A stretch of 64,000 nt of DNA from Runella sp. MFBS21 (GTDB taxonomy: Bacteria; Bacteroidota; Bacteroidia; Cytophagales; Spirosomataceae), in NCBI RefSeq assembly GCF_029433105.1, contig NZ_JARNTW010000001.1, forward strand, positions 682,001 through 746,000, given 5' to 3'. The position numbers and the translations under genes were made by a program. The notes under the pieces are model-generated. The model was not told where the DNA came from and made no database searches. It worked only from the letters and a program-made list of their open reading frames with translations. Position 1 is the first letter of the stretch. Every line of letters begins with the position of its first letter. Positions 1 through 64,000 of the stretch are shown here, one piece after another.

Positions 1-195
1 GTCATTGGTCGGAAATGATTCGGTTTTGGCCTGATTGCTAAGGCCATCTTTAATCCAACCTACATTTTGACCATCAAAATCTTTTTGTGCGCCTCCCGTA
101 ATGATGTCTAAGTTATCTTCTTCTAGATTTTTGAGTTCATCCAAGAGTTTTTTATTGGCTTTTTTGGAAGCAGGAAGCGAAAACCACTTTTTCAT
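1..195 (-). CDS. GG-motif small peptide, candidate RiPP or secreted peptide precursor (3' end outside window)
   Basis: The reading frame starts at ATG 195 on the minus strand and stays open to the window edge, giving 65 visible residues. It opens MKKWFSLPASKKANKK, continues as a charged, helix-like leader and reaches a double glycine at residues 34-35 (LDIITGGA), as expected for export by a C39-peptidase transporter. The part after GG is polar (DFDGQNVGWIKDG) and shows no cysteine in the visible portion. It lies 19 nt after the stop of another GG-motif peptide, so the two are probably co-transcribed. The family was not recognised. Peptide-precursor status is inferred from size, GG position and the neighbouring LanB. 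Confidence 0.5.
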   Translation of the reverse strand, partial: MKKWFSLPASKKANKKLLDELKNLEEDNLDIITGGAQKDFDGQNVGWIKDGLSNQAKTESFPTND

Positions 196-214
196 GACTT
201 ATTTATTGTTAAGG

Positions 215-418
215 TTAAAAATTGATTAACAAAAAAGGTGCTGTCGTTTTGGGGTCTTTGTCTCTGTCAAATTGAGAAGTTGGGGTAAAATCTTTGTCAC
301 CTCCTCTTACTTGTAAAGACTCTTCCTCTGAAAGCAGTTCGATAAGGTTGTTGGTGGATTGCATTGCTAAGTCTAAGTCACTAGCTGTTGCTACAAAAAA
401 ATTCAGTGTCTTTTTCAT
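215..418 (-). CDS. GG-motif small peptide, candidate RiPP or secreted peptide precursor
   Basis: This 67-residue peptide begins MKKTLNFFVATASDLD. I chose ATG 418 over the in-frame ATG at 478 because the extra 20 residues look like untranslated leader and the MKK start resembles the neighbouring peptide. The acidic leader ends in ESLQVRGG (GG at 39-40). The tail is Asp/Lys-rich with several Thr (DKDFTPTSQFDRDKD), contains no cysteine and ends in a hydrophobic stretch. The gene sits between a LanB dehydratase and a second GG-motif peptide. Two 21-bp-spaced direct repeats lie about 95-125 nt upstream. Its modification, if any, cannot be read from the sequence. Confidence 0.55.
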   Translation of the reverse strand: MKKTLNFFVATASDLDLAMQSTNNLIELLSEEESLQVRGGDKDFTPTSQFDRDKDPKTTAPFLLINF

Positions 419-510
419 AGATAAGGAAAATAGGTTAATGACATATAATATACCACGCCAAACGGATTGTGGTAGCAAGAATACAGTCTAATAAAAAAGC
501 GAAAAAAAAA

Positions 511-542
511 TTTAGACGAATTTTGGGTTCTACTCGACGAAT
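511..542 (-). promoter_or_regulatory. Pair of 21-bp-spaced direct repeats (probable LytTR sites)
   Basis: GACGAAT occurs at 515-521 and again at 536-542, exactly 21 nt apart. The flanks TTTA and TACTC match the flanks of the four-repeat array at 3825-3898. LytTR regulators typically bind 9-bp direct repeats separated by 12 bp, a 21-bp period. The site lies between the LanB stop and the start of the GG-peptide operon at 418. It is inferred to be the operator of that operon. Confidence 0.5.
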
Positions 543-548
543 GTAAGC

Positions 549-3500
549 CTACTCTAGAAGTTTGGATTTTCGTTGACGTGCGTTTTCGGAACTATAAAAC
601 CTCAGAAGAAAGTGATAAACGATAAGTTCGTGCGTACGAGGCGCATTGGTAAAGAGGCGATTAAGTGAAAGATGAATATAACTCGCAATGACCTCAAAAG
701 CTTGCTTGGATACAGGCAAATACGACTCTATGAAAGCCCTTACTTTTTCCGAACGTTGAAGAAGGATAGACGCCTCTGCAAGATTGGTGTTTAAGAGTGC
801 TTCTTCAATCAAAGAAAACTCTCGGCGGTATTTATCGTTGAGTTGTGTTTTGAGATGGAGAGCATGTTCACTCAAAAAACGACTTTGAAGTAAAGCGAGA
901 ATTTCTACTTTTTGATTCAAATCCAACCCAAAATCATCTAACCAATAGCTTACGTTGCTTAATGCAAAATACCCCTTCTGGTTGTCGTCGGAAGCATGGA
1001 TGAGATAAGCTAAGATGGCCTCACTATCAGCTGTAAAAATCTCCTCAGTGATTTTTATGGGAAATAAATGATAACGTTCAATCTCGCGCTGGTAAGTATC
1101 AATTTGCACTTTGTAGATAGTACCCGCATCAAGATAGGTACGCAAAGCAAGATTGACTAAGGAGAAAACATCCGAGTCGCTAGAGTGATGCCTAAAACGC
1201 AAACGTAAATGAGGATGAGGGTCGGCAAAGCGTACAAAAAACCATTCGTGGATACAATCGTGAGATTTTAAGGAGAAAATTAAGGTAGGAAGAGCGTGAA
1301 TGATAAAGTGCTCAATCGTAGATTCTCCCGCGTACAGTTTCAAAGAGAGCCATTCTTCTCCCGGAAAAAAAACTTGTTTTGTGGATACATAATGAGAAAA
1401 TGGTGGCAGAGGGGGGACGACTTCTGCCGTTGGGTTCCAACACGGAATAATCATCTCATTGGTGTATCTCTTTTGGTGTGGGCCTTGTACCCAGCATTGA
1501 TCGGGCGATTGTAGCCACTCACTAAGCCTGATTTTTTTATGAGCTTGTAGGGTAGTGATTAGTATTTCTTGGCAAAAAGGCTTTGAAAGATCCAATAGTA
1601 GTTCATTGTCGCCTTCGGAAATGCTGATTTTATCGGGAAACAAAGGATACTGTCGAAACCATTCTTTGATTTGCGCAAAAGTCAATGGGGTTTTGAAATA
1701 CTCTACCGAAAGATGCCAAGTGGCTCTACTCAAAATGACTTGTTTGTAGCGTACGCGGGGCAAAAATGAAAGATGCTCTAACTCACCCCATTGCCAGTAA
1801 ATTCTCAACCGTCCGTACTGACCCTGTAAGTCGCACAAAAACCGGTACACTCCTAAACCGTTGCGGTAGTTGTGTGCGGTAGATAAGCGAGGAATAATTT
1901 CCTTTTGCAGACGTTTGGAACGGACTATAATTCGGTGATTAGAAGTAACCGAAATCATCAAATCATCTAAAGAAATAGTATGGTTATCATCTACGCTACT
2001 TTGGCCTACATAAGGGATTTCGTAAGCCCTGAGTTGGGGACGAGCAATGACATTGGAGAGACGGCCTTGGGGCGAATGTACCACCTCCGCAAAAATAGCA
2101 TGGGGATGTTGGTTTTCTTCTTGCTGAATACAATCACGGACAAGTTTAGTAAGGTGTGAGTCACCGTTACAAAATCTTCCAAGCAAATTGACAGCCGAAG
2201 GACCCTCCACCCCATTGAGACAAAAACTAAAATCGCCTGCTTCTAAGGCCTTGATAGATGGACTAAGAAGACTCCCAAAAACAAAAAAAATGCTAGGCAA
2301 AGGAGAGGGACTTGAAGAGGACAGCTTGGCCAAGTCGCTTGCTTGTAGCTCTATTTCGGCCTTGTTTTTTTCTATACACTGAGACCAAAGCTGTAACTTA
2401 TGGGCATCGGTAATATTCCAAGAAGAATTACTTGGCGCATTTGACGAAAAATCTAAATCTTCGAGCCAGCCCGAAAAAGCGGAGTTTTGGCCATAGCCAA
2501 TCCCAAAGTCATCGTCCAACGCTTGCAAAAAAGCGATTTCGCGGTCTTCGTATCTTTCTCTAAATCGTTTGCAAAAATCTTCTAATGCCTTAGGCAAGGT
2601 GGCGGCATTGAGTGGTTCAAGTTCTTGAATCTGGTGAATGAGCGGTTTGACAAACGTATCTTTTAAGGGCAGTGCGTCATTGCCAAAACGCAAATTGATA
2701 TGAAGCAGATTTCCTTGTGCTAAAGAAGGCTCAATATGAGCCAAATGCGACATGATTTGTTCGCGTCTTACAAATTCGTTGGGCGCAAACTCAAGGTCAT
2801 GAATGATTGCTTTCAAGGTTTTAACTAGAGGGGAAGTACCTTCAAGCGTCGAAATTTTTTGATAAAGACGCCATAAATGCGGCATACCCGTCACCGTGGG
2901 TTCTATTTCCGAAACGAGAAGTTGCTGTTCAATCAGCAACTCAATAAAACCTAAAGCATCTTCAGCAGCGATTTCATCATTGATTAGTAGCCCTACAAGC
3001 TCTTGGATAGTAGCTCCAGTTTTTGCTTTTTGAAGCACCGCCTGCAATTCGTCCGAGCGTGACACTTCACTCACAAAAAAACTTTGATTTCCTTCTTCGA
3101 TTTTACTTTCTGTATATCTTAAATGGCTGTCGATAGCGTAGAGGGTATTGTTAGGAAAAAAAAGAAGGTTTTCATAAATCTTGGGCTCTGCTAGTAAAGC
3201 CTTGGTAAGTTGCACCAGAGATTCGCCATCTAGCTGTGCCACCCTTGTGGCTTGCCGATTCTCAAAATTTAAGCCAGAGTACTCACCCCACTGCCCTACG
3301 GTATAGCCTGCAAAAAGCCCAAAGGGTGTACAGCGACTAGCCATACGCTGGATATACTTCCAAAAAGATTGTTGAGTTTTGAGTGGTAGGTTTTGTTTTT
3401 GAAAACACTCTTCAAGATGTTTGTAAAAGGATGGAGACGCCAAAAGAAGAGCTTCTTTAACAAGCGGAATCGCCCAATAATGATTAAAAAAATCAAGGGA

Positions 3501-3581
3501 AATATCGGCATCCCAAATATCGTCCAATGGAAGAGATGGCAATCGGGCTACGTAAAATGGAAATAATTGCCATCTCTTCAT
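549..3581 (-). CDS. LanB-type lantibiotic dehydratase, full length
   Basis: This 1010-residue protein matches full-length class I lanthipeptide dehydratases, which are about 1000 residues long. Such enzymes dehydrate Ser/Thr of a precursor using glutamyl-tRNA. Residues 81-90 (ASRCTPFGLF) carry the R-x-TPFGLF hallmark of the N-terminal glutamylation domain. The C-terminal quarter contains WFFVRFADPHPHLRLRF, the hallmark of the elimination (thiopeptide-type biosynthesis) domain. Both domains are in one chain, unlike split LanB systems. It starts 26 nt after a 45-residue LanA-like peptide and is followed by two GG-motif peptides. No LanC cyclase is visible, although the cluster may continue past position 1. 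The peptides visible here lack cysteine, so dehydration without lanthionine rings is possible. Confidence 0.9.
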   Translation of the reverse strand: MKRWQLFPFYVARLPSLPLDDIWDADISLDFFNHYWAIPLVKEALLLASPSFYKHLEECFQKQNLPLKTQQSFWKYIQRMASRCTPFGLFAGYTVGQWGEYSGLNFENRQATRVAQLDGESLVQLTKALLAEPKIYENLLFFPNNTLYAIDSHLRYTESKIEEGNQSFFVSEVSRSDELQAVLQKAKTGATIQELVGLLINDEIAAEDALGFIELLIEQQLLVSEIEPTVTGMPHLWRLYQKISTLEGTSPLVKTLKAIIHDLEFAPNEFVRREQIMSHLAHIEPSLAQGNLLHINLRFGNDALPLKDTFVKPLIHQIQELEPLNAATLPKALEDFCKRFRERYEDREIAFLQALDDDFGIGYGQNSAFSGWLEDLDFSSNAPSNSSWNITDAHKLQLWSQCIEKNKAEIELQASDLAKLSSSSPSPLPSIFFVFGSLLSPSIKALEAGDFSFCLNGVEGPSAVNLLGRFCNGDSHLTKLVRDCIQQEENQHPHAIFAEVVHSPQGRLSNVIARPQLRAYEIPYVGQSSVDDNHTISLDDLMISVTSNHRIIVRSKRLQKEIIPRLSTAHNYRNGLGVYRFLCDLQGQYGRLRIYWQWGELEHLSFLPRVRYKQVILSRATWHLSVEYFKTPLTFAQIKEWFRQYPLFPDKISISEGDNELLLDLSKPFCQEILITTLQAHKKIRLSEWLQSPDQCWVQGPHQKRYTNEMIIPCWNPTAEVVPPLPPFSHYVSTKQVFFPGEEWLSLKLYAGESTIEHFIIHALPTLIFSLKSHDCIHEWFFVRFADPHPHLRLRFRHHSSDSDVFSLVNLALRTYLDAGTIYKVQIDTYQREIERYHLFPIKITEEIFTADSEAILAYLIHASDDNQKGYFALSNVSYWLDDFGLDLNQKVEILALLQSRFLSEHALHLKTQLNDKYRREFSLIEEALLNTNLAEASILLQRSEKVRAFIESYLPVSKQAFEVIASYIHLSLNRLFTNAPRTHELIVYHFLLRFYSSENARQRKSKLLE

Positions 3582-3607
3582 ACCTGCTTCGGTTATCGAT
3601 TTTTGTT

Positions 3608-3745
3608 TTACCAGTGCGTTACAATGATAGTAGTACCAGTAGCTGATAGATTTTCTTGGCTGCCTTTCGAGGCTTTTTTGTGGTTGTTGAGTTTAGTAAT
3701 TGTTCTTTTCTCAAATTTGATTTTAGAAGTGTTTAAAGTTTTCAT
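3608..3745 (-). CDS. LanA-like precursor peptide without cysteine
   Basis: This short gene encodes 45 residues directly upstream of the LanB gene. Residues 8-20 (KIKFEKRTITKLN) resemble the leader pattern of Bacteroidota class I lanthipeptide precursors (K-x-x-L/F-x-K-x-T-I-x-x-L-N), which LanB recognises. A Lys-rich linker follows. The C-terminal part, SQENLSATGTTIIVTHW, has two Ser and four Thr but no Cys, so LanB could install dehydro residues while no thioether could form within it. The start at ATG 3745 fixes the leader, and the stop lies 26 nt before LanB. Four LytTR-like repeats lie 80-153 nt upstream. The sequence features are direct; the precursor role is inferred. Confidence 0.68.
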   Translation of the reverse strand: MKTLNTSKIKFEKRTITKLNNHKKASKGSQENLSATGTTIIVTHW

Positions 3746-3824
3746 AGTTTAATAAAATGGTTAAATGATGGAATGGAACATAAGCGCAACAAAACAATTG
3801 TTATTCTGAAATATCTGCTAATTA

Positions 3825-3898
3825 TTTAGACTAATGTGGGGCGTTTTTAGACTAATATTGACCTCTACTCGACTAACTTCAGATTTGCTTCGACCAAT
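3825..3898 (-). promoter_or_regulatory. Array of four 21-bp-spaced direct repeats (probable LytTR binding sites)
   Basis: GACTAA or GACCAA begins at 3829, 3850, 3871 and 3892, exactly 21 nt apart each time. The first two units are identical over 11 nt (TTTAGACTAAT). On the minus strand the core reads ATTAGTC/ATTGGTC. The array fills the gap between the LytTR regulator gene (ending 3905) and the LanA-like peptide. A 9-bp site plus 12-bp spacer is the usual LytTR geometry. Control by the adjacent regulator is inferred. Confidence 0.6.
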
Positions 3899-3904
3899 TT
3901 TCCC

Positions 3905-4675
3905 CTATCTTTTGGTGAGAGAGCCGTTTACAAATTCTTGGACTATTTCACGATAACTCACCCCAATCGGAATCTCTTTCGAAATAGTTGTCTCTAACGT
4001 ATTTCCTTGGATTACTTTGATGCAACTTTTATTGACGAGGTAGGAGCGGTGTACCCGCAAAAACAAGTCCGAAGGCAGCATTTCTTCCATTTTATTCATG
4101 CTTAGGTAAGTTACGATGGGTTTGTCGTTGAGGTATACCTTTACATAATCTTTCATTCCTTCTACAAAAAGAATATCTTCCACCTGAATATGTAGCAACT
4201 TCCGTCCTTCTTTAATCCAGATAAAAGCCTTCTCTTTTGACCCTTCGTTTGTCTCAATGGGAGGGAGGGATACAGGCGTTGCTTCTGTTGATTTGGGTGT
4301 TTTGTTTTTATCAAATCGTTCGCGGGCTTTATTGACTGCTTTTAAGAATCGTTCGAAAGGAACTGGTTTGAGCAAATAATCAGTCACATCATATTCAAAA
4401 CCTTCTAAAGCATAATCCCGATACGCCGTAGTTACGATTACTTGTGGACTGTTGCGTGCAAAACTTTTAAGGAGGTCAATACCCGACATTTCGGGCATGT
4501 TAATGTCCAAAAAAATCAAATCAGGACTGTGTTGATGAATTGCATTCAAAGCCATGTAAGCGTCGTTACACTTTTGGAGTAAGTTTAAAAAAGGCAACCG
4601 ACTAATAAAGTTTTCTAATACTTGTTGAGCGGGAGGTTCGTCGTCAACAATGATACAATTAAGGGTGTTTTCCAT
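3905..4675 (-). CDS. LytTR-family response regulator
   Basis: This 256-residue protein has a receiver domain (DDEPP acidic pocket at 11-15, phospho-acceptor D57 in FLDINMPEMSG) followed by a LytTR DNA-binding domain from about residue 150 (FIWIKEGRKLLHI, then LFLRVHRSYLVNK). It overlaps the upstream histidine kinase gene by 17 nt, so the two are probably translationally coupled. The next features downstream are the four-repeat array and the LanA/LanB genes, making it the likely local activator of the RiPP cluster. The family assignment is firm; the target assignment is inferred from spacing and repeats. Confidence 0.95.
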   Translation of the reverse strand: MENTLNCIIVDDEPPAQQVLENFISRLPFLNLLQKCNDAYMALNAIHQHSPDLIFLDINMPEMSGIDLLKSFARNSPQVIVTTAYRDYALEGFEYDVTDYLLKPVPFERFLKAVNKARERFDKNKTPKSTEATPVSLPPIETNEGSKEKAFIWIKEGRKLLHIQVEDILFVEGMKDYVKVYLNDKPIVTYLSMNKMEEMLPSDLFLRVHRSYLVNKSCIKVIQGNTLETTISKEIPIGVSYREIVQEFVNGSLTKR

Positions 4676-5804
4676 ATAGCTGTAGTTGTAATTCTACCGA
4701 AAAAGTATCTTTTTCGTCTTTTATGGTAAATGAATGGGCTGAGGGATAGAGCAGTTGAAGTCTTCGTTTGAGATTGTTGAGGCCGACGCCTTTGGGTTGT
4801 TTTGCATAAAACGGCACAAGAGGTTTTGAGTTTTTAACAATAAATATTAAAAGTCCATCTGGAGAAATATGGAGTTGGCTTTGTACCCAAGCGGGCTTAG
4901 TTGTACAATGAATCCCATGTTTAAAAGCATTTTCGAGCAATGTCACCAGTAGCAATGGTGGAATCCTGAAAGAATGAGCATTGGTTTTATCATAACTAAA
5001 AGCCAAAGTGGCATTTTCGCGTTGACGCATGGCTTCTATACTCATAAAGTCTTCCAAAAAACTCATTTCTCTTGTGAGCGCGATGGTTTCTTGACTAGAG
5101 TCATAAATCGAATATTGTAACAACTCTGAAAGCTTAAGCAGCGACATGGCTGTTTCTTCATCTTTTTCGATAGCAGTAGCATAAATGCTATTGAGGGCAT
5201 TGAATATAAAATGAGGATGAATCTGCGACCGTAAGAAGTCCAACTCAAGTTGTATATTGTCGCGTTCTAGCCTCAGGATACGCGTACGTGCTATCACAAA
5301 ATCTTTGACAGTCTTTAAAAAAAGTGGAATCGTCCAGTTGGAAATAGTAAAGCTTAAAGTGTACACAAACACATTGACACTAAAAGCGCCCAACCAGAAA
5401 TTGGATCCATACATATCAAAGACACGTTTGAACTTGAGAGGTAACTCAAAAAAACGTGCTGTCAACATCCCTACTCCATAGCTTCCCCAAGCATTGAACA
5501 AATAAATACCTATAAGGTGAAGGATAAAAAAGTGCCATTGGTTATTGTAAATAGTAGGCAATATAAAACTCACAAACCAATAATAACTACCAATGATAAT
5601 GCCGAGATAGCCTACCCACATTACTACCGCTCCCCACAATGATTGACCGATATTGGCGATGCCCCATATGATTTCGAACCATACTACTGGCGATATCAGT
5701 AGCCAGAAAAAGAAATGCAGCCCTACCCGAAACCAGCTATTGGAGGACTCGTTATTGAACCAAGAATTAAATTTTTGACTAAAAGTAGCCACTCTGTTGC
5801 CCAA
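4659..5804 (-). CDS. LytS-type sensor histidine kinase (His_kinase family)
   Basis: This 381-residue protein has about four membrane segments in residues 25-170 and a cytoplasmic kinase domain. The phospho-acceptor motif is QIHPHFIFNALNSI, typical of the LytS/YehU class. The ATP-binding part shows LLVTLLENAFKHGI and GVGLNNLKRRL. No large extracellular sensor domain is present, so the signal is probably sensed in or near the membrane. It overlaps the LytTR regulator gene downstream. Because it adjoins the LanB cluster it may report membrane stress or the peptide product itself, which is an inference. Confidence 0.94.
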   Translation of the reverse strand: MGNRVATFSQKFNSWFNNESSNSWFRVGLHFFFWLLISPVVWFEIIWGIANIGQSLWGAVVMWVGYLGIIIGSYYWFVSFILPTIYNNQWHFFILHLIGIYLFNAWGSYGVGMLTARFFELPLKFKRVFDMYGSNFWLGAFSVNVFVYTLSFTISNWTIPLFLKTVKDFVIARTRILRLERDNIQLELDFLRSQIHPHFIFNALNSIYATAIEKDEETAMSLLKLSELLQYSIYDSSQETIALTREMSFLEDFMSIEAMRQRENATLAFSYDKTNAHSFRIPPLLLVTLLENAFKHGIHCTTKPAWVQSQLHISPDGLLIFIVKNSKPLVPFYAKQPKGVGLNNLKRRLQLLYPSAHSFTIKDEKDTFSVELQLQLYGKHP

Positions 5805-6023
5805 AGAGAATGTTGACGATTTAGTTTGTTTTAGGTCGAAAATGCTGCCTTATAAGCTAAATAAGTGCCTTAAAAGCAAATATCTTCTTTCTTATAGTCA
5901 TGATTTTGAAGCAGGGCAAGTGTAAATTTAAAGGAATAACTGATTGATGAAAACTCGAAATAGGAATTTTTCAAGAAACTATACTATTTTTAAGTATTTT
6001 TTAATATTTTTTTAAGAAAACCA

Positions 6024-6053
6024 TTGTAAATATTAAAAAAGCCTTTACCTTTG
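6024..6053 (+). promoter_or_regulatory. Bacteroidota-type promoter for the small lipoprotein
   Basis: TTG at 6024-6026 is followed by exactly 19 nt and then TACCTTTG at 6046-6053. This fits the Bacteroidota primary-sigma consensus TTG-N19-TAnnTTTG. The start codon at 6082 lies 28 nt downstream. Confidence 0.75.
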
Positions 6054-6081
6054 TAGAGGAAACCTTAAAACATCACAAAAA

Positions 6082-6258
6082 ATGAAAAAAGCATTCGCAT
6101 TCTTGTTCGTAGCTGGTATGGTAACTTTGGCTGCTTGTGGCGGTAAAACTGAAGAAGCTGCTACTACTGATACTACTACTGTAACTGTTGATACTACAGC
6201 TTCAGTTGATACTACTGCTGTTGATACTACTGCCGCTGATACTTCAGCTGCTCAATAA
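6082..6258 (+). CDS. Tiny Asp/Thr-repeat lipoprotein (58 residues)
   Basis: The gene encodes MKKAFAFLFVAGMVTLAACG, a lipoprotein signal peptide with lipobox LAAC (Cys19). The mature part is only about 40 residues of Ala, Thr, Asp and Val built around repeated DTT (VDTTASVDTTAVDTTAADTS). There is no folded domain. It has a consensus promoter upstream and a strong terminator directly after, so it is a self-contained, probably well-expressed single gene. Small DTT/VDTT-rich lipoproteins are plausible as abundant surface or spacer lipoproteins, but no function is known to me. Confidence 0.85.
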   Translation: MKKAFAFLFVAGMVTLAACGGKTEEAATTDTTTVTVDTTASVDTTAVDTTAADTSAAQ

Positions 6259-6283
6259 TCGCACGCAAAGAGTACAACAAAAC

Positions 6284-6313
6284 AAAAGCCCCGCGAACTA
6301 TCGCGGGGCTTTT
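6284..6313 (+). terminator. Rho-independent terminator
   Basis: AAAAGCCCCGCGA and TCGCGGGGCTTTT form a perfect 13-bp stem with a 4-nt ACTA loop. It begins 25 nt after the lipoprotein stop and isolates it from the XRE gene at 6331. Confidence 0.92.
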
Positions 6314-6330
6314 GATGTTTTGAGGTCAAT

Positions 6331-6702
6331 ATGAAACCCCTGGCTGACAAAATAAGACTTCTACGCCTTGAGCGCGGCTTTTCGCAAGAAAACATGGCTG
6401 ATTCGTTAGGAATCTCAACCACATCTTATGGCGATATAGAGCGTGGCAAGACCGATATTACTTTGTCGAGATTGATGCAGATTGCAGAAATCTATGGTAT
6501 TACCCTTCTTACGCTGCTGGGTGAGGCACCTACACTAGAGCTAGAAATCCAACATCTCGAATTAGAAAAACTGAAGATAGAGAACGAAAAGCTACGTCTC
6601 GAAAATCAGTATCTGCGCGAAAAACTTGCCACCAGAATCATCGTGGACTTGATTCAAGACAAAGACCAAACTTCTCAAGAGCGACGCCGCATCGGTTTTT
6701 GA
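6331..6702 (+). CDS. XRE-family helix-turn-helix regulator with C-terminal coiled coil
   Basis: This 123-residue protein has an N-terminal Cro/C1-type HTH (residues 6-62, FSQENMADSLGISTTSYGDIERGK). A heptad-like coiled coil follows at about 70-100 (LELEIQHLELEKLKIENEKL), so it probably dimerises through this helix. A second protein of the same architecture is encoded at 49875. It is followed by its own terminator and then glgE, and its targets cannot be read from context. Confidence 0.88.
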   Translation: MKPLADKIRLLRLERGFSQENMADSLGISTTSYGDIERGKTDITLSRLMQIAEIYGITLLTLLGEAPTLELEIQHLELEKLKIENEKLRLENQYLREKLATRIIVDLIQDKDQTSQERRRIGF

Positions 6703-6789
6703 AAAATTAAGTACTCTTTAAGGCTAAATATTTGTGGCTTTAAAGGATTGAGTCTCTTTGAGAAAGTTGATAAATAATACATAAATTGC

Positions 6790-6825
6790 ATGCCCCTACG
6801 TTTGTTCACGTTGGGGTATTTTTTT
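6790..6825 (+). terminator. Probable terminator after the XRE gene
   Basis: ATGCCCCTACG pairs with CGTTGGGGTAT (one T-T mismatch, one G-T pair) around an 8-nt loop and is followed by a run of seven T. It lies about 90 nt after the XRE stop and 30 nt before glgE. Confidence 0.6.
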
Positions 6826-6855
6826 AGGTTTAGGGTCTAAAATTAAATTATACCT

Positions 6856-8832
6856 ATGATGAAGCTTGCCGCTATAAAAGGAAGAAATCGAGTGATTATC
6901 GAACGTGTAACTCCCGAATTAGACGGAGGGCGTTTTTTTATCAAGTCTGTACCTCAAGAAACCATTCCGGTCAAAGCCGACATCTTTTGCGATGGTCATG
7001 ATAAAACAGCTGCTCGACTTCTTTACAAACATCAATCCGAAAATAAATGGAGTGAGGTACCGATGCGCCTCATCAATAATGACCGCTGGCAGGCGGAGTT
7101 TATTGCCCAAAAAGAAGGATTTTATCATTATACCATCGAAGCTTGGGTAGACCATTTGGCGTCTTGGGAGCATGAGATTACGCTCAAAATTAGAGATGCC
7201 CAGCATGTAAGTAGTGAATTGCTAGTAGGGGCTAATTTGCTTGAGCGGGCCGCCGCTCACGCACCCCAAGAAGATAAAAAGGCAATATTAGAAGTAGTAA
7301 AGATATTTCGGGATGAAAGCCGCTACGATGATGCCGTTATCAATGCTATCAGCGAGCGATTGGTGAAATGGATTGATTTGTATCCCATTCGCGAAAACGT
7401 AAGCCGCTATCATGAGCTCAAGCTTTGGGTAGACCGCCCTAAAGCCGGTTTTTCTACTTGGTATTCTATGTTTCCTCGCTCAGCAGCTAAAGAACCCGGT
7501 CAGCATGGTACTTTTCGAGATGTAATAGATTTACTACCCCGTATTCAACGTATGGGTTTTGATGTACTTTATTTGACCCCTATTCACCCCATTGGAAATC
7601 AGTTTCGAAAAGGAAAAAACAACAACGTGCTATGCCAACCCGGCGAGCCGGGGGTGCCTTACGGGATTGGTTCTGAATTGGGAGGGCATGATGCGATTCA
7701 TCCGGAATTGGGCACCTTAGAGGATTTTAAGACATTGATTGAAGCGTGTAAGGCTCATGGGATGGAAATTGCGATGGATTTGGCCATACAGTGCTCGCCC
7801 GACCACCCTTGGGCTAAAGAGCATCCTGAGTGGTTCAAAATTCGGCCTGATGGCACTATTCAGTATGCCGAAAATCCTCCCAAAAAATACCAAGACATCT
7901 ATCCTATTAATTTTGAAACCGAAGCTTGGCAGAGCTTGTGGGAAGAACTTAAACGCATTATTTTCTTGTGGGCGGAGTGGGGTGTTCGCATCATTCGGGT
8001 AGACAATCCTCACACCAAAGCCTTTGCGTTTTGGGAGTGGGTCATTGCCGAAACCAAACAAACATATCCAGATATGTTGTTTTTGGCTGAGGCTTTTACG
8101 CGGCCCAAAGTCATGCAGCAGCTTGCCAAAGGAGGATATAGCCAATCTTATACTTATTTTACTTGGCGCAATACCAAAGCGGAGCTAACAGAATACATGA
8201 CGGAGCTGACGCAGGAAGAAATGCGCTACTATTTTAGACCTAATTTTTGGCCTAATACCCACGACATCAATCCTCCACTTCTCCAAACAGGACATGAACC
8301 TAACTTCTTGATTCGCTACTTTTTAGCAGCTACGCTGTCTTCTAATTACGGTATCTTTGGGCCAACATTTGAATACATGGTGCACGAAGCATTTCCGGGA
8401 AAAGAAGAGTATTGGAACTCCGAGAAATATGAAATCAAACACTGGGATTGGGAGCAAACCAATAAACTTATTTACGTAATTACGCAAGTGAATCGCGCCC
8501 GAAAGGAGAATGCGGCGTTGCAGCATACCAACAACATTACCTTTTGTGAGGTTTATGATGAGCAGCTTATGGCTTACCTCAAGATTCAGGGCGACAATCA
8601 AATCCTGTGCGTGGTGAATTTAGATGGATACAATCGCCGGGGTCACATGATTAAGATTCCTATCCAAAAAATAGATAAAGCAGGTTGGGAAGAATACATC
8701 GTACATGATTTGTTGACAGACTCTAAATATGTATGGAAAGGTGAAATGAATTATGTCGAATTAGATCCCTATTTCTTGCCCTTTCATTTGTTTAGAATTG
8801 AGGAGGTGGAGGCAAAGGAGGTTGGCGTTTAG
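6856..8832 (+). CDS. glgE: Alpha-1,4-glucan:maltose-1-phosphate maltosyltransferase
   Basis: GlgE transfers maltose from maltose-1-phosphate onto alpha-1,4-glucans, building glycogen-like polymer. The 658 residues match the family length. The N-terminal immunoglobulin-like and helical domain (1-200) carries FFIKSVPQETIPVKADIF. The GH13-type barrel shows D383 as the likely nucleophile (VRIIRVDNPHT), E412 as the likely acid/base (LFLAEAFTRP) and the later Asp in PNTHDINPP. Tandem start codons occur at 6856 and 6859. No treS, pep2 or glgB is nearby, so the maltose-1-phosphate source must be encoded elsewhere. A terminator overlaps its stop codon. Confidence 0.93.
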   Translation: MMKLAAIKGRNRVIIERVTPELDGGRFFIKSVPQETIPVKADIFCDGHDKTAARLLYKHQSENKWSEVPMRLINNDRWQAEFIAQKEGFYHYTIEAWVDHLASWEHEITLKIRDAQHVSSELLVGANLLERAAAHAPQEDKKAILEVVKIFRDESRYDDAVINAISERLVKWIDLYPIRENVSRYHELKLWVDRPKAGFSTWYSMFPRSAAKEPGQHGTFRDVIDLLPRIQRMGFDVLYLTPIHPIGNQFRKGKNNNVLCQPGEPGVPYGIGSELGGHDAIHPELGTLEDFKTLIEACKAHGMEIAMDLAIQCSPDHPWAKEHPEWFKIRPDGTIQYAENPPKKYQDIYPINFETEAWQSLWEELKRIIFLWAEWGVRIIRVDNPHTKAFAFWEWVIAETKQTYPDMLFLAEAFTRPKVMQQLAKGGYSQSYTYFTWRNTKAELTEYMTELTQEEMRYYFRPNFWPNTHDINPPLLQTGHEPNFLIRYFLAATLSSNYGIFGPTFEYMVHEAFPGKEEYWNSEKYEIKHWDWEQTNKLIYVITQVNRARKENAALQHTNNITFCEVYDEQLMAYLKIQGDNQILCVVNLDGYNRRGHMIKIPIQKIDKAGWEEYIVHDLLTDSKYVWKGEMNYVELDPYFLPFHLFRIEEVEAKEVGV

Positions 8833-8844
8833 CCAACCTTTTTT
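8818..8844 (+). terminator. Terminator overlapping the glgE stop codon
   Basis: GGTTGGC and GCCAACC form a 7-bp stem around GTTTA, followed by six T. The TAG stop at 8830-8832 lies in the loop and at the base of the stem. It also sits just beyond the 3' end of the convergent gene at 8851. Confidence 0.85.
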
Positions 8845-8850
8845 ATCTCT

Positions 8851-9075
8851 TTACCATCCCAAAATCTCAACCGCCGCATAAAGCACTAGCACAATACCGA
8901 GACTTGTAAGGCCATACATGATACCATTGAAAGAGGTATCGTGCATGTATAAGATGTACTGAATCAAAAACCCAAGCCCTAGGGTAGCTACTCCCACGCC
9001 TCCCACAATCAGCCCCCTTTGGCGTCTTTTGGCAAAATGTGTCTCTTTCTCTTCGGTAGAATTTGGTTGATTCAT
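8851..9075 (-). CDS. Small two-helix membrane protein
   Basis: This 74-residue protein has a charged N-terminus (about residues 1-20), then two hydrophobic helices at about 22-43 (LIVGGVGVATLGLGFLIQYI) and 50-71. It has no recognisable domain. It converges with glgE. The gene upstream on the same strand is a GT9 glycosyltransferase 110 nt away, so it may be transcribed alone. Function unknown. Confidence 0.72.
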   Translation of the reverse strand: MNQPNSTEEKETHFAKRRQRGLIVGGVGVATLGLGFLIQYILYMHDTSFNGIMYGLTSLGIVLVLYAAVEILGW

Positions 9076-9185
9076 TGCATGAAAAGGTTTAGAAAAATCA
9101 AATTAAATCTTTTTATAGTTCAAATAAAATGATTTTTATCAACCCTCACAACCACATTTAGCGCCCTGTAAGTTATAAAATCGGC

Positions 9186-10385
9186 TCAATGATGAGATAA
9201 ATTCAATGTTTGAACCCAATCCATGGCTCGTGTCAGAACATCTGTGTCAAAAGCTTCTACGTACTGACTCACAAAACCGGGTCGCTCGATGCTGAGATTT
9301 TTACTAAACACATGGTTGTGAAAAATCAATATCGGAAAATTGGAAAGAGGAAAAAACTGCAAACCTGTTCCATTATAAAAAAACGAAACAGTAGGGCAGT
9401 AAATAGAACACAGATGTGCTGGTAAGGATTCTAGTGTGAAAGCAATCGCCGCTTTTTGCGATAGGGAGGCTAATTCGTTGAGATTTAGTTGAGCCACTGC
9501 GTCATATACCCGCTCCTGATATGTCGGATAAGCCATTTTTATTTGCTGGAGTAATTCTTTGGTTTGATTTTGCTGCCCACACCCAATCAGCAGCCCCTGT
9601 TGTTGACGAAGAATCTTGCCCGCAAGTTCGATCCAAAAATCATTAGGAAGAAATCGACTAGCCGCGCCACTTTCGGGGCATAGTAGTATATACGGTTGTG
9701 CTTGGTTCAAAAATGGGAGTTTTTGGACCAAAGTTTGAGAGGCTTTTTCGGGAAAGTTGAAGTAAGGATTTATATCTGCCAAAGTAGCGTTGATGCCTAC
9801 TGCCCCCAAAACATCTAACAGTAACTCTAAATGATGAAACTCTCGATCAGGTAAAAAAAACTCTTCATCTAGCAGTCCTCCTAAACCGCGCGTACCAAAA
9901 CCTACGGCTTTTTGAACTTGGAGAAAAGGCAACAAAAACAAAAACGGAGAATCAGAAAATCTTAAATCTATAAAAGCACTATAAGTCTCATTTTTTAACG
10001 CCTTAATCGCGCTACGAGTTGTACGGATATGGTCGCGCCACTTAGCGGTTTTACTGATGTTGCGTCGATTGGTATTGGCATGGTTGAGATGAATAATCCT
10101 TCGGATGCAGGGGTTGTTCACTAAAATAGGATCGCACCAATCACCCACAACTACGTCGATAGTACATTTATGGTATGCTTTTTGAATAAACGGAAAAAGA
10201 TACGACATCGTGAGCGCATCTCCCAAGTGCCCCGACATAAGTATCAAAAAACGAGGAGAGTCAACTTTGGGCCTAGAGCGTCGTTTATAGAAAAGTTGAG
10301 CATAAATATCCACCAATGAATCCATTAGCCAAAGCGGATAGCTTAAACGGCGAGGGGCACAGTACTTACGAGATTTACCAATCAT
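9186..10385 (-). CDS. Glycosyltransferase family 9 (heptosyltransferase-like) protein
   Basis: This 399-residue protein shows the GT9 two-Rossmann layout. Near the N-terminus is LILMSGHLGDALTMSYLFPF, the usual G-x-x-GD site. The C-terminal half has YILLCPESGAASRFLPNDFW and TLESLPAHLCSIYCPTVSF, corresponding to the nucleotide-sugar region. It is clearly paralogous to the plus-strand protein at 11553 (shared FYKRR, GHLGDALT, GLGGLLD, EFHH). GT9 enzymes add sugars to lipopolysaccharide core or related surface glycans. The acceptor here is unknown. It is divergent from the DUF5672 gene. Confidence 0.82.
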   Translation of the reverse strand: MIGKSRKYCAPRRLSYPLWLMDSLVDIYAQLFYKRRSRPKVDSPRFLILMSGHLGDALTMSYLFPFIQKAYHKCTIDVVVGDWCDPILVNNPCIRRIIHLNHANTNRRNISKTAKWRDHIRTTRSAIKALKNETYSAFIDLRFSDSPFLFLLPFLQVQKAVGFGTRGLGGLLDEEFFLPDREFHHLELLLDVLGAVGINATLADINPYFNFPEKASQTLVQKLPFLNQAQPYILLCPESGAASRFLPNDFWIELAGKILRQQQGLLIGCGQQNQTKELLQQIKMAYPTYQERVYDAVAQLNLNELASLSQKAAIAFTLESLPAHLCSIYCPTVSFFYNGTGLQFFPLSNFPILIFHNHVFSKNLSIERPGFVSQYVEAFDTDVLTRAMDWVQTLNLSHH

Positions 10386-10645
10386 TGTTTTTAAAAACGC
10401 ACCAAGGCGTTTGTAATAAATTTATATATAAATAAAATCTGCTGGCACGATAGGGACTTCAAATTAGAGCAAATCAACCGCGTTGTAAAATTAGCAATAG
10501 GGCAAATATATCATGATAGAAAGATAGAAAACCTTAAAAGTCTAAGGATGTATTTCTTCAAAAGCACATTCAAATAGACTAGTATTCTGTCTAAGCCATA
10601 AGATGTTATAGCAAGCTATATCACAGAGTCAAAGGTATTTTTTTG

Positions 10646-10653
10646 TACCTTTG
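10646..10653 (+). promoter_or_regulatory. Probable -7 promoter element in the 10386-10725 gap
   Basis: TACCTTTG matches the Bacteroidota -7 consensus TAnnTTTG, 72 nt before the DUF5672 start. No good TTG is present 19 nt upstream, so the call is tentative. The rest of the 340-bp divergent gap is AT-rich and shows no gene. Confidence 0.4.
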
Positions 10654-10725
10654 TCCAACATCCTAAGCACAAGAGTTTTTGCATTATACTGTTATGATAA
10701 AACTCTACCATTTTGATAAGAAATT

Positions 10726-11556
10726 ATGCCATTAGCAGCTGTTGTTATTCCAATTTACAAAAATACACTATCAACGTTTGAAAAAGTATCTTTAGAACAA
10801 TGTGTGAAAGTACTAGGCAAACATCCTTTGATAGTGATTAAACCAATCTCATTGGATATCAAAAATATAGAGAAACAGTACCCTCAACTAAGCGTTGAAA
10901 CTTTCGACGATAGTTATTTTAAGTCTGTTCATACCTATAATCGTTTGATGTTAGCTCCAGAATTTTATCAACGTTTTCTGGACTATAAGTATATGTTGAT
11001 ATATCAGTTAGATGCATTTGTGTTTAAGGATGAGTTGGTATATTGGTGCAATGAGGGGTATGACTATATTGGCGCACCTTGGCGGATAGAGCGGGAGTTT
11101 TCGTCGGGTTGGGATTATGCTTATTTTTTATTAAAAAAGAAATTGGCGATTTGGCTAAAATTGAGCAGCAAAAACGAGGTCAATGAGGTAATTCCTTATG
11201 ACGTAGTTTTGAAGTTTAGTGTGGGAAACGGGGGCTTTTCGCTTCGCAAAACCCAAAAGCTATTAGATATAGTACTAACCCATCAATCCAAAATCGAAGA
11301 GTACCTTTCTCATTCTAGCAATTTTTATAATGAGGATATGTTCTTTTGTATCGAAATGAATAGGTATTATCCTCGTTTGCGGATTCCTGATTGGCGCACA
11401 GCTCTTCGTTTTTCGGCAGAGCATTTGCCCCAAAAAGCCGTAAAACTCAACGGCGGCTTACCTTTTGGGTGCCATGCGTGGGATATCTATGAGACAGAAT
11501 TTTGGAAAAAAGAAATAGCCAAGTTTGGTTATGAGTTGAGTGAAAAAACAATATGA
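10726..11556 (+). CDS. DUF5672 family protein, probable glycosyltransferase-like
   Basis: This 276-residue protein begins PLAAVVIPIYKNTLSTFEKV and contains YMLIYQLDAFVFKDELVYWC and YDYIGAPWR, followed by VGNGGFSLRKTQKLL and NEDMFFC. These are the conserved blocks I associate with DUF5672, whose VIPIYK start and Asp-containing QLDAFVF motif suggest a GT-A-like sugar transferase. The stop overlaps the start of the following GT9 gene by 4 nt (ATGA), so the two are coupled and likely act on the same surface glycan. The enzymatic activity is inferred. Confidence 0.8.
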   Translation: MPLAAVVIPIYKNTLSTFEKVSLEQCVKVLGKHPLIVIKPISLDIKNIEKQYPQLSVETFDDSYFKSVHTYNRLMLAPEFYQRFLDYKYMLIYQLDAFVFKDELVYWCNEGYDYIGAPWRIEREFSSGWDYAYFLLKKKLAIWLKLSSKNEVNEVIPYDVVLKFSVGNGGFSLRKTQKLLDIVLTHQSKIEEYLSHSSNFYNEDMFFCIEMNRYYPRLRIPDWRTALRFSAEHLPQKAVKLNGGLPFGCHAWDIYETEFWKKEIAKFGYELSEKTI

Positions 11557-12755
11557 AGTTTTTAAAACGCAAATATTCTGGTACCCCCCGTGAAACCCTG
11601 CCTATGAGGGTTATCGATTTTTTTGTAGATTTATATGCAAGTGCCTTCTACAAACGTCGGAAACTACCAGAAGTGTCAGTCGAAGCTCCAAAGATTTTAA
11701 TTGCTTCTTTAGGGCATCTGGGAGACGCCCTTACTACTACTTATTTGTTTCCCATCATTAAGGCAAAATATCCTAAGGCTCAGATTGATTTATTGGCTCC
11801 TAAATGGTGTCAAGCTATTAATCAGATCAACCCTTACATTAATCAACTCATTACGTTAAATCATTTCCAGACAAACCGCCAAAACATTTCATTTTGGGCC
11901 AAGGTAGTTGATCATTACCGTAGTTTCAAAGAAGCTCTTCCGCTGTTAAAGGCTTCAGAATATGATTATTATATCGACCTAAGGTATTCTAATGCTGTTG
12001 CTCATTTTATTTTACCGTTTATTGAAGTAAAAAAAGCTTATGGATTTAGTCGGAGAGGTTTAGGGGGATTGCTTGATAAAGAATTTGAACTTCCTACTTC
12101 TGAATTTCATCATTTTGATATGTACCTGATGCTCTTAAAAGAAATTGGAGTAGAAGGCGACTTAGCATCGGTAAAGCCCTATTTGTATTTGCCTCCCGAC
12201 TTAACACTCCATAATGTCTTACAAAAAATCCCGTCTATTGGCAGTGAATATTGTTTGGTATTTCCTGAGTCAGGGCATCCACAGCGGCAATTATCCTCGG
12301 CCTATTGGGCGCAAATGTTGACAAGAATATTAGAAGAGAAACCCCTGTCGATTGTGTTTTGTGGACAAACTAGCTTTTCGGCCCAAATCATCTCCCAAAT
12401 CAATACTGCCTATGCTAGCTATTTGGTTGACTCTTCTTCTCAGATCAATATTTATGAGATTGCAGTTTTGGCCAAGAGTGCCTCCTTTGCTATTACTTTG
12501 GATTCGTTTCCTGAGCATCTTTGTTGCGTTTTTTGCCCTACCTTCACTTTTTACAAAAGTGCCGGATATCCTTTCTTTCCTATTGCCAATTTTCCGGTGT
12601 ATTTGAAACACAATCACATACGTAGTGCTGGTCTAAAATTTGCTCGTTCCAATGTATTTGTGGAGTACGCTGAGCCACTCGAAACTTTGGAAGTACAATC
12701 AAAAGTGGTGGGGCAAATTCAAACAATCTTAAAGTCTTCTGTGAGTGAAGCCTAA
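11553..12755 (+). CDS. Glycosyltransferase family 9 (heptosyltransferase-like) protein
   Basis: This 400-residue paralogue of the minus-strand GT9 at 9186 carries LIASLGHLGDALTTTYLFPI near the N-terminus and CLVFPESGHPQRQLSSAYW plus TLDSFPEHLCCVFCPTFTF in the donor-binding half. The start codon overlaps the DUF5672 stop. Two GT9 copies around one DUF5672 gene suggest a small surface-glycan locus formed by duplication and inversion. Donor and acceptor are not deducible. Confidence 0.84.
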   Translation: MKFLKRKYSGTPRETLPMRVIDFFVDLYASAFYKRRKLPEVSVEAPKILIASLGHLGDALTTTYLFPIIKAKYPKAQIDLLAPKWCQAINQINPYINQLITLNHFQTNRQNISFWAKVVDHYRSFKEALPLLKASEYDYYIDLRYSNAVAHFILPFIEVKKAYGFSRRGLGGLLDKEFELPTSEFHHFDMYLMLLKEIGVEGDLASVKPYLYLPPDLTLHNVLQKIPSIGSEYCLVFPESGHPQRQLSSAYWAQMLTRILEEKPLSIVFCGQTSFSAQIISQINTAYASYLVDSSSQINIYEIAVLAKSASFAITLDSFPEHLCCVFCPTFTFYKSAGYPFFPIANFPVYLKHNHIRSAGLKFARSNVFVEYAEPLETLEVQSKVVGQIQTILKSSVSEA

Positions 12756-12956
12756 AAAGACGGCTAAGATTGTTGGAATTTTGAGATGATAGGGGTTGAA
12801 ATCTTTTAAAAACCCAAAGAATTTGCCGCAATTGGCCGTTTTTTCTCCAAAATGTATAATTATTAGTAGAAAAAAGTTGTTCGGCCTCTGAATTGTCATT
12901 TTTATAATCTATTTTTGCGGCAAATTTATGAATCACTATAAACTTAACAACATAAT

Positions 12957-14534
12957 ATGGTAGCTGTAAGACCGGATGAGGTTTCGGCGATACTTCGGGA
13001 GCAATTGGCCGGTGCTAAGACCGAAGCTCAACTCGAAGAAGTAGGTACAGTGCTGCAAGTAGGTGACGGGGTAGCTCGTATCTACGGCTTAACAAAAGTA
13101 CAAGCAGGGGAGTTGCTCGTTTTTGAAAATGGCCTAAAGGCACTCGCACTTAACCTCGAGGAAGACAATGTCGGAGCGGTATTGCTCGGCGAGTCAACCG
13201 AAATCAAAGAAGGTGATACCGTAAAACGTACTGGCGAAATCGCCTCTGTAAAAGTAGGCGAAGGAATCGTAGGACGTGTAGTAAACACATTGGCTGAGCC
13301 TATCGATGGTGCAGGCCCAATCTTAGGCGAAACCTTTGAAATGCCACTTGAGCGTAAAGCGCCAGGGGTAATTTATCGCCAGCCTGTAACCGAGCCTCTT
13401 CAAACAGGTATCAAATCAATCGATGCCATGATTCCTATCGGACGTGGCCAACGTGAGCTTGTAATCGGTGACCGTCAAACTGGTAAAACGGCAGTTTGTA
13501 TCGATACTATCATTAACCAAAAAGAGTTTTACGATAAAGGAGAGCCTGTATATTGTATCTACGTAGCTTGTGGTCAGAAAGCCTCAACCGTAAAACAAGT
13601 AGAAGCTACCCTTCGTAGATATGGTGCAATGGACTACACTGTCATCGTATCAGCTGCTGCTTCTGACCCATCTCCAATGCAATTCTTTGCGCCATTTACT
13701 GGTGCGGCTATTGGTGAGTATTTCCGCGATACGGGCCGTCCTGCTTTGGTAGTTTATGATGATTTGTCAAAACAAGCCGTAGCTTACCGTGAAGTATCTC
13801 TACTCCTTCGCCGCCCTCCAGGACGTGAAGCTTACCCTGGAGACGTATTTTACCTCCACAGCCGTTTGTTGGAACGTGCAGCCAAAGTAACTTCGTCTGA
13901 CGAAATTGCTAAAAATATGAATGACTTGCCACCTTCGTTGAAAGACAAAGTAAAAGGCGGTGGTTCATTGACCGCTCTTCCAATCATTGAAACTCAAGCG
14001 GGTGACGTTTCGGCTTATATTCCTACCAACGTAATCTCGATTACTGACGGTCAGATATTCCTTGAGTCAAACTTGTTTAACTCAGGTATTCGTCCAGCTA
14101 TCAACGTAGGTATCTCGGTATCGCGCGTGGGAGGTAATGCCCAAATCAAATCAATGAAAAAAGTAGCGGGTACTTTGAAGCTTGACCAAGCTCAGTTCCG
14201 CGAATTGGAAGCGTTTGCCAAATTTGGTTCTGATCTTGATGCTTCTACCAAGCTTACCATTGACCGTGGTCGTCGCAACCAAGAGATTTTGAAACAAGGA
14301 CAATTCTCACCAGTAAGCGTAGGAGAGCAAGTGGCGATTATCTACGCTTCTATCAATGGTGTACTTGATAAAGTAGCTGTATCTAAAGTGAAAGAATTCG
14401 AGACCGAATTTATTCATTTATTGAAAGCTACTCATCCACAAGTATTGACTAGCCTAGCCGCTGGTAAATTGGATGACGCCGTAACTGATACTATCAAAAA
14501 AGTGGGTCGCGAATTGGCCACTAAATACGCATAA
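12957..14534 (+). CDS. atpA: F1 ATP synthase subunit alpha
   Basis: The alpha subunit is the non-catalytic nucleotide-binding partner of beta in the F1 hexamer. At 525 residues it has normal length. Visible marks are the N-terminal [14 protein letters not shown], the P-loop [10 protein letters not shown] and the ATP-synthase signature [14 protein letters not shown]. Unusually, no atpH (delta) or other F0 gene precedes it: upstream is a GT9 gene 200 nt away. A possible -7 element TATTTTTG lies at 12910-12917. A methyltransferase follows after 9 nt and separates it from atpG. Confidence 0.98.
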
Positions 14535-14543
14535 TCGCCTCGA

Positions 14544-15461
14544 ATGTCGCGCATTAAAGAAATCGTTAAGGCTACGCCCCTTATTGGGGACGTAGCCCGA
14601 TTTATTGGCAAGTACCGCACCCGGGTTCCGGCAGGGCATTTTTATAGTCCTATCGTATCGGTTGAAGAAGTACGCAGAAGAGAAAGTCAAATTTATCCCG
14701 AACCGCCTCGAACCCTCCCCGGTATCGACTTGAGAGAAGAGGCACAGGTGGAGTTGATGAAAACTTTTGCAAAATCTTATTACCCTTCCGTTCCATTTAC
14801 GGATGAGCCACAAGAAGGGTTTCGGTATTATTTTGTCAATAAATATTTTATTCACGCTGATGCTACTACGCTTCATTGTATGATGCGGCATTTCCGTCCT
14901 CAGCAAATCATTGAAGCGGGGTCTGGGTTTTCGTCGGCAGTGATGCTAGATACCAACGAACGGTTTCTGAATCAAAGCGTTAAATTCACTTTTATTGAGC
15001 CTTATCCTGGCAGGCTGTACTCGCTACTGACACCTGCCGACCACAAGCAGACTACTATCTTTGAGAAAACTTTACAGGATATTCCCGTAGAATATTTCGA
15101 GCAACTTCAGGCAAATGATATTTTGTTCATTGATTCTACGCACGTCTCCAAAACGGGAAGCGATGTGAACTATTTCTTATTTGAAATTTTTCCGCGTCTC
15201 AAGCCCGGCGTGATTGTTCACGTACATGATGTGTTTTATCCGTTTGAGTATCCCAAGGCATGGGTGATTGACGGCAATGGTCGTTTTGGATGGAATGAGG
15301 CTTATATATTAAGGGCTTTCCTTATGTACCAAGATAAGTTTGAGATATTGTTTCACAACGATTTTCTACAGACTTTTCACGCAGATTGGCTTTCCAAACA
15401 CATGCCTACTTACGCTACACGCGGTCGTGGGTCAAGTATTTGGTTAAAAAAAGTCAGCTAA
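14544..15461 (+). CDS. Class I SAM-dependent methyltransferase (Methyltransf_24-like) between atpA and atpG
   Basis: This 305-residue protein has the SAM-binding motif IIEAGSGFSSAVMLDT at about 120-135, TFIEPYPGRL as the second strand, and ILFIDSTHVSKTGSDVNYF and PGVIVHVHDVFYPFEY further on. These fit the Methyltransf_24 class that often acts on small molecules or glycans. It starts 9 nt after the atpA stop and ends about 100 nt before atpG, so it is almost certainly in the atp transcript. There is no known role for such an enzyme in ATP synthase, so linkage may be incidental. Confidence 0.85.
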   Translation: MSRIKEIVKATPLIGDVARFIGKYRTRVPAGHFYSPIVSVEEVRRRESQIYPEPPRTLPGIDLREEAQVELMKTFAKSYYPSVPFTDEPQEGFRYYFVNKYFIHADATTLHCMMRHFRPQQIIEAGSGFSSAVMLDTNERFLNQSVKFTFIEPYPGRLYSLLTPADHKQTTIFEKTLQDIPVEYFEQLQANDILFIDSTHVSKTGSDVNYFLFEIFPRLKPGVIVHVHDVFYPFEYPKAWVIDGNGRFGWNEAYILRAFLMYQDKFEILFHNDFLQTFHADWLSKHMPTYATRGRGSSIWLKKVS

Positions 15462-15558
15462 AAAAGTTAATCGTTAATTGTTAATAGGGGCCTCCGATTA
15501 ACCATTGACATTTAACTATTAACAACAATCTTTCAACGATTAAGATCGTAATAAAAAA

Positions 15559-16449
15559 ATGGCTTCACTGAAAGAAGTTCGGAATAGAATCACCTCGGTC
15601 AACTCGACCCAACAAATCACGAAGGCCATGAAAATGGTGGCCGCTGCCAAACTTCGTCGCGCTCAAGACGCTATCTTACAGATGCGCCCCTACGCACGTA
15701 AGTTGAGCGAAATGCTTGCGACGGTATCGGCTGCTGCTGAGACTGCCGCTGATAGCCCTTTTAAGCAGGTTCGCACAGTGGAAAAAGTGTTGATAGTAAC
15801 GGTCACTTCTGACCGTGGCCTTTGCGGTGCCTTCAATACCAACGTCATCAAAGCGGCGGTTGCCCTTATCCAAGAAAAATACCCTACTCAAGCCGCTAAA
15901 GGCAATGTAGAGATTTTGGCTTTGGGTAAAAAAGGAGGCGAGGCTTTTGCGCGGAGAGGCTACCAAGTCAATACCAAATTCATGGATGTCTATACTCGTT
16001 TGAGCTTTGGGGTGGTAAAAGAAGCAGCTGAGAGCATCATGACTGATTTCCAAGAAGGAAAGTACGATGCGGTAGAAATCGTTTTTAATGAATTTAAAAA
16101 CGTAGCTACTCAAATCATAAATACGACGCAGTTTTTGCCAATCGTAGCCGATGAAGAGGCTTTGAAAAAAATGCCTACTTCAAAAGTTGACTATATATTT
16201 GAGCCTTCTGAGGAGCAAATCGTACAAGATTTGATTCCTAAAACGCTCAAAATCCAACTATATCGCGCAGTACTAGAGTCTAATGCCTCTGAGCATGGTG
16301 CCCGTATGACCGCGATGGACAAAGCGACCGAAAACGCCCAAGAGCTTATCAAAGCGTTGCGTTTGGAGTACAACCGTTCTCGCCAAGCTGCGATTACGAA
16401 AGAAATTCTCGAAATCGTAGGGGGTGCCGAAGCCTTATCGCAAGGGTAA
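15559..16449 (+). CDS. atpG: F1 ATP synthase subunit gamma
   Basis: The gamma subunit forms the central rotor shaft of F1. The 296-residue protein starts with the conserved SLKEVRNRITSVNSTQQITK and ends with AMDKATENAQELIKALRLEYN followed by RQAAITKEILEIVGGAEAL, the classic C-terminal signature helix. Length is normal. It follows the inserted methyltransferase after 97 nt of GTTAAT-rich sequence. A strong bidirectional terminator ends the unit. Confidence 0.98.
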   Translation: MASLKEVRNRITSVNSTQQITKAMKMVAAAKLRRAQDAILQMRPYARKLSEMLATVSAAAETAADSPFKQVRTVEKVLIVTVTSDRGLCGAFNTNVIKAAVALIQEKYPTQAAKGNVEILALGKKGGEAFARRGYQVNTKFMDVYTRLSFGVVKEAAESIMTDFQEGKYDAVEIVFNEFKNVATQIINTTQFLPIVADEEALKKMPTSKVDYIFEPSEEQIVQDLIPKTLKIQLYRAVLESNASEHGARMTAMDKATENAQELIKALRLEYNRSRQAAITKEILEIVGGAEALSQG

Positions 16450-16468
16450 TCCCCTACGATTTTTTTAT

Positions 16469-16514
16469 ATACCCAAAAAAGCCTGTCTCCACAAAGACAG
16501 GCTTTTTTGGGTAT
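16469..16514. terminator. Bidirectional terminator after atpG
   Basis: A perfect 20-bp inverted repeat (ATACCCAAAAAAGCCTGTCT and its complement) surrounds the loop CCACAA, with A and T runs on either side. It serves atpG on the plus strand and the secreted-protein gene at 16540 on the minus strand. Confidence 0.93.
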
Positions 16515-16539
16515 TAGATGTATTGTTTTACTCTTTATC

Positions 16540-17103
16540 CTAAAGGGCTTTGGTGATGCGTTGTATTTTATCATCAAACTTAAAGGTAACAAGCGTACCA
16601 TTGTGTACTCCCCCCATAGATATATACTTAATTTTGACAAGTTTACCGTTGATGTTTTCCCATTTTACAAACATCCCTCCCTCTTCTTCTAATCTTTTAA
16701 AGTGACCTTCCACGAGGGTATCTACAGCTTGTAAATAGGAGGGTGAAAATTGAGTTTGGTACAACCCAGAACTCCCGAACAAAACCAGAACTTCGTCAAC
16801 AAATGTATATTGTGTCGGAACTCTGATAAGCGTAAAATAAGATTTTCTCTCTTCTTTAATAGCAGATAGATGAATGGTATAGCCATCACCGATCCGATTG
16901 TAGGTTACAAACACAAGCCCAAGCGTGTCATTAATTATGGTTTTGAGTTTACACTCAGCAATATAATTACTAATTAATTTTAAATGGGCGGGGTTTTTAA
17001 TTTTCACATTAGGAACCGATTGGGCGGTGCTACAAACACTTATTGAAAATCCAAAAATGAATAACCAAAGAAATTTCATGATGTTAAAAATTTGAAGATA
17101 CAC
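16540..17103 (-). CDS. Secreted hypothetical protein, first of two tandem paralogues
   Basis: This 187-residue protein probably starts at the second Met (MKFLWLFIFGFSISVCSTAQ, ATG 17079), giving a normal signal peptide. The mature part begins SVPNVKIKNPAHLKLISNYI. It shares block order with the gene 4 nt upstream at 17108: a VPxVxVxNP start, DTLGLVFVTY, YTFVDEVLVLF and a C-terminal MGGVHNGTLVTF. No known domain was recognised. It is likely periplasmic or exported. The pair probably forms one transcript. Confidence 0.68.
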   Translation of the reverse strand: MYLQIFNIMKFLWLFIFGFSISVCSTAQSVPNVKIKNPAHLKLISNYIAECKLKTIINDTLGLVFVTYNRIGDGYTIHLSAIKEERKSYFTLIRVPTQYTFVDEVLVLFGSSGLYQTQFSPSYLQAVDTLVEGHFKRLEEEGGMFVKWENINGKLVKIKYISMGGVHNGTLVTFKFDDKIQRITKAL

Positions 17104-17107
17104 AAGA

Positions 17108-17584
17108 TTACAACTTTATAAAAGTGCCATTATAGACTCCTCCTTCAAAGCTCTCGGTAGCCTCTTTAATTGTTTTAGGGGAATTTTTATTCCTCTTTTT
17201 TTGGGGAGTATAGTAGCTTTCTACAAACTTGTCAAGTTCTTTAAAAAACGAGTCAGGGTATTTGAAACTAACCTCAAAACCCGACCTTACCAATACGAAC
17301 ACGCCATCAATGAAAGTATAATAGGCTGGAATCACCTTCTTACTAAAAAAAGAAGAAGGGGCTTTTCGAATCGCCATAAGATGTAAAGTGCCTCCGCCAG
17401 CAGGCATAGAAAGTACCACAATACCTAAAGAGTCAGGCAAAAAACCTTTGCTTCGCGAGTCATGAATATAATTCAGGAGATGTTTTACGATTTCTGGGTT
17501 TTGGACAGTAACCTGTGGAATGGGCTGGGCATTCCCAACCATAGCAAAGAGCCATAAAAGAATAATATAATACGTGCATTTCAT
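17108..17584 (-). CDS. Secreted hypothetical protein, second of two tandem paralogues
   Basis: This 158-residue protein has a signal peptide (MKCTYYIILLWLFAMVGNAQ) followed by PIPQVTVQNPEIVKHLLNYI. It aligns by eye with the 16540 protein across DSLGIVVLSM, YYTFIDGVFVLV and the C-terminal GGVYNGTFIKL. The tandem arrangement, same strand and 4-nt gap indicate gene duplication. The family is unrecognised, and nothing in the neighbours defines a role. Confidence 0.68.
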   Translation of the reverse strand: MKCTYYIILLWLFAMVGNAQPIPQVTVQNPEIVKHLLNYIHDSRSKGFLPDSLGIVVLSMPAGGGTLHLMAIRKAPSSFFSKKVIPAYYTFIDGVFVLVRSGFEVSFKYPDSFFKELDKFVESYYTPQKKRNKNSPKTIKEATESFEGGVYNGTFIKL

Positions 17585-17698
17585 AAGATTGCAATATTTT
17601 ATTACAGTGTTAGCTCCAAATCTATGAGACTTTATTATGTTATCATAAGGAATGGTTAAAGCGAATAAAACGCTTTTTTTCTGATAGCCTATTTAAGG

Positions 17699-18352
17699 TT
17701 AAGGTTTACTTGCTTTTTTTGATTTAAACAACATAATACCCACCGAAACCCCAATACTTCGACTCATAAATAGATATCTTGGTTTTTCAGGAATAGAATG
17801 TACTATTCTTAAATCATAAGGTGAAAGACTTCGAGAATAAAATACTTCCGCTCTTACCCACTTGTATTGATACCCTAGGCGTCCATTTATTCCAAATTCC
17901 AATTTTTGAAGTTCTTCTGCGCCTAACATTTTTGTCTTATCAGAGATTAAGAAATTTAATTCAGGGCCTACGCTTGCGAAAATGCCTTTGTAAGTGATTC
18001 CCATTCTACTTCCTAACCCTATATAATTATACTTATTGATCGCAAACACAATTTCTTTATGAAATGGATCTTCATAGCGATTACCTCGGCGTAAAAAGTA
18101 GAGATCATTATCTATAAATAGCCACCGATTCAATCGGATTGTGGCCCAACCTCCTGCCTGAAATCCGTCTTCATTGCCGATGCCAGTTAGAGTAAGACTA
18201 AGATTCCTAGGTTTTTTGACAATAGTTGTACTATTCTGATTGACTCCTCCTTTTAGGCCAAAAGCGATACCTTCGGCGATTTGGGCTGCACTTTGGATGG
18301 TGGTCAGAATACCGAGAGAAGCTACATAGATGAGATTTGTGATGTTTTTCAT
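17699..18352 (-). CDS. Outer-membrane beta-barrel-like protein
   Basis: I chose ATG 18352, which gives the signal peptide MKNITNLIYVASLGILTTIQ and lies 5 nt after the DUF4249 stop. An upstream in-frame ATG at 18397 would overlap that gene. The 217-residue protein then shows alternating strands (IAFGLKGGVNQNSTTI, FGINGRLGYQYKWVRAEVFY) and ends with RSIGVSVGIMLF, consistent with an 8-strand outer-membrane barrel of the PorT/OmpW-like sort. It is the last gene of the TonB receptor - DUF4249 operon. Confidence 0.66.
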   Translation of the reverse strand: MKNITNLIYVASLGILTTIQSAAQIAEGIAFGLKGGVNQNSTTIVKKPRNLSLTLTGIGNEDGFQAGGWATIRLNRWLFIDNDLYFLRRGNRYEDPFHKEIVFAINKYNYIGLGSRMGITYKGIFASVGPELNFLISDKTKMLGAEELQKLEFGINGRLGYQYKWVRAEVFYSRSLSPYDLRIVHSIPEKPRYLFMSRSIGVSVGIMLFKSKKASKP

Positions 18353-18357
18353 GGGAG

Positions 18358-19182
18358 TTATTGTTTTATGTTGACTGTGAGGGTATCCATATGGCAAACG
18401 CCTACATATCCGTAGCCATTTTGGATGTTGTTGCTGACTGAAATAGACTGGGCAAAAGCATCATCATGATAGGAGTCGTAATCATGCACCAGACGATAGT
18501 AATCATAGGTATTTTTTGAGAGATGATAGAAGCAGATTTTAAGCTGACGAGCTACAACGTCTTGATTATTGCCGAGGTCTTTGCGTAAAAATATTCTATC
18601 TTTAATAGTATGTATTTGGGATTCAAAACCTACGTCTGACAATAGCTTGTTGGTAGGAATTTGGTAAATAGATTCGTTTTGAAAAGGAATACCTTCGTAA
18701 ATGGGAATGATTTTATAAGCATAAAAATTCTCGCCCGGTAAATCCTGAAAACTCATCGTCACCTGAGCCTCCGAAGTTTGGGGAATCTGAGAAGCCAAGG
18801 CGTTTTTTAAACCAATACTACTCGGTAAAGCTTCGAGGGATGCTTTGGCGATGCCGAGCTGAGGGTTTTGTACTTCTACTACAAAAGAAGAATTATAATC
18901 CCATGCTTTATTGGTGATATACAGATTGTTTTCTAAGTGTAGTGTTTCTAAAACTTGCTCGTTCTGTTTTAGACTTACAATGGCTGACAGGGGAGGATTG
19001 GCTCGCACAGGCTCCAATACAGGGTAGGTTTTTGTCACAAAAACTCCGATGCCTACATTGGTAGCAACCCCATTTACTACCAACTTCGTAGGAGCAGAAG
19101 GAATATCCACGTTTTTGACGGTAGATACTTCACAAGCCAAGCCTATCACTGCTACCAAAAAAATACAAACAAAAGACCTCAT
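18358..19182 (-). CDS. DUF4249 lipoprotein, partner of a TonB-dependent receptor
   Basis: This 274-residue lipoprotein has signal MRSFVCIFLVAVIGLACE (Cys17). The mature protein contains KLVVNGVATNVGIGVFVTKT and a strand-rich domain typical of DUF4249. The gene overlaps the end of the TonB receptor gene by 4 nt, the usual receptor/DUF4249 arrangement in Cytophagales, by analogy with SusC/SusD pairs. It probably forms the surface-exposed cap or accessory of that receptor. The ligand is unknown. Confidence 0.82.
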   Translation of the reverse strand: MRSFVCIFLVAVIGLACEVSTVKNVDIPSAPTKLVVNGVATNVGIGVFVTKTYPVLEPVRANPPLSAIVSLKQNEQVLETLHLENNLYITNKAWDYNSSFVVEVQNPQLGIAKASLEALPSSIGLKNALASQIPQTSEAQVTMSFQDLPGENFYAYKIIPIYEGIPFQNESIYQIPTNKLLSDVGFESQIHTIKDRIFLRKDLGNNQDVVARQLKICFYHLSKNTYDYYRLVHDYDSYHDDAFAQSISVSNNIQNGYGYVGVCHMDTLTVNIKQ

Positions 19183-21542
19183 CTGAATTTATAAATAATG
19201 CTTATGGATGGTAATATTGGAAATACGGAGGTAGACTTAACTACGTTTCGGGTTTCGATGGGGCGGTTTTGGGCATCTCTGATGGTTTCTATCGCAGGAT
19301 ATAACCGATAGGTATTTCGGCGACTATAGGCATTATAAAGGTTGAAGTTTAGCTCCCAAAAACGTCCGCGAGATAATAAATATTTTTTAGTCAAAGAAAC
19401 ATCTAACCGATGATAATCAGGATATTTGCCATTGTTTAGGTTGTCATAGACCACATGGTCGGGCACCATTGGACTGCTCACAATCCGCCCCGCTGGTCGA
19501 TTGTATCGCTGTCCGCTATAATACACCCACAGCAGCGAAAGCTGAGTAGTTTTATTGATTTTAAACAAAGCAGTGGTATTTAATACATGCCGGCGGTCAT
19601 AGAGGTCGTTGAACCAAGCTCCTTGGTTGAGTTCGGAAAATTGCCGTTTGTTCCACGAAAGGGTATAATTCAAGGACCAATCCCAGCGACGGTAATTTTT
19701 CTCAAGCGTCATTTCGATACCATATGCCTTCCCTTGGCCTTTGGAGAGGGTATTGTTTTGCCAATTGTAGTAGAGGTAGGGGTCTCCATAATAATATTGA
19801 TACTGGCTCAAGTCTTTCATGCTTTTGTAGAACAGTCCTAAACTATGTTTAAACAGCTTATTGGCATGACTCCACCCTGCCGTATATTGCCAGGCACGCT
19901 GGGGTAAGATAGACGGAGTGGAAGGCACCCAAGTGATTTTGTCTACCAACTCTCCACTTTTGAGCAAGGCATGATTGTACTGCCTCATTTGAGTAATCCC
20001 CCATGAAAATTGATGATTGGGCGATTTCCGAAAACTAAATGAAACTCTTGGTTCAAAGCCTTGGTAGTTTGCTTGATTGGTAATAAAATAAGAGAATCTG
20101 CTACCTATATTCAGTTGGAAATGAGGGGAAAGGTTGAACAAAAGACCCGCAAAAATCCCCCCTTCCAGTGCTTTCGCGTCATTTTCTTTCAGAGATAAGC
20201 TATCACCTTGGCTATTGTTTTGGAGATAGTCAATAGGAGTGTAGGTATGTTTGATGATATCGCCACCTATCTTAGCCTTGATTGTTGAAGTAATGGCTCC
20301 TTCAACCAATACATTGGCCGATATGTCACTGATTTTGCCAGTGCTGCGTTTATTTTCTTCGCCAATCTTATTAAACGTAAGCTCTGGCTCCAGCCAAGGT
20401 TTGGGGCGGGTGGATACTACACTATAGGAGGTTTGGCCTTCGTCGTAGTCGAAATGATAACGCGTAAAATGTGCGCCCGTTTGGAGAAACCACCGAGAAC
20501 TTAACACATGAAAAGTTCTTAGTGAAAATAGCTGATTGGTGAGATTTCGTCTATTATGGTCTCTGGTGGTTCCAAAAGGGTCATTTTGGAGTGATTCGTA
20601 TTTATCATTGCCTCGATAGTAGCTGATAAATAATTTATGATTTGGGTGAAAGGTATGGTTAAATTTTAGGTTTAAATCATAAAAATTATATCCCAAGTAT
20701 CCATTAGGGTCTCCTTTTTCAATGGCTTTCTTTTTGCCTATATTAAACAAATTAAAATACGCAGTCCGTCCAGCTATTAGCAACGAAGTCTTGTCTTTTT
20801 TGATAGGGCCTTCGATTAAAAACTTGCTAGACACTACTCCTAATTCGGCCTTCCCTTCCCAACTGTTTTTATTGCCTTCTCTAAACATTACATCCGTAAC
20901 CGACGAAAGTCTTCCGCCAAATTCAACGGGGAAGTCTCCTTTATAAAAGTTTACTTTTTGTAATGCATCGGCATTAAACAAAGACAGAAAATTGAACAAG
21001 TGACCTGTGCTATAGATAGGTGCTCCATCCAGATAAAAAAGGTTTTGATCGTTGGTACCACCCCGTACATTGATACCCGACGATAACTCACTTCCCATAC
21101 TCACCCCTGCAAACACGCCAATCGCTTTGAGTAAATCTTTCTCGCCGCCCAAGCTGGGGAGATTATTGAGCAAAGTAGGAGTGATGCTTAATTGGTTAAT
21201 ATTTTCGGTATTTTGATACTTAGCTTTAACCTCTACTTCTTGGAGGGTATAGGGTTTTAAAACAATTTTTAAAACGGTATCTCCATAAATCTTGATTTTT
21301 GTGCTTTCATAGCCCATCAGCGATGCCCGTATCCAATTGGGCGTGCGTTCTAAAATCATGCTTCCATGCCCATACCGATTGGTCAGGGTGTGTGTGTTGG
21401 TGATGGAGTCAGAGAGATTGACGGAAGAAAGCGGCTCTCCCGTTCTTTCTTCCGTCACCTTCACAATTACTTGTTGGGCATAGACACTTTTTTCATTTAT
21501 CATCCAAAACGCCCCTATTATAAACCACTTCCAAAAGTGCAT
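19179..21542 (-). CDS. TonB-dependent receptor with carboxypeptidase-like N-terminal domain
   Basis: This 787-residue outer-membrane receptor starts with a signal peptide and a CarboxypepD_reg-like domain (about 25-105, GEPLSSVNLSDS). The plug domain at about 115-225 contains GINVRGGTNDQNLFYLDGAP and FPVEFGGRLSSVTDV, and a C-terminal beta-barrel ends in ...PSISIIYKFR. It imports an unknown ligand using TonB energy. It is followed by DUF4249 and barrel genes in one operon and is paralogous to the receptor at 23441. Confidence 0.93.
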   Translation of the reverse strand: MHFWKWFIIGAFWMINEKSVYAQQVIVKVTEERTGEPLSSVNLSDSITNTHTLTNRYGHGSMILERTPNWIRASLMGYESTKIKIYGDTVLKIVLKPYTLQEVEVKAKYQNTENINQLSITPTLLNNLPSLGGEKDLLKAIGVFAGVSMGSELSSGINVRGGTNDQNLFYLDGAPIYSTGHLFNFLSLFNADALQKVNFYKGDFPVEFGGRLSSVTDVMFREGNKNSWEGKAELGVVSSKFLIEGPIKKDKTSLLIAGRTAYFNLFNIGKKKAIEKGDPNGYLGYNFYDLNLKFNHTFHPNHKLFISYYRGNDKYESLQNDPFGTTRDHNRRNLTNQLFSLRTFHVLSSRWFLQTGAHFTRYHFDYDEGQTSYSVVSTRPKPWLEPELTFNKIGEENKRSTGKISDISANVLVEGAITSTIKAKIGGDIIKHTYTPIDYLQNNSQGDSLSLKENDAKALEGGIFAGLLFNLSPHFQLNIGSRFSYFITNQANYQGFEPRVSFSFRKSPNHQFSWGITQMRQYNHALLKSGELVDKITWVPSTPSILPQRAWQYTAGWSHANKLFKHSLGLFYKSMKDLSQYQYYYGDPYLYYNWQNNTLSKGQGKAYGIEMTLEKNYRRWDWSLNYTLSWNKRQFSELNQGAWFNDLYDRRHVLNTTALFKINKTTQLSLLWVYYSGQRYNRPAGRIVSSPMVPDHVVYDNLNNGKYPDYHRLDVSLTKKYLLSRGRFWELNFNLYNAYSRRNTYRLYPAIETIRDAQNRPIETRNVVKSTSVFPILPSISIIYKFR

Positions 21543-21699
21543 ATACCAGATTTTTTTTAGAAAGAATAATACTAGCTAGGTGTTACATAGTAATTTATTA
21601 AAGGTGTTAATTGTTAGGTATTTAGGGGTATGCCTTCTCCTCTCCAAGTATAAAAATAAAAACAAGCATATAGTTTATGGCTTGCTACAAAATCACCGT

Positions 21700-22419
21700 T
21701 TATTCTTCCATCAAATGCTCAATTTTTTTAAGAAAATAAACATTTTCATCGTAAGATTTAATAATTCCACCTACTACCTTTTCAGCCCGTGCCAGTTCTT
21801 GGGGAGAAAGTGCTTTGGTGTTTTCTCTGAAATTTTCTCTTATTTGTTGCACAGAATCTCCCGTTTTTTCAATCGCTGCTTTTACCCGTTTGTGGGTGAC
21901 TTGGGCATATTCTTTGATTTTTTCTTTAGGCCAATACCCTTTCAATTGGGTAAGAGCTAGACAAAGATGCCCCGCGTGTACACCTTTATTTTTGTACAAT
22001 AGCTCCGTATAAAAAGCAGTGCGTTCTAGGGCTGTTTTATCTGTGTTGAGGAGAAGCCCAAAGTCTTTTAATATAATCTGCGCCATGTGTTCTTCAAACA
22101 CAAATTGAGTCTCAGGGTCGTTGAGAGAAGGGTAATGGGCTTGAAAAAGAGAATCCATTTGCTGCCAAGATTTTTGTTTTTTTGCAGCAACAATTTCTTC
22201 TTCCATCATCGGGATTCCCTTTGTTTTTAGCTCCATAAGCGCCCCTATGGAAACGGGTTTTCCATTCATGGGAGGAATGGAATAGCTTAGTAAATCTATT
22301 TCAGACCCTTCCCGTTTACTTTTGGATTGTAGTGTGTCATTTACAGCCTCCCTTATAGACGCGTCGTCGTAAATGTGAATGAAAAAAATAACAGTAGAAA
22401 CTAGAAAATACGATTTCAT
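21700..22419 (-). CDS. Hypothetical secreted or anchored protein, helical
   Basis: This 239-residue protein has a hydrophobic N-terminus (MKSYFLVSTVIFFIHIY) and a helix-rich, charged body containing EEEIVAAKKQKSWQQMDSLF and a long C-terminal amphipathic region. No family was recognised. It lies between two TonB receptor operons, 158 nt from the next gene. Its start is only 19 nt from one copy of the 83-bp repeat with the palindrome, so that element may control it. Confidence 0.62.
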   Translation of the reverse strand: MKSYFLVSTVIFFIHIYDDASIREAVNDTLQSKSKREGSEIDLLSYSIPPMNGKPVSIGALMELKTKGIPMMEEEIVAAKKQKSWQQMDSLFQAHYPSLNDPETQFVFEEHMAQIILKDFGLLLNTDKTALERTAFYTELLYKNKGVHAGHLCLALTQLKGYWPKEKIKEYAQVTHKRVKAAIEKTGDSVQQIRENFRENTKALSPQELARAEKVVGGIIKSYDENVYFLKKIEHLMEE

Positions 22420-22438
22420 AAGCCCCTTGATTAAAATA

Positions 22439-22521
22439 CAAAGTTCTGTAAAACAATCCTAAAGCTTTTCAACCCAAAGTTTGAATTTTCTCCACCTTAG
22501 GGTGGAGATGAGGCGATTTTT
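22439..22521. repeat. 83-bp dispersed repeat, copy 1, with palindrome
   Basis: This stretch matches 27255-27337 at 81 of 83 positions. It contains TCTCCACCTTAGGGTGGAGA, a palindrome with one mismatch. No T run flanks it, so it is not a terminator. It lies directly upstream of the minus-strand gene starting at 22419 and downstream of the DUF4249 stop at 22602. Confidence 0.85.
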
Positions 22522-22601
22522 TGACTTTTTTAGTCAATCACAGCGAAGACTCTAAAACCATTTTTAATAAAAGGCTTACAGCCTATTGTTAAGTAGTTAA
22601 A

Positions 22602-23444
22602 CTATTGAATGGGGGTGAGACTAATAGAACGATTATACGCCCCAAAAATACCCACCCCACCTTCAATATTAGAATAAAGAGGTTTAGGCTCTTTTAAATT
22701 AGGAATAAGGCCACTCGTATTCGCCTCCCACGTGTAGGCCTCGGCCCTTGTTTTGAGGTAATGATAGCTGTGGCTGTCAAGCGAATAAAGCACAGTTTGT
22801 AATGATACAGATTCTGCCAAATAGGCATTAAAGGCCTTATTTTCAATAGAATTGACTGTAAAATCTTTCGCATCGAATAGCCCATTCCCAACTAACAAGC
22901 CTAAATAAGGACCCGTTGAAGCCCCTAATTTTGGGACAAAAACAACGTTTTTAAGCTCAAAATGAAAGGTAAAAAAAGAAACATTGTTTGCCGGTTTTTG
23001 AATGGAAAAAGCATAATCGTTTCCTTCTTTATTTCCTTCGACTACCGCCTTATCAGGATTGGGTGGTACTGTACAATTCCCTGCTAGAATAGCCCCAGTT
23101 GAAAGCAGTACTTGAAGCTTATAATTTTTTGAAGGCCTGACTTTTAAGGTGCGATTATCCACAAAATAGCTATTATTCTTTGCATCAAAATGTAACATAT
23201 GCACCGTGCTATCATCTGCTATGCTAACTTTGGCATCATTGATGACTGCTTCACTCGAACGAACCACGCTTCCTAATGCCTTTCCTTGATAAACATATAC
23301 CTTTACAATAGAATCTTGGGGAGAAATCAAGGAGCTAACGGCGACTAAATTCTCAGGCGAAATTCTTTCTATTTCAACACCACTTTGGCAAGACAAAAAC
23401 CAAATGCTCACCAACCCGACCAAAAAATTACCTATTCTCATCAA
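22602..23444 (-). CDS. DUF4249 lipoprotein, partner of the second TonB-dependent receptor
   Basis: This 280-residue lipoprotein has signal MMRIGNFLVGLVSIWFLSCQ (Cys19), then ENLVAVSSLISPQDSIVKVY and VINDAKVSIADDS, characteristic of DUF4249. It overlaps its TonB receptor gene by 4 nt. It is the last gene of the four-gene minus-strand run from 27138 and pairs with the receptor upstream, mirroring the 18358/19179 pair. Confidence 0.8.
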   Translation of the reverse strand: MMRIGNFLVGLVSIWFLSCQSGVEIERISPENLVAVSSLISPQDSIVKVYVYQGKALGSVVRSSEAVINDAKVSIADDSTVHMLHFDAKNNSYFVDNRTLKVRPSKNYKLQVLLSTGAILAGNCTVPPNPDKAVVEGNKEGNDYAFSIQKPANNVSFFTFHFELKNVVFVPKLGASTGPYLGLLVGNGLFDAKDFTVNSIENKAFNAYLAESVSLQTVLYSLDSHSYHYLKTRAEAYTWEANTSGLIPNLKEPKPLYSNIEGGVGIFGAYNRSISLTPIQ

Positions 23445-25777
23445 AATTTAAAGTTATATGTTACCGAAGGAATTACGGGGAATAAAGCTCGTTTTACCAA
23501 CCTGCTCCGTTGTCCTTCAGGAGAGTTTTCGGTTTTTAAATAATAGTAAAGAGGGTTCTGGCGATTATACGCATTGTAAAGACCTACTTCCCAAGTACGT
23601 TCTCCCCAACGTTTTTTCTTGTGAAATTGCACGGCAACATCTAATCGGTGATACGCTTCTGCCCTAAAACTATTGCGGCTTCCTAGGTAGTCAAAACGTT
23701 CAGGAAACGTTTGTCCTAGCCCCGCTTGGGTAAAGTAAAAGCCTTGCGGTACTGTCAGCGCATTACCTGTGGCATAGACCCAATTGGCTGAAAGGGTCAC
23801 TTTCGGAGATAATTTATAAGAAGCTACCAGCGAAAAATCATGGCGACGGTCGTAGCGGGGATAGAACCGTTTTCCATTGTTGAGCGAATCAAACTGATGT
23901 ACCGTCCACGAAAGCGTATAGCCAACCCAACCTGTCAATCGACCTTTGTTCTTTTGTAAAAGCAACTCTGTCCCATACGACCACGCGCGTCCCGTTGTTA
24001 CGTTGTTTTCCCATTTCAAAGGTTTTGCCCCTTCATCAAAAGATAAAAATGTAGCTCCTTCTTTATACGCAACAATGCCTCGCATCCACTTACGATAACT
24101 TTCCACTGTCAACTGAAGACCTGCTTTAGGAAACGCCTTACTCAACCCCACAGCCACTTGGTCGGCTTGCTGTGGTGGAACACGCTCCGTGGCGGGCACC
24201 CATAGGTCGGTTGATAAACCCGTACCCGTGTTTGTCAACAAATGGATAAACTGATTGTTGCGCGCATACGACATTTTGAGGGACCAATCGCGAGACAAAG
24301 AATACCCTGCCGTCAGACGAGGCTCTAAGAAAACGTAAGTACGAGCAGTTGTTTGGAGACCATTCAACCGCAAACCTGCATTTAATGAGAAACCCTTATA
24401 ACTATACGTATCTTCTACATAGACAGCAAACTCTTGATTACTAGAGACTTGATTATCTCTTTCTTCAGTGTTATCCTCTTTATTTTCTTTAAAATACGCC
24501 CTTGGTTTAAAGCGATGATGAGTCACCAATGCTCCAAATTTAACTTGGTGGGCGTTGTTGGGGAAATAATCAAAATCCGTTTTGAGGGTGTAATCTCGAA
24601 TGGAGGAAGTAAATTCCGTAAAAGTATGGGTGTTTTCTCCACCGTCGCTACGAATACGCTCAAATTCGTCAAATAATCGAAAACGAAAATCGGTAACCGC
24701 TAAGGTCGTATTCACAAAAAGCTTTTGATTCACCAAATGATTCCATCGAAGTGTACCTGTGGCATTGCCCCATCCTAATCCTGAATTGGTTTTGATGACG
24801 GAAGAGGTTCGTTCAATATACTCTTTGACACGCAGCGCATCATTGCCAAAATACCCGCTTAGGTATAGTTTATCTTTGTCGCCCAAATCCAGATTTATTT
24901 TGGCGTTCAAATCATAAAAACTGTAGCCTAACTTTTCTTCTTTTGGCATCAAGGGCATCGTTAGCAAGTCTAAATACGTACGTCTGCCTGACAAAAGGAA
25001 CGACGATTTTCCTTTTTTGAGGGGGCCATCCAACGTCAATCGACTCGACAATAATCCCACTCCCCCTTCTCCCCTCACTTTGTCTTTGCCGCCTTCTTTC
25101 ATTTGTAAATCAATAACCGACGACAAACGGCCTCCGTAGCGGGCGGGAAAGCCACCTTTCCAAAAATCCACATTTTTGATAGCATCTCCGTTAAAAACCG
25201 AGAAAAATCCAAATAAATGATTGGCATTATATACCTGAGCTTCATCCAACAGAATAAGGTTTTGGTCAGGCCCTCCACCTCTTACATAGAGCGCGGTACT
25301 TCCTTCCGTTCCTTTTTGCACACCTGGCAACAACTGCAAGGCTTTAATAACATCTTTTTCGCCCAACAGGGTTGGGATTTGTTTGATTTGCGAAACAGGC
25401 AAACGCACTACACTCATTTGTGCTACTTCCGCAGGTGGGTGCTGTCCGCTTACCTTGACTTCATCTAGGTCTTTGGCTTGAGCAGTAAGCACGATGTTTT
25501 GTTGGAACGATTGGGAAAGGGTCATCGTCCTTTCCTCAGTGGCATATCCCAAGGCCGAAAATCGAACTAAAAGGGCCTGATTGACAGGCAAATGAAGTGA
25601 ATAAAATCCATACGCATTGGTGACTGTCCCAATCGTACTCCCCTCCACACCCACACTTACTCCCACTAGGTTTTCTTGCGTTCCTTTTTCTCGTACATAC
25701 CCACTCAACGTAACGGTTTGTGCCTGAACGATAGCACTAAAAAAAACAAATAACCAACAATAGTTCATGGTTGACAT
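23441..25777 (-). CDS. TonB-dependent receptor with CarboxypepD_reg-like domain
   Basis: This receptor of about 778 residues starts at ATG 25777 (or 25768). The in-frame ATG at 25807 would run into the upstream lipoprotein gene. Signal peptide MNYCWLFVFFSAIVQAQ is followed by a CarboxypepD_reg-like domain (VTLSGYVREKGTQENLVGVS), a plug (ALYVRGGGPDQNLILLDEAQ, then FPARYGGRLSSVIDLQM) and a beta-barrel ending PSVTYNFKF. The plug resembles that of the receptor at 19179, so the two modules are paralogous. The substrate is unknown. Confidence 0.93.
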   Translation of the reverse strand: MSTMNYCWLFVFFSAIVQAQTVTLSGYVREKGTQENLVGVSVGVEGSTIGTVTNAYGFYSLHLPVNQALLVRFSALGYATEERTMTLSQSFQQNIVLTAQAKDLDEVKVSGQHPPAEVAQMSVVRLPVSQIKQIPTLLGEKDVIKALQLLPGVQKGTEGSTALYVRGGGPDQNLILLDEAQVYNANHLFGFFSVFNGDAIKNVDFWKGGFPARYGGRLSSVIDLQMKEGGKDKVRGEGGVGLLSSRLTLDGPLKKGKSSFLLSGRRTYLDLLTMPLMPKEEKLGYSFYDLNAKINLDLGDKDKLYLSGYFGNDALRVKEYIERTSSVIKTNSGLGWGNATGTLRWNHLVNQKLFVNTTLAVTDFRFRLFDEFERIRSDGGENTHTFTEFTSSIRDYTLKTDFDYFPNNAHQVKFGALVTHHRFKPRAYFKENKEDNTEERDNQVSSNQEFAVYVEDTYSYKGFSLNAGLRLNGLQTTARTYVFLEPRLTAGYSLSRDWSLKMSYARNNQFIHLLTNTGTGLSTDLWVPATERVPPQQADQVAVGLSKAFPKAGLQLTVESYRKWMRGIVAYKEGATFLSFDEGAKPLKWENNVTTGRAWSYGTELLLQKNKGRLTGWVGYTLSWTVHQFDSLNNGKRFYPRYDRRHDFSLVASYKLSPKVTLSANWVYATGNALTVPQGFYFTQAGLGQTFPERFDYLGSRNSFRAEAYHRLDVAVQFHKKKRWGERTWEVGLYNAYNRQNPLYYYLKTENSPEGQRSRLVKRALFPVIPSVTYNFKF

Positions 25778-25787
25778 TAAATACGTG

Positions 25788-26300
25788 TTATTTTTCGGTA
25801 GCGACAAAACCTACCTTTACATCTGGCAGCGTGCTATTTTTTATTTGTACGGCAGTCATTTTTTTATCGACTACACTCAAAGACCACTCACCGCTCATCA
25901 GTGCTATTATCTTCAACTGACTAGGGGTAGGTTTTTTAGGTGGGTCAGGAAATTGATTTTTAATATAAATAGCTATAATATAATTTTTCGTGTCTGAATT
26001 ATATTCGTAATCACCACCAAAAAACTCGCCATTAAAAAAGAAATCTCCTGTACATCTCCTTGTATTTGTTTTTCTCGTTTTTCGTGAATACTTACATTCT
26101 TTGAATAAAAACTCACCACTTTTTAATACATTCTTCAGTGAATCTGGAACATTTCCACTAATCTCAAAAGACTGAATATCCCAAGAAGTACGAACTTTGT
26201 CTAGCTCGGCCTCAATCATCTCATCTTTGGTGTTTTGACAGCCTAAAAGGAAGACTAGTAATATTGTTAGCGAAATCGTAAGGTATTTTATTTTCATCAT
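25788..26300 (-). CDS. Small lipoprotein, hypothetical
   Basis: This 170-residue lipoprotein has signal MMKIKYLTISLTILLVFLLG with lipobox LLGC (Cys21). The body contains RTSWDIQSFEISGNVPDSLK and two internal cysteines (FKECKYSRKTRKTNTRRC), ending VGFVATEK. The pattern of a short lipocalin-like beta protein is possible, but no family is recognised. Its end lies 10 nt before the receptor start at 25777, so it is in the same operon. Confidence 0.68.
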   Translation of the reverse strand: MMKIKYLTISLTILLVFLLGCQNTKDEMIEAELDKVRTSWDIQSFEISGNVPDSLKNVLKSGEFLFKECKYSRKTRKTNTRRCTGDFFFNGEFFGGDYEYNSDTKNYIIAIYIKNQFPDPPKKPTPSQLKIIALMSGEWSLSVVDKKMTAVQIKNSTLPDVKVGFVATEK

Positions 26301-26358
26301 GACTATGTTTTAAATGTGGGGAATTACTGATATTCCCCACAATAACTATAGAAAAGTG

Positions 26359-27138
26359 TTAATATTGATTAAAATTTGCTGTAAATCCTTTGGAATCATA
26401 CATTGGACTCATAGAATCATAAGCAACCTTTATACGAACTTTCCACGGGCTTAATCCATAAGCTTCTGGCCCATCTAACCAATGAGTATCAGTGGCGGGA
26501 CCTTGGAGAGGATACCAACCTCCTGATTCATAAAAAGTAGTCCAAGAGCTATACCATTTCATTTTTTTATCTAATGCATAGGAAATAGTTTGTCCACTTA
26601 CAACACTAATAACTAACTCTTCAGGCCATGTATCGCTAATAAGTTCCCATTCCCTCGAATAGTTAATCTTAGCGTTTTTGGCATTTAAACCATTTAATGG
26701 TTTAGATGTGACGCTTAGACTATAGCCTGTAGCACCTTTTGGTAGTTCTTTTTTTAAGACCTCTGTAATTATTGTACTTATATCATGATTTGAAGATTTT
26801 TGTTTAATAGGGATACTTGGTGAATGTTTTGATGGAAACTCCTTGAATACTGTCTTAATTTTAAAGTCATGGTTTGCCAAATGTTGTTCAAGCATTTCTT
26901 CATCAAAGCTAGCAAATCGTAGAAATACTTTTAAGCCCGTATTTTCATCTGTCAACGTTACATCTCGTTTAAAGAACTTTATTCCTTCTTCTTTTTCCAT
27001 TTGGTCGATTACGCTTAATGGTTCTTCTTGTGCTTTAGCGTTGGTTGGAGTGATCCCTGTTTCTTTGGATTGGTCACAACTTAGCATTAGGGCGGTCATA
27101 AAGAGTGCCCCCATCGTTGATAAAACGATTTTTTTCAT
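26359..27138 (-). CDS. Lipoprotein, hypothetical
   Basis: This 259-residue lipoprotein has signal MKKIVLSTMGALFMTALMLS followed by Cys21. The mature part includes EPLSVIDQMEKEEGIKFFKR and an aromatic-rich C-terminal third (KMKWYSSWTTFYESGGWYP). No known domain was seen. It is the first gene of the putative operon leading to the second TonB receptor. A GC-rich hairpin (27188-27231) and one copy of the 83-bp repeat (27255-27337) lie in its upstream region. Confidence 0.68.
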   Translation of the reverse strand: MKKIVLSTMGALFMTALMLSCDQSKETGITPTNAKAQEEPLSVIDQMEKEEGIKFFKRDVTLTDENTGLKVFLRFASFDEEMLEQHLANHDFKIKTVFKEFPSKHSPSIPIKQKSSNHDISTIITEVLKKELPKGATGYSLSVTSKPLNGLNAKNAKINYSREWELISDTWPEELVISVVSGQTISYALDKKMKWYSSWTTFYESGGWYPLQGPATDTHWLDGPEAYGLSPWKVRIKVAYDSMSPMYDSKGFTANFNQY

Positions 27139-27187
27139 AATTTTGTACTCTGTTTAAATGATTGAAAAATTGTTTAAACTGCTACGA

Positions 27188-27231
27188 GAAGCTCCGCACG
27201 GTGGCCAAACTGACGCGGGGCTTTCTTTTTT
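27188..27231. other. GC-rich hairpin upstream of a lipoprotein gene
   Basis: GAAGCTCCGC and GCGGGGCTTTC form a stem of about 9 bp with one G-T pair around an 18-nt loop, followed on the plus strand by a T run. No plus-strand gene ends here, so it is not an obvious terminator. On the minus strand it would be in the leader of the gene starting at 27138. Confidence 0.5.
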
Positions 27232-27254
27232 GAACTATGCGCAATAGTCAGCGG

Positions 27255-27337
27255 CAAAGTTCTGTAAAACAATCCTAAAGTTTTTCAACCCAAAGTTTGA
27301 ATTTTCTCCACCCTAGGGTGGAGATGAGGCGATTTTT
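27255..27337. repeat. 83-bp dispersed repeat, copy 2, with perfect 20-bp palindrome
   Basis: This copy differs from 22439-22521 at two positions. It holds the perfect palindrome TCTCCACCCTAGGGTGGAGA. It overlaps the 3' end of the LuxR-type gene: the stop codon (27313-27315) is within the palindrome. It lies about 117 nt upstream of the lipoprotein gene at 27138. Confidence 0.85.
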
Positions 27338-27597
27338 AACAAAAACTTTTGAAATTCTTCCCGGCCTTGTAAGCCAAGTTTAGCGATGAGATTGTTTTTG
27401 TGGGTTTTGATAGTACTCTCTTTTACATTGAGCTTTTGGGCGATTGCGGGATTGTTATAGCCTTGAAGCGACCAATACATCACATTCAATTCTTGGGGAG
27501 TTAGCTGTGGGCGTAGGGAGTGCTTATCCAAAAAAGTGGCTAGTTTTAGCCATGTTTTTTTCATTTCGGGATCAGAAAATGGTGGTAGTTTAGGCAT
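27313..27597 (-). CDS. Minimal LuxR-type HTH regulator
   Basis: This 94-residue protein consists almost only of a GerE/LuxR HTH: LTPQELNVMYWSLQGYNNPA, then IAQKLNVKESTIKTHKNNL and KLGLQGREEFQKFL. There is no receiver or ligand domain. It resembles the next gene (27719), so the two are tandem paralogues. The C-terminal SSPP and the stop codon are encoded by the 83-bp repeat. An inferred candidate target is the palindrome in that repeat. Confidence 0.82.
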   Translation of the reverse strand: MPKLPPFSDPEMKKTWLKLATFLDKHSLRPQLTPQELNVMYWSLQGYNNPAIAQKLNVKESTIKTHKNNLIAKLGLQGREEFQKFLLKIASSPP

Positions 27598-27718
27598 TTT
27601 AAATATGGGTTTGGTTCAATTCACAAAAAGGATGCGTATCCCTTTGATACACATGGAGGTAATTTTTTAAGTGAGTTGATCAAAACGTAGAGAGGTACTT
27701 TTCAATAAGGATAATTCC

Positions 27719-27988
27719 TCATTTTAACGAGGCTTTTTCCAACAAAAATCTTCTAAAATCCGCTCGCCCTTTTCTGCCAATTTGGGTAATGAGCTTGTTT
27801 TTATGGGATTTGATGGTGGAAATACTCGTACCCAAAAGGATGGAGATTTCGGCATTGCTCTTTCCGTGGAATGCCCAATACAGCACCTTGAGTTGTTGGC
27901 GGCTTACTGTTATAGACTCATCACGAAGTAGCAATTCTAGCTGATAAAAGCTGTGGAAACGATCTGATAAGTGGAGATTGGCTGTCAT
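27719..27988 (-). CDS. Minimal LuxR-type HTH regulator, tandem paralogue
   Basis: This 89-residue protein shares the single-domain layout of the 27313 protein: VSRQQLKVLYWAFHGKSNAE, then ISILLGTSISTIKSHKNKL and QIGRKGRADFRRFLL. There is no sensor part. The 121-nt gap between the two genes has no clear terminator, so they may be co-transcribed. The gene starts at 27988, next to a long AT-rich intergenic region. Confidence 0.82.
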   Translation of the reverse strand: MTANLHLSDRFHSFYQLELLLRDESITVSRQQLKVLYWAFHGKSNAEISILLGTSISTIKSHKNKLITQIGRKGRADFRRFLLEKASLK

Positions 27989-28556
27989 ATATGTATCTAC
28001 ATTGGTTTCTATCCTTTTATTAGGTCAACACTTTTATTTTAAAGATTTTCTGAGTACAAAGCACTCCCAAAAAACAGCTAATAAATAAAACTGTCAAAGT
28101 ATTTTAACGTGAAGTAGGGTAGAAACAACAAGTATGATTTGCTGTATAGGTTTCAAATATACATTTGTTTTTTTTTTTAAAACAAATAAAAAATGTAAAA
28201 TTTATCAAATGGTGATTAGGTGTTTTTAAGGTTTAGTTATAAATATTTTTATAATATTATTACTGTTTTTGGTGGTGTTTTATTATTGTACTTGCTTTGT
28301 TTTTTTTAATTGTTTACGGATTTTTAATAATTGATGACCTGTGCCAAATCATGTCAGAAGCATCGTTAGTTAACAACAGTAATCATTTTTAAGCACTATT
28401 CACTCCGTAGAAGACGATTAGTTTGTATTTTTAATGGTCTCTATTGCTATCGAGGGAAATAGCTCCTAACTTGCCTAACCACAGAAAGTTTATGCCTATT
28501 TCTAGTCTTTTCCACCCTTTTAGGAGTATTATATAGAATTCTAAAATCCTTCTCTG
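27989..28556. other. 568-bp AT-rich intergenic region without a gene
   Basis: This gap separates the divergent LuxR-type gene and the phosphodiesterase-esterase gene. It contains a T-tract hairpin near 28163-28187 (ATTTGTTTT pairing with AAAACAAAT). No credible coding frame or RNA gene was seen. Promoters for both flanking genes are expected here, but no clear consensus was found. Confidence 0.5.
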
Positions 28557-30206
28557 ATGAAAAGTATCTGGTCTCAATTATGCTTTTTTTGGATGGTAGT
28601 TCAGGCTGTTTTTGCCCAAACTACCCCAGCATCTCTCCCTCAGACCCAACACAAATTTGTGGTGATTGCTCACCGTGGCAATCATCAGCATGTTCCCGAA
28701 AATACTTTGGCTTCTTATGAAGATGCGATTAAGGCGGGGGCCGATTATGTAGAAATAGACCTGCGAACCTCCAAAGACGGAGTGCTGATGATTCATCATG
28801 ATGCTACCCTCGACCGAATGACCGATGGCAAAGGACTTGTCAAAGATTTGACATGGGCGGAACTTTCTGCTTTAAATATCAAGAAAAATCAGGCTTCGGA
28901 CGTAAATAATTATCGAATTCCGACTTTTAAGGACGTGCTAAAACTTTGCAAAGGACGTATTCATATTTACCTTGATTTTAAGGAGGCTGATGTGGCGCAG
29001 ACTTGGCAGGAGATTCAGGCCGAAGGCATGGAAAAACAAGTGGTGGTGTATATCAACAAAATACCTCAGTACAAACAATGGCGGAGCATTGCACCTCAAG
29101 TACCCCTCATGACAAGCCTAACGGAGGCTATCAATACCCCCGAAAAGTTGGGGTTCTTTTTGGGACAAGCCAAGCTAGAAGTATTAGACAATATCACTGA
29201 CCAAGGGATGCTACAAGTGGCGCACCGAAACGGTATCGCTGTGTGGCTCGATGTACAAAACCCCTCCGAAGGTCCCGAAATATGGCAAAGCGCTTTACAA
29301 AAAGGGGTGGATGGCGTACAAACCGACCACCCCGAAGATCTTGTTAAGTATTTGACTGAAAACAAATTAAGAGATGGTGCCACGCAGAACAGTGCAGCAT
29401 CGCTGGCCGCCAAACCTAGCTATCGGGCTTTTAAGGATATTCCTTATGGAGAGGCACCGGGCAAAGATAATTTGTTGGATGCTTATTTTCCTGAAAATCA
29501 TAATTCACAAACCAAAGTGGTTGTGTATATTCATGGTGGTTCTTGGAGCAGGGGCGATAAATCGGAGTTTCCTGAGCCGCTTATTCAAAAACTCGTTGGT
29601 GAAAAAGGATATGCTTTGGTATCGATCAATTATCGTTTGGTGAAAGATGGGAAAAACCGTTTTCCAGCCCAAATTGAAGACGTTAAAAAAGCAATTTCTT
29701 TCATAACGGATAAGGCTAAACGTTATCAATACAACGGAAAAGAATTTACCATTATTGGGGCAAGCGCGGGTGCGCATTTGGCTTTGCTCTATGCGTATGG
29801 GCACGACAAAGCGAAGCAAGTAAAAACAGTACTCGACTTGTGGGGACCTACCGATTTGTCGGATAAGTCGGTACGGGCAGATGGGAGTGATGCCAACAAT
29901 ACCGTCATTAATTTTTTGGGAGAAGCAGACCCTAAAGCCCAAATTTGTTTGGATGCGAGTCCGGCTTATCATCTGACCAAAGAAACGGGAGTGCCTACGC
30001 TCATTTTTCACGGTGGTGAAGACCCGCTTGTACATGTGAGTCAAGCGCAAAACCTCCATCAAAAGCTTGATTCTTTGGGAGTAGTGAATCATTTAGAAAT
30101 TTATCCCAAAGAAAAACATGGCATGAGTGCCGATGCGGCGGTCGATGTTTTTGCTAAAATGGTAGATTGGTTAGAAAAGTACTATCCTACTGTACAAAAA
30201 CAATAA
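28557..30206 (+). CDS. Secreted fusion: glycerophosphodiester phosphodiesterase plus alpha/beta hydrolase esterase
   Basis: This 549-residue protein joins two enzymes after a signal peptide (LCFFWMVVQAVFAQ). Residues about 33-270 are a GDPD domain: VIAHRGNHQHVPENTLASYE, then VEIDLRTSKDGVLMIHHD and the late LDVQNPSEG. Residues about 290-545 are an esterase/lipase: HGGSWSRGDK oxyanion region, nucleophile elbow IGASAGAHLALL (about 400), Asp in HGGEDPLVH and His in EKHGMS. It could release glycerol phosphate and cleave an ester on the same lipid or polymer substrate. Catalytic residues of both halves look intact. The substrate is unknown. Confidence 0.88.
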   Translation: MKSIWSQLCFFWMVVQAVFAQTTPASLPQTQHKFVVIAHRGNHQHVPENTLASYEDAIKAGADYVEIDLRTSKDGVLMIHHDATLDRMTDGKGLVKDLTWAELSALNIKKNQASDVNNYRIPTFKDVLKLCKGRIHIYLDFKEADVAQTWQEIQAEGMEKQVVVYINKIPQYKQWRSIAPQVPLMTSLTEAINTPEKLGFFLGQAKLEVLDNITDQGMLQVAHRNGIAVWLDVQNPSEGPEIWQSALQKGVDGVQTDHPEDLVKYLTENKLRDGATQNSAASLAAKPSYRAFKDIPYGEAPGKDNLLDAYFPENHNSQTKVVVYIHGGSWSRGDKSEFPEPLIQKLVGEKGYALVSINYRLVKDGKNRFPAQIEDVKKAISFITDKAKRYQYNGKEFTIIGASAGAHLALLYAYGHDKAKQVKTVLDLWGPTDLSDKSVRADGSDANNTVINFLGEADPKAQICLDASPAYHLTKETGVPTLIFHGGEDPLVHVSQAQNLHQKLDSLGVVNHLEIYPKEKHGMSADAAVDVFAKMVDWLEKYYPTVQKQ

Positions 30207-30280
30207 TTTTAAAAATGAACCTATTTTTTTTAAAATAAATAAGTAATTGGCAGTATTTATTTGCTTAAATAAATGTGCAA

Positions 30281-30450
30281 TTTTAGACCTTCCAAGTTTG
30301 GGTTTGAGCGTATATAAAACTTGGAAGGTCTTGCTTGGTTTTAGACCTTCCAAGTTTGGGTTTGAGCGTATATAAAACTTGGAAGGTCTTGCTTGGTTTT
30401 ATACCTTCCAAGTTTAGGTTTGAGCGTATACAAAACTTGGAAGGTCTTAT
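30281..30450. repeat. Three tandem 58-bp units, each an inverted repeat
   Basis: Units start at 30281, 30339 and 30397 with a constant 58-bp period. Each carries AGACCTTCCAAGTTT and its complement AAACTTGGAAGGTCT around TTGAGCGTATA-like spacer, so each can fold to a hairpin. The third unit has drifted (ATACCTTCC, GTATACAAAAC). They lie between two plus-strand genes. Confidence 0.9.
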
Positions 30451-30501
30451 TTAGTAAGTTTATTTGCTTCATGTCAACATAATTTTGATTCATCTATCAC
30501 C

Positions 30502-31776
30502 ATGAGTAAATCTCTCCCTCAAAATTTTTCAAGAAGAAAATTCCTCAAAGGCTCGCTTGCTACGGTAGCGGCCTTTTCTATTGTGCCTCGTCATGTATTG
30601 GGAAAAGGCTATTTGGCACCTAGCGATCAGCTCACGAAGGGTATTGTGGGTGTAGGTGGCATGGGTCGTGGACACATTCCATATGCCGGCACCAAAGTAG
30701 TAGCAATATGCGATGTCGATAAGCGGCATATACAATTGGCAATGAATGAATTAGATAAAGGCGTGAAAACCTTTTCAGATTATCGCGAACTCATTCAATT
30801 GCCCGAAGTTGATATTGTACACGTCGCTACTCCCCCGCATTGGCATGGTATCATCGCCGCCGATGCCGCTCGTGCTGGTAAAGATGTATGGTGTGAAAAA
30901 CCCATGACACGTACCATAGGTGAAGGCAAACGTTTGGTAGAAGCCGTCCAGCAGCATGGGCGTATTTTTAGGCTCAATACCTGGTTTCGATTTGAGTCTA
31001 ATTTCTACGGTATGAACACCACCGTAAAACCCATCAAAAAACTCGTAGAAAGTGGCTTGCTTGGGTGGCCGCTCAAAGTGACGGTGAGCCGGCATACGGG
31101 ATTTGATTGGAAGTTTTATTGGGTAGGCAAAACCGACTTGAAACCTGAGCCTGTTCCCGCCGAATTGGACTATGAGATGTGGCTAGGACCGGCGCAATAC
31201 AAGCCTTACAATGCACACCGTGTGCACGGTACTTTTAGGGGATATTGGGATTATGACGGTGGCGGGCTTGGCGATATGGGGCAGCATTACTTAGACCCAA
31301 TTCAGTACTTTTTGGGCAAGGACGATACCAGCCCGATTAGTGTCGAAATCGACGCCCCTCAGCAGCATACCGACGCCGTCGGCACTTGGAGACGAATCGA
31401 ATACACCTATGCCGACGGTTGCAAAATCATTTTGGACGGTGAAGCCAAAGATGCCAATGTGCCTTATATCGAAGGTCCCAAAGGTAAACTTTATCCTGGT
31501 TTTCGCTCGGATATTCCCGATTTGGAGAAAAAATTGGCCGCTTTCCCAGATTCTGAACCTCAAATAACTGATTTTGCGGAGGCAGTTCGTAAAAGACAAA
31601 AATTTGCGCTTAACGAAGAAAATGGGCATCGCTCGTGTACCATTGTCAATATGGGATTGGCGGCATTGCGCTTAGGGCGCTCTCTGAAATTTGACCCCGT
31701 AAAGCAGCTTTTTGTGGATGATGAAGGAGCTAATCGCCTCATCGACCAACCCATGCGTGGCCCGTGGACGATTTAA
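30502..31776 (+). CDS. Gfo/Idh/MocA-family oxidoreductase with Tat signal
   Basis: This 424-residue enzyme begins with a twin-arginine signal (SRRKFLKGSLATVAAFSIVP), so it is exported folded, probably with its nicotinamide cofactor. The NAD-binding region reads KGIVGVGGMGRGHIPYAG and VVAICDVDKRHIQ. The EKP catalytic motif is in VWCEKPMTRT. A substrate-domain helix has GGGLGDMGQHYLDP. It lies 30 nt before a DUF1080 protein, a pairing that suggests oxidation and cleavage of glycosides through 3-keto sugars. The exact sugar is not deducible. Confidence 0.9.
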   Translation: MSKSLPQNFSRRKFLKGSLATVAAFSIVPRHVLGKGYLAPSDQLTKGIVGVGGMGRGHIPYAGTKVVAICDVDKRHIQLAMNELDKGVKTFSDYRELIQLPEVDIVHVATPPHWHGIIAADAARAGKDVWCEKPMTRTIGEGKRLVEAVQQHGRIFRLNTWFRFESNFYGMNTTVKPIKKLVESGLLGWPLKVTVSRHTGFDWKFYWVGKTDLKPEPVPAELDYEMWLGPAQYKPYNAHRVHGTFRGYWDYDGGGLGDMGQHYLDPIQYFLGKDDTSPISVEIDAPQQHTDAVGTWRRIEYTYADGCKIILDGEAKDANVPYIEGPKGKLYPGFRSDIPDLEKKLAAFPDSEPQITDFAEAVRKRQKFALNEENGHRSCTIVNMGLAALRLGRSLKFDPVKQLFVDDEGANRLIDQPMRGPWTI

Positions 31777-31806
31777 TAACCCCAACCCCTTCTTCTGTAA
31801 ATCATT

Positions 31807-34800
31807 ATGAAAAAAACACAATATATACTCTTCATTTTTTTGTTGGGTGTTGCTACTTTACGCGCTCAAGTAGATAGCAAGTACACCACACTCTTAGGGC
31901 AGTTTCCTGCACAAAATGCCAAACAACTCCAAAAAAACATGGAAGATATGGCGGCATTGGGCAAATCAGGCATTGCTCAATTGGCATCCATGTTGGTTTC
32001 GGCTGATAAAGGCAATAATGCAAAAGTTCAATATGCACTTGGAGGCTTTTCTTATTTTGTAACCCAAAATGGTAAAGAAGATTTACGTAAAATGGCCGCC
32101 GAAGCCTACGGCGAAGCACTCGGTAAAGTAGCCGATAAAGAAAATCAAGCATTTTTGATTTTTCAACTCCAACAAGTCGGAAAAGATGAATCTGTAGCAG
32201 TACTTGCACCTTATTTGTCGGATCCAAAATTGAGCGGTCCAGCGGCTAGGGCATTGGCAAAAATCGGCACCTCAAGCGCCGGGCAGGCGTTGGCTCAAGC
32301 TTTGATCAATGCTTCTGGAGGCACTCAGCTTTCGATCGTAGAAGCCTTAGGTGATAGCAAATTTGGCGCATCAGCGTCAGCTATCGAAAAATTGGCGACT
32401 AGCGAGGATGTAAACCTCCGTAAAGTAGCGCTCTACGCCTTGGCAAATATCGGAGAACGTTCTTCCCTGAATGTTTTGAAAAATGCCGCTTCCAAAGCTT
32501 CTTATGGCTACGATGAAGCCAATGCTACGTCGTCTTATTTGACTTATTTAGAAACGCTAGCAGGAAAAGGTGATAAAGTTACTGTGCAAGCCGCTACAAG
32601 CGACCTTCTAAAAAATACAACCTCAACCAAACAAATCCCTACCCGCTCGGCAGCGTTGAAGTTATTGGCTGATAGTCAGGCAAGTGCAAGCGTACCTGTG
32701 CTAATCAAAGCCACTACCAGCCCCGATATAAGCTATCGTATAGCGGCCTTGAAAATTGCGCAAAAATACATTACCCCTGCCACAACGGCGCTTTGGCTAA
32801 AGGCTTTGCCCACTTCAAAACCGCAATCGCAAGCCGAAATCATAGAGATGTTGGGAAGCGTAGAAGCCAAAACCGCACTGCCTACTATTCTAAAAAACAT
32901 CAGTCATAAAGAAGGAGTCGTGAGGGCGGCGGCCATTAAAGCAGCTGCTAAAATGGGTCAAGAAAGTGTATTAGGAAATCTATTAAGTGCTTCCAAAAAA
33001 GGTACTTCTGAAGACATAAGTGCTGTAAAAAATGCGCTTCTGATGATGAAAGGAGAAGGCGTCGTAAATCAAGTAGCGGCGGCTATTCCTACCATGCCTG
33101 CTACGGCTCAGCCTGCTCTTATAGAAGTATTGGCGGCTCGCGGCGCAGATGCACATCTTGAAGTGATTTTGGCACAATTAAAAAACAATGATAGTGCAGT
33201 GAAAAGCGCAGCTTTTGCCGCTTTGAAGAATGTAGTTAAGACCAAAGATTTAAACACCTTATATGGGATTTTGGATTCGACTACGGATGCCCAACACATC
33301 AAATCGCTTCAAGAGGCCGTTACAGCGGCGCTGAAAGGTACAGGCTCTCCGGCACAGCAGACCGAGACCATTGTATCCAGAATCAATGCAGTAAGTGCCG
33401 ACAAAAAGCCCAATTATCTTCAAGTATTGGCCAATATTGGCACCAAAAAAGCCCTTGATGCTGTAGGTGGTTCTTTTACCAATGGCGACGAAGCTACTCA
33501 AAAGGCTGCTTTAGGGGCATTGACCAATTGGTCTGATGTCAGTGCTACGAGCGAATTGTACAAAATTGGAAAAACTACTTCTAATGCCGCTTATCTCGAC
33601 CAAATCGTGAATGGCTATGTGAAGGCAATCACTAACGCTAGACAAACACCTACTCAAAAAGCCTTGGCTTATCGTAAGGTATTGGAGGTAGCCAAAACAA
33701 CGGCCCAAAAAGAAAGTATCCTAAAAGAACTTGTCAGAAATCGCACTTTCAATGCGCTTATTGCGGCAAGTAATTATTTAGATAATACCGAATTACAACA
33801 GACCGCCGCGCAAGTAGTATTGAATGCTGCATTGGCTAATAAGGAGCTGACGGGTACTAGTATACGTCAATGGATTTCAAAGGCCATGAATGTTGTCAAC
33901 AATGATTCCCAAAAAGAAGCCGCTCGGAAATGGTTGGCCGAAATGCCCACAGGCGAAGGTTTTGTGTCGTTGTTTAACGGTAAAGATTTGACGGGCTGGA
34001 AGGGCTTGGTGGGTAATCCTATCGCACGTGCTAAAATGCACCCCGATACATTGGCCAAAAAACAAATCAAAGCCGATGAGATAATGCGTAAGGGATGGAT
34101 AGCCAAAGACGGCGAGCTTATTTTTACGGGACATGGTGACAATCTCTGTACGGAAAAAAAATACGGTGACTTTGAGATGTACGTAGATTGGAAAATCGAA
34201 CCTAAAGGCGATGCAGGAATTTACTTGCGTGGTTCGCCGCAGGTACAAGTATGGGATACCTCACGCGTAGATGTAGGCGCACAAGTAGGGTCGGGTGGAC
34301 TTTACAATAACCAAAAACAACCAAGTAAGCCGCTTAAATTGGCCGACAATGCCATTGGCGATTGGAATACTTTCCATATCATCATGCGGGGCGACCGTGT
34401 CACTGTGCGTCTCAATGGGGAATTGGTAGTTGATAATGTGATTTTGGAAAATTACTGGGATCGTAAGCAACCTATTTTCCCAATCGAACAATTGGAACTC
34501 CAAGCGCATGGCACTTTGGTGGCCTACCGCGATATTTATGTGCGTGAGCTGCCAAGCCCTACGCCTTTTGTATTGAGCGAAGATGAAAAGAAAGAAGGAT
34601 ATAAAATGCTTTTTGACGGGACCAATATGTTTGAGTGGACCGGAAATACCACGGACTATATTGTCGAAAATGGAGAAATGGTAATCTATCCCAATCGTGG
34701 CGGTAAAGGCAATCTTTATACCAAAGATGAGTACAGTGATTTTGTGTTTAGATTTGAGTTTCTCCTTACACCCGGTGCCAACAACGGGTTGGGAATTCGG

Positions 34801-35241
34801 GCGCCTTTGCAAGGAGATGCCGCTTATGTAGGAACTGAACTTCAGATTTTGGATAATGATGCAGAGATTTATAAAAACCTTCAGCCGTATCAATATCACG
34901 GCTCGGCCTACGGGATTCTGGCGGCCAAGCGTGGCTTTTTGAAGCCCGTAGGGGAGTGGAATTATCAGGAGGTTGAAGTAAAAGGCTCTAAAGTAAAAGT
35001 GACGCTCAACGGAACGGTCATTTTAGACGGTGACTTAGCCGAAGCTTCTAAAAATGGAACAGCCGACCATCGTGACCATCCAGGATTGAGTCGCACGTCG
35101 GGCTATATTGGGTTTTTGGGACATGGAGATGTGGTAAGATTCAGAAATATAAGAATCAAAGACCTTACAGTGCCTGTCAACAATACTCCTACTGTAGTAG
35201 AAGAAAAAGCTCCCGAAAAAAAGAAAAAGCGTAAAAAGTAA
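31807..35241 (+). CDS. Secreted HEAT-repeat protein with two DUF1080 (3-keto-disaccharide hydrolase-type) domains
   Basis: This 1144-residue protein has a signal peptide (QYILFIFLLGVATLRAQ), then about 650 residues of helical HEAT-like repeats (LSIVEALGDSKFGASASAIE). Two DUF1080 domains follow, at about 716-905 (FVSLFNGKDLTGWKG) and about 930-1120 (YKMLFDGTNMFEWTG). Each ends with the GYIGFLGHGD or LQAHG type strand. The tail is VVEEKAPEKKKKRKK. DUF1080 domains are linked to hydrolysis of 3-keto sugars, matching the oxidoreductase upstream. A lysine-rich tail of this kind is unusual for a secreted enzyme. Confidence 0.87.
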   Translation: MKKTQYILFIFLLGVATLRAQVDSKYTTLLGQFPAQNAKQLQKNMEDMAALGKSGIAQLASMLVSADKGNNAKVQYALGGFSYFVTQNGKEDLRKMAAEAYGEALGKVADKENQAFLIFQLQQVGKDESVAVLAPYLSDPKLSGPAARALAKIGTSSAGQALAQALINASGGTQLSIVEALGDSKFGASASAIEKLATSEDVNLRKVALYALANIGERSSLNVLKNAASKASYGYDEANATSSYLTYLETLAGKGDKVTVQAATSDLLKNTTSTKQIPTRSAALKLLADSQASASVPVLIKATTSPDISYRIAALKIAQKYITPATTALWLKALPTSKPQSQAEIIEMLGSVEAKTALPTILKNISHKEGVVRAAAIKAAAKMGQESVLGNLLSASKKGTSEDISAVKNALLMMKGEGVVNQVAAAIPTMPATAQPALIEVLAARGADAHLEVILAQLKNNDSAVKSAAFAALKNVVKTKDLNTLYGILDSTTDAQHIKSLQEAVTAALKGTGSPAQQTETIVSRINAVSADKKPNYLQVLANIGTKKALDAVGGSFTNGDEATQKAALGALTNWSDVSATSELYKIGKTTSNAAYLDQIVNGYVKAITNARQTPTQKALAYRKVLEVAKTTAQKESILKELVRNRTFNALIAASNYLDNTELQQTAAQVVLNAALANKELTGTSIRQWISKAMNVVNNDSQKEAARKWLAEMPTGEGFVSLFNGKDLTGWKGLVGNPIARAKMHPDTLAKKQIKADEIMRKGWIAKDGELIFTGHGDNLCTEKKYGDFEMYVDWKIEPKGDAGIYLRGSPQVQVWDTSRVDVGAQVGSGGLYNNQKQPSKPLKLADNAIGDWNTFHIIMRGDRVTVRLNGELVVDNVILENYWDRKQPIFPIEQLELQAHGTLVAYRDIYVRELPSPTPFVLSEDEKKEGYKMLFDGTNMFEWTGNTTDYIVENGEMVIYPNRGGKGNLYTKDEYSDFVFRFEFLLTPGANNGLGIRAPLQGDAAYVGTELQILDNDAEIYKNLQPYQYHGSAYGILAAKRGFLKPVGEWNYQEVEVKGSKVKVTLNGTVILDGDLAEASKNGTADHRDHPGLSRTSGYIGFLGHGDVVRFRNIRIKDLTVPVNNTPTVVEEKAPEKKKKRKK

Positions 35242-35265
35242 GCACAAAACTTGCCAAGTTTATCT

Positions 35266-35328
35266 AAAAAGCCTTCTGATTTGTGTTTGAGTAGGTACTA
35301 TCTCTCAGATACAAACAGAAGGTTTTTT
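35266..35328 (+). terminator. Terminator after the DUF1080 gene
   Basis: AAGCCTTCTG and CAGAAGGTT close a long hairpin whose inner arms (TTTGTGTTTGAG and CTCAGATACAAA) pair at 10 of 12 positions. Six T follow. It begins 25 nt after the DUF1080 stop. Confidence 0.82.
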
Positions 35329-35376
35329 GCTTATCATACCTATCTTTTGATTCTCTTTTTAATCAAGCTTCTGTTT

Positions 35377-35688
35377 GACTTCTCCGAAGTCATTTGTCTT
35401 TTTGGACTTGTCCGCTACAAACCTTGCGCCTCTCCGAGGCAAAATGTAAAAAATGTTGTTATAGATGGCATGGCTTCGGAGAAGCGTAATATTTGTAGCA
35501 TGAGATGAGTATCTGCATACCCAGGACTTCGGAGAAGTCCAACCTTGACCTATATTCCTACAAATTTGGCGCATCTTGCGAGCTGTTACGCGTTCTTGTC
35601 AGCTACCAACCTTGCGCCACTCCGAGGCAAAAATAAAAATAGGGCTATGGACAAATAGCTTCGGAGAAGCTTAATCTTTGTAGCTCAT
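35377..35688. repeat. Intergenic cluster of CTTCGGAGAAG palindromes with a duplicated ~87-bp unit
   Basis: Palindromes with the core CTTCTCCGAAG/CTTCGGAGAAG occur at 35377-35391, 35473-35485, 35524-35540 and 35657-35671. Two longer units, 35415-35502 and 35603-35688, share CTACAAACCTTGCGCC, CTCCGAGGCAAAA and a terminal TTTGTAGC. They fill the 515-bp gap between the DUF1080 gene and the GT39 gene. No gene is seen. Confidence 0.75.
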
Positions 35689-35756
35689 ATTTCTAATGAC
35701 CCAGAAGAAAAGTTTTGTACATTTACGGTACAGCTTAAAGCGACGATTATTTTTGT

Positions 35757-37196
35757 ATGTCATCTTCTCGGTTATCTTCTTGGCTTCCTTGGGGAGCTAT
35801 GGCTTTGATTATCTTGGCCTTGTGTACTTATTTTCAACGTTATCCTACTGGCGATGACGCTTGGTTTGCCGAGGAGTCGTATTGGTTGTGGAAAGAAGGC
35901 AAAGTCCGTTCAGAGTTTTTTAGAGGCTTGCTTCATTGGGAAGAGCATTATTTGGTAAGTCACAAGCTTTTTATTGCTTTTGGGGCCTTGTTGGGAGGTA
36001 TTTTACCTGATTCATTATATACTTCAAAGCTATCAGGTTTATTGTTTTTTGGAGTGATTGTGGTGTTTTTATTAATAGAGACGCAAAGCAAAACACCCCA
36101 AAAAAACGGCTTCTGGGGTGTATTGATTTTGGTTTTTGGGAATACGTTGATGACTCAAATGAGTTTTGAAAACCGCCCCGAAATGATGATAACGGCCTTT
36201 GGTTTGGCTTCTTTTTATGGCGTTAGGCGCATGGATAAAAACAGGGTCATGGTGCCCTTGGCTGGTCTTTTTGCGGGCTTGGCGGTATTGACTCACCTCA
36301 ATGGTATTATTTTTTTGGGAGCGGGTTTTCTAACTCTCGTTCTGACTCGTCATTATAAAAAGGGCCTTATTTTTGGCATTGTAGGAGCCTTGACGGCTAG
36401 CCTTTATTTTTATGATATTTTACAAGAACCCGACGGACTGACCAAATGGTGGTTTCAATTCCGAAACGACCCTGCTACCCAAAATGCTTTTGGGTGGGTA
36501 GCAAAATTGAAAGTCTTAGCTTCTTATCCATTGATTTTTGTAGAATCTCCCGAACAGCTCTGTACTACTTTGCTATTGATAGCGGTAGGGTGGTTTGGCA
36601 GGAAAAACATTCGGCATACCGACCGTATTTTACCGCTTTATAGCCTATCGTTGCTAATACTCTTTTGGCTTATCACCAAGCGAGCAAGCGCTATTTATCA
36701 GGTCATGTTTGTACCCTTTATGATTTTGTTGATTTATGAATGGTTGCAATCAAAACCTCTTCCGACAATCCCCTTCTATCTAAAGGTGATAACTGTCTTG
36801 TATCTTATTGTAGGTTTGGTAGGCAATATACAGGTGATAGGCCGAAACCTGTCGGGATACCTGCCTCTGCAATACGCCCAACTTCGTCCCCAACTTCCCC
36901 AAAAAGGTATGGGCTTGGTGCCCATTACTTTTTATTTCAATGAATATGAGCATTTTGATAAGTTGCTGTGTCATACCAACTTTGAACTACAGATGCAGTA
37001 CCAACAACAGATGAAGCCTTGGTCGAGCGAGAAGTTTGGGGCATGGGCGCAGCAGCACAAAGCGAGTTTTATTGTATTGGATTACAAAACCGCCCGTGCC
37101 GATTATTATCCTTCGCAAGGGGCCGCCCGGTTTGGCAACTATCATTTGGTTTTTGCTGACAAACAGTTTTCTGTTTATTCTCTAGGTTCCAATTAG
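35757..37196 (+). CDS. GT39-type membrane glycosyltransferase (ArnT/PMT-like)
   Basis: This 479-residue multi-spanning protein has the GT39 hallmark near the N-terminus: Asp-containing RYPTGDDAWFAEESYWLWK after the first membrane helix, followed by about ten hydrophobic segments and a soluble C-terminal part. GT39 enzymes move a sugar from a polyprenyl phosphate donor to a lipid or protein on the periplasmic side. The acceptor is unknown. Its stop codon overlaps the stop of the convergent response regulator by 2 nt, so the two transcripts must overlap. Confidence 0.82.
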   Translation: MSSSRLSSWLPWGAMALIILALCTYFQRYPTGDDAWFAEESYWLWKEGKVRSEFFRGLLHWEEHYLVSHKLFIAFGALLGGILPDSLYTSKLSGLLFFGVIVVFLLIETQSKTPQKNGFWGVLILVFGNTLMTQMSFENRPEMMITAFGLASFYGVRRMDKNRVMVPLAGLFAGLAVLTHLNGIIFLGAGFLTLVLTRHYKKGLIFGIVGALTASLYFYDILQEPDGLTKWWFQFRNDPATQNAFGWVAKLKVLASYPLIFVESPEQLCTTLLLIAVGWFGRKNIRHTDRILPLYSLSLLILFWLITKRASAIYQVMFVPFMILLIYEWLQSKPLPTIPFYLKVITVLYLIVGLVGNIQVIGRNLSGYLPLQYAQLRPQLPQKGMGLVPITFYFNEYEHFDKLLCHTNFELQMQYQQQMKPWSSEKFGAWAQQHKASFIVLDYKTARADYYPSQGAARFGNYHLVFADKQFSVYSLGSN

Positions 37197-37897
37197 GAGT
37201 CTACCAAAAGTTTAAATCCTTCTCCGTGAAGATTCATGATTTGTAAGGAAGAATCATCTTTGAGGTGTTTTCTTAACTTAGTGATATATACGTCCATGCT
37301 ACGGGCGTTGAAATACGAGTCATCGCCCCAAATGAGCTTCAAAGCAAAACTCCGATTGATGGGTTGGTTTTTGTTTTCACAAAAGAGCTTGAGCAATGCC
37401 GCCTCTTTGCTTGTGAGTTTTTGGGAGGTATCGTGAATCGTCAGCAATTGATGGTCAAAATCGAAAGTGTATTTGCCAAGTGGAAAGATATTTTGAGGTT
37501 GTTCGTTGGGAAGGGATATTTTCTGATAACGCCTCAGTACTGCCTGAATACGTAATAACAATTCTTCCATACTGAAAGGCTTAGTGATATAGTCGTCAGC
37601 TCCTACTTTGAAACCTTGAATAGTATCTTCTTTCATACTCTTGGCCGTCAGAAAGATAATAGGGACGTCTTTATCAGTAAGGCGAATTTCTTTGGCCAAC
37701 GAAAACCCGTCTTTTTTGGGCATCATTACATCAAAAAGGCATAAGTCGTAATTGTTTTCTAAAAAACGTTGTAAGCCTACATTACCATCCGACGCCAAGT
37801 CGGTCGTATAGCCTTTGTTGGTAAGGTATTCTTGCAACAATTGCCCTAGATTGGGGTCGTCTTCGGTCAAAAGGATTTTAGGGTTTTGCGATTTCAT
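37193..37897 (-). CDS. OmpR-family response regulator
   Basis: This 234-residue protein has a receiver domain (TEDDP acidic pocket, phospho-acceptor D56 in LCLFDVMMPKKDG, Lys in YITKPFSMEELL) and a winged-helix Trans_reg_C domain (LTSKEAALLKLFCENKNQPI, SMDVYITKLRKHLKDD). The kinase gene lies upstream with a 10-nt gap, so they form one operon. The likely target is the divergent T9SS-cargo gene at 39846, by position only. Confidence 0.95.
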   Translation of the reverse strand: MKSQNPKILLTEDDPNLGQLLQEYLTNKGYTTDLASDGNVGLQRFLENNYDLCLFDVMMPKKDGFSLAKEIRLTDKDVPIIFLTAKSMKEDTIQGFKVGADDYITKPFSMEELLLRIQAVLRRYQKISLPNEQPQNIFPLGKYTFDFDHQLLTIHDTSQKLTSKEAALLKLFCENKNQPINRSFALKLIWGDDSYFNARSMDVYITKLRKHLKDDSSLQIMNLHGEGFKLLVDS

Positions 37898-37907
37898 AGT
37901 TGTGAGG

Positions 37908-39662
37908 TTAGGCGCTTTCTTTTTTTAACGGTAATTGAATCGTAAACGTACTTCCTTCGCCCACTTTACTCTCTACGTGGATGCTCCCTCCGTGGGCTTC
38001 AATCATTTTTTTGACATAACTGAGCCCCAATCCAAACCCTTTTACATCATGGATATTGCCCGTAGGAACGCGGTAGAATGGGTCAAAAATCTTCAATTGT
38101 TGTTCTTTGCTGATACCACGGCCTTTGTCGCTTACACTTATATATACAAAATTATCGTCGTTGTAAGTACTAAGTCCGATGTGTGGCTGCTCTGTTGAAT
38201 ACTTGTTGGCGTTGTCGATTAAGTTGGTCAAAATGTTGGTAAGGTGCATAGGGTCGGCTTCCACGATTTCGTTTTCTGCTTCAAAACTCAGCTCCACTTC
38301 CCCTTGTCGCTGTTCTATTTGTACACCGAGGTTGTTGAGCACTTTTTCCAGAATATCATGAATATTGATAGCAGTTGTTTTGAGCTTGATTTCGCCTCGT
38401 TCTAGCAGCGCCATTTGCAGTACTTTTTCCACATGACTACCCAAGCGTTGATTTTCATCCTGGATAATTCCTAGATAACGATTGATTTTTGTGATTTCTC
38501 TGTGGTTTTGTACTTGTTCTTGGGCCATGCCTACGGCCAAAGAAATAGTCGAAATTGGTGTTTTGAACTCGTGAGTCATATTATTGATAAAATCATTTTT
38601 GACATCCGAGAGCTTCTTCTGTTTTAGAATAGTAGCTACCGCCACATAAAAACAACCCAAAATAACTACTAACAACAATACCGAGCTTATGAGCGAAAAG
38701 CCCATACTTTTCAAAATAAAATCTTGCCTTTGAGGGAAATACACTAAAAGCTGACTTGGAAGGTTATTGATTTCGTTGGGAAACAAAGTGGCTTTGAATA
38801 AGTCGGTGCTAGCGGTATCGGGGCGATAAGATGCGCTAGAAAAAATAACATTTTTGGGGAATGTATTTTGAATGGCAAACTCATAAGAAATTTCGATGCC
38901 CCGTTCCTGAAACGAATTTTTAAGTAAAGAATCAAGTGTAATCCGGTTGACACGTTGGCTTACAGGGCGTTTGCTAAAAAGCAAATCCTTAAAAACATCT
39001 TTCAGCAAATCGGTTTGGGCAACGGTTTGCTTGTTTTTTTCTTTTTTAGGAGCTATAATCTCTGAATAAGGCTTATGCGTTTTTTTGAGAGACGAGCGTA
39101 CACTCAACAGCACTGAATTGTGATGAAGGCTATCATTGGCCCAGGTGGATTGTCCTATTTGTTCAAACCACGTATCAAAGATTTTTTCTTGTTCGGCATG
39201 GATTTTCAAAAAACGTTCGATATTGGGCAGTTCATTATTACGTTGCCGTAAAAATTCATTGATTAAGCTCGCCTGAAAATCCGTAATAGCTCTATTTCGG
39301 GGAATGAGCGCATCACTGATATTTCTTCCTGAGTTGGGCACATCATCATGCGTATTTTGGGCGTAGGTTTCGGGAAGGTTGGGTTTGGGAACATTGGATT
39401 TTTGAGCCAATCGATTTTTATTGAGGGCTTCTAGTTTGCGGCGTTGCTGTTCTATTTCTTCTCGTTGACGAATCAGGTAAATAATCTCCTGCTTTTCGAG
39501 TTTACGCACTACTTCTTGCATGGCTTCGGAGACTTTCAGATCAAACTGTTCGTTGCGTAGTTCCAAGGCACTCGTAATCCAGTGCCACTGAAAACCCACA
39601 AGCCCCAGCATAGCTAGCCCCATCAAACTAATCAATAACCGTATTTTTGATTTTGTCATCAT
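37908..39662 (-). CDS. Sensor histidine kinase (HisKA/HATPase_c)
   Basis: This 584-residue kinase has a membrane helix at about 8-28, a large periplasmic region at about 30-315 with a charged coiled segment (EEIEQQRRKLEALNKNRLAQ), and a second helix at about 321-346. HisKA has H364 in NNMTHEFKTPIS. HATPase_c shows NLIDNANKYS, DKGRGISKEQ and GFGLGLSYVKKM. It is paired with the OmpR regulator 10 nt downstream and is divergent from the T9SS-cargo gene. The large periplasmic part suggests envelope sensing, as an inference. Confidence 0.94.
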   Translation of the reverse strand: MMTKSKIRLLISLMGLAMLGLVGFQWHWITSALELRNEQFDLKVSEAMQEVVRKLEKQEIIYLIRQREEIEQQRRKLEALNKNRLAQKSNVPKPNLPETYAQNTHDDVPNSGRNISDALIPRNRAITDFQASLINEFLRQRNNELPNIERFLKIHAEQEKIFDTWFEQIGQSTWANDSLHHNSVLLSVRSSLKKTHKPYSEIIAPKKEKNKQTVAQTDLLKDVFKDLLFSKRPVSQRVNRITLDSLLKNSFQERGIEISYEFAIQNTFPKNVIFSSASYRPDTASTDLFKATLFPNEINNLPSQLLVYFPQRQDFILKSMGFSLISSVLLLVVILGCFYVAVATILKQKKLSDVKNDFINNMTHEFKTPISTISLAVGMAQEQVQNHREITKINRYLGIIQDENQRLGSHVEKVLQMALLERGEIKLKTTAINIHDILEKVLNNLGVQIEQRQGEVELSFEAENEIVEADPMHLTNILTNLIDNANKYSTEQPHIGLSTYNDDNFVYISVSDKGRGISKEQQLKIFDPFYRVPTGNIHDVKGFGLGLSYVKKMIEAHGGSIHVESKVGEGSTFTIQLPLKKESA

Positions 39663-39845
39663 TTTTTTTCGACCTCATGCAACATTCTTTTTCAGAAATG
39701 CGACCTTGTGATTGTGACTTTAACAACGTGTTAACGTTCAAATTAAGATAATTCTATCCATCCTTTAACACATTTTAAGAAACTTTAACATCGTCAGTTT
39801 GGGGAAGTTGTGCAATTTTCGAAAAAGTTTTAAAAAACAAAAAGC

Positions 39846-40688
39846 ATGAAAACAAAATGGGTACTCATGGCATTGGTCGTAGGACTGGGAGTGGTCTCGA
39901 CTGCTAATTCTCAAGAAGACACTAAACAACAGACCAACAAAGACAAAGTAACCGTAAGGGTACGAATGACCGAAGAAAAAGACGGTAAAACAGAAACCAT
40001 CGAGCGGTCTTATACCTACAACAACCTCACAGGTGACGAACGTGAGTCGAAGATTAAGGCCATCGTGGATTCGCTTAAAGGCAATGACAAAAATGCTACC
40101 AATCGGCGGATGAGTATCATCATCGAAGAAGGCGACGGGATGCCTGAGCGTAGAATCGGTTCGCGCGAAGAGCGCACCCAAAATCGGACTCGTGAATATC
40201 GCTCTGGCCCCAACAACAACCGTTCAGAACAATGGAATAACAACAGAGACGATAAATTTCCTTTTGATGAGGAGGCATTTGCCGACCGCATGAAACGCAT
40301 TGAGAAAAAAATTGAGCCTCAAATGCGTAAATTGGAGCGCAATATGGAAAACTGGAGCCGCGATTTTGAACCAAAGTTTAAAGAATTTTGGGAAGGCGAC
40401 GTCAACTTCAGAGGAAGTCAGAAGCCGGCTTCGGTGCGAGGGCTAGAGGCTTTTCCTAACAACCCCGAAAAAAATGAATTAAATCTGCGTTTTTATGCGC
40501 CTATCAAAGGCGATGTACTGATTACCGTAACCGACACCAAAGGAAAGCAAATTGCCAAGAAAGAAGTAAAAGATTTTTCGGGGGATTTTGTGGGGCAGAT
40601 AGACCTCGGCAAAAATCCTAAAGGAACTTATTTTGTGAGTGTAGTACAAAATGAAGATGGCGCCGTTAAGCGCATTGTAATAGAATAA
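39846..40688 (+). CDS. Secreted charged protein with T9SS C-terminal sorting domain
   Basis: This 280-residue protein has a signal peptide (MKTKWVLMALVVGLGVVSTA), a strongly charged middle (RMKRIEKKIEPQMRKLERNM) and a C-terminal domain at about 200-280 (LEAFPNNPEKNELNLRFYAP, ending VKRIVIE) of the type A sorting kind used for export by the type IX system. It lies divergently from the two-component pair with a 183-nt gap, a layout common for an envelope-stress regulator and its target. The middle region has no recognised fold. Confidence 0.78.
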   Translation: MKTKWVLMALVVGLGVVSTANSQEDTKQQTNKDKVTVRVRMTEEKDGKTETIERSYTYNNLTGDERESKIKAIVDSLKGNDKNATNRRMSIIIEEGDGMPERRIGSREERTQNRTREYRSGPNNNRSEQWNNNRDDKFPFDEEAFADRMKRIEKKIEPQMRKLERNMENWSRDFEPKFKEFWEGDVNFRGSQKPASVRGLEAFPNNPEKNELNLRFYAPIKGDVLITVTDTKGKQIAKKEVKDFSGDFVGQIDLGKNPKGTYFVSVVQNEDGAVKRIVIE

Positions 40689-40699
40689 AAAAAGCGTTT

Positions 40700-41535
40700 T
40701 TATTTAGCTTTTTCAAGTTCTTGAATTACTTCATGTAGTGTAATTTGATGAGGATAATAGGCATAAGCTTCATTATCCTCATTTTGTTTATAGCCTTCTT
40801 CAAATGATTTTTTTGCAATTTCCAGATAAGACTTATATTCTTTTGCCGTGTCTTTATTAATCATTGCTAAGTAAAAATTAGTATCAGGAAATTGAGGGAA
40901 TTGTCTTAAACATTTTTTGAGATATATTTCTGCCTTTTTATAATTTTTCATTTCATAATAAACAATACCACAATAAAGCAACGTATTGTAATGTATGTTT
41001 TTAATACTATCACCTTTTGTTTGAATTTTAATGTCTTCTAAAAAATTTTGTTCTGCTTTTTTAAGATTTTTTAATTCCAAATAACAAAGCCCTTTATAAA
41101 AAGAATAAGAATGATCCATGACAAAAATATGAGGTGCTATTTTTTGAGCTAAATCAAAATCTATAATTGCCCCTTTATAATCTTTAGAAAATATACATTT
41201 CAAAAATGCCCGATAACTCACCCATCTTTCAGGGTCGTATTGTACTGCTTTGTCTTCAAGAGGGAAAGCACTTCCATAATCCCCATTTTTAATATAAGGC
41301 AAGCTTTTTGTTGATAAGCTCTTGCGATGTTGGGGCAAATAGAAATTAAGCTATCAAGGTAGACTTGCCATTTAGGGTGGTTATACCCAAATTTTTCCGC
41401 TCCATTATCAATATAGTGCTCGACAAGGCTATCTTGAACTTGCTTGGACGAGCAATCAATTATTTTTGAGTTTTGACCTAAGCAAATGATTTGAAAATAA
41501 AAAAGGCTAAGGAATAACAGCGACAATTTGGCCAT
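40700..41535 (-). pseudogene. TPR-repeat protein with a single frameshift
   Basis: Two frames read as one protein. The 5' part (signal peptide MAKLSLLFLSLFYFQIICLG, to CPNIARAYQQK) and the 3' part (SLPYIKNGDYGSAFPLEDKA to the stop at 40700) join at a run of five T at 41305-41309 (AAAAA on the coding strand). One additional A would restore a continuous frame of about 278 residues. The 3' part has TPR units such as YKGLCYLELKNLKKAEQNFL and YCGIVYYEMKNYKKAEIYLK. It may be a true frameshift, a homopolymer sequencing error, or a slippage site. It is the last gene of the RiPP-like run. Confidence 0.78.
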
Positions 41536-41992
41536 GATGAATTTTATAAGAGATGAATGCGGTATAAGAAAGAGGTATTATGTTTTTATATTTGACTAGT
41601 TTCCAATCTTTTAATGACTTTGTAAATTCATACAAACTTTGAATAGTTTCTACTTTAAACTTCTTAGGTTGGTAATTTTCATCGGTTTGCATCAATTTTA
41701 CATAGCTTATTTCGCCACTACAATTGACTCTAAACCGAAAAGTAACGTAACCGTTTTCCGTCAATTTTATATTTCTTTGATTCAAAAATGAAGAGGCATT
41801 TGTTTGAATCGTCGTTGAGCTTCGAGGATATTTCGCGTCATAACTGTAATAGTAGGATTCTCCTTTTGTATCAAAACAGTTTTTTCCAAGAACTAATGTT
41901 GTATCCATGTACTCTCCGTCAGGACGAACATAGATTTGACTTTGGGCAGCCAAGCTAGCAAGAAATAGAGAAAGTAATAGGTATCTATTCAT
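41507..41992 (-). CDS. Secreted TonB-C-like protein
   Basis: This 161-residue protein has signal MNRYLLLSLFLASLAAQSQI. Its middle resembles a TonB C-terminal domain: ENGYVTFRFRVNCSGEISYV, which is the V-x-F-x-V-x-x-x-G-x-I-x-x-V pattern, followed by WKLVKYKNIIPLSYTAFISY. There is no N-terminal membrane anchor, so it is probably periplasmic rather than a true TonB. It follows the HlyD gene after 14 nt and overlaps the TPR gene by 29 nt. Confidence 0.68.
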   Translation of the reverse strand: MNRYLLLSLFLASLAAQSQIYVRPDGEYMDTTLVLGKNCFDTKGESYYYSYDAKYPRSSTTIQTNASSFLNQRNIKLTENGYVTFRFRVNCSGEISYVKLMQTDENYQPKKFKVETIQSLYEFTKSLKDWKLVKYKNIIPLSYTAFISYKIHHGQIVAVIP

Positions 41993-42006
41993 AAATGGTT
42001 TTAGTG

Positions 42007-43299
42007 TTATTGCTGATTTAAAGCTCGTTTGACCTGATAAAATACTCGCTCAATAAGCCTCAAATCTTCGGTAATGATTTCGGCGGATGCTACCATTCCC
42101 GTTTTGTAAATGAGTTGTTTATTGGTGCCAGTTTTTAAGCCATTTGGCAAATTGACTGTTGCCAAAAAAAATTGACTATCAGGTGTAGGAACCTGTGAGA
42201 TAGTAGCAATTTGTCCCTCTACTGCCCCAAACTCCTCAAAAGGATACCCTTGAAATTTTATTAAAACGCGTTGCCCTCTTTTTACTTTTCCAAAATTAAC
42301 CTGAGGTATGTTTATTTCCCCAAAATAACGGCCACTAGTTCCCCCTACGTACATAATTTCTGTCCCCGCCCGTAGCGATTGATTTTCTTGCAGGGTCATT
42401 GAAAAATTTGTTTTTCCATCCGTTGGAGCGCGTAAAATAAAACGTCTTTGCCAATTTTCCAGTTCGCTTCTCAATGTATTCAACGCCTGAATAAACTGCG
42501 CTTTTTGCTCAATTGCCTGACGCTCAAGCTCCGTCAATTCTCTTTGTTTTTGGGTTTGAGCAGTTATATTATAAGTGATACTCATTTCCAACTGCCTGAC
42601 AGGCAGTTGTTTATTGATGTATTTACTTTCTTCCCGTTGGTATTCTAAGGGAGAAATTACTTTTTCTTTGTAGAGTTTTACGTTGATTTCAAATTCTTTT
42701 TTTGCCAACTCTGCATCACGTTTGTGCAGTTCTAATTGGCCTAAAAGCTGTATTCTATTTTGTTGTAAATCCTTAAATTCGGCGCTTAAATAACTTTTAC
42801 GTTTGTTATAATATTCGTTAGAAAACAACGCCAACGTTTGCGTGTAAGATTGCATGAAACTTTGATAAGTTGTTTGTAACTCCCCCAATTTTTGAAACCG
42901 ATTGGCAGGGAATATATCAAGCTTATCGAAACTACCTGATTCAATTACTGTGTGAAGGTTCTTTAAATCTTTTTGTAATAATAAAACTTGCGAATGGTCG
43001 GCAGTAGCTTCTATAAAACCTATGATTTGGTCTTGTCTAATAATTTGATTGTCAGTAACAAATAACTTAATTAATCGACCCTCAGCACGTACCACAACAG
43101 GTTTTGGAGCGTTGTCGGAAGTGAGTCTGAAAGCTGCCGTAACGATAGTAGGGTAATGTACAAACCAACTAATAGTCCCAAGCGACAACAATACAAAGAA
43201 AATGACGGTAATTCCCCAACGCAAAATCCAAGCGGGAATTTGCTCCATGTAGTCGCGGATAGCCTCACTATTTACTTCTAATTCTTCTATTTTCGCCAT
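42007..43299 (-). CDS. HlyD-family membrane fusion protein for peptide export
   Basis: This 430-residue adaptor has one membrane helix at about 25-50 (WGITVIFFVLLSLGTISWFV), a lipoyl/barrel-sandwich strand with VVVRAEGRLIKLFVTDNQII, a long coiled-coil hairpin at about 95-285 and the closing strand with RRFILRAPTDGKTNFSMTLQ. It bridges the C39 ABC transporter to the outer membrane. Its start overlaps the transporter stop by 1 nt (TAATG). It is part of the export module for the GG-leader precursor at 49483. Confidence 0.9.
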   Translation of the reverse strand: MAKIEELEVNSEAIRDYMEQIPAWILRWGITVIFFVLLSLGTISWFVHYPTIVTAAFRLTSDNAPKPVVVRAEGRLIKLFVTDNQIIRQDQIIGFIEATADHSQVLLLQKDLKNLHTVIESGSFDKLDIFPANRFQKLGELQTTYQSFMQSYTQTLALFSNEYYNKRKSYLSAEFKDLQQNRIQLLGQLELHKRDAELAKKEFEINVKLYKEKVISPLEYQREESKYINKQLPVRQLEMSITYNITAQTQKQRELTELERQAIEQKAQFIQALNTLRSELENWQRRFILRAPTDGKTNFSMTLQENQSLRAGTEIMYVGGTSGRYFGEINIPQVNFGKVKRGQRVLIKFQGYPFEEFGAVEGQIATISQVPTPDSQFFLATVNLPNGLKTGTNKQLIYKTGMVASAEIITEDLRLIERVFYQVKRALNQQ

Positions 43300-45506
43300 T
43301 AGTTCCCCAATTCTAGCTGATTCTTTACTAATGAATAATAATAGCCACGTTGTGATACCAATTCTGGATGAGTTCCACTTTCTACAATTTCGCCTTGGTT
43401 CAATACGATAATTTGGTCAGCATTTTTGACTGTACTTAAGCGATGAGCCACTACTACCACTGTTCTGTTTTTGAAAAACCCTTCTAAATTTTTCATAATG
43501 ACGGCTTCATTATTAGCATCTAAGGCACTGGTAGCTTCGTCGAAAAATAAGAATTCAGGATTTTTATACACAGCACGGGCAATGAAAATCCGTTGCCGTT
43601 GGCCGCCACTGATTCCCATTCCACTGGCTCCAATTCGGGTGTTAAAACCATTGGGCAATTCTTCTACAAAAGATTCAATATTGGCGATTTCAACTGCTTC
43701 CTGAAGTTTTGAGCGATTGACAAGGCCATTAGAATCTGATTCACTGATATTTCGGGCAATAGAATCAGCAAAAACATAGCCATCCTGCATTACTACACCG
43801 CATTGGCTTCGCCAAAAGTTATAACTCAAATTTTTGAGGTTTATTTTTCCAATACTGATTTGGCCGTTTGTAGGCTCATAAAACTTTAAAAGCAATTTCA
43901 ACAAGGTAGTTTTACCGCTTCCACTCGCTCCTACAATCGCGGTTACTTTCCCTTCGGGTATGGTAAGACTGATGTTTTTCAACACCAATTCCGAGCTGCT
44001 GCTTCCGTACCGAAAATCTACATTTTGAACTTGAATGGTTTTGTGAGTGGGCAGCTCGTTTATAAGTGGGTCATCAAGCCGTTCTTCATTAAGTTTATCA
44101 TGAATTTCAGAAAGTCGCTCAATGCTTATTTTGGCATCTTGGTAACTGCGTACAAAGGTGATAAAGTTGTTGAGAGGGACGTTCATTTGCCCTACAATGT
44201 ACTGCACTGACAGCATTCCCCCCAATGAAATTTGTCCATCTATTACGGCTTTGGCCGCAATAAAACTAATGAACATATTCTTGACTTCGTTGATAAAACG
44301 CCCTCCTTCATTTTGAGTTTGAGAGAGGGCCAAACTGTTGATATTGAGCCGAAACAAACGGGTTTGAATCGCTTCCCATTCCCAACGGCGGCGTTTTTCG
44401 GAGCCGTTGAGTTTGATTTCCTGCATTCCGTTTATTAATTGAATCGTGCTGCTCTGATTACCAGAAGCTTGGTCAAAATAACGGTAATCTATTTCAGCCC
44501 GCCGTTTGAGAAACAGAAAAATCCAAGCCACATAAAGACTTGCTCCTAGTAAGAAAACCCAGAAAAGTTGGGCATTAAAATAAAACAGGATGCCGCCAAA
44601 AATGAGAAATGTGACCGTCGAAAAAAGCACATCTAAAGTAGTGGCCGAAAGAAAACCCTGCACGCGACTATGATCTTGAATGCGTTGCATGATGTCACCT
44701 GTGCTTTTGGAATCAAAAAAAGCCATGGGCAAATTCATTAGTTTCATCAAAAAATCGGATAACATACGGAGATTGATACGGCTCGTAACGTGCATCAAAA
44801 TCCAACTCCGTATCACGTTTACGCTTGATTGTGAGATGAATAGCACTAACTGCGCGAGCAAAATCAAATACACAAAGTTAAGATTGCGCGTATTGATTCC
44901 CGTATCTACCACTTGCTGCGTCAGAAATGGAAAAATCAATTGTAAACCCGTGACTACCGTAAGGCCAAGTAAAACCTGAAATCCATAGGCATGGTACGGC
45001 CGAAAATAACGCCCCAGAAATCCCCAAAACGATTTTTTAGGAGATGATGATTCGTTTTTCTGTTCAAAAAATAAGGGAGTGGTTTCAAATAACAACAGCA
45101 CTCCTTCAGCATCTTCCTGCGTGGCTTTGTTGGGTATCCACCCTTTCAGGAAATCCTGTTTGGTATAAGTGATAAGTTGGTAGGCAGGGTCTCCCACGAC
45201 TACTTTCTCGGGGGTAGCTTCATAGATTACTACATAATGCCGCTGCCGCCAATGCGCAATGCACGGCAAGGGAATTTGGGAAGACAAATCGTCATAGGTA
45301 ACATTGAGCGCAAGTGTGCTAAATCCAATTTTTTCAGCAGCATCGGCCAGTCCTCCCATGGTAGTGCCGTCGCCGGCTAAGTTGGATATTTCGCGCAAAT
45401 AAGCTGCCTCAACCGAGCGACCATGATACTTACTGATCATCCGTAGGCAAGTAGGGCCACAGTCTCGTGTGTCTAATTGTTTATAGAAGGGGTATTTTTT
45501 ACGCAT
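43299..45506 (-). CDS. ABC transporter with N-terminal C39 peptidase (double-glycine leader processing and export)
   Basis: This 735-residue fusion cuts the leader after GG and exports the core. The C39 domain (1-140) has catalytic C16 in QLDTRDCGPTCLRMI, H90 in RHYVVIY and D106 in VVGDPAY. The membrane domain spans about 160-470. The ATPase shows Walker A GASGSGKTTL (about 524), signature ISGGQRQRIFIA (about 632) and Walker B FLFFDEATSALD (about 652). All key residues are intact. It sits 11 nt downstream of the HExxH-like gene and directly before HlyD. Confidence 0.96.
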   Translation of the reverse strand: MRKKYPFYKQLDTRDCGPTCLRMISKYHGRSVEAAYLREISNLAGDGTTMGGLADAAEKIGFSTLALNVTYDDLSSQIPLPCIAHWRQRHYVVIYEATPEKVVVGDPAYQLITYTKQDFLKGWIPNKATQEDAEGVLLLFETTPLFFEQKNESSSPKKSFWGFLGRYFRPYHAYGFQVLLGLTVVTGLQLIFPFLTQQVVDTGINTRNLNFVYLILLAQLVLFISQSSVNVIRSWILMHVTSRINLRMLSDFLMKLMNLPMAFFDSKSTGDIMQRIQDHSRVQGFLSATTLDVLFSTVTFLIFGGILFYFNAQLFWVFLLGASLYVAWIFLFLKRRAEIDYRYFDQASGNQSSTIQLINGMQEIKLNGSEKRRRWEWEAIQTRLFRLNINSLALSQTQNEGGRFINEVKNMFISFIAAKAVIDGQISLGGMLSVQYIVGQMNVPLNNFITFVRSYQDAKISIERLSEIHDKLNEERLDDPLINELPTHKTIQVQNVDFRYGSSSSELVLKNISLTIPEGKVTAIVGASGSGKTTLLKLLLKFYEPTNGQISIGKINLKNLSYNFWRSQCGVVMQDGYVFADSIARNISESDSNGLVNRSKLQEAVEIANIESFVEELPNGFNTRIGASGMGISGGQRQRIFIARAVYKNPEFLFFDEATSALDANNEAVIMKNLEGFFKNRTVVVVAHRLSTVKNADQIIVLNQGEIVESGTHPELVSQRGYYYSLVKNQLELGN

Positions 45507-45517
45507 GATTCAAGGCA

Positions 45518-46702
45518 TCAAATACCACTTTTAGCCATAAATTTTTCAAACGGATTTATTTGTGAAAAATGGAAATAACTGAATTCTGAGGGTTGATTAG
45601 ATAAGTCAAAAACGCCTTCTAAGTGTTCTATTTTTTTGATATAATCAGCGCACAATGTATCTAAAAGTTGATAAATTTCTTTTCCCCTATTAGTATATAC
45701 GTCGTCTAAATATAATAATTCCAGCCCTGTACGAAATCGTTTTTTTAAATCGGTAAATCGTCCTAAAAACTCATGCTTTTGAATACCCAAAAAAATATCT
45801 GCTTTGTACAACTCAAAGAAAGCTTCGTAGCGTTTGGCTACGGTGTACAGTCCATGAAAAGCCGAAAAAATACTTCTTTCTTCGCTTTGAAGTCCAATCA
45901 CATTTCCTAATTGTGTTTGTTCTACATCAATTTTGAAATAATTAGACCGATTAAACAGCATAATGTTAAAAGTATTGTGAGAACATTGATGTATCAACTC
46001 TTCTAGAAAAAAGATTGTTCCATTAGTTGGAATAGTACTCAAAAAAGCACAACCTGTAGCCCCGATATTAGCAAAACAATTAACTTGAGGGTTGAAAAAT
46101 ACTGATAGTGTTCGATTGGTTGAGGTTATTTCTTTGCAGAGGTTTGGTAGATGAATTTTCAGTATTTCTAAGGCACGGTCAACGCTTTGTATATGACGGT
46201 GTGTCGTTTGGGTAACTTCAATATCTAAAATTTGTCTATTGCCGTTGGCTTGGTAGAACGAATTTAGTAAAGGATTTTTATGCCTATAAATTTCTATTTT
46301 CCCATCTAATACAGTTAGACAAGGTAAAAAGCCGTATGAGATGTTCTTTAATTGGTATGTTTCGCCGTCACATTCTAGCAGTAACTTTTGATTTGAGTAT
46401 TCAGTATAAAAATAACCTACTTGCGGAACATACACTGTACCATCTGCATCTGAAATAACTTCAAAGCATCCTTGTTTTTCAGTAAAATACGCGCACAAAA
46501 TTTGTTCCAATGTTGTATAGGAAGGACCACCTGAACTTAAATATGCAATCAAAAGGGGTTCTAAAAATGCACTATCATTTTCAAAATCAAGGCGTTCAAA
46601 GATGGTCTCGTTAGTTCTGTAAAGAGCCGCTTTGATATAATCAGAGATGGCCATTTTTCCCAACTGAATTTCTTTTTTGAACAATATATCAAGGTTGTTC
46701 AC
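45518..46702 (-). CDS. Protein resembling alpha-ketoglutarate HExxH-type peptide beta-hydroxylases, with HQxxH
   Basis: This 394-residue protein has no signal peptide. Residues 230-246 read IFFLEELIHQCSHNTFN, placing H238 and H242 in an HxxxH pair, and a later H283 lies in RSIFSAFHGLYTVAKRYEAF. That order (HExxH, then an HG-containing helix) matches the RiPP-associated HExxH family of alpha-ketoglutarate-dependent peptide beta-hydroxylases, except that Glu239 is Gln. In those enzymes the motif binds iron, so Gln may be tolerated. It lies between the amidohydrolase (14-nt overlap) and the C39 transporter. The family call is by motif pattern. Confidence 0.68.
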   Translation of the reverse strand: MNNLDILFKKEIQLGKMAISDYIKAALYRTNETIFERLDFENDSAFLEPLLIAYLSSGGPSYTTLEQILCAYFTEKQGCFEVISDADGTVYVPQVGYFYTEYSNQKLLLECDGETYQLKNISYGFLPCLTVLDGKIEIYRHKNPLLNSFYQANGNRQILDIEVTQTTHRHIQSVDRALEILKIHLPNLCKEITSTNRTLSVFFNPQVNCFANIGATGCAFLSTIPTNGTIFFLEELIHQCSHNTFNIMLFNRSNYFKIDVEQTQLGNVIGLQSEERSIFSAFHGLYTVAKRYEAFFELYKADIFLGIQKHEFLGRFTDLKKRFRTGLELLYLDDVYTNRGKEIYQLLDTLCADYIKKIEHLEGVFDLSNQPSEFSYFHFSQINPFEKFMAKSGI

Positions 46703-48023
46703 GGTAGTTTTGTTTGCAAGTTTGTATCAATTCATTAATTTGTGAGGCTGAAAACCATTGCCCACGTTTCATTACACCTTTTATTTTTCGTAAATTTTCA
46801 ATATCTTCAAGTGGATTGGCTGCAAGCAATACCAAGTCGGCCACGTTGTTTTTCTGAATACTTCCCCATTGGTTCGCTTCGCCCATGTACTCGGCTGCAT
46901 TAAGGGTGGCAGCCCGCAAAATATCATATTCAGGGAGGCCTGCTTTCTTGTACCATTTCATTTCGTCAATCATTGCTAAACCCGGTACTTGAAAAACTGT
47001 AGAAGCATCTGGACTCACCAATAATTTACATCCATTTTGGTGTAGTTTACTGAGTATTATTAGTTTCTTTTCGATGTATTCTTTTTCAACTTGTTGCTCT
47101 TTTCTTAAAGAATCAGGGTGTTTTTGGGCTTGCTTAGCAAAATAATCATCAAAGGTTTTTGTCCAACTTGCTACCAGCCCTGTGGGTAAACGGTCTAAGC
47201 CCGGGCGTTTTTTTAGCTCGTTATAGGGTACTTGTGTATAATTTACAAAATACCAATCCAATGTAGGGCAATTGTAAACCTGCCGGGTTTTAGTTTGTTC
47301 TATGGCGGCAGAGAGTTCAGGGCTGTTGATAGATAAATTTTCATAACCACCTAAGTGCTCAATGCTGTTGAGTCCTTTGCTGAGTGCGTGGGCAATGGTT
47401 ACGCCATTGGGTACGTGCCCCGACAGTTTAAAACTGTGATTTTGTGCCAATTGTGCCAACGTATCAAACCAAGCAACTGAGGGTACACTTAAGACTTTGA
47501 GTGACTGATAGCCTTGACTTTGGTAGCTTTTTAGCAGTTTTTGGAGGGAGTCACCTCGTATCCATACTCTGCTGGCATAAAATGGTGGTGCTGAAGTATA
47601 AATATCGGGATTAGTTTTTTGAGTGGCTTCTTTCTGGATGACCAAATCGGCATCAGCCCCTCGCATCGAACGCAGGTGAGTAACGCCGGCAGCTAATTGC
47701 AATTTCAAAAATTCATCAGTACCATAGCCATACTTCGTTTGGCGTGGGATATGTACGTGCATATCTGCTAATCCCGGTATGAGGTATTGGTTAGTAGCGT
47801 CAATGAGAGTTGCCGATTTATACCTTTTTTTACTGCTTTTTACAATACGCTCTATCACACCATACTTTACTACTACATCTTGATTATACAGTATTGTGTT
47901 TTTGTGAATAGGAATGATATTTACGTTTTTGAAAATTGTTGTCTGTTGGCCAAATAACTTACACGTAACGAGAAAAAATAAACAAGCACTACTGAACTTC
48001 GAACGAATTGAATGATATGTCAT
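46689..48023 (-). CDS. Secreted amidohydrolase (imidazolonepropionase-like superfamily)
   Basis: This 444-residue protein has a signal-like start (FSSACLFFLVTCKLFGQQTT). The metal-binding HxH is in LIPGLADMHVHIPRQ, further ligands are in KLSGHVPNG and SIEHLGGYENL, and the late Asp is in LLVSPDASTV. Members hydrolyse amide or ring bonds, often in modified peptides. It overlaps the HExxH-like gene by 14 nt and lies 5 nt after the TlpA-like gene, so it belongs to the peptide operon. It might process the exported core or degrade a competing peptide; neither is shown. Confidence 0.88.
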   Translation of the reverse strand: MTYHSIRSKFSSACLFFLVTCKLFGQQTTIFKNVNIIPIHKNTILYNQDVVVKYGVIERIVKSSKKRYKSATLIDATNQYLIPGLADMHVHIPRQTKYGYGTDEFLKLQLAAGVTHLRSMRGADADLVIQKEATQKTNPDIYTSAPPFYASRVWIRGDSLQKLLKSYQSQGYQSLKVLSVPSVAWFDTLAQLAQNHSFKLSGHVPNGVTIAHALSKGLNSIEHLGGYENLSINSPELSAAIEQTKTRQVYNCPTLDWYFVNYTQVPYNELKKRPGLDRLPTGLVASWTKTFDDYFAKQAQKHPDSLRKEQQVEKEYIEKKLIILSKLHQNGCKLLVSPDASTVFQVPGLAMIDEMKWYKKAGLPEYDILRAATLNAAEYMGEANQWGSIQKNNVADLVLLAANPLEDIENLRKIKGVMKRGQWFSASQINELIQTCKQNYREQP

Positions 48024-48028
48024 GATTA

Positions 48029-49414
48029 TTATTTTGAAATTAAAGGATTATCTTTACTATGAAGGTTATAAAATGGTTCTAAATCTTCTACACCAATTCG
48101 CCTAGCTATAATTTTATGGTTTTTATCTACAATATAGATAGTAGGAGTTGAAATAGCATCATAGTCTTTCCGATAGTCTACTTTTCGTGAAACAGTTAAT
48201 CCATACCCGTTGGCTAAATTTTGCCATTTATTATCACTAATAAATTTTTTCCAGTCTTCTTCACTTCCTTCGATAGAAATTGGCATCACCTGAACTCCGT
48301 AATTCCTATATTTGTCATAAAAGGATTTTAACTTAGGAGCAGCCTCTTTACAATGACCACAAGAGGGGGAGTAGAAAAATATTACATTAAAATCTCCATT
48401 TAGTTCATAGATATAACTAAAACTGCCACGTATATTTTGAACTCCAATGTTTGGGATTTCTCTATTTAATAATAGAGGCTTTAAAATGCTTATTTTTTCT
48501 TTTAATGCCTTAAGTGTAGAAGTGTCGTTCAAAGTTATGATTTCTGTTAAATAGTAATTTTCTACCATATGAACAAATACTCCTTCTGTACCCATAATTT
48601 TAGGAATTTCATACTGGTTTGTTATATATGAGATGATGTATGAAACAAAATCTTTTTGATATCCTTTCTGTGCCTTATTTATTAGTTGATTGGCACTTTT
48701 TATAATAGAGTCTTCTCTTTGAATAGTTAAATTCTTAATGTACCTTTCTAATTTTTGATGTAAAAAAGGTGTTTTAGCTAATCTTGTGTCGGAAAAATCA
48801 AAATTGTCCCAGTAATGAGCTTTGTAATATTCAAATAATTTTGTACTATCAATTGATCCATTAGGCAGTTTAGGGGCATTGCTAATATCGGTGTCTGCTG
48901 CGGTTTTTAATAGCTTTGTAACATAATACCCTTTGTTCTTGTTTATAAATTTTTCGTAAAAAACTTTGCGTTCATCTAATATGATATTTTGATTTTTAGA
49001 GAGTTTAGCTTCTTTATATTTTTCTTGATTTACCTTCATGAATTTTTGAAAATCATAGAATAATTTATTTTCATGAGAATTCATGATTTTCATTTTTTCT
49101 ATTATATCTGATGTGTCTGTACTGAAGCTAAATTGCTGTGCATCTGAAATAATTAAACTGATAGTTTTGTTACGATTAGGTAATAAGATTTCATATATTC
49201 CTGTGTCTAATTTTTCATTTTTTGAAAAAATTATTCTACCTGTTTTGTCTACTTTGGCAGTGTCTTTGGCATAAAGTTGTGAAGAATAGTGGTTGTATGC
49301 GAGAATACAATTGCCATCGGTTATACCCCGAATTACCCCTTCAATACGATATACTTCTTGACTCAATAGATTTGAGCTATATGTTATTAATAAAGTTATT
49401 AATAGCCTTTTCAT
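48029..49414 (-). CDS. TlpA-like periplasmic thioredoxin with extended N-terminal domain
   Basis: This 461-residue protein has signal MKRLLITLLITYSSNLLSQE, a strand-rich DUF4369-like N-terminal part (YRIEGVIRGITDGNCILAYN), a helical middle and a C-terminal thioredoxin domain with CGHC active site (YSPSCGHCKEAAPKL, about 350) and cis-Pro in DAISTPTIYIV. It could reduce or form a disulfide in the periplasm. The precursor at 49483 has one Cys in its core, giving a plausible substrate by inference. It lies 68 nt downstream of the precursor, across a hairpin. Confidence 0.87.
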   Translation of the reverse strand: MKRLLITLLITYSSNLLSQEVYRIEGVIRGITDGNCILAYNHYSSQLYAKDTAKVDKTGRIIFSKNEKLDTGIYEILLPNRNKTISLIISDAQQFSFSTDTSDIIEKMKIMNSHENKLFYDFQKFMKVNQEKYKEAKLSKNQNIILDERKVFYEKFINKNKGYYVTKLLKTAADTDISNAPKLPNGSIDSTKLFEYYKAHYWDNFDFSDTRLAKTPFLHQKLERYIKNLTIQREDSIIKSANQLINKAQKGYQKDFVSYIISYITNQYEIPKIMGTEGVFVHMVENYYLTEIITLNDTSTLKALKEKISILKPLLLNREIPNIGVQNIRGSFSYIYELNGDFNVIFFYSPSCGHCKEAAPKLKSFYDKYRNYGVQVMPISIEGSEEDWKKFISDNKWQNLANGYGLTVSRKVDYRKDYDAISTPTIYIVDKNHKIIARRIGVEDLEPFYNLHSKDNPLISK

Positions 49415-49432
49415 TTATATCTATCCATTCCA

Positions 49433-49475
49433 TCTCGACAGTAATCGATTATTCATTAGTCTATTACTGTCGAGA
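49433..49475 (-). promoter_or_regulatory. 13-bp hairpin between precursor gene and processing operon
   Basis: TCTCGACAGTAAT and its complement ATTACTGTCGAGA form a perfect stem around a 17-nt loop. It starts 7 nt after the precursor stop and ends 18 nt before the TlpA-like gene. No T run follows, so it is unlike an intrinsic terminator. It may protect the short precursor mRNA or cause partial read-through. Confidence 0.7.
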
Positions 49476-49482
49476 CTTAAAA

Positions 49483-49647
49483 CTAATTTTTTAAAATTAC
49501 TTCTGTTTTAGGGTCAGGAGATCCTGAAGGTGGCGGAAGAATACTTGGCGTGTGGCAATTGTCCAGATTTCCACCCTTAATCGCTTCCAAATTAGCGACT
49601 ACGTTTCCTGACTGTGCCTTTAATTCGGCTAATGATAATCTTTTCAT
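49483..49647 (-). CDS. Double-glycine-leader RiPP precursor, Bacteroidales GG family type
   Basis: This 54-residue peptide was found by reading the gap on the minus strand. Residues 1-26 form a leader (MKRLSLAELKAQSGNVV, then LEAIKGG) that matches the GG-type natural product precursor leader of Bacteroidota (TIGR04149-like). The C39 domain of the transporter at 43299 should cut after GG. The 28-residue core starts NLDNCHTPSILPPPSG, has a single Cys31, three consecutive Pro and an Asp/Lys tail. There is no Thr/Ser run and no lanthionine enzyme here, so the product is probably not a lanthipeptide. Confidence 0.82.
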   Translation of the reverse strand: MKRLSLAELKAQSGNVVANLEAIKGGNLDNCHTPSILPPPSGSPDPKTEVILKN

Positions 49648-49709
49648 GTTGTTTTTATACCAAAGGGGAATAGTGATAGCGATAATGCTTTTTAGCCTTT
49701 GGCGGATTC

Positions 49710-49745
49710 AAAAAAACAAGTAAAAAAACAAGTAAAAAAATAAGC
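49710..49745. repeat. Three 12-bp tandem repeats upstream of the precursor
   Basis: AAAAAAACAAGT occurs at 49710-49721 and 49722-49733 and a variant AAAAAAATAAGC at 49734-49745. They lie 63-98 nt upstream of the precursor start, in the gap between the precursor and the divergent XRE gene. The remainder of that 227-nt gap shows no gene and no clear promoter consensus. Confidence 0.65.
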
Positions 49746-49874
49746 AATTAATTAATTTTATTAAGGTTTTGTTTTTTGTTTTCAAGATAAATAACTAATG
49801 GTGGCGTTGTTGATATAGGTGACTTTTTAAGCTGAATAGGGTCTTAGAGAAACAGCCTCAAACCGAAAAGCCGT

Positions 49875-50264
49875 ATGAGTTTAGGTACTCTTCTTCGTAA
49901 AAATCGCGACCGCTGCAAACTAACAGGGTCAGAAATCGCTGATTTATTGGGGGTATCGCAAGGTACCTATCATAATTGGGAGAGTGGAAAAACCAATCTG
50001 CCGGCCAAATATTTACCCCAATTGGCGGAAATCTTCAAAGTGGAGATTATAGAGCTTATCCCAGCGCGTAATGTGGCTCTAAGTCATGATAGGCCGCAGT
50101 CAGCAAATCAAGAGAAGGTAGCCACGGATTCTGAAGCCAAAGTAGAGCCGCTTGAACTCTACCAAAAACTTTTAGAGAGCAAAGAGGTCGTCATTAGGTT
50201 GCAAACGGAAGAAATTAGGCGATTGCAAAAAAGGCTTGCGGATCTGGAGGCTAACTCATTTTAA
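49875..50264 (+). CDS. XRE-family regulator with C-terminal coiled coil
   Basis: This 129-residue protein has an N-terminal HTH (residues 5-60, TGSEIADLLGVSQGTYHNWE) and a C-terminal coiled coil (VEPLELYQKLLESKEVVIRL, then TEEIRRLQKRLADLE). It has the same plan as the 6331 protein. It is divergent from the RiPP precursor with only 227 nt between the two starts, making it the best candidate regulator of that locus. Confidence 0.87.
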   Translation: MSLGTLLRKNRDRCKLTGSEIADLLGVSQGTYHNWESGKTNLPAKYLPQLAEIFKVEIIELIPARNVALSHDRPQSANQEKVATDSEAKVEPLELYQKLLESKEVVIRLQTEEIRRLQKRLADLEANSF

Positions 50265-50372
50265 GCCAGAATTAAAGGCTAGGGAGCCAATTAGTTCAAT
50301 TTTAGCTTATTTGTTGGGGAGTTTGTGCCTCAAAACCCTTGAAGATAGCGCATTTGAATAAAACAAAAACGA

Positions 50373-50489
50373 ATGGAAACGTCGCTTGAGGAAATAAAAC
50401 AACTACTTCCAGAAGTAATTATCTCTCAGAATGACACTGATGCAAAGTTTAAAGAAACCGACCGAAAACTTAAAGAGGGGAGTATGTAG
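50373..50489 (+). pseudogene. Remnant of a DUF3782-like gene
   Basis: A 38-codon frame (METSLEEIKQLLPEVIISQN, then KFKETDRKLKEG) ends at TAG 50487. Reading through the stop in the same frame continues IGSSGEHFG before the similarity fades. ETDRKxKE followed by IGxxGxxFG recalls the start of DUF3782 coiled-coil/nuclease-like proteins. The piece is too short to be functional. The surrounding 50265-50685 gap shows no other gene. Confidence 0.5.
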
Positions 50490-50685
50490 ATTGGCAGTAG
50501 CGGTGAGCATTTTGGTTCTTGAGTTTAAAATCAATGGCCCCTTATACACCCAACTACCCTATTTTAGCAGATTCCTTTTTTAATTTGTTGCCAAAAACAG
50601 TTAAAGAGTGTTACGAAATTGTAAATTTGCGCATTAAACCACTCAAATTTATAGCACTACCTCCATCAAACGCACTTTCTGTCAG

Positions 50686-51255
50686 ATGCTTAACATTGTA
50701 CTTTTTGGCCCTCCGGGTGCGGGCAAAGGCACTCAAGCTGCTAAACTCATCGAAAAATACCAATTGGTTCACATTTCCACCGGAGATTTGTTCAGGATGC
50801 ACATCAAAGAACAAACCGAGCTGGGTAAGCGTGTCAAAGATTTACTGGACAATGGTATCTTGGTGCCCGATTCAGTGACTATCGATATGCTGGAGGAAGA
50901 AGTACAGAAAAATCCTGATGCCAAGGGCATTATTTTTGATGGATTTCCGCGTACTGTACCGCAGGCAGAAGCGCTAGATGCTTTTTTAGCTTCCAAAAAT
51001 GCCTCTATCAAAACCGTATTGCAGCTGGATGTGGACGAAGGCGAGCTAAAACGGCGTATTGCCGAGCGTAAAAAAGTCAGTGGCCGCGCTGATGATGACG
51101 AAGAAAAATTGGTAAAAAGAATCGATGAATATTTTAATAAAACGGTTCATGTGTTGCCTTATTATGAAGCACAAGGTAAGCTTACAGTGGTAAACGGAAT
51201 CGGTCAAATTGAAACTATTTTTGGGAATTTATGCGAGGCAATTGATGCCGAATAA
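50686..51255 (+). CDS. adk: Adenylate kinase
   Basis: Adenylate kinase converts ATP plus AMP to two ADP. The 189-residue protein has the P-loop VLFGPPGAGKGTQAA, the AMP-binding STGDLFR and IIFDGFPRTVPQAEAL, and a short lid (RKKVSGRADDDEEKLVKRID) without zinc-binding cysteines, typical of the short form. The start at 50686 puts the Rossmann strand at the N-terminus. A terminator follows. Confidence 0.98.
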   Translation: MLNIVLFGPPGAGKGTQAAKLIEKYQLVHISTGDLFRMHIKEQTELGKRVKDLLDNGILVPDSVTIDMLEEEVQKNPDAKGIIFDGFPRTVPQAEALDAFLASKNASIKTVLQLDVDEGELKRRIAERKKVSGRADDDEEKLVKRIDEYFNKTVHVLPYYEAQGKLTVVNGIGQIETIFGNLCEAIDAE

Positions 51256-51309
51256 TAAATTTAACCTATAGATTCATACATACTCTGCTATTTCTTTGCG
51301 AAATTTGTA

Positions 51310-51349
51310 ACTCGTGTGGCCAAAATTTATGGTAGCCACACGAGTTTTT
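51310..51349 (+). terminator. Terminator after adk
   Basis: ACTCGTGTGGC and GCCACACGAGT form an 11-bp stem around a 14-nt loop, followed by TTTT and G. It lies 54 nt after the adk stop and separates it from obgE. Confidence 0.9.
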
Positions 51350-51412
51350 GTTTATATTCACACCTATCTTCAATTAATTGATAACGAATAAATTGTGCTT
51401 TGGCACATCAAT

Positions 51413-52405
51413 ATGGCTAGTTCAAACTTTATAGATTACGTAAAAATAAATTGCCGTTCAGGAGCTGGAGGCGCAGGGTCAGTACACTTCCGTCGTGAAA
51501 AATTTGTAGATAAAGGCGGTCCCGATGGAGGTGACGGAGGACGGGGGGGCCACGTCATATTAAAAGCAAATCCTCAATTGTGGACATTGCTGCACTTGAA
51601 ATATCAAAAACACATCAAAGCCGAAAATGGTCAAGCTGGAAGCGGCGCCCGTTGCAACGGAAAGCAAGGAAATGACGTCATAATAGAAGTACCCCTAGGC
51701 ACAGTGGCCAAGCACGCCGAAACAGGTGAAATTTTGGCGGAAGTGACCGAAGCAGGGCAAGAGGTGATTTTGTTGAAAGGTGGTCGCGGAGGATTGGGAA
51801 ATCATCACTTCAAATCATCGACCAATCAAACTCCCCTTCATGCTCAGCCGGGCGAAGGTGGGCTAGAAGAGTGGGTGGTGTTGGAGTTGAAACTTTTGGC
51901 CGATGTAGGTTTGGTGGGCTTTCCGAATGCTGGTAAATCCACTTTGCTTTCGACAGTTTCGGCGGCACGCCCCGAAATCGCCGATTATCCCTTTACGACG
52001 CTTGTGCCCAACTTGGGAGTGGTGTCTTATCGCGATTTTAAATCGTTTGTGATGGCGGATATACCCGGGATTATTGAGGGAGCCTCGCAGGGGAAAGGGC
52101 TGGGATTGAGGTTTTTGAGACATATTGAGCGCAACTCTATTTTGTTGTTTTTGATACCGGCCACGAGCGAAGACGTCGGAAAAGAATACCGGACTCTTCT
52201 TCATGAGCTTGAAGTGTATGATGCGACATTACTCGATAAAGCTCATCTGTTGGCTATCTCCAAAGGAGATTTGGTGGATGAAGAAACAAAAAAAGAGGTG
52301 TTGAAAAAAATACCTTCGGAGGTGCCTTACGTATTTACATCGTCGGTAACCCAAGAAGGAATTAATGAACTGAAAGATTTGATTTGGAAAACGTTGAATA
52401 GCTAA
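51413..52405 (+). CDS. obgE: GTPase Obg
   Basis: Obg is a ribosome-associated GTPase that acts in late 50S assembly. I chose ATG 51413 ([20 protein letters not shown]) over the in-frame ATG at 51395, because it places the Gly-rich Obg domain at the usual position. The 330-residue protein has repeated glycines ([14 protein letters not shown]), G1 [11 protein letters not shown]3 [12 protein letters not shown] and the SKGD-type G4. It ends soon after the GTPase domain, so the C-terminal OCT extension is absent, as usual outside Firmicutes. Confidence 0.97.
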
Positions 52406-52510
52406 CTCCCTAATAATTAAAGGCGAAGGAAGTTTTTGGGAAAATGGAGTTGGTATAGTTTGTGATGCCTATTATTAAAACGATAATATATTCCACCAAA
52501 ATAATTACAA

Positions 52511-55500
52511 ATGAAATTGAACAATTACTTTCTTGCTTTTTTGCGTAGTTTAGGATGTCTTCTTTTTCCTTTAGCCGTTTTGGGGCAAATCAACATCACT
52601 TTCCCTACTAGTAGAATTGTATTTCAGCGTGATAATGGAGGCAACGGTACCATTTTTGTCACAGGACAATATTCTCAAAACATAGATAGAGTAGAAGTCA
52701 GGGTGGTACCAATGAACTCTGGGCAAGGCGAACAAACCGACTGGCGGGTGCTTCAAAATGCTCCTCAAGGTGGTTTCTATTCTGGTAAGATTCAGGTGAG
52801 AGGGGGATGGTATGAATTACAAGTACGTGGAATATTCAATAACAATGTGATCAGTACTGCCGAACTCCAAAGGGTAGGTGTGGGAGAAGTGTTTTTGGTG
52901 GCAGGGCAATCCAATGCCCAAGGGTTTTATAACTACGGTGCCCCTGGTACTGGCGACGACCGCGTCAACTGTGTTAGTTATCGTAACGTAACCAATCAAA
53001 ATAACAGTTTTCCTCAGCCCAATTTTGTAAGAATGGGTGACAATAGCGACATTGGCCCTAGAGGACTTTCTGCATGGTGTTGGGGGCGATTAGGGGATAT
53101 GTTGGCAAGCCGACTAAATGTCCCTATTTTGTTTTATAATGCTGCTTGGGAAGGAACAGCCTCCAAAAACTGGAGTGAAACCGTAGATGGTGGAATCACT
53201 AATAGCATTTATGTGAATGATTCTTACCCCATAGGTCAGCCTTATGGAAACCTTCGGATGGCGCTCAACTATTATGCAAGTACTACAGGACTTAGAGCTG
53301 TACTCTGGCATCAAGGAGAGGCTGATAATCAGCTCAATACTTCTGCAGGAACCTATCGGGACAACCTTCAAAATGTAATCAGAAAATCTCGTCAGCATTT
53401 TGGTAGGGATATCGGCTGGGTGATTTCTAGAGTATCCTATTATAATTCAAAAGGAAGTAATCAAGAAGTTATCAATGGACAAAATGAATTAGTGACAAAT
53501 ACTCATGCAGTGTTTTTTGGCCCTAATACTGACGGAATACAAGTCCCTCGCCCCGATGGGTTTCATTTTCAAAATCAAGGATTATCAGATTTAGCCAATG
53601 CTTGGAGCAACTCTTTAGATGATAATTTTTTTAATTCATGTTTTCCCCAAACAGGAAATTATCCTAGTTTTTCGGTAAGTTGTGTGAGTGGCAATCAGCT
53701 CAATATCAATGTTCAGGGTGTTTTTACTTCAGTACAATGGAACAATGGAGCACAAGGGTCATCGGTCAATTTTGGGCCGGGTAATTATCAGGCTACCATA
53801 CGCGATGGGGCTGGGAATGTATATTTTACGCCCCAAATCAATGTCCCCAATGATATCCAAAGCGCGGCTGTAAATATCCAAGTAGATGGCAAACTACCAC
53901 TTTGTCAAGGTAGTAGTGTGACTCTTATTTCTAGCAATCCATCTAATAATCAATGGAATACTGGGTCTACCAATCAACGCTTAGAAGTGAACTCTTCGGG
54001 GACTTATACTGTCTCTACCAAAAACTTATATGGATGCTCCGCACAAGCGAGTATTACGGTTACTTCTTTTACAGGTGCTCCCCCCGCAAAACCTACTATT
54101 TCGCCTTCGGGGGCAACTACTTTTTGTCAAGGGGGGGAAGTCACGCTCACTGCCACCGAAGCTGCTGAATACCGTTGGTCTACTGGAGATAGAGGTCGGA
54201 ATGTGGTGGCACGAAACACTGGAAACTATGAAGTAAGGGTCTTAGATGCGCAAGGTTGTATTTCGGAGCCTACAAGCCTGAGCGTACAGGTTAATAGTCC
54301 GCCAGCGGCACCTACTATTACAGCTTCAGGAATAACTACTTTTTGTGAAGGTGGGAAAGTAGTACTTTCTTCCAATTATAATTCTGGTAATATCTGGAGT
54401 AATGGTTCACAAGCAAAAGATGTTGAAATCAGCAGTTCGGGTACTTACAATGTGCGCTTTAGAGATGGTAATGGCTGTGATGGGATTTCAAATAATATTA
54501 CTGTTACGGTAAATCCTCTACCGAGTGCCCCTGTCATCACGCGCGAACGGCCTACTACTTTTTGCGAAGGTGACTACACTGTTTTGGCTTCTAGTAGTTC
54601 TGCGATTTATAATTGGAATAATGGCGAAAAATCAAGACGCCTCACCATCTCCAAACCAGGAGATTTTTCGCTTTCAGTAACTGACGCCAATGGTTGTACT
54701 TCGGCTGCCTCTGAGGTAGTCAATGTCAAAGTGAATCCATTGCCAGCAGCACCTACTATTACAGTTGACCGAAACCCAGTGATTTGTGAAAATGAAGTTG
54801 TAACCCTTACTTCTTCTGAGCAGTCAGGTTATATTTGGAGTAATGGCCAAAATACTCGAAGTGTTACGGTCAATATCAGTAGTCAGTATTCGGTCAGAAC
54901 GGTGGATGCTAACCAATGTCAGTCATTGCCTTCCAATATAATCTCATTAAGAGTCAACCCCCTTCCTGCCAAACCAATCATCACAGCGCAAGGCCCTACT
55001 ACCTTTTGTGATGGGGGGCAGGTGACATTGTCTACAAATTATGATAGAGGAATCAACTGGAGTAGTTTTCAGACTACCCAAAGTATAGTAGCTACCAAAG
55101 GAGGGAATTATAATGTAAGCTACGTTGATGATAACGGTTGTCGGTCGGTTTCGGATGCGTTTGTGGTGACAGTCCACCCTTTGCCTGCGGCACCTACTAT
55201 AGTCAACGAAAAGCCTACTACCTTCTGTATGTTTGATAATACTGTGCTTACCGTCACATCGCCTGGCGATGTGTTTAATTGGAGCAACGGAGGACGGGGA
55301 AGAAGTATCACGGTGTTTTCGGCGGGGCAGGTAAGTGCTACCGTTTTCGAACCTCGGACAGGCTGCACCTCACCTGCTTCACAATCGGTACAAATTGTAG
55401 TCAATCCAATTCCCGATCGTCCTACTATCACTGCTACAGGCCCTACCGCTATTTGTGCCGATAAGACTGTTACTCTTACAGCTACTGATGCTAGTGCTTA

Positions 55501-56341
55501 TCAGTGGTCAAATCAAGGCAATACCAAGAGTATATCTGTCAATGTACAGGGAAATTATACGGTAGTGGTACGCAATCAATTTGGCTGTGCTTCTGCCGCT
55601 TCTGAACCTATTTTTATCAAAGTAAATCCTTTGCCCAACGCGCCCACGGTGATAGCTGAGAGTCGAACTACTTTTTGTGACGGTGACCAAGTGGCATTGC
55701 GGGTGGATTCTCCTCTGCAAGTAATCTGGAATACAAGCGAAGAAGTATCGCGGATTATTGCCAAGCAGTCGGGCAATTATGCCGCTAGGCTTAGGGATGA
55801 AATTGGTTGTCAATCACCTTTTTCTAGCTCGGTAAGGGTAGATGTAAAGGCCTTACCAGCCACGCCTGTCATTGCCAAAGTAGGTGTGTATAGTCTCCAA
55901 GTAGATAATATCACTCCCACAGCTACTTATACATGGAAAGTAAACAACCAGAATATTGGAGATACACAGCCTTATCTCAAAACAGGGCAAGTGGGTAGCT
56001 ATACGGTTTTTTCGTCGGTTCAGCATAGCTCTACCTTGACTTGTGTTTCCAAAATATCCACTGCTTATGCGTTTGAGATTGATGCCTCAAGTACTGGATT
56101 GGGTGTTTATCCTAATCCTTCCTTTGATGGTAAAGTGATTGTGGAGACGCTCGAAAATTTGAAAGATGCTACGGTGGTGGTATATGATGTGACTGGAAAA
56201 GTAGTAAGTACGGCAGAACTTCCTTCTCTTAATACACAAGTACAATTTGATTTTAGGAATTTAGCCATCGGAACCTACTATTTGCAGGTTTTGTCCAAAG
56301 AATTTAAGCAAACCAAAAAGATTGTTATTAGTAAACCATGA
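52511..56341 (+). CDS. Secreted sialate-O-acetylesterase-like protein with Ig-like repeats and T9SS sorting domain
   Basis: This 1276-residue protein has a signal peptide, a SASA/SGNH hydrolase domain at about 30-375 (nucleophile Ser in LVAGQSNAQG at about 132, LWHQGEADN at about 265, catalytic Asp-His in DGFHFQNQG at about 350), about nine repeats of about 80 residues at about 450-1115, and a type A C-terminal sorting domain at about 1190-1276 (LGVYPNPSFDGKVIV). The repeats share T-T-F-C-x-G-G and a later GC, indicating one disulfide each. The likely action is deacetylation of a glycan at the cell surface. The stop overlaps aroE. Confidence 0.9.
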   Translation: MKLNNYFLAFLRSLGCLLFPLAVLGQINITFPTSRIVFQRDNGGNGTIFVTGQYSQNIDRVEVRVVPMNSGQGEQTDWRVLQNAPQGGFYSGKIQVRGGWYELQVRGIFNNNVISTAELQRVGVGEVFLVAGQSNAQGFYNYGAPGTGDDRVNCVSYRNVTNQNNSFPQPNFVRMGDNSDIGPRGLSAWCWGRLGDMLASRLNVPILFYNAAWEGTASKNWSETVDGGITNSIYVNDSYPIGQPYGNLRMALNYYASTTGLRAVLWHQGEADNQLNTSAGTYRDNLQNVIRKSRQHFGRDIGWVISRVSYYNSKGSNQEVINGQNELVTNTHAVFFGPNTDGIQVPRPDGFHFQNQGLSDLANAWSNSLDDNFFNSCFPQTGNYPSFSVSCVSGNQLNINVQGVFTSVQWNNGAQGSSVNFGPGNYQATIRDGAGNVYFTPQINVPNDIQSAAVNIQVDGKLPLCQGSSVTLISSNPSNNQWNTGSTNQRLEVNSSGTYTVSTKNLYGCSAQASITVTSFTGAPPAKPTISPSGATTFCQGGEVTLTATEAAEYRWSTGDRGRNVVARNTGNYEVRVLDAQGCISEPTSLSVQVNSPPAAPTITASGITTFCEGGKVVLSSNYNSGNIWSNGSQAKDVEISSSGTYNVRFRDGNGCDGISNNITVTVNPLPSAPVITRERPTTFCEGDYTVLASSSSAIYNWNNGEKSRRLTISKPGDFSLSVTDANGCTSAASEVVNVKVNPLPAAPTITVDRNPVICENEVVTLTSSEQSGYIWSNGQNTRSVTVNISSQYSVRTVDANQCQSLPSNIISLRVNPLPAKPIITAQGPTTFCDGGQVTLSTNYDRGINWSSFQTTQSIVATKGGNYNVSYVDDNGCRSVSDAFVVTVHPLPAAPTIVNEKPTTFCMFDNTVLTVTSPGDVFNWSNGGRGRSITVFSAGQVSATVFEPRTGCTSPASQSVQIVVNPIPDRPTITATGPTAICADKTVTLTATDASAYQWSNQGNTKSISVNVQGNYTVVVRNQFGCASAASEPIFIKVNPLPNAPTVIAESRTTFCDGDQVALRVDSPLQVIWNTSEEVSRIIAKQSGNYAARLRDEIGCQSPFSSSVRVDVKALPATPVIAKVGVYSLQVDNITPTATYTWKVNNQNIGDTQPYLKTGQVGSYTVFSSVQHSSTLTCVSKISTAYAFEIDASSTGLGVYPNPSFDGKVIVETLENLKDATVVVYDVTGKVVSTAELPSLNTQVQFDFRNLAIGTYYLQVLSKEFKQTKKIVISKP

Positions 56342-57090
56342 GATTATTTGCCCTGATAGGTTATCCTTTGACCCATTCGTTTTCTAAAAAATATTTTACC
56401 GAAAAATTTGAAAAAGAAGGTATTGCCGAGAGCAAATATGAGCTACTTGAATTGCCAGACTATCATAATTTTCCAGCACTTATTGCAGCTCATCCTACTT
56501 TAGTGGGCTTGAATGTGACGATTCCTCACAAACAAAATGTGATACCATTTTTGGACGAATTAGATGAGGCTTCGGCGGCGCGGATTGGAGCCGTAAACAC
56601 TATCAAAATCTTGCTCGATGGCCGACTGAAAGGATTTAACACCGATTATTATGGTTTTAGGCTTTCTTTGGAACAATGGCTTGCAGGATTGCAGCTCCAA
56701 GCAGCATCTCTAAAGGCGTTGGTATTGGGCAATGGCGGCGCAGCCAAAGCTGTTTTGACCGCTTTGACAGATGTGGGGATTGAGTATCAAATTGTATCTC
56801 GCCAACCAGCAAGAACAACGCTAGGATATGACCAACTTACGCCCGAAATAATGGCGACTTATCGTCTCATTATCAATACTTCGCCTGTAGGGACTTATCC
56901 GAAAGTAGATGAGTGCCCTGCTATTCCGTATCAATATGTAGGGGAAAATCATCTTTTGTATGATTTGGTATATAACCCCGCTGAGACGCTTTTTTTGCAA
57001 AAAGGAAAACAAAACGGCGCACACACTCACAATGGTTTGCCCATGCTACATCTGCAAGCTGAAAAGGCTTGGGAAATTTGGAATGAATGA
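56338..57090 (+). CDS. aroE: Shikimate dehydrogenase
   Basis: AroE reduces 3-dehydroshikimate with NADPH in aromatic amino acid synthesis. The 250-residue enzyme has the substrate-binding start GYPLTHSFSKKYF, VTIPHKQNVIPFL with the catalytic Lys, NTDYYGF, the cofactor loop LGNGGAAKAV and NGLPMLHLQAEKAWEIW near the end. Its start overlaps the preceding surface-protein stop by 4 nt (ATGA), so the two are probably co-translated despite unrelated roles. Confidence 0.96.
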   Translation: MRLFALIGYPLTHSFSKKYFTEKFEKEGIAESKYELLELPDYHNFPALIAAHPTLVGLNVTIPHKQNVIPFLDELDEASAARIGAVNTIKILLDGRLKGFNTDYYGFRLSLEQWLAGLQLQAASLKALVLGNGGAAKAVLTALTDVGIEYQIVSRQPARTTLGYDQLTPEIMATYRLIINTSPVGTYPKVDECPAIPYQYVGENHLLYDLVYNPAETLFLQKGKQNGAHTHNGLPMLHLQAEKAWEIWNE

Positions 57091-57173
57091 GATTTTTCGT
57101 TTTGTTAATAAACTTTCTCGCCAAAAATTGAGCGTAAAACCGTTTCTTTGAGAAGAATTTAACAAAACACTTC

Positions 57174-57962
57174 ATGTTAGGTCGTCGCAAATTTTTACAT
57201 CTTTCGATGGGCTTGTTGGCTTTTGGATGTCAACGGCCTGCCCAATCTTTCTCCAAACTCCGTTTTGCGGTGGCTTCAGATGGGCATTATGGCCAACCCA
57301 AAACAGATTATAAATCTTTTTATGAAGCAATAATATCGAATCTCCAAAAAGAACGCCTCGAACGAGGACTTGATTTTGTGGTTTTCAACGGAGATTTGTT
57401 TCATGATGATGTAAAATTTTTGCCAGAAGTCAAGCAAGCACTTGACCGGCTCGGATTTTCCTACTACGTGACCCGTGGCAATCACGACCACGTTACGCCT
57501 GAGCAGTGGGAAAATACGTGGGGATATGGCCTTAATCACTCAGTAGAAATCGGTAAAAATGCCATCATTTTGGCCGATACTTCTAACGAAAAAGGCGAAT
57601 ATCTATGCCCTAATATTGAGTGGATAGATAAGGAATTAGCGCGTTTTTCGAAGAAAGAAAAGGTATTTTTATTCATGCATATTCCCGCCAAGATGTGGTC
57701 AGAACATGGTACTACTTGCCCCCAACTCGAAACTACTATTGCCAAATATCCTAATTTAAGAGCGATGTTTCATGGACACGACCATGCCATCGACAGCGGA
57801 AAATCAACTTCCAAACCTGCTTTTTTTGATGGACATTTTGGTGGTAGTTGGGGGGTAGATTATCGTGGCTATCGGGTGGTAGAGGCCCAAAAAGACGGAA
57901 AATGCTACACCTATCAGTTTAACCCTGTGACTCAAAACAAAGTAAATGAGCAGGTATTTTAA
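57174..57962 (+). CDS. Secreted calcineurin-like metallophosphoesterase
   Basis: This 262-residue protein starts MLGRRKFLHLSMGLLAFGCQ, a twin-arginine and lipobox-like (FGC) export signal. The metal motifs are ASDGHYG, NGDLFHDD, TRGNHDH, HIPAKM and FHGHDHA, in order, matching a two-metal phosphoesterase. It lies 83 nt after aroE on the same strand. The substrate is not evident; typical relatives cleave phosphodiesters or nucleotides in the periplasm. Confidence 0.88.
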   Translation: MLGRRKFLHLSMGLLAFGCQRPAQSFSKLRFAVASDGHYGQPKTDYKSFYEAIISNLQKERLERGLDFVVFNGDLFHDDVKFLPEVKQALDRLGFSYYVTRGNHDHVTPEQWENTWGYGLNHSVEIGKNAIILADTSNEKGEYLCPNIEWIDKELARFSKKEKVFLFMHIPAKMWSEHGTTCPQLETTIAKYPNLRAMFHGHDHAIDSGKSTSKPAFFDGHFGGSWGVDYRGYRVVEAQKDGKCYTYQFNPVTQNKVNEQVF

Positions 57963-58086
57963 TAAATTCTCGAAACAATGCGTTAGAGTAGTATGTTATA
58001 TATACGTTCGTCGTAATTTTGTGATGCGATAGAGTAACCCATTTTATATTATATTCATCTAGAACGCGCAATCCTGCTCTCACGGC

Positions 58087-59313
58087 ATGAAGACCTTCCA
58101 TATTCCCTCATTTTATCGAAGCCATATCATTGGTCCTATCAAAGAGTTACGTCGGAAAAACGATAAACTCAAACGCGATTTTTCGCCGACCGTACTTGAT
58201 TTTGGACCTGTCAAGTTTCTGATTGCACGCCATTTTGGATTTTGCTATGGGGTCGAAAATGCCATTGAAATTGCTTACAAAGCCATTGCCGAAAATCCTG
58301 GCAAACGTATTTTTTTGTTGAGCGAAATGATCCACAATCCTGATGTAAATCGCGACTTACATGAAAAAGGAATTCGTTTTTTGATGGAAACTACGGGTCG
58401 GCAGATTATTCCTTGGGAAGAACTCAAACCCGACGATGTGGTGATTGTTCCTGCTTTTGGAACTACCATTGAGATTCAAAATCGCCTACAACTGCTTGGG
58501 ATTGATGCTTATCAGTATGATACTACTTGCCCTTTTGTAGAAAAAGTGTGGAACAGAGCTGCGCAAATTGGGCAAAAAAACTATACGATTGTCGTACACG
58601 GCAAACCGTTACATGAAGAGACACGCGCGACTTTTTCGCATAGTAAAGAAAATGCCCCTACCGTAGTAGTAAAAAATATGAAGCAAGCGGAGCGCTTGGC
58701 GCGGTACATTGTAGGCGAAGGACAAAAAGAAGAGTTTTATGAAGAATTTAGCGGACAGTATTCGGTAGGTTTTGATCCGGAGCAAGATTTGCAGCGTGTT
58801 GGGGTAGTGAATCAAACCACAATGCTAGCTTCTGATACACAGGGAATAGCAGATTATCTAAAAGGGGTAATGATTAAACATTACCAATTGGCACCTCATG
58901 AAGTAGAAGACCGCTTTGCCAATACGCGTGATACACTTTGCTATGCTACCAACGATAACCAAGACGCTACGTATGCATTACTTCAACATAAAGCCGATTT
59001 TGTGCTGGTGGCGGGTGGTTACAACAGTTCCAATACCTCTCATATTGTAGAGCTTTGTGAACAAAAACTCCCTACGTATTTTATCGAATCAGCTATTAAA
59101 ATACTAGACCGAAATATCATCAAACATTACAATCTGCATCGAAAAAAAGAAGAAGTCACCGAAAACTTTATCCCTCAGAAAGACCAAGTGACTATCATGC
59201 TTACGTGTGGGGCTTCTTGTCCTGATGCTATCATTGAAGGCGTTTTGACGCGGATGCTTTCTTTCTTTCCCGATGCCAAACCCATTGACGAGGTGGTGAA
59301 TGCCTTATCCTAA
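58087..59313 (+). CDS. ispH: 4-hydroxy-3-methylbut-2-enyl diphosphate reductase
   Basis: IspH makes isopentenyl and dimethylallyl diphosphate in the methylerythritol phosphate pathway. The 408 residues are longer than in E. coli (about 316) but typical of the long form. The three iron-sulfur ligands are C53 (FGFCYGVENAI), C148 (TTCPFVEKVW) and C285 (TLCYATNDNQ). It stands alone. A possible -7 element TAATTTTG lies at 58015-58022, without a good -33. Confidence 0.96.
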   Translation: MKTFHIPSFYRSHIIGPIKELRRKNDKLKRDFSPTVLDFGPVKFLIARHFGFCYGVENAIEIAYKAIAENPGKRIFLLSEMIHNPDVNRDLHEKGIRFLMETTGRQIIPWEELKPDDVVIVPAFGTTIEIQNRLQLLGIDAYQYDTTCPFVEKVWNRAAQIGQKNYTIVVHGKPLHEETRATFSHSKENAPTVVVKNMKQAERLARYIVGEGQKEEFYEEFSGQYSVGFDPEQDLQRVGVVNQTTMLASDTQGIADYLKGVMIKHYQLAPHEVEDRFANTRDTLCYATNDNQDATYALLQHKADFVLVAGGYNSSNTSHIVELCEQKLPTYFIESAIKILDRNIIKHYNLHRKKEEVTENFIPQKDQVTIMLTCGASCPDAIIEGVLTRMLSFFPDAKPIDEVVNALS

Positions 59314-59328
59314 TTATGGCCGTCTGTA

Positions 59329-59439
59329 GATATGTTGCATGCAACGTATCTGTTTTTTACCATGTGGAATACGTTTCATGTGTGGGATATTGCATGCGTG
59401 GAGACGTTGCATACGTGGAGACGTTGCATGCAACGTCTC
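59329..59439. repeat. Intergenic palindrome cluster with GTTGCATGCAAC core
   Basis: A 22-bp palindrome at 59418-59439 (GAGAC-GTTGCATGCAAC-GTCTC) and a near-perfect one at 59329-59350 share the 12-bp core. Between them lie degraded copies (TTGCATGCGTGGAGACGTTG). This fills the gap between ispH and the GDP-L-fucose synthase gene and may act as a bidirectional hairpin for both. Confidence 0.8.
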
Positions 59440-60380
59440 TACACCGAATATTCCGTCATTTTTGACAAGAAATCTTGATAGGTAATTTTGATGCCTTCTT
59501 CAAGACTGTATTTGTGCTTCCACCCCATTTCATGCAAACGCGATACATCCATGAGCTTGCGAGGAGTACCGTCGGGTTTATCGGTATTCCAGTGGATTTG
59601 TCCTTCATATCCTACGGTTTCTTTGATGAGCTCGGCTAGGCTTTTGATAGAAATGTCTTCACCTACTCCAATGTTGACAAACTGCTCGCCGTCGTAGTTT
59701 TTCATGAGATAAACACAAGCATCCGCCAAATCATCGGCATGGAGAAACTCGCGCAGAGGTGAGCCTGTACCCCAAAGTTCTACAAAAGGCTTTCCTTCGA
59801 TTTTGGCCTCATGAAATTTCCGGATCATTGCCGGCAAAACGTGCGAATTATTGAGGTCATAGTTGTCGTTGGGGCCATAGAGATTGGTGGGCATTACCGA
59901 TATAAAATGGCAGCCATATTGTTTACGATAAGACTCACACATTTTGATGCCCGTGATTTTGGCAATAGCGTAAGGCTCGTTGGTATATTCTAAAGGGCCA
60001 GTTAGTAGATAGTCTTCTTTAAGGGGTTGAGGTGCCATTTTGGGATAAATGCAAGAAGAACCCAAAAACATCAATTTTTTGGTGTCGGTGGCATATGCAT
60101 TATGAATGACATTGTTTTGGATTTGGAGGTTATCGTACAAAAACTCCGCTCGATAGATATTGTTGGCCATGATACCGCCCACTTTAGCTGCCGCTAAAAA
60201 TACATATTCAGGACGCTCCGCTTCAAAAAAATCAGTGACCGCTTGCTGATTTCGCAAATCTAGCTCACGTGAAGTACGAACGATGATATTTTCATACCCT
60301 TCCGACTGCAATCGGCGTACAAGTGCTGAGCCAACCATGCCCCGATGACCAGCTACGTATATTTTAGCATTTTTTTCCAT
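59439..60380 (-). CDS. fcl: GDP-L-fucose synthase
   Basis: This epimerase/reductase makes GDP-L-fucose from GDP-4-keto-6-deoxy-mannose. The 313 residues fit. It has the NADP motif [16 protein letters not shown], the SSCIYP block and the catalytic Tyr-x-x-x-Lys in [13 protein letters not shown]. No gmd gene is adjacent, so the precursor enzyme lies elsewhere. GDP-fucose would feed surface glycans of the kind suggested by the glycosyltransferases in this window. Confidence 0.95.
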
Positions 60381-60429
60381 AACGCAAATTTAACCCAAAT
60401 GAGGCAGCTTTCCGAAGCAAAAACACATT

Positions 60430-61200
60430 TTAAACTTCAAACCACGTGCGAAATTGGGCTGCCTTATCTTTGCTAATAACAATCTCTTCTTTAACAGGGA
60501 TGATAAGGGTGAGTTCAATTTTTCCCATATAATGAGTTCGATAGCTTTCAATGGCATCTTTTCGCACGATATATTGACGATTGGCTCTAATAAATTGTGC
60601 AGGATCAAGCATATCTTCTACTTCATCCAATGAAGCATAGTCTGTAATAAGTCGTTGATTATCAGTAGTAACTAGCCATATCACTTCTTCTCTTACAAAA
60701 TAAGCGATGCGAGTGTCGGCGACGGCTACTACTGCACGCTGATGATGGGCCGTAAAGCGATGTTTGTATTGCCGAATATTACGGTTTTCTAAATCATGAA
60801 GTAAATTTCGTAATTGCTCCGAAAAAAGGTCAGTAGGAGAATTTTGTTGCCAACGACTAAGTTTTTCGAAAGCGCATTTAAGGTCGTTTTTATCAATAGG
60901 TTTTAGCAAATAATCAATGCTATTGAGCTTAAAGGCTCGTATGGCGTATTCGTCGTAGGCGGTGGTAAAAATGATAGGGCATGAAAGGTTTAATTCTTGG
61001 AAAATATCGAAGCTCACACCATCCGCAAGTTGAATATCAGATAAAATAAGGTCAGGCTCAGGGTGTTTCTTAAACCAAGAGAGGGTAGTTTCGATGCTTG
61101 CCAAAGGGCCTTGGATGATGGCTTGTGGAAGAAGCTGCTGTACAAGCTTCTCAAGATTTTTGGCTACAAGTGGCTCGTCTTCAAGAATTAAAATGGTCAT
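60430..61200 (-). CDS. LytTR-family response regulator
   Basis: This 256-residue protein has a receiver domain (LEDEP pocket, D55 in LILSDIQLADG, Lys in LLKPIDKNDL) and a LytTR domain (FVREEVIWLVTTDNQRLITD, QFIRANRQYIVRKDA). It is 12 nt downstream of a LytS-like kinase. No LytTR-type 21-bp repeats were seen near it. Confidence 0.94.
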   Translation of the reverse strand: MTILILEDEPLVAKNLEKLVQQLLPQAIIQGPLASIETTLSWFKKHPEPDLILSDIQLADGVSFDIFQELNLSCPIIFTTAYDEYAIRAFKLNSIDYLLKPIDKNDLKCAFEKLSRWQQNSPTDLFSEQLRNLLHDLENRNIRQYKHRFTAHHQRAVVAVADTRIAYFVREEVIWLVTTDNQRLITDYASLDEVEDMLDPAQFIRANRQYIVRKDAIESYRTHYMGKIELTLIIPVKEEIVISKDKAAQFRTWFEV

Positions 61201-61212
61201 AGTATGGCGGAA

Positions 61213-62247
61213 TTATTGGCTAATAAGTGGTACATAAGCCACAAACTTGCCATTATATTCGATAGTCTTAAAAGGAGTATCAATCAAAAAACTGTATAGG
61301 GTTTTGAGATTTTGTAAACCTTGTCGGTTAGAAGTTTCGACCTGTTTTTTTGGTTGGAAATTGTTTTCGACTTTCAAAAAAGTATCATCTGAACAAATGT
61401 GAATATGGAGTGGTCGCTCTTGGCTTATGATATTATGTTTGAGCGCATTTTCAATCAAAATTTGCAGCGTTACGGGAGCTATTTTTTTGTCGAGGCTCTC
61501 CTCTGGAATGTGAAAGTCAATTGTTAGATGATTTTCAAAGCGAGTATGCAGCAAAAAAACGTAGTTTTTGATGAAGTCAAGTTCGGTATATAGCGGTACT
61601 AGACCTTTGTCTTTGTGCTGTAAAACATATCTAAATACTTTGGAAAGTTGCTGTAAAAACTGCCGAGCCAATTCAGGATTTTCTTGAATAAGGCTATCTA
61701 AAGAGGTAAGGCTATTGAACAAAAAATGGGGATTGAGCTGATTCTTTAAATTGTCAAATTGAACCTGTGCTTTTTCTTTTTCGAGGTGAATGGCACGTGT
61801 GGCATTTTCGCGCCATTTATGAAACAAATAATCTGAAAGATGTAACACATTGATAAGGACTACAACCAAAAATTGGGCAAAATAACCCGCCATTTTGGCT
61901 AAATCGGTGTATTGTTGTGCAATGATACCGCTCGTAGGGAAAATACTGATGGCCCAGTTGATACTTAATTGGGAAATGACCAGTACAAAAATAAAAGTAA
62001 GCAATACTTGAGGAATCATACGGGCAATAATTCCGCGCTCATACGGAAAAAAGGTATCAAACAATCGATGTATTTTGCTAAAAACCACCCATGAAAGCGT
62101 CATTACGGTTCCTGAAACCGAGGCAAAGAAAAGATTGGAGCGCCAAGGAATCCGGAAAACATACCACCGCATTACAAAAGAACATACAATAAGTACGATA
62201 ATGACTATGGTAAAAATGCGAGCTTTTGAGCGCAATAACTTTTGCAT
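61213..62247 (-). CDS. LytS-type sensor histidine kinase
   Basis: This 344-residue kinase has four or so membrane helices in residues 12-140 and the phospho-acceptor motif QLNPHFLFNSLTSLDS. The ATPase part has LQILIENALKHN and RQGLQNLKTLYSF. No extracellular sensor domain is seen. It is paired with the LytTR regulator directly downstream. The signal is unknown. Confidence 0.93.
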   Translation of the reverse strand: MQKLLRSKARIFTIVIIVLIVCSFVMRWYVFRIPWRSNLFFASVSGTVMTLSWVVFSKIHRLFDTFFPYERGIIARMIPQVLLTFIFVLVISQLSINWAISIFPTSGIIAQQYTDLAKMAGYFAQFLVVVLINVLHLSDYLFHKWRENATRAIHLEKEKAQVQFDNLKNQLNPHFLFNSLTSLDSLIQENPELARQFLQQLSKVFRYVLQHKDKGLVPLYTELDFIKNYVFLLHTRFENHLTIDFHIPEESLDKKIAPVTLQILIENALKHNIISQERPLHIHICSDDTFLKVENNFQPKKQVETSNRQGLQNLKTLYSFLIDTPFKTIEYNGKFVAYVPLISQ

Positions 62248-62403
62248 GTGATTTTTTTGTCAAAACAATAAAGTTGGTCAATAAATGCCAATTTTTTAAA
62301 TCTAAAACCGTCAAAAACAAAGAGGAAACGGAAATAAAACAACGGGACTATTATCTTTGTGGCAAATAGATTGACTTAAATTATCTTCAAAAAACGACAA
62401 AAA

Positions 62404-62928
62404 ATGGCTCTCATTAAAGCTGTACATGGCATCGCCCCTCAATATGGTTCTCATTGTTGGTTTGCCGACAACGCTACGGTGGTCGGCGAAGTAATCATGG
62501 GGGATTATTGTACGGTATGGTTCAATGCCGTAGTGCGTGGCGATGTCAATACCATTCAGATGGGGGATTATGTAAATATCCAAGATGGGGCGGTGATTCA
62601 CTGTACTTACCAAAAATCTAAAACCATCATCGGCAATCATGTCTCTATCGCCCACAATGCTATCGTGCACGGCTGTACTATTGAAGACAAAGTGCTTGTG
62701 GGTATGGGGGCCATCATCATGGATGGAGCGCATATCGGTACGGGTTCAATTATTGCAGCAGGGGCGGTGATCACGCAGGGAAAAGTGGTGCCTCCGGGTA
62801 CGGTATGGGCGGGCAATCCAGCCAAATATTTGAAAGATGTAACCCCCGATTTGGGTGAAGTATTTATGCGTACTGCCAACAACTACGTTATGTATGCGGG
62901 CTGGTTTAGAGATGAAGAAACTATCTGA
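62404..62928 (+). CDS. Gamma-carbonic anhydrase-like hexapeptide-repeat protein
   Basis: This 174-residue left-handed beta-helix protein shows hexapeptide repeats (TVVGEVIMGDYCTVWFNAVV) and the metal-site histidines in IHCTYQ and VSIAHNAIVHGC. It belongs to the YrdA/PaaY branch, in which carbonic anhydrase activity is variable. TATCTTTG at 62352-62359 is a possible -7 element. The gene converges with the Uma2-family gene, overlapping it by 8 nt. Confidence 0.9.
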   Translation: MALIKAVHGIAPQYGSHCWFADNATVVGEVIMGDYCTVWFNAVVRGDVNTIQMGDYVNIQDGAVIHCTYQKSKTIIGNHVSIAHNAIVHGCTIEDKVLVGMGAIIMDGAHIGTGSIIAAGAVITQGKVVPPGTVWAGNPAKYLKDVTPDLGEVFMRTANNYVMYAGWFRDEETI

Positions 62929-63502
62929 AAATCTTTTCAAGAGGTGCTTCAAATCCTTCAAAAATAACTGATTGGGCGGGAGATTGGTCATAAATGCCTC
63001 CCAACTGATACTGCTCCTCATGGAGATAATAGACTTGGATGGTTTTTTCGCTCGGAATTGCAATCCAATATTCACGAACGCCTGCCTTTTCGTACCAGTT
63101 AAATTTGTCGTTGAAATCTTTTTTGAACGTCGATCTCGACGTAATCTCGACTATCAAATCTGGTGGGCCAAGGCAGCCGTCTTCGTCTAGTTTGGTTTCA
63201 TCACAAATCACACAAATATCCGGCTGGACAACCGTATAAATTTTTGCAGGATTTTTTTCATTTCCTATCGGCAATCGTACATCAAAAGGAGCTTCAAATA
63301 TACTACAGGGGCTGTTTTCTAGGTATTTACGAATCAAATACGACAATTGTCCCGACACCCATTGGTGCGCAGTTTTAGGGGCGGGAGACATCAAGTATAT
63401 TTTCCCTTTGATGAGTTCGACCTGCTCTTCAAATCTCCATTTGAGGTAATCAGCATAACTATAAGTACCGTTCAAATCTAAAGCATTGATGTTTGTAATC
63501 AT
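62921..63502 (-). CDS. Uma2-family (PD-(D/E)XK-like) endonuclease-related protein
   Basis: I chose ATG 63502 (MITNINALDLNGTYSYADYL). An upstream in-frame ATG at 63643 would overlap the divergent peptidase. The 193-residue protein contains ELIKGKIYLMSPAP, FDVRLPIGN, VVQPDICVICDE and PPDLIVEITSRST followed by KFNWYEKAGVREYWI, the conserved blocks of the Uma2/DUF820 family, whose fold is nuclease-like. The biological role of this family is unclear. Confidence 0.87.
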   Translation of the reverse strand: MITNINALDLNGTYSYADYLKWRFEEQVELIKGKIYLMSPAPKTAHQWVSGQLSYLIRKYLENSPCSIFEAPFDVRLPIGNEKNPAKIYTVVQPDICVICDETKLDEDGCLGPPDLIVEITSRSTFKKDFNDKFNWYEKAGVREYWIAIPSEKTIQVYYLHEEQYQLGGIYDQSPAQSVIFEGFEAPLEKIFR

Positions 63503-63602
63503 ATAGATGTGCTTTTTTACAAAAATACATTTTTTACAAAAAGAAATTGTACTTTTCAATTTTGAAATACCTTTAGATAATCCAAAAACGAATATTGAAT
63601 TT

Positions 63603-64000
63603 ATGGAATTGACGCCCCCCAAAGCCACGAAACATCCCCACACGTTTGACTTACATAATGACCTCCGAACCGACGATTATTATTGGCTACGTGAGCGCGA
63701 AGACCCCGAAGTGATAGATTACTTAAATGCCGAAAATGCTTATACAGAGGCTGTTTTAGCGCCTGTAAAAGAGTTTAGGGAAATACTATTTGAGGAAATG
63801 AAAGGCCGTATCAAAGAGCAAGACGAATCGGTACCTTTCAAAATCGGTAATTATTACTATTATTATCGGTATGAACAGGGGGGCGAGTATCCTATTTACT
63901 GTCGCAAGTTAGAGTCACTAAGTGCGACCGAAGAAGTGATGCTCAATCTCAACCAACTTGCCGAAGGCCATACTTACTACAATGCTACTTTTCCTGATGT
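63603..64000 (+). CDS. S9-family oligopeptidase (oligopeptidase B-like), 5' part only
   Basis: The frame from ATG 63603 is open to the window end, giving 132 full codons. The visible N-terminal segment (YWLREREDPEVIDYLNAENA, then MKGRIKEQDESVPFKIGNYY) matches the start of prolyl oligopeptidase / oligopeptidase B beta-propeller domains. The catalytic domain lies outside the window. The gene is divergent from the Uma2-family gene with a 100-nt gap. Confidence 0.85.
   Translation, partial: MELTPPKATKHPHTFDLHNDLRTDDYYWLREREDPEVIDYLNAENAYTEAVLAPVKEFREILFEEMKGRIKEQDESVPFKIGNYYYYYRYEQGGEYPIYCRKLESLSATEEVMLNLNQLAEGHTYYNATFPD

Follow-up and report, generated by a model that had tools for sequence, protein, structure and literature searches.

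Peptide beta-hydroxylases of the alphaKG-HExxH family (TIGR04267/IPR026337) include ChlH, PflC/PosC and BpmH/BipH, with SjiH placed beside them by structure, and they work on RiPP precursors (PMC12636437, PMC12707348, PMC12257519). In PMC12636437, PflC/PosC are described as cleaving the peptide backbone oxidatively at ARMD, and an alphaKG enzyme that joins Cys and Tyr is also cited. A second point of comparison is provided by the GG-leader RiPPs of Bacteroidota, namely the rSAM-modified TIGR04149 family and the Chryseobacterium leader family NF047798, whose LSLxxLK..GG leader is shared by the locus described here. Both families are exported by C39-ABC/HlyD systems. C39-processed bacteriocins, in turn, are found with adjacent CPBP-type immunity-like genes. 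Here we describe an operon of Runella sp. MFBS21, a relative of Runella zeae, located in a window of 64,000 nucleotides, which is the whole stretch of DNA analysed, and compare it with these systems.

As shown in the table, all the ORFs named in the earlier note, which had read precursor, TlpA, amidohydrolase, enzyme, C39-ABC and HlyD as one operon in a single strand run, are present. The enzyme and amidohydrolase genes overlap by 14 bases. The exporter matched PF03412 (E 2.9e-32), PF00664 and PF00005 in Pfam, and it has the Peptidase_C39 and ABC transporter domains of a PCAT, with a GG substrate encoded in the same operon. A leader-core precursor, a dedicated enzyme and processing/export genes in one operon form the layout of a RiPP cluster, in which the enzyme would modify the precursor. 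LanB, YcaO and radical SAM enzymes, already reported as absent, did not appear among the Pfam and NCBIfam matches listed for ten scanned window proteins. The TlpA-type protein matched Thioredoxin_8, AhpC-TSA, DUF4369 and DUF5106 above the Pfam cut-off and carries CGHC at residue 352. The amidohydrolase likewise exceeded the cut-off for Amidohydro_1, with the HxH/K/H/H/D ligand residues present by eye, and its best NCBIfam match was the Xaa-Pro dipeptidase model NF051886, at 80.5 bits against a cut-off of 500. Export signals were assigned by eye throughout. The 161-aa ORF downstream of HlyD and the frameshifted TPR gene are also part of the block; the TPR counterpart in Runella zeae is a single 278-aa ORF. 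The stem-loop between precursor and TlpA is a possible attenuator or processing site, and R. zeae has a different hairpin at this position (z -3.4).

Table 1. Features of the operon and its edge, in positions of the window.
Feature	Positions	Strand	Remarks
XRE regulator, divergent	49875..50264	+	edge of island
Precursor peptide	49483..49647	-	54 aa; ...AIKGG|NLDNCHTPS...; core NLDNCH + variable tail
Leader up to GG	49570..49647	-	MKRLSLAELKAQSGNVVANLEAIKGG, precursor leader
Cys-His pair	49552..49557	-	core residues 5-6, conserved; putative modification site
Stem-loop, approximate limits	49432..49476	-	between precursor and TlpA genes; z -4.7
Segment exchanged vs R. zeae	47801..49566	-	precursor from codon 28 + TlpA + first ~200 nt of amidohydrolase gene
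TlpA/ResA-type thioredoxin, exported by eye	48029..49414	-	461 aa; DUF4369 + DUF5106
Amidohydrolase, exported by eye	46689..48023	-	444 aa; Amidohydro_1
HQxxH enzyme, putative maturase	45518..46702	-	394 aa, GTG start
HQCSH motif, residues 238-242	45977..45991	-	Glu235 one turn upstream
C39 peptidase-ABC exporter	43299..45506	-	expected to cut after GG
HlyD-type periplasmic adaptor	42007..43299	-	profile matches
161-aa protein, N-terminus export-like by eye	41507..41992	-	TonB_C at E 0.09 only
TPR protein	40700..41535	-	frameshift-split in window

The enzyme had no Pfam or NCBIfam match at E≤1, and neither the clade profile nor the window enzyme gave more than chance-like matches when searched against PDB sequences. 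An AF2 model built from 51 sequences, an alignment that leaves out fragments from L051, L061 and L063 (4 pieces), reached a pLDDT of 94.4. This predicted model shares the fold of the alphaKG-HExxH peptide beta-hydroxylases: it aligned with SjiH at Z 26.1 (343 residues aligned, rmsd 4.2) and with the HExxH domain of ChlH at Z 24.4 (280 aligned, rmsd 2.8). The remaining structure matches (Z 8.1 and less), mostly helical proteins and zincin proteases, were read as shared topology only. In a profile-profile comparison the clade profile matched eight TIGR04267 proteins at a probability of 99.3 and E 1.8e-19, with HQxxH aligned to HExxH. These eight proteins were taken from the phylum of locus L043 (where 10/249 genomes matched, 7 of them above the cut-off), because no TIGR04267 match was found in 198 Bacteroidota genomes. 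The TIGR04267 model itself did not match the window enzyme even at E≤5, the curated cut-off being 40 bits, and matched its relatives weakly (21/51, best E 1.9e-7; at most 30.2 bits in the genome search). One candidate, G181 (E 5.2e-4), was dropped as a chance match, its ORF start being aminotransferase-like by eye. In the tree, the HQxxH enzymes form a clade separate from TIGR04267, at a support of only 0.565, and we know of no tested member. The motif of the window enzyme is HQCSH, with Gln in place of the Glu of HExxH.

Gln occupies this position in 45 of the 46 motif-bearing members, and Glu is found in L030. When 54 intact proteins were compared, an acidic residue stood at -3 from the motif in 45/45 Gln proteins and in 0/9 Glu proteins. 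His238 and His242 are present in all 46 motif-bearing members, and Arg276 and His283 each in 44; the equivalents of the latter two occur each in 7/8 TIGR04267 proteins, and in ChlH. The overall fold, the HxxxH pair and the downstream Arg are shared with the hydroxylases. The downstream His is also shared with that family, but not with SjiH; it may not be a metal ligand, because SjiH has Gln there, and two motif-bearing members replace it as well (Tyr in L038, Asn in L056). Five degenerate paralogues lack the motif, and each adjoins an HQxxH copy. In contrast to the alphaKG-HExxH hydroxylases, the present system combines HQxxH and its acidic -3 residue with a GG leader, a C39 exporter and a Cys-His core.

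The Cys-His motif, the conserved element of the core, was absent from the earlier reading. We found a Cys-His precursor at 42 of the 47 enzyme loci, the window counted. None was found at L049, L051 and L064, nor at L044 and L061, whose contigs start within the enzyme gene or only shortly ahead of it. Among 55 leader-type ORFs, collected without requiring Cys-His, 49 carry the pair within the first 13 core residues, compared with a mean of 2.6 and a maximum of 10 in 2000 shuffles. Adjacent Cys and His are both constant in 51 of these ORFs, and four without the pair were kept in the count, from L022 (good leader) and from L034, L036 and L048 (doubtful). Small GG ORFs without Cys-His are found in the vicinity of the enzyme in L022, L036 and L041. 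The L023 precursor is weak, lying 3.2 kb downstream with CH at its extreme end. Since Cys-His stands at or near the C-terminus in 2/3 Hymenobacter precursors (L022, L023), its distance after GG is not fixed. The tail that follows the pair ranges from 0-5 residues (Hymenobacter, L047) up to 39 (L065), and L026, L033, L034, L037, L038 and L045 have the pattern CHGxxGxx[GSH]K in common. CHxxxCH precursors were seen in exactly five loci, those with a motif-less enzyme paralogue; the two features probably arose in one event, because they are confined to one clade.

Of 282 genomes from the order, a leader-only profile matched 7 at E≤0.002, all 7 of them enzyme-positive, and 16 more at E 0.005-0.1, several of these matches lying inside long ORFs. 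The Fisher value for leader-enzyme co-occurrence, 3e-13, presumes that the sets of 282 and 291 genomes match and is a guide only, and the co-occurrence could simply reflect a shared operon. From precursor to HlyD, the runs in L025, L026, L033 and L038 hold only exporter genes, the enzyme, and proteins of the 161-aa type, TPR proteins or metallo-beta-lactamase-fold proteins. The TIGR04149 and NF047798 models matched only 4/49 and 1/49 precursors (best E 0.02 and 0.18). The window precursor had no match to TIGR04149 at E≤1 and lies outside that family; its system differs from both families in the Cys-His core and in having no radical SAM enzyme among the matches listed for the operon.

The earlier note had proposed a search for the same gene order in other Cytophagales. 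The set of precursor, enzyme and exporter does recur there and beyond, with C39-ABC at 34 and HlyD at 33 of the 47 enzyme loci within the stretch examined, several loci ending at contig edges. Relatives of the 161-aa protein, the TPR protein and the XRE regulator occur at 14, 26 and 14 loci. TlpA and the amidohydrolase are each present at 2/47 loci, the window and R. zeae, and the amidohydrolase also in one further locus, L017. Of the proposed RiPP operon with a hydroxylase-like maturase and periplasmic partners, the first part is supported, the sole candidate maturase in the window operon being a relative of peptide hydroxylases, but the two partners are not co-conserved. Other loci have different exported hydrolase- or protease-like proteins (export by eye), or none, and L022, L023 and L030 carry an extra protein resembling carnosine-N-methyltransferase, a family that methylates His. 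A clean empty site was found at 3/5 same-genus loci compared, and the operon is an accessory island. No close relatives were confirmed in viral contigs.

Between the window and R. zeae, the precursor tail and the adjacent gene, which we call the slot gene (TlpA in Runella), diverge as a block, while the flanking DNA is about 90% identical. Slot genes follow precursor tails in other locus pairs too; the comparison comprised 6 unlike-tail pairs, 3 of which come from one trio of Dyadobacter genomes, and 2 like-tail pairs. A tail identity of 32% was taken as no similarity, because unrelated tails reach up to 50% (median 24%). The enzyme identity of 37% for L062/L063 is lowered by the broken L063 gene. 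Like C39-processed bacteriocins, the system has an Rce1/CPBP-like gene by the precursor (10/47 loci) and a tail that changes with its neighbour gene. Unlike them, it has TlpA in the slot in the window and an HQxxH enzyme.

Taken together, these findings make it fairly probable, in our judgement, that this is an accessory RiPP operon whose HQxxH oxygenase oxidises Cys-His and whose tail is exchanged with a cognate slot gene. The cytosolic enzyme would bind the LSLxELKA..GG leader and, as an oxygenase of the iron/alpha-ketoglutarate type, probably oxidise the Cys-His pair at the N-terminal end of the core; beta-hydroxylation, on His or Cys, is the likeliest reaction. C39-ABC/HlyD would then cut after GG and export the product. 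The variable tail may be the target- or receptor-specific part. The slot gene is presumably its cognate partner, because tail and adjacent slot gene are exchanged together, and may serve in self-protection or in tail-specific processing in the periplasm.

We also considered that the enzyme forms a bond rather than adding a hydroxyl, by an oxidative crosslink that ties the Cys sulfur to His, at the ring or at the beta carbon, or else to another residue. The constancy of both adjacent residues in 51/55 ORFs would fit such a reaction, there is the Cys-Tyr-joining alphaKG enzyme as a precedent, and the active-site carboxylate is unlike that of known hydroxylases. However, adjacency in sequence would strain some Cys-His geometries, and we do not know of any enzyme with the HExxH fold that forms crosslinks, so that we regard a crosslink as unlikely. 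Backbone cleavage at Cys-His, as by PflC/PosC at ARMD, with the tail discarded, is chemistry known in the fold family and would tolerate tails as different as 0-5 and 39 residues. But a subset of tails shares the CHGxxGxx[GSH]K pattern, and tails change together with the slot gene, which argues that tails are used; we consider this reading highly unlikely.

Zincin proteases are classically inactivated by exchanging Glu for Gln, and Cys-His is able to bind metal. The HQxxH protein might accordingly be a catalytically dead zincin acting as a leader-binding chaperone or a metal-loading factor for a metal-binding Cys-His peptide. An inactive protein is hard to reconcile with the His pair kept in 46/46 members, Arg276 and His283 in 44/46 and the acidic residue at -3 in 45/45 Gln proteins, the more so as the five truly degenerate copies each adjoin a copy with the motif, and we find this explanation quite improbable. 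TlpA and the amidohydrolase, each missing from 45/47 loci, could instead serve stress or housekeeping functions and have ended up in the operon without any link to the peptide. Yet TlpA and the precursor tail diverge together, as one block, when the two Runella species are compared, and slot genes follow tails in other pairs, which makes a chance capture improbable.

A bolder reading sees here a RiPP class of its own, marked by GG-x4-Cys-His cores together with an oxygenase of zincin fold whose active-site carboxylate is displaced by one turn of the helix (HExxH to [DE]xxHQxxH). The shift would abolish hydrolysis and open up a novel reaction on Cys-His, for instance a crosslink, and strains would trade the hypervariable tails in cassettes that also carry the partner gene. 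We offer this reading tentatively and think it unlikely.

In summary, a literature search in PubMed Central, where most subscription papers are missing, found no description of the motif or the system, and the Cys-His peptide with its HQxxH enzyme, a set recurring in other bacteria, is probably a new family of modified peptides. With one precursor and one enzyme, it offers a compact two-gene system for probing a branch of the alphaKG-HExxH fold in which the active-site carboxylate has been exchanged naturally. The enzyme apparently acts on a two-residue target in cores that are otherwise free, which makes it attractive for peptide engineering, and the exchange of tail plus slot gene provides a direct route to immunity or receptor partners.

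The earlier note had described an operon in the window, on a contig of a 7.88-Mb genome, and both its coordinates and its gene labels were borne out by ORF positions and domain matches; the run lies on the minus strand. As flanking marker we used a 280-aa gene that is present in ten other genomes of the genus, five of which were compared. In three of the five this gene directly adjoins adenylate kinase and the operon is wholly absent, and in the other two it is followed by unrelated genes. The operon is an accessory island. The TPR gene consists of two overlapping frames in the window and is a single 278-aa ORF in Runella zeae (locus L021); the split is either a true frameshift or an assembly error. 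Upstream of the precursor, at 49700-49760, lie short T-rich tandem repeats (TTTTTTTACTTG), also kept in R. zeae, which are possibly a regulator site.

Features of the operon and its surroundings in the window
Feature	Position	Strand	Remark
280-aa gene	39846-40688		flanking marker
TPR protein	40700-41535	-	frameshift-split
161-aa protein	41507-41992	-	
HlyD	42007-43299	-	
C39-ABC	43299-45506	-	
394-aa protein (enzyme)	45518-46702	-	without annotation
Amidohydrolase	46689-48023	-	
TlpA-type thioredoxin	48029-49414	-	
Precursor	49483-49647	-	same run as TlpA, amidohydrolase, enzyme and exporter genes
XRE regulator	49875-50264	+	divergent from operon
Adenylate kinase	50686-51255		

The closest named relative of the enzyme is that of R. 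zeae, at 88% identity. Relatives were found in 9 of 291 genomes of the order and 6 of 395 of the phylum, own genome counted each time; one of the nine, G181, was dropped as a chance match. A named genome collection yielded 46 loci (47 with the window), chiefly in Bacteroidota, the others being three Planctomycetes, Saccharophagus, Marinagarivorans and one zetaproteobacterium. An AlphaFold2 model built from 51 sequences (pLDDT 94.4) clearly matched only two structures: SjiH (22ob), with Z 26.1 and rmsd 4.2 across 343 aligned residues, and ChlH (8s5f), whose HExxH domain gave Z 24.4 and rmsd 2.8 across 280. The following chain had Z 8.1. The family profile aligned with eight proteins of TIGR04267, the curated alphaKG-HExxH peptide beta-hydroxylase family, at probability 99.3; 21 of 51 relatives matched TIGR04267 weakly, and the window enzyme did not match its model. 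Because of these matches, the modelled enzyme is assigned the fold of the alphaKG-HExxH peptide hydroxylases, probably through common ancestry, and, the TIGR04267 matches being weak or absent, it lacks formal membership.

The active site shows a consistent difference. Gln replaces the HExxH Glu in 45 of the 46 members having the motif, and all 45 carry Asp or Glu three residues ahead of the first motif His. In contrast, this acid is absent in the sole Glu member (L030) and in 8/8 TIGR04267 proteins, and ChlH and SjiH, read off printed alignments, likewise have Glu in the motif and no acid at -3. From this pairing, the active-site carboxylate of the HQxxH clade seems to have shifted by one helical turn. 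The known HExxH hydroxylase PflC is described in PMC12636437 as retaining peptide hydrolysis without the leader; the Gln version of the fold should not hydrolyse peptides.

Precursors were sought by a regular expression for the leader (the N-terminal part ending in GG) alone, Cys-His not being required. This gave 55 leader-type ORFs over 38 of the 47 loci, 51 of them with Cys-His. In 49 of the 55 the motif lies inside the first 13 residues of the core, the part after GG (shuffles expect 2.6, maximum 10 in 2000), and 39 of the 51 have its Cys at core position 5. Cys-His precursors missed by the expression at L024, L029, L043 and L045 bring the total to 42 of 47 loci. Outside Cys-His the core is variable, with CHGxxGxx[GSH]K common to six precursors (L026, L033, L034, L037, L038, L045). 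The window core has one Cys only, that of Cys-His; the core in R. zeae contains an additional Cys. Planctomycete L024 has GH in place of GG, Cys-His still being present. Its precursor (9577-9903) and that of zetaproteobacterial L059 (9617-9883) share the tail GIWI/GVWI.ELVPVF.K.DA after Cys-His, in contrast to the variable tails of most of the family, and the stretch examined around each showed no C39 gene. Close to the enzyme, L022, L036 and L041 have small GG ORFs that lack Cys-His. Those of L036 (9123-12652), with another leader type (e.g. TLTELAL...GG), sit around the enzyme and ahead of the exporter, and in L041 (9099-9573) three near-identical peptides with QxSSxIIEDIxGF tails adjoin the Cys-His precursor.

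Several observations link enzyme and motif. A leader-only profile, built without any core residue, matched 7 of 282 genomes of the order (E<=0.002), all seven enzyme-positive. Five loci (three Kordia, Aureivirga, Mucilaginibacter) encode a second enzyme copy, forming a clade with tree support 1.0, in which His242 and His283 are lost in 5/5 and His238 in 4/5. Among loci where the scripted search found a precursor, CHxxxCH precursors occur at exactly these five. Since this is probably a single evolutionary event, the association is suggestive of a tie between enzyme and motif and does not count as independent cases. At L050, L053, L055, L056 and L066, an HQxxH copy and a motif-less copy flank the CHxxxCH precursor, possibly as a catalytic/pseudoenzyme complex. 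L030 encodes a relative of carnosine N-methyltransferase (PF07942, E 8e-14), a family that methylates His, and L022 and L023 encode relatives assigned by similarity to the L030 protein.

The tail after Cys-His and the adjoining slot gene, which differs between loci, diverge together. In 100-base bins, the window and R. zeae operons are 77-98% identical, bar one TPR-gene bin at 72%, outside a block (49-72%) that starts at codon 28 of the precursor, spans TlpA and ends some 200 nt inside the amidohydrolase gene. TlpA dS is about 2, against 0.84 for the precursor and 0.23-0.57 for five other operon genes. Asn-Cys-His is conserved despite differences in every codon 28-33, and the hairpin 3' of the precursor is replaced by a different one in R. 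zeae. Slot genes track tails elsewhere too: in L052/L058 and L039/L020, tails are 86% and 91% and slot genes 60% and 63% identical, whereas six pairs with tails 0-32% identical have slot genes at 25-56% and C39 at 86-99%. These six include the Runella pair, and three come from three Dyadobacter genomes. Dyadobacter L040 and L048 hold unrelated slot genes, CPBP-like versus ThiF plus alpha/beta hydrolase; the ThiF-like E1 protein of L048 (1341-2360) adjoins a Cys-His precursor. CPBP/Rce1-like genes fill the slot in 10/47 loci, others holding HExxH...E proteins, aspartyl protease, ThiF plus hydrolase, TlpA or nothing. A 13-member cluster of metallo-beta-lactamase-fold proteins with export-like N-termini occurs in 13/47 loci, HxHxDH being present in ten (one of the remaining three is a fragment).

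To the observed anatomy, fold, motif statistics and block divergence we add a proposed mechanism, in which the enzyme would bind the leader and oxidise Cys-His, the exporter would cut after GG, and the slot gene would be the tail's partner. The favoured reaction is beta-hydroxylation of either His or Cys, since ChlH, according to PMC12636437, hydroxylates His and Asp; the main rival is that the enzyme would crosslink Cys-His instead. TlpA may serve either self-protection or tail-specific redox handling.

Our searches of PubMed Central listed no recognisable account of peptide enzymes with HQxxH or of GG precursors with Cys-His. In summary, we regard the operon as a RiPP system of known type, built on an enzyme with the alphaKG-HExxH fold, whose distinct active site and probable target set it apart.
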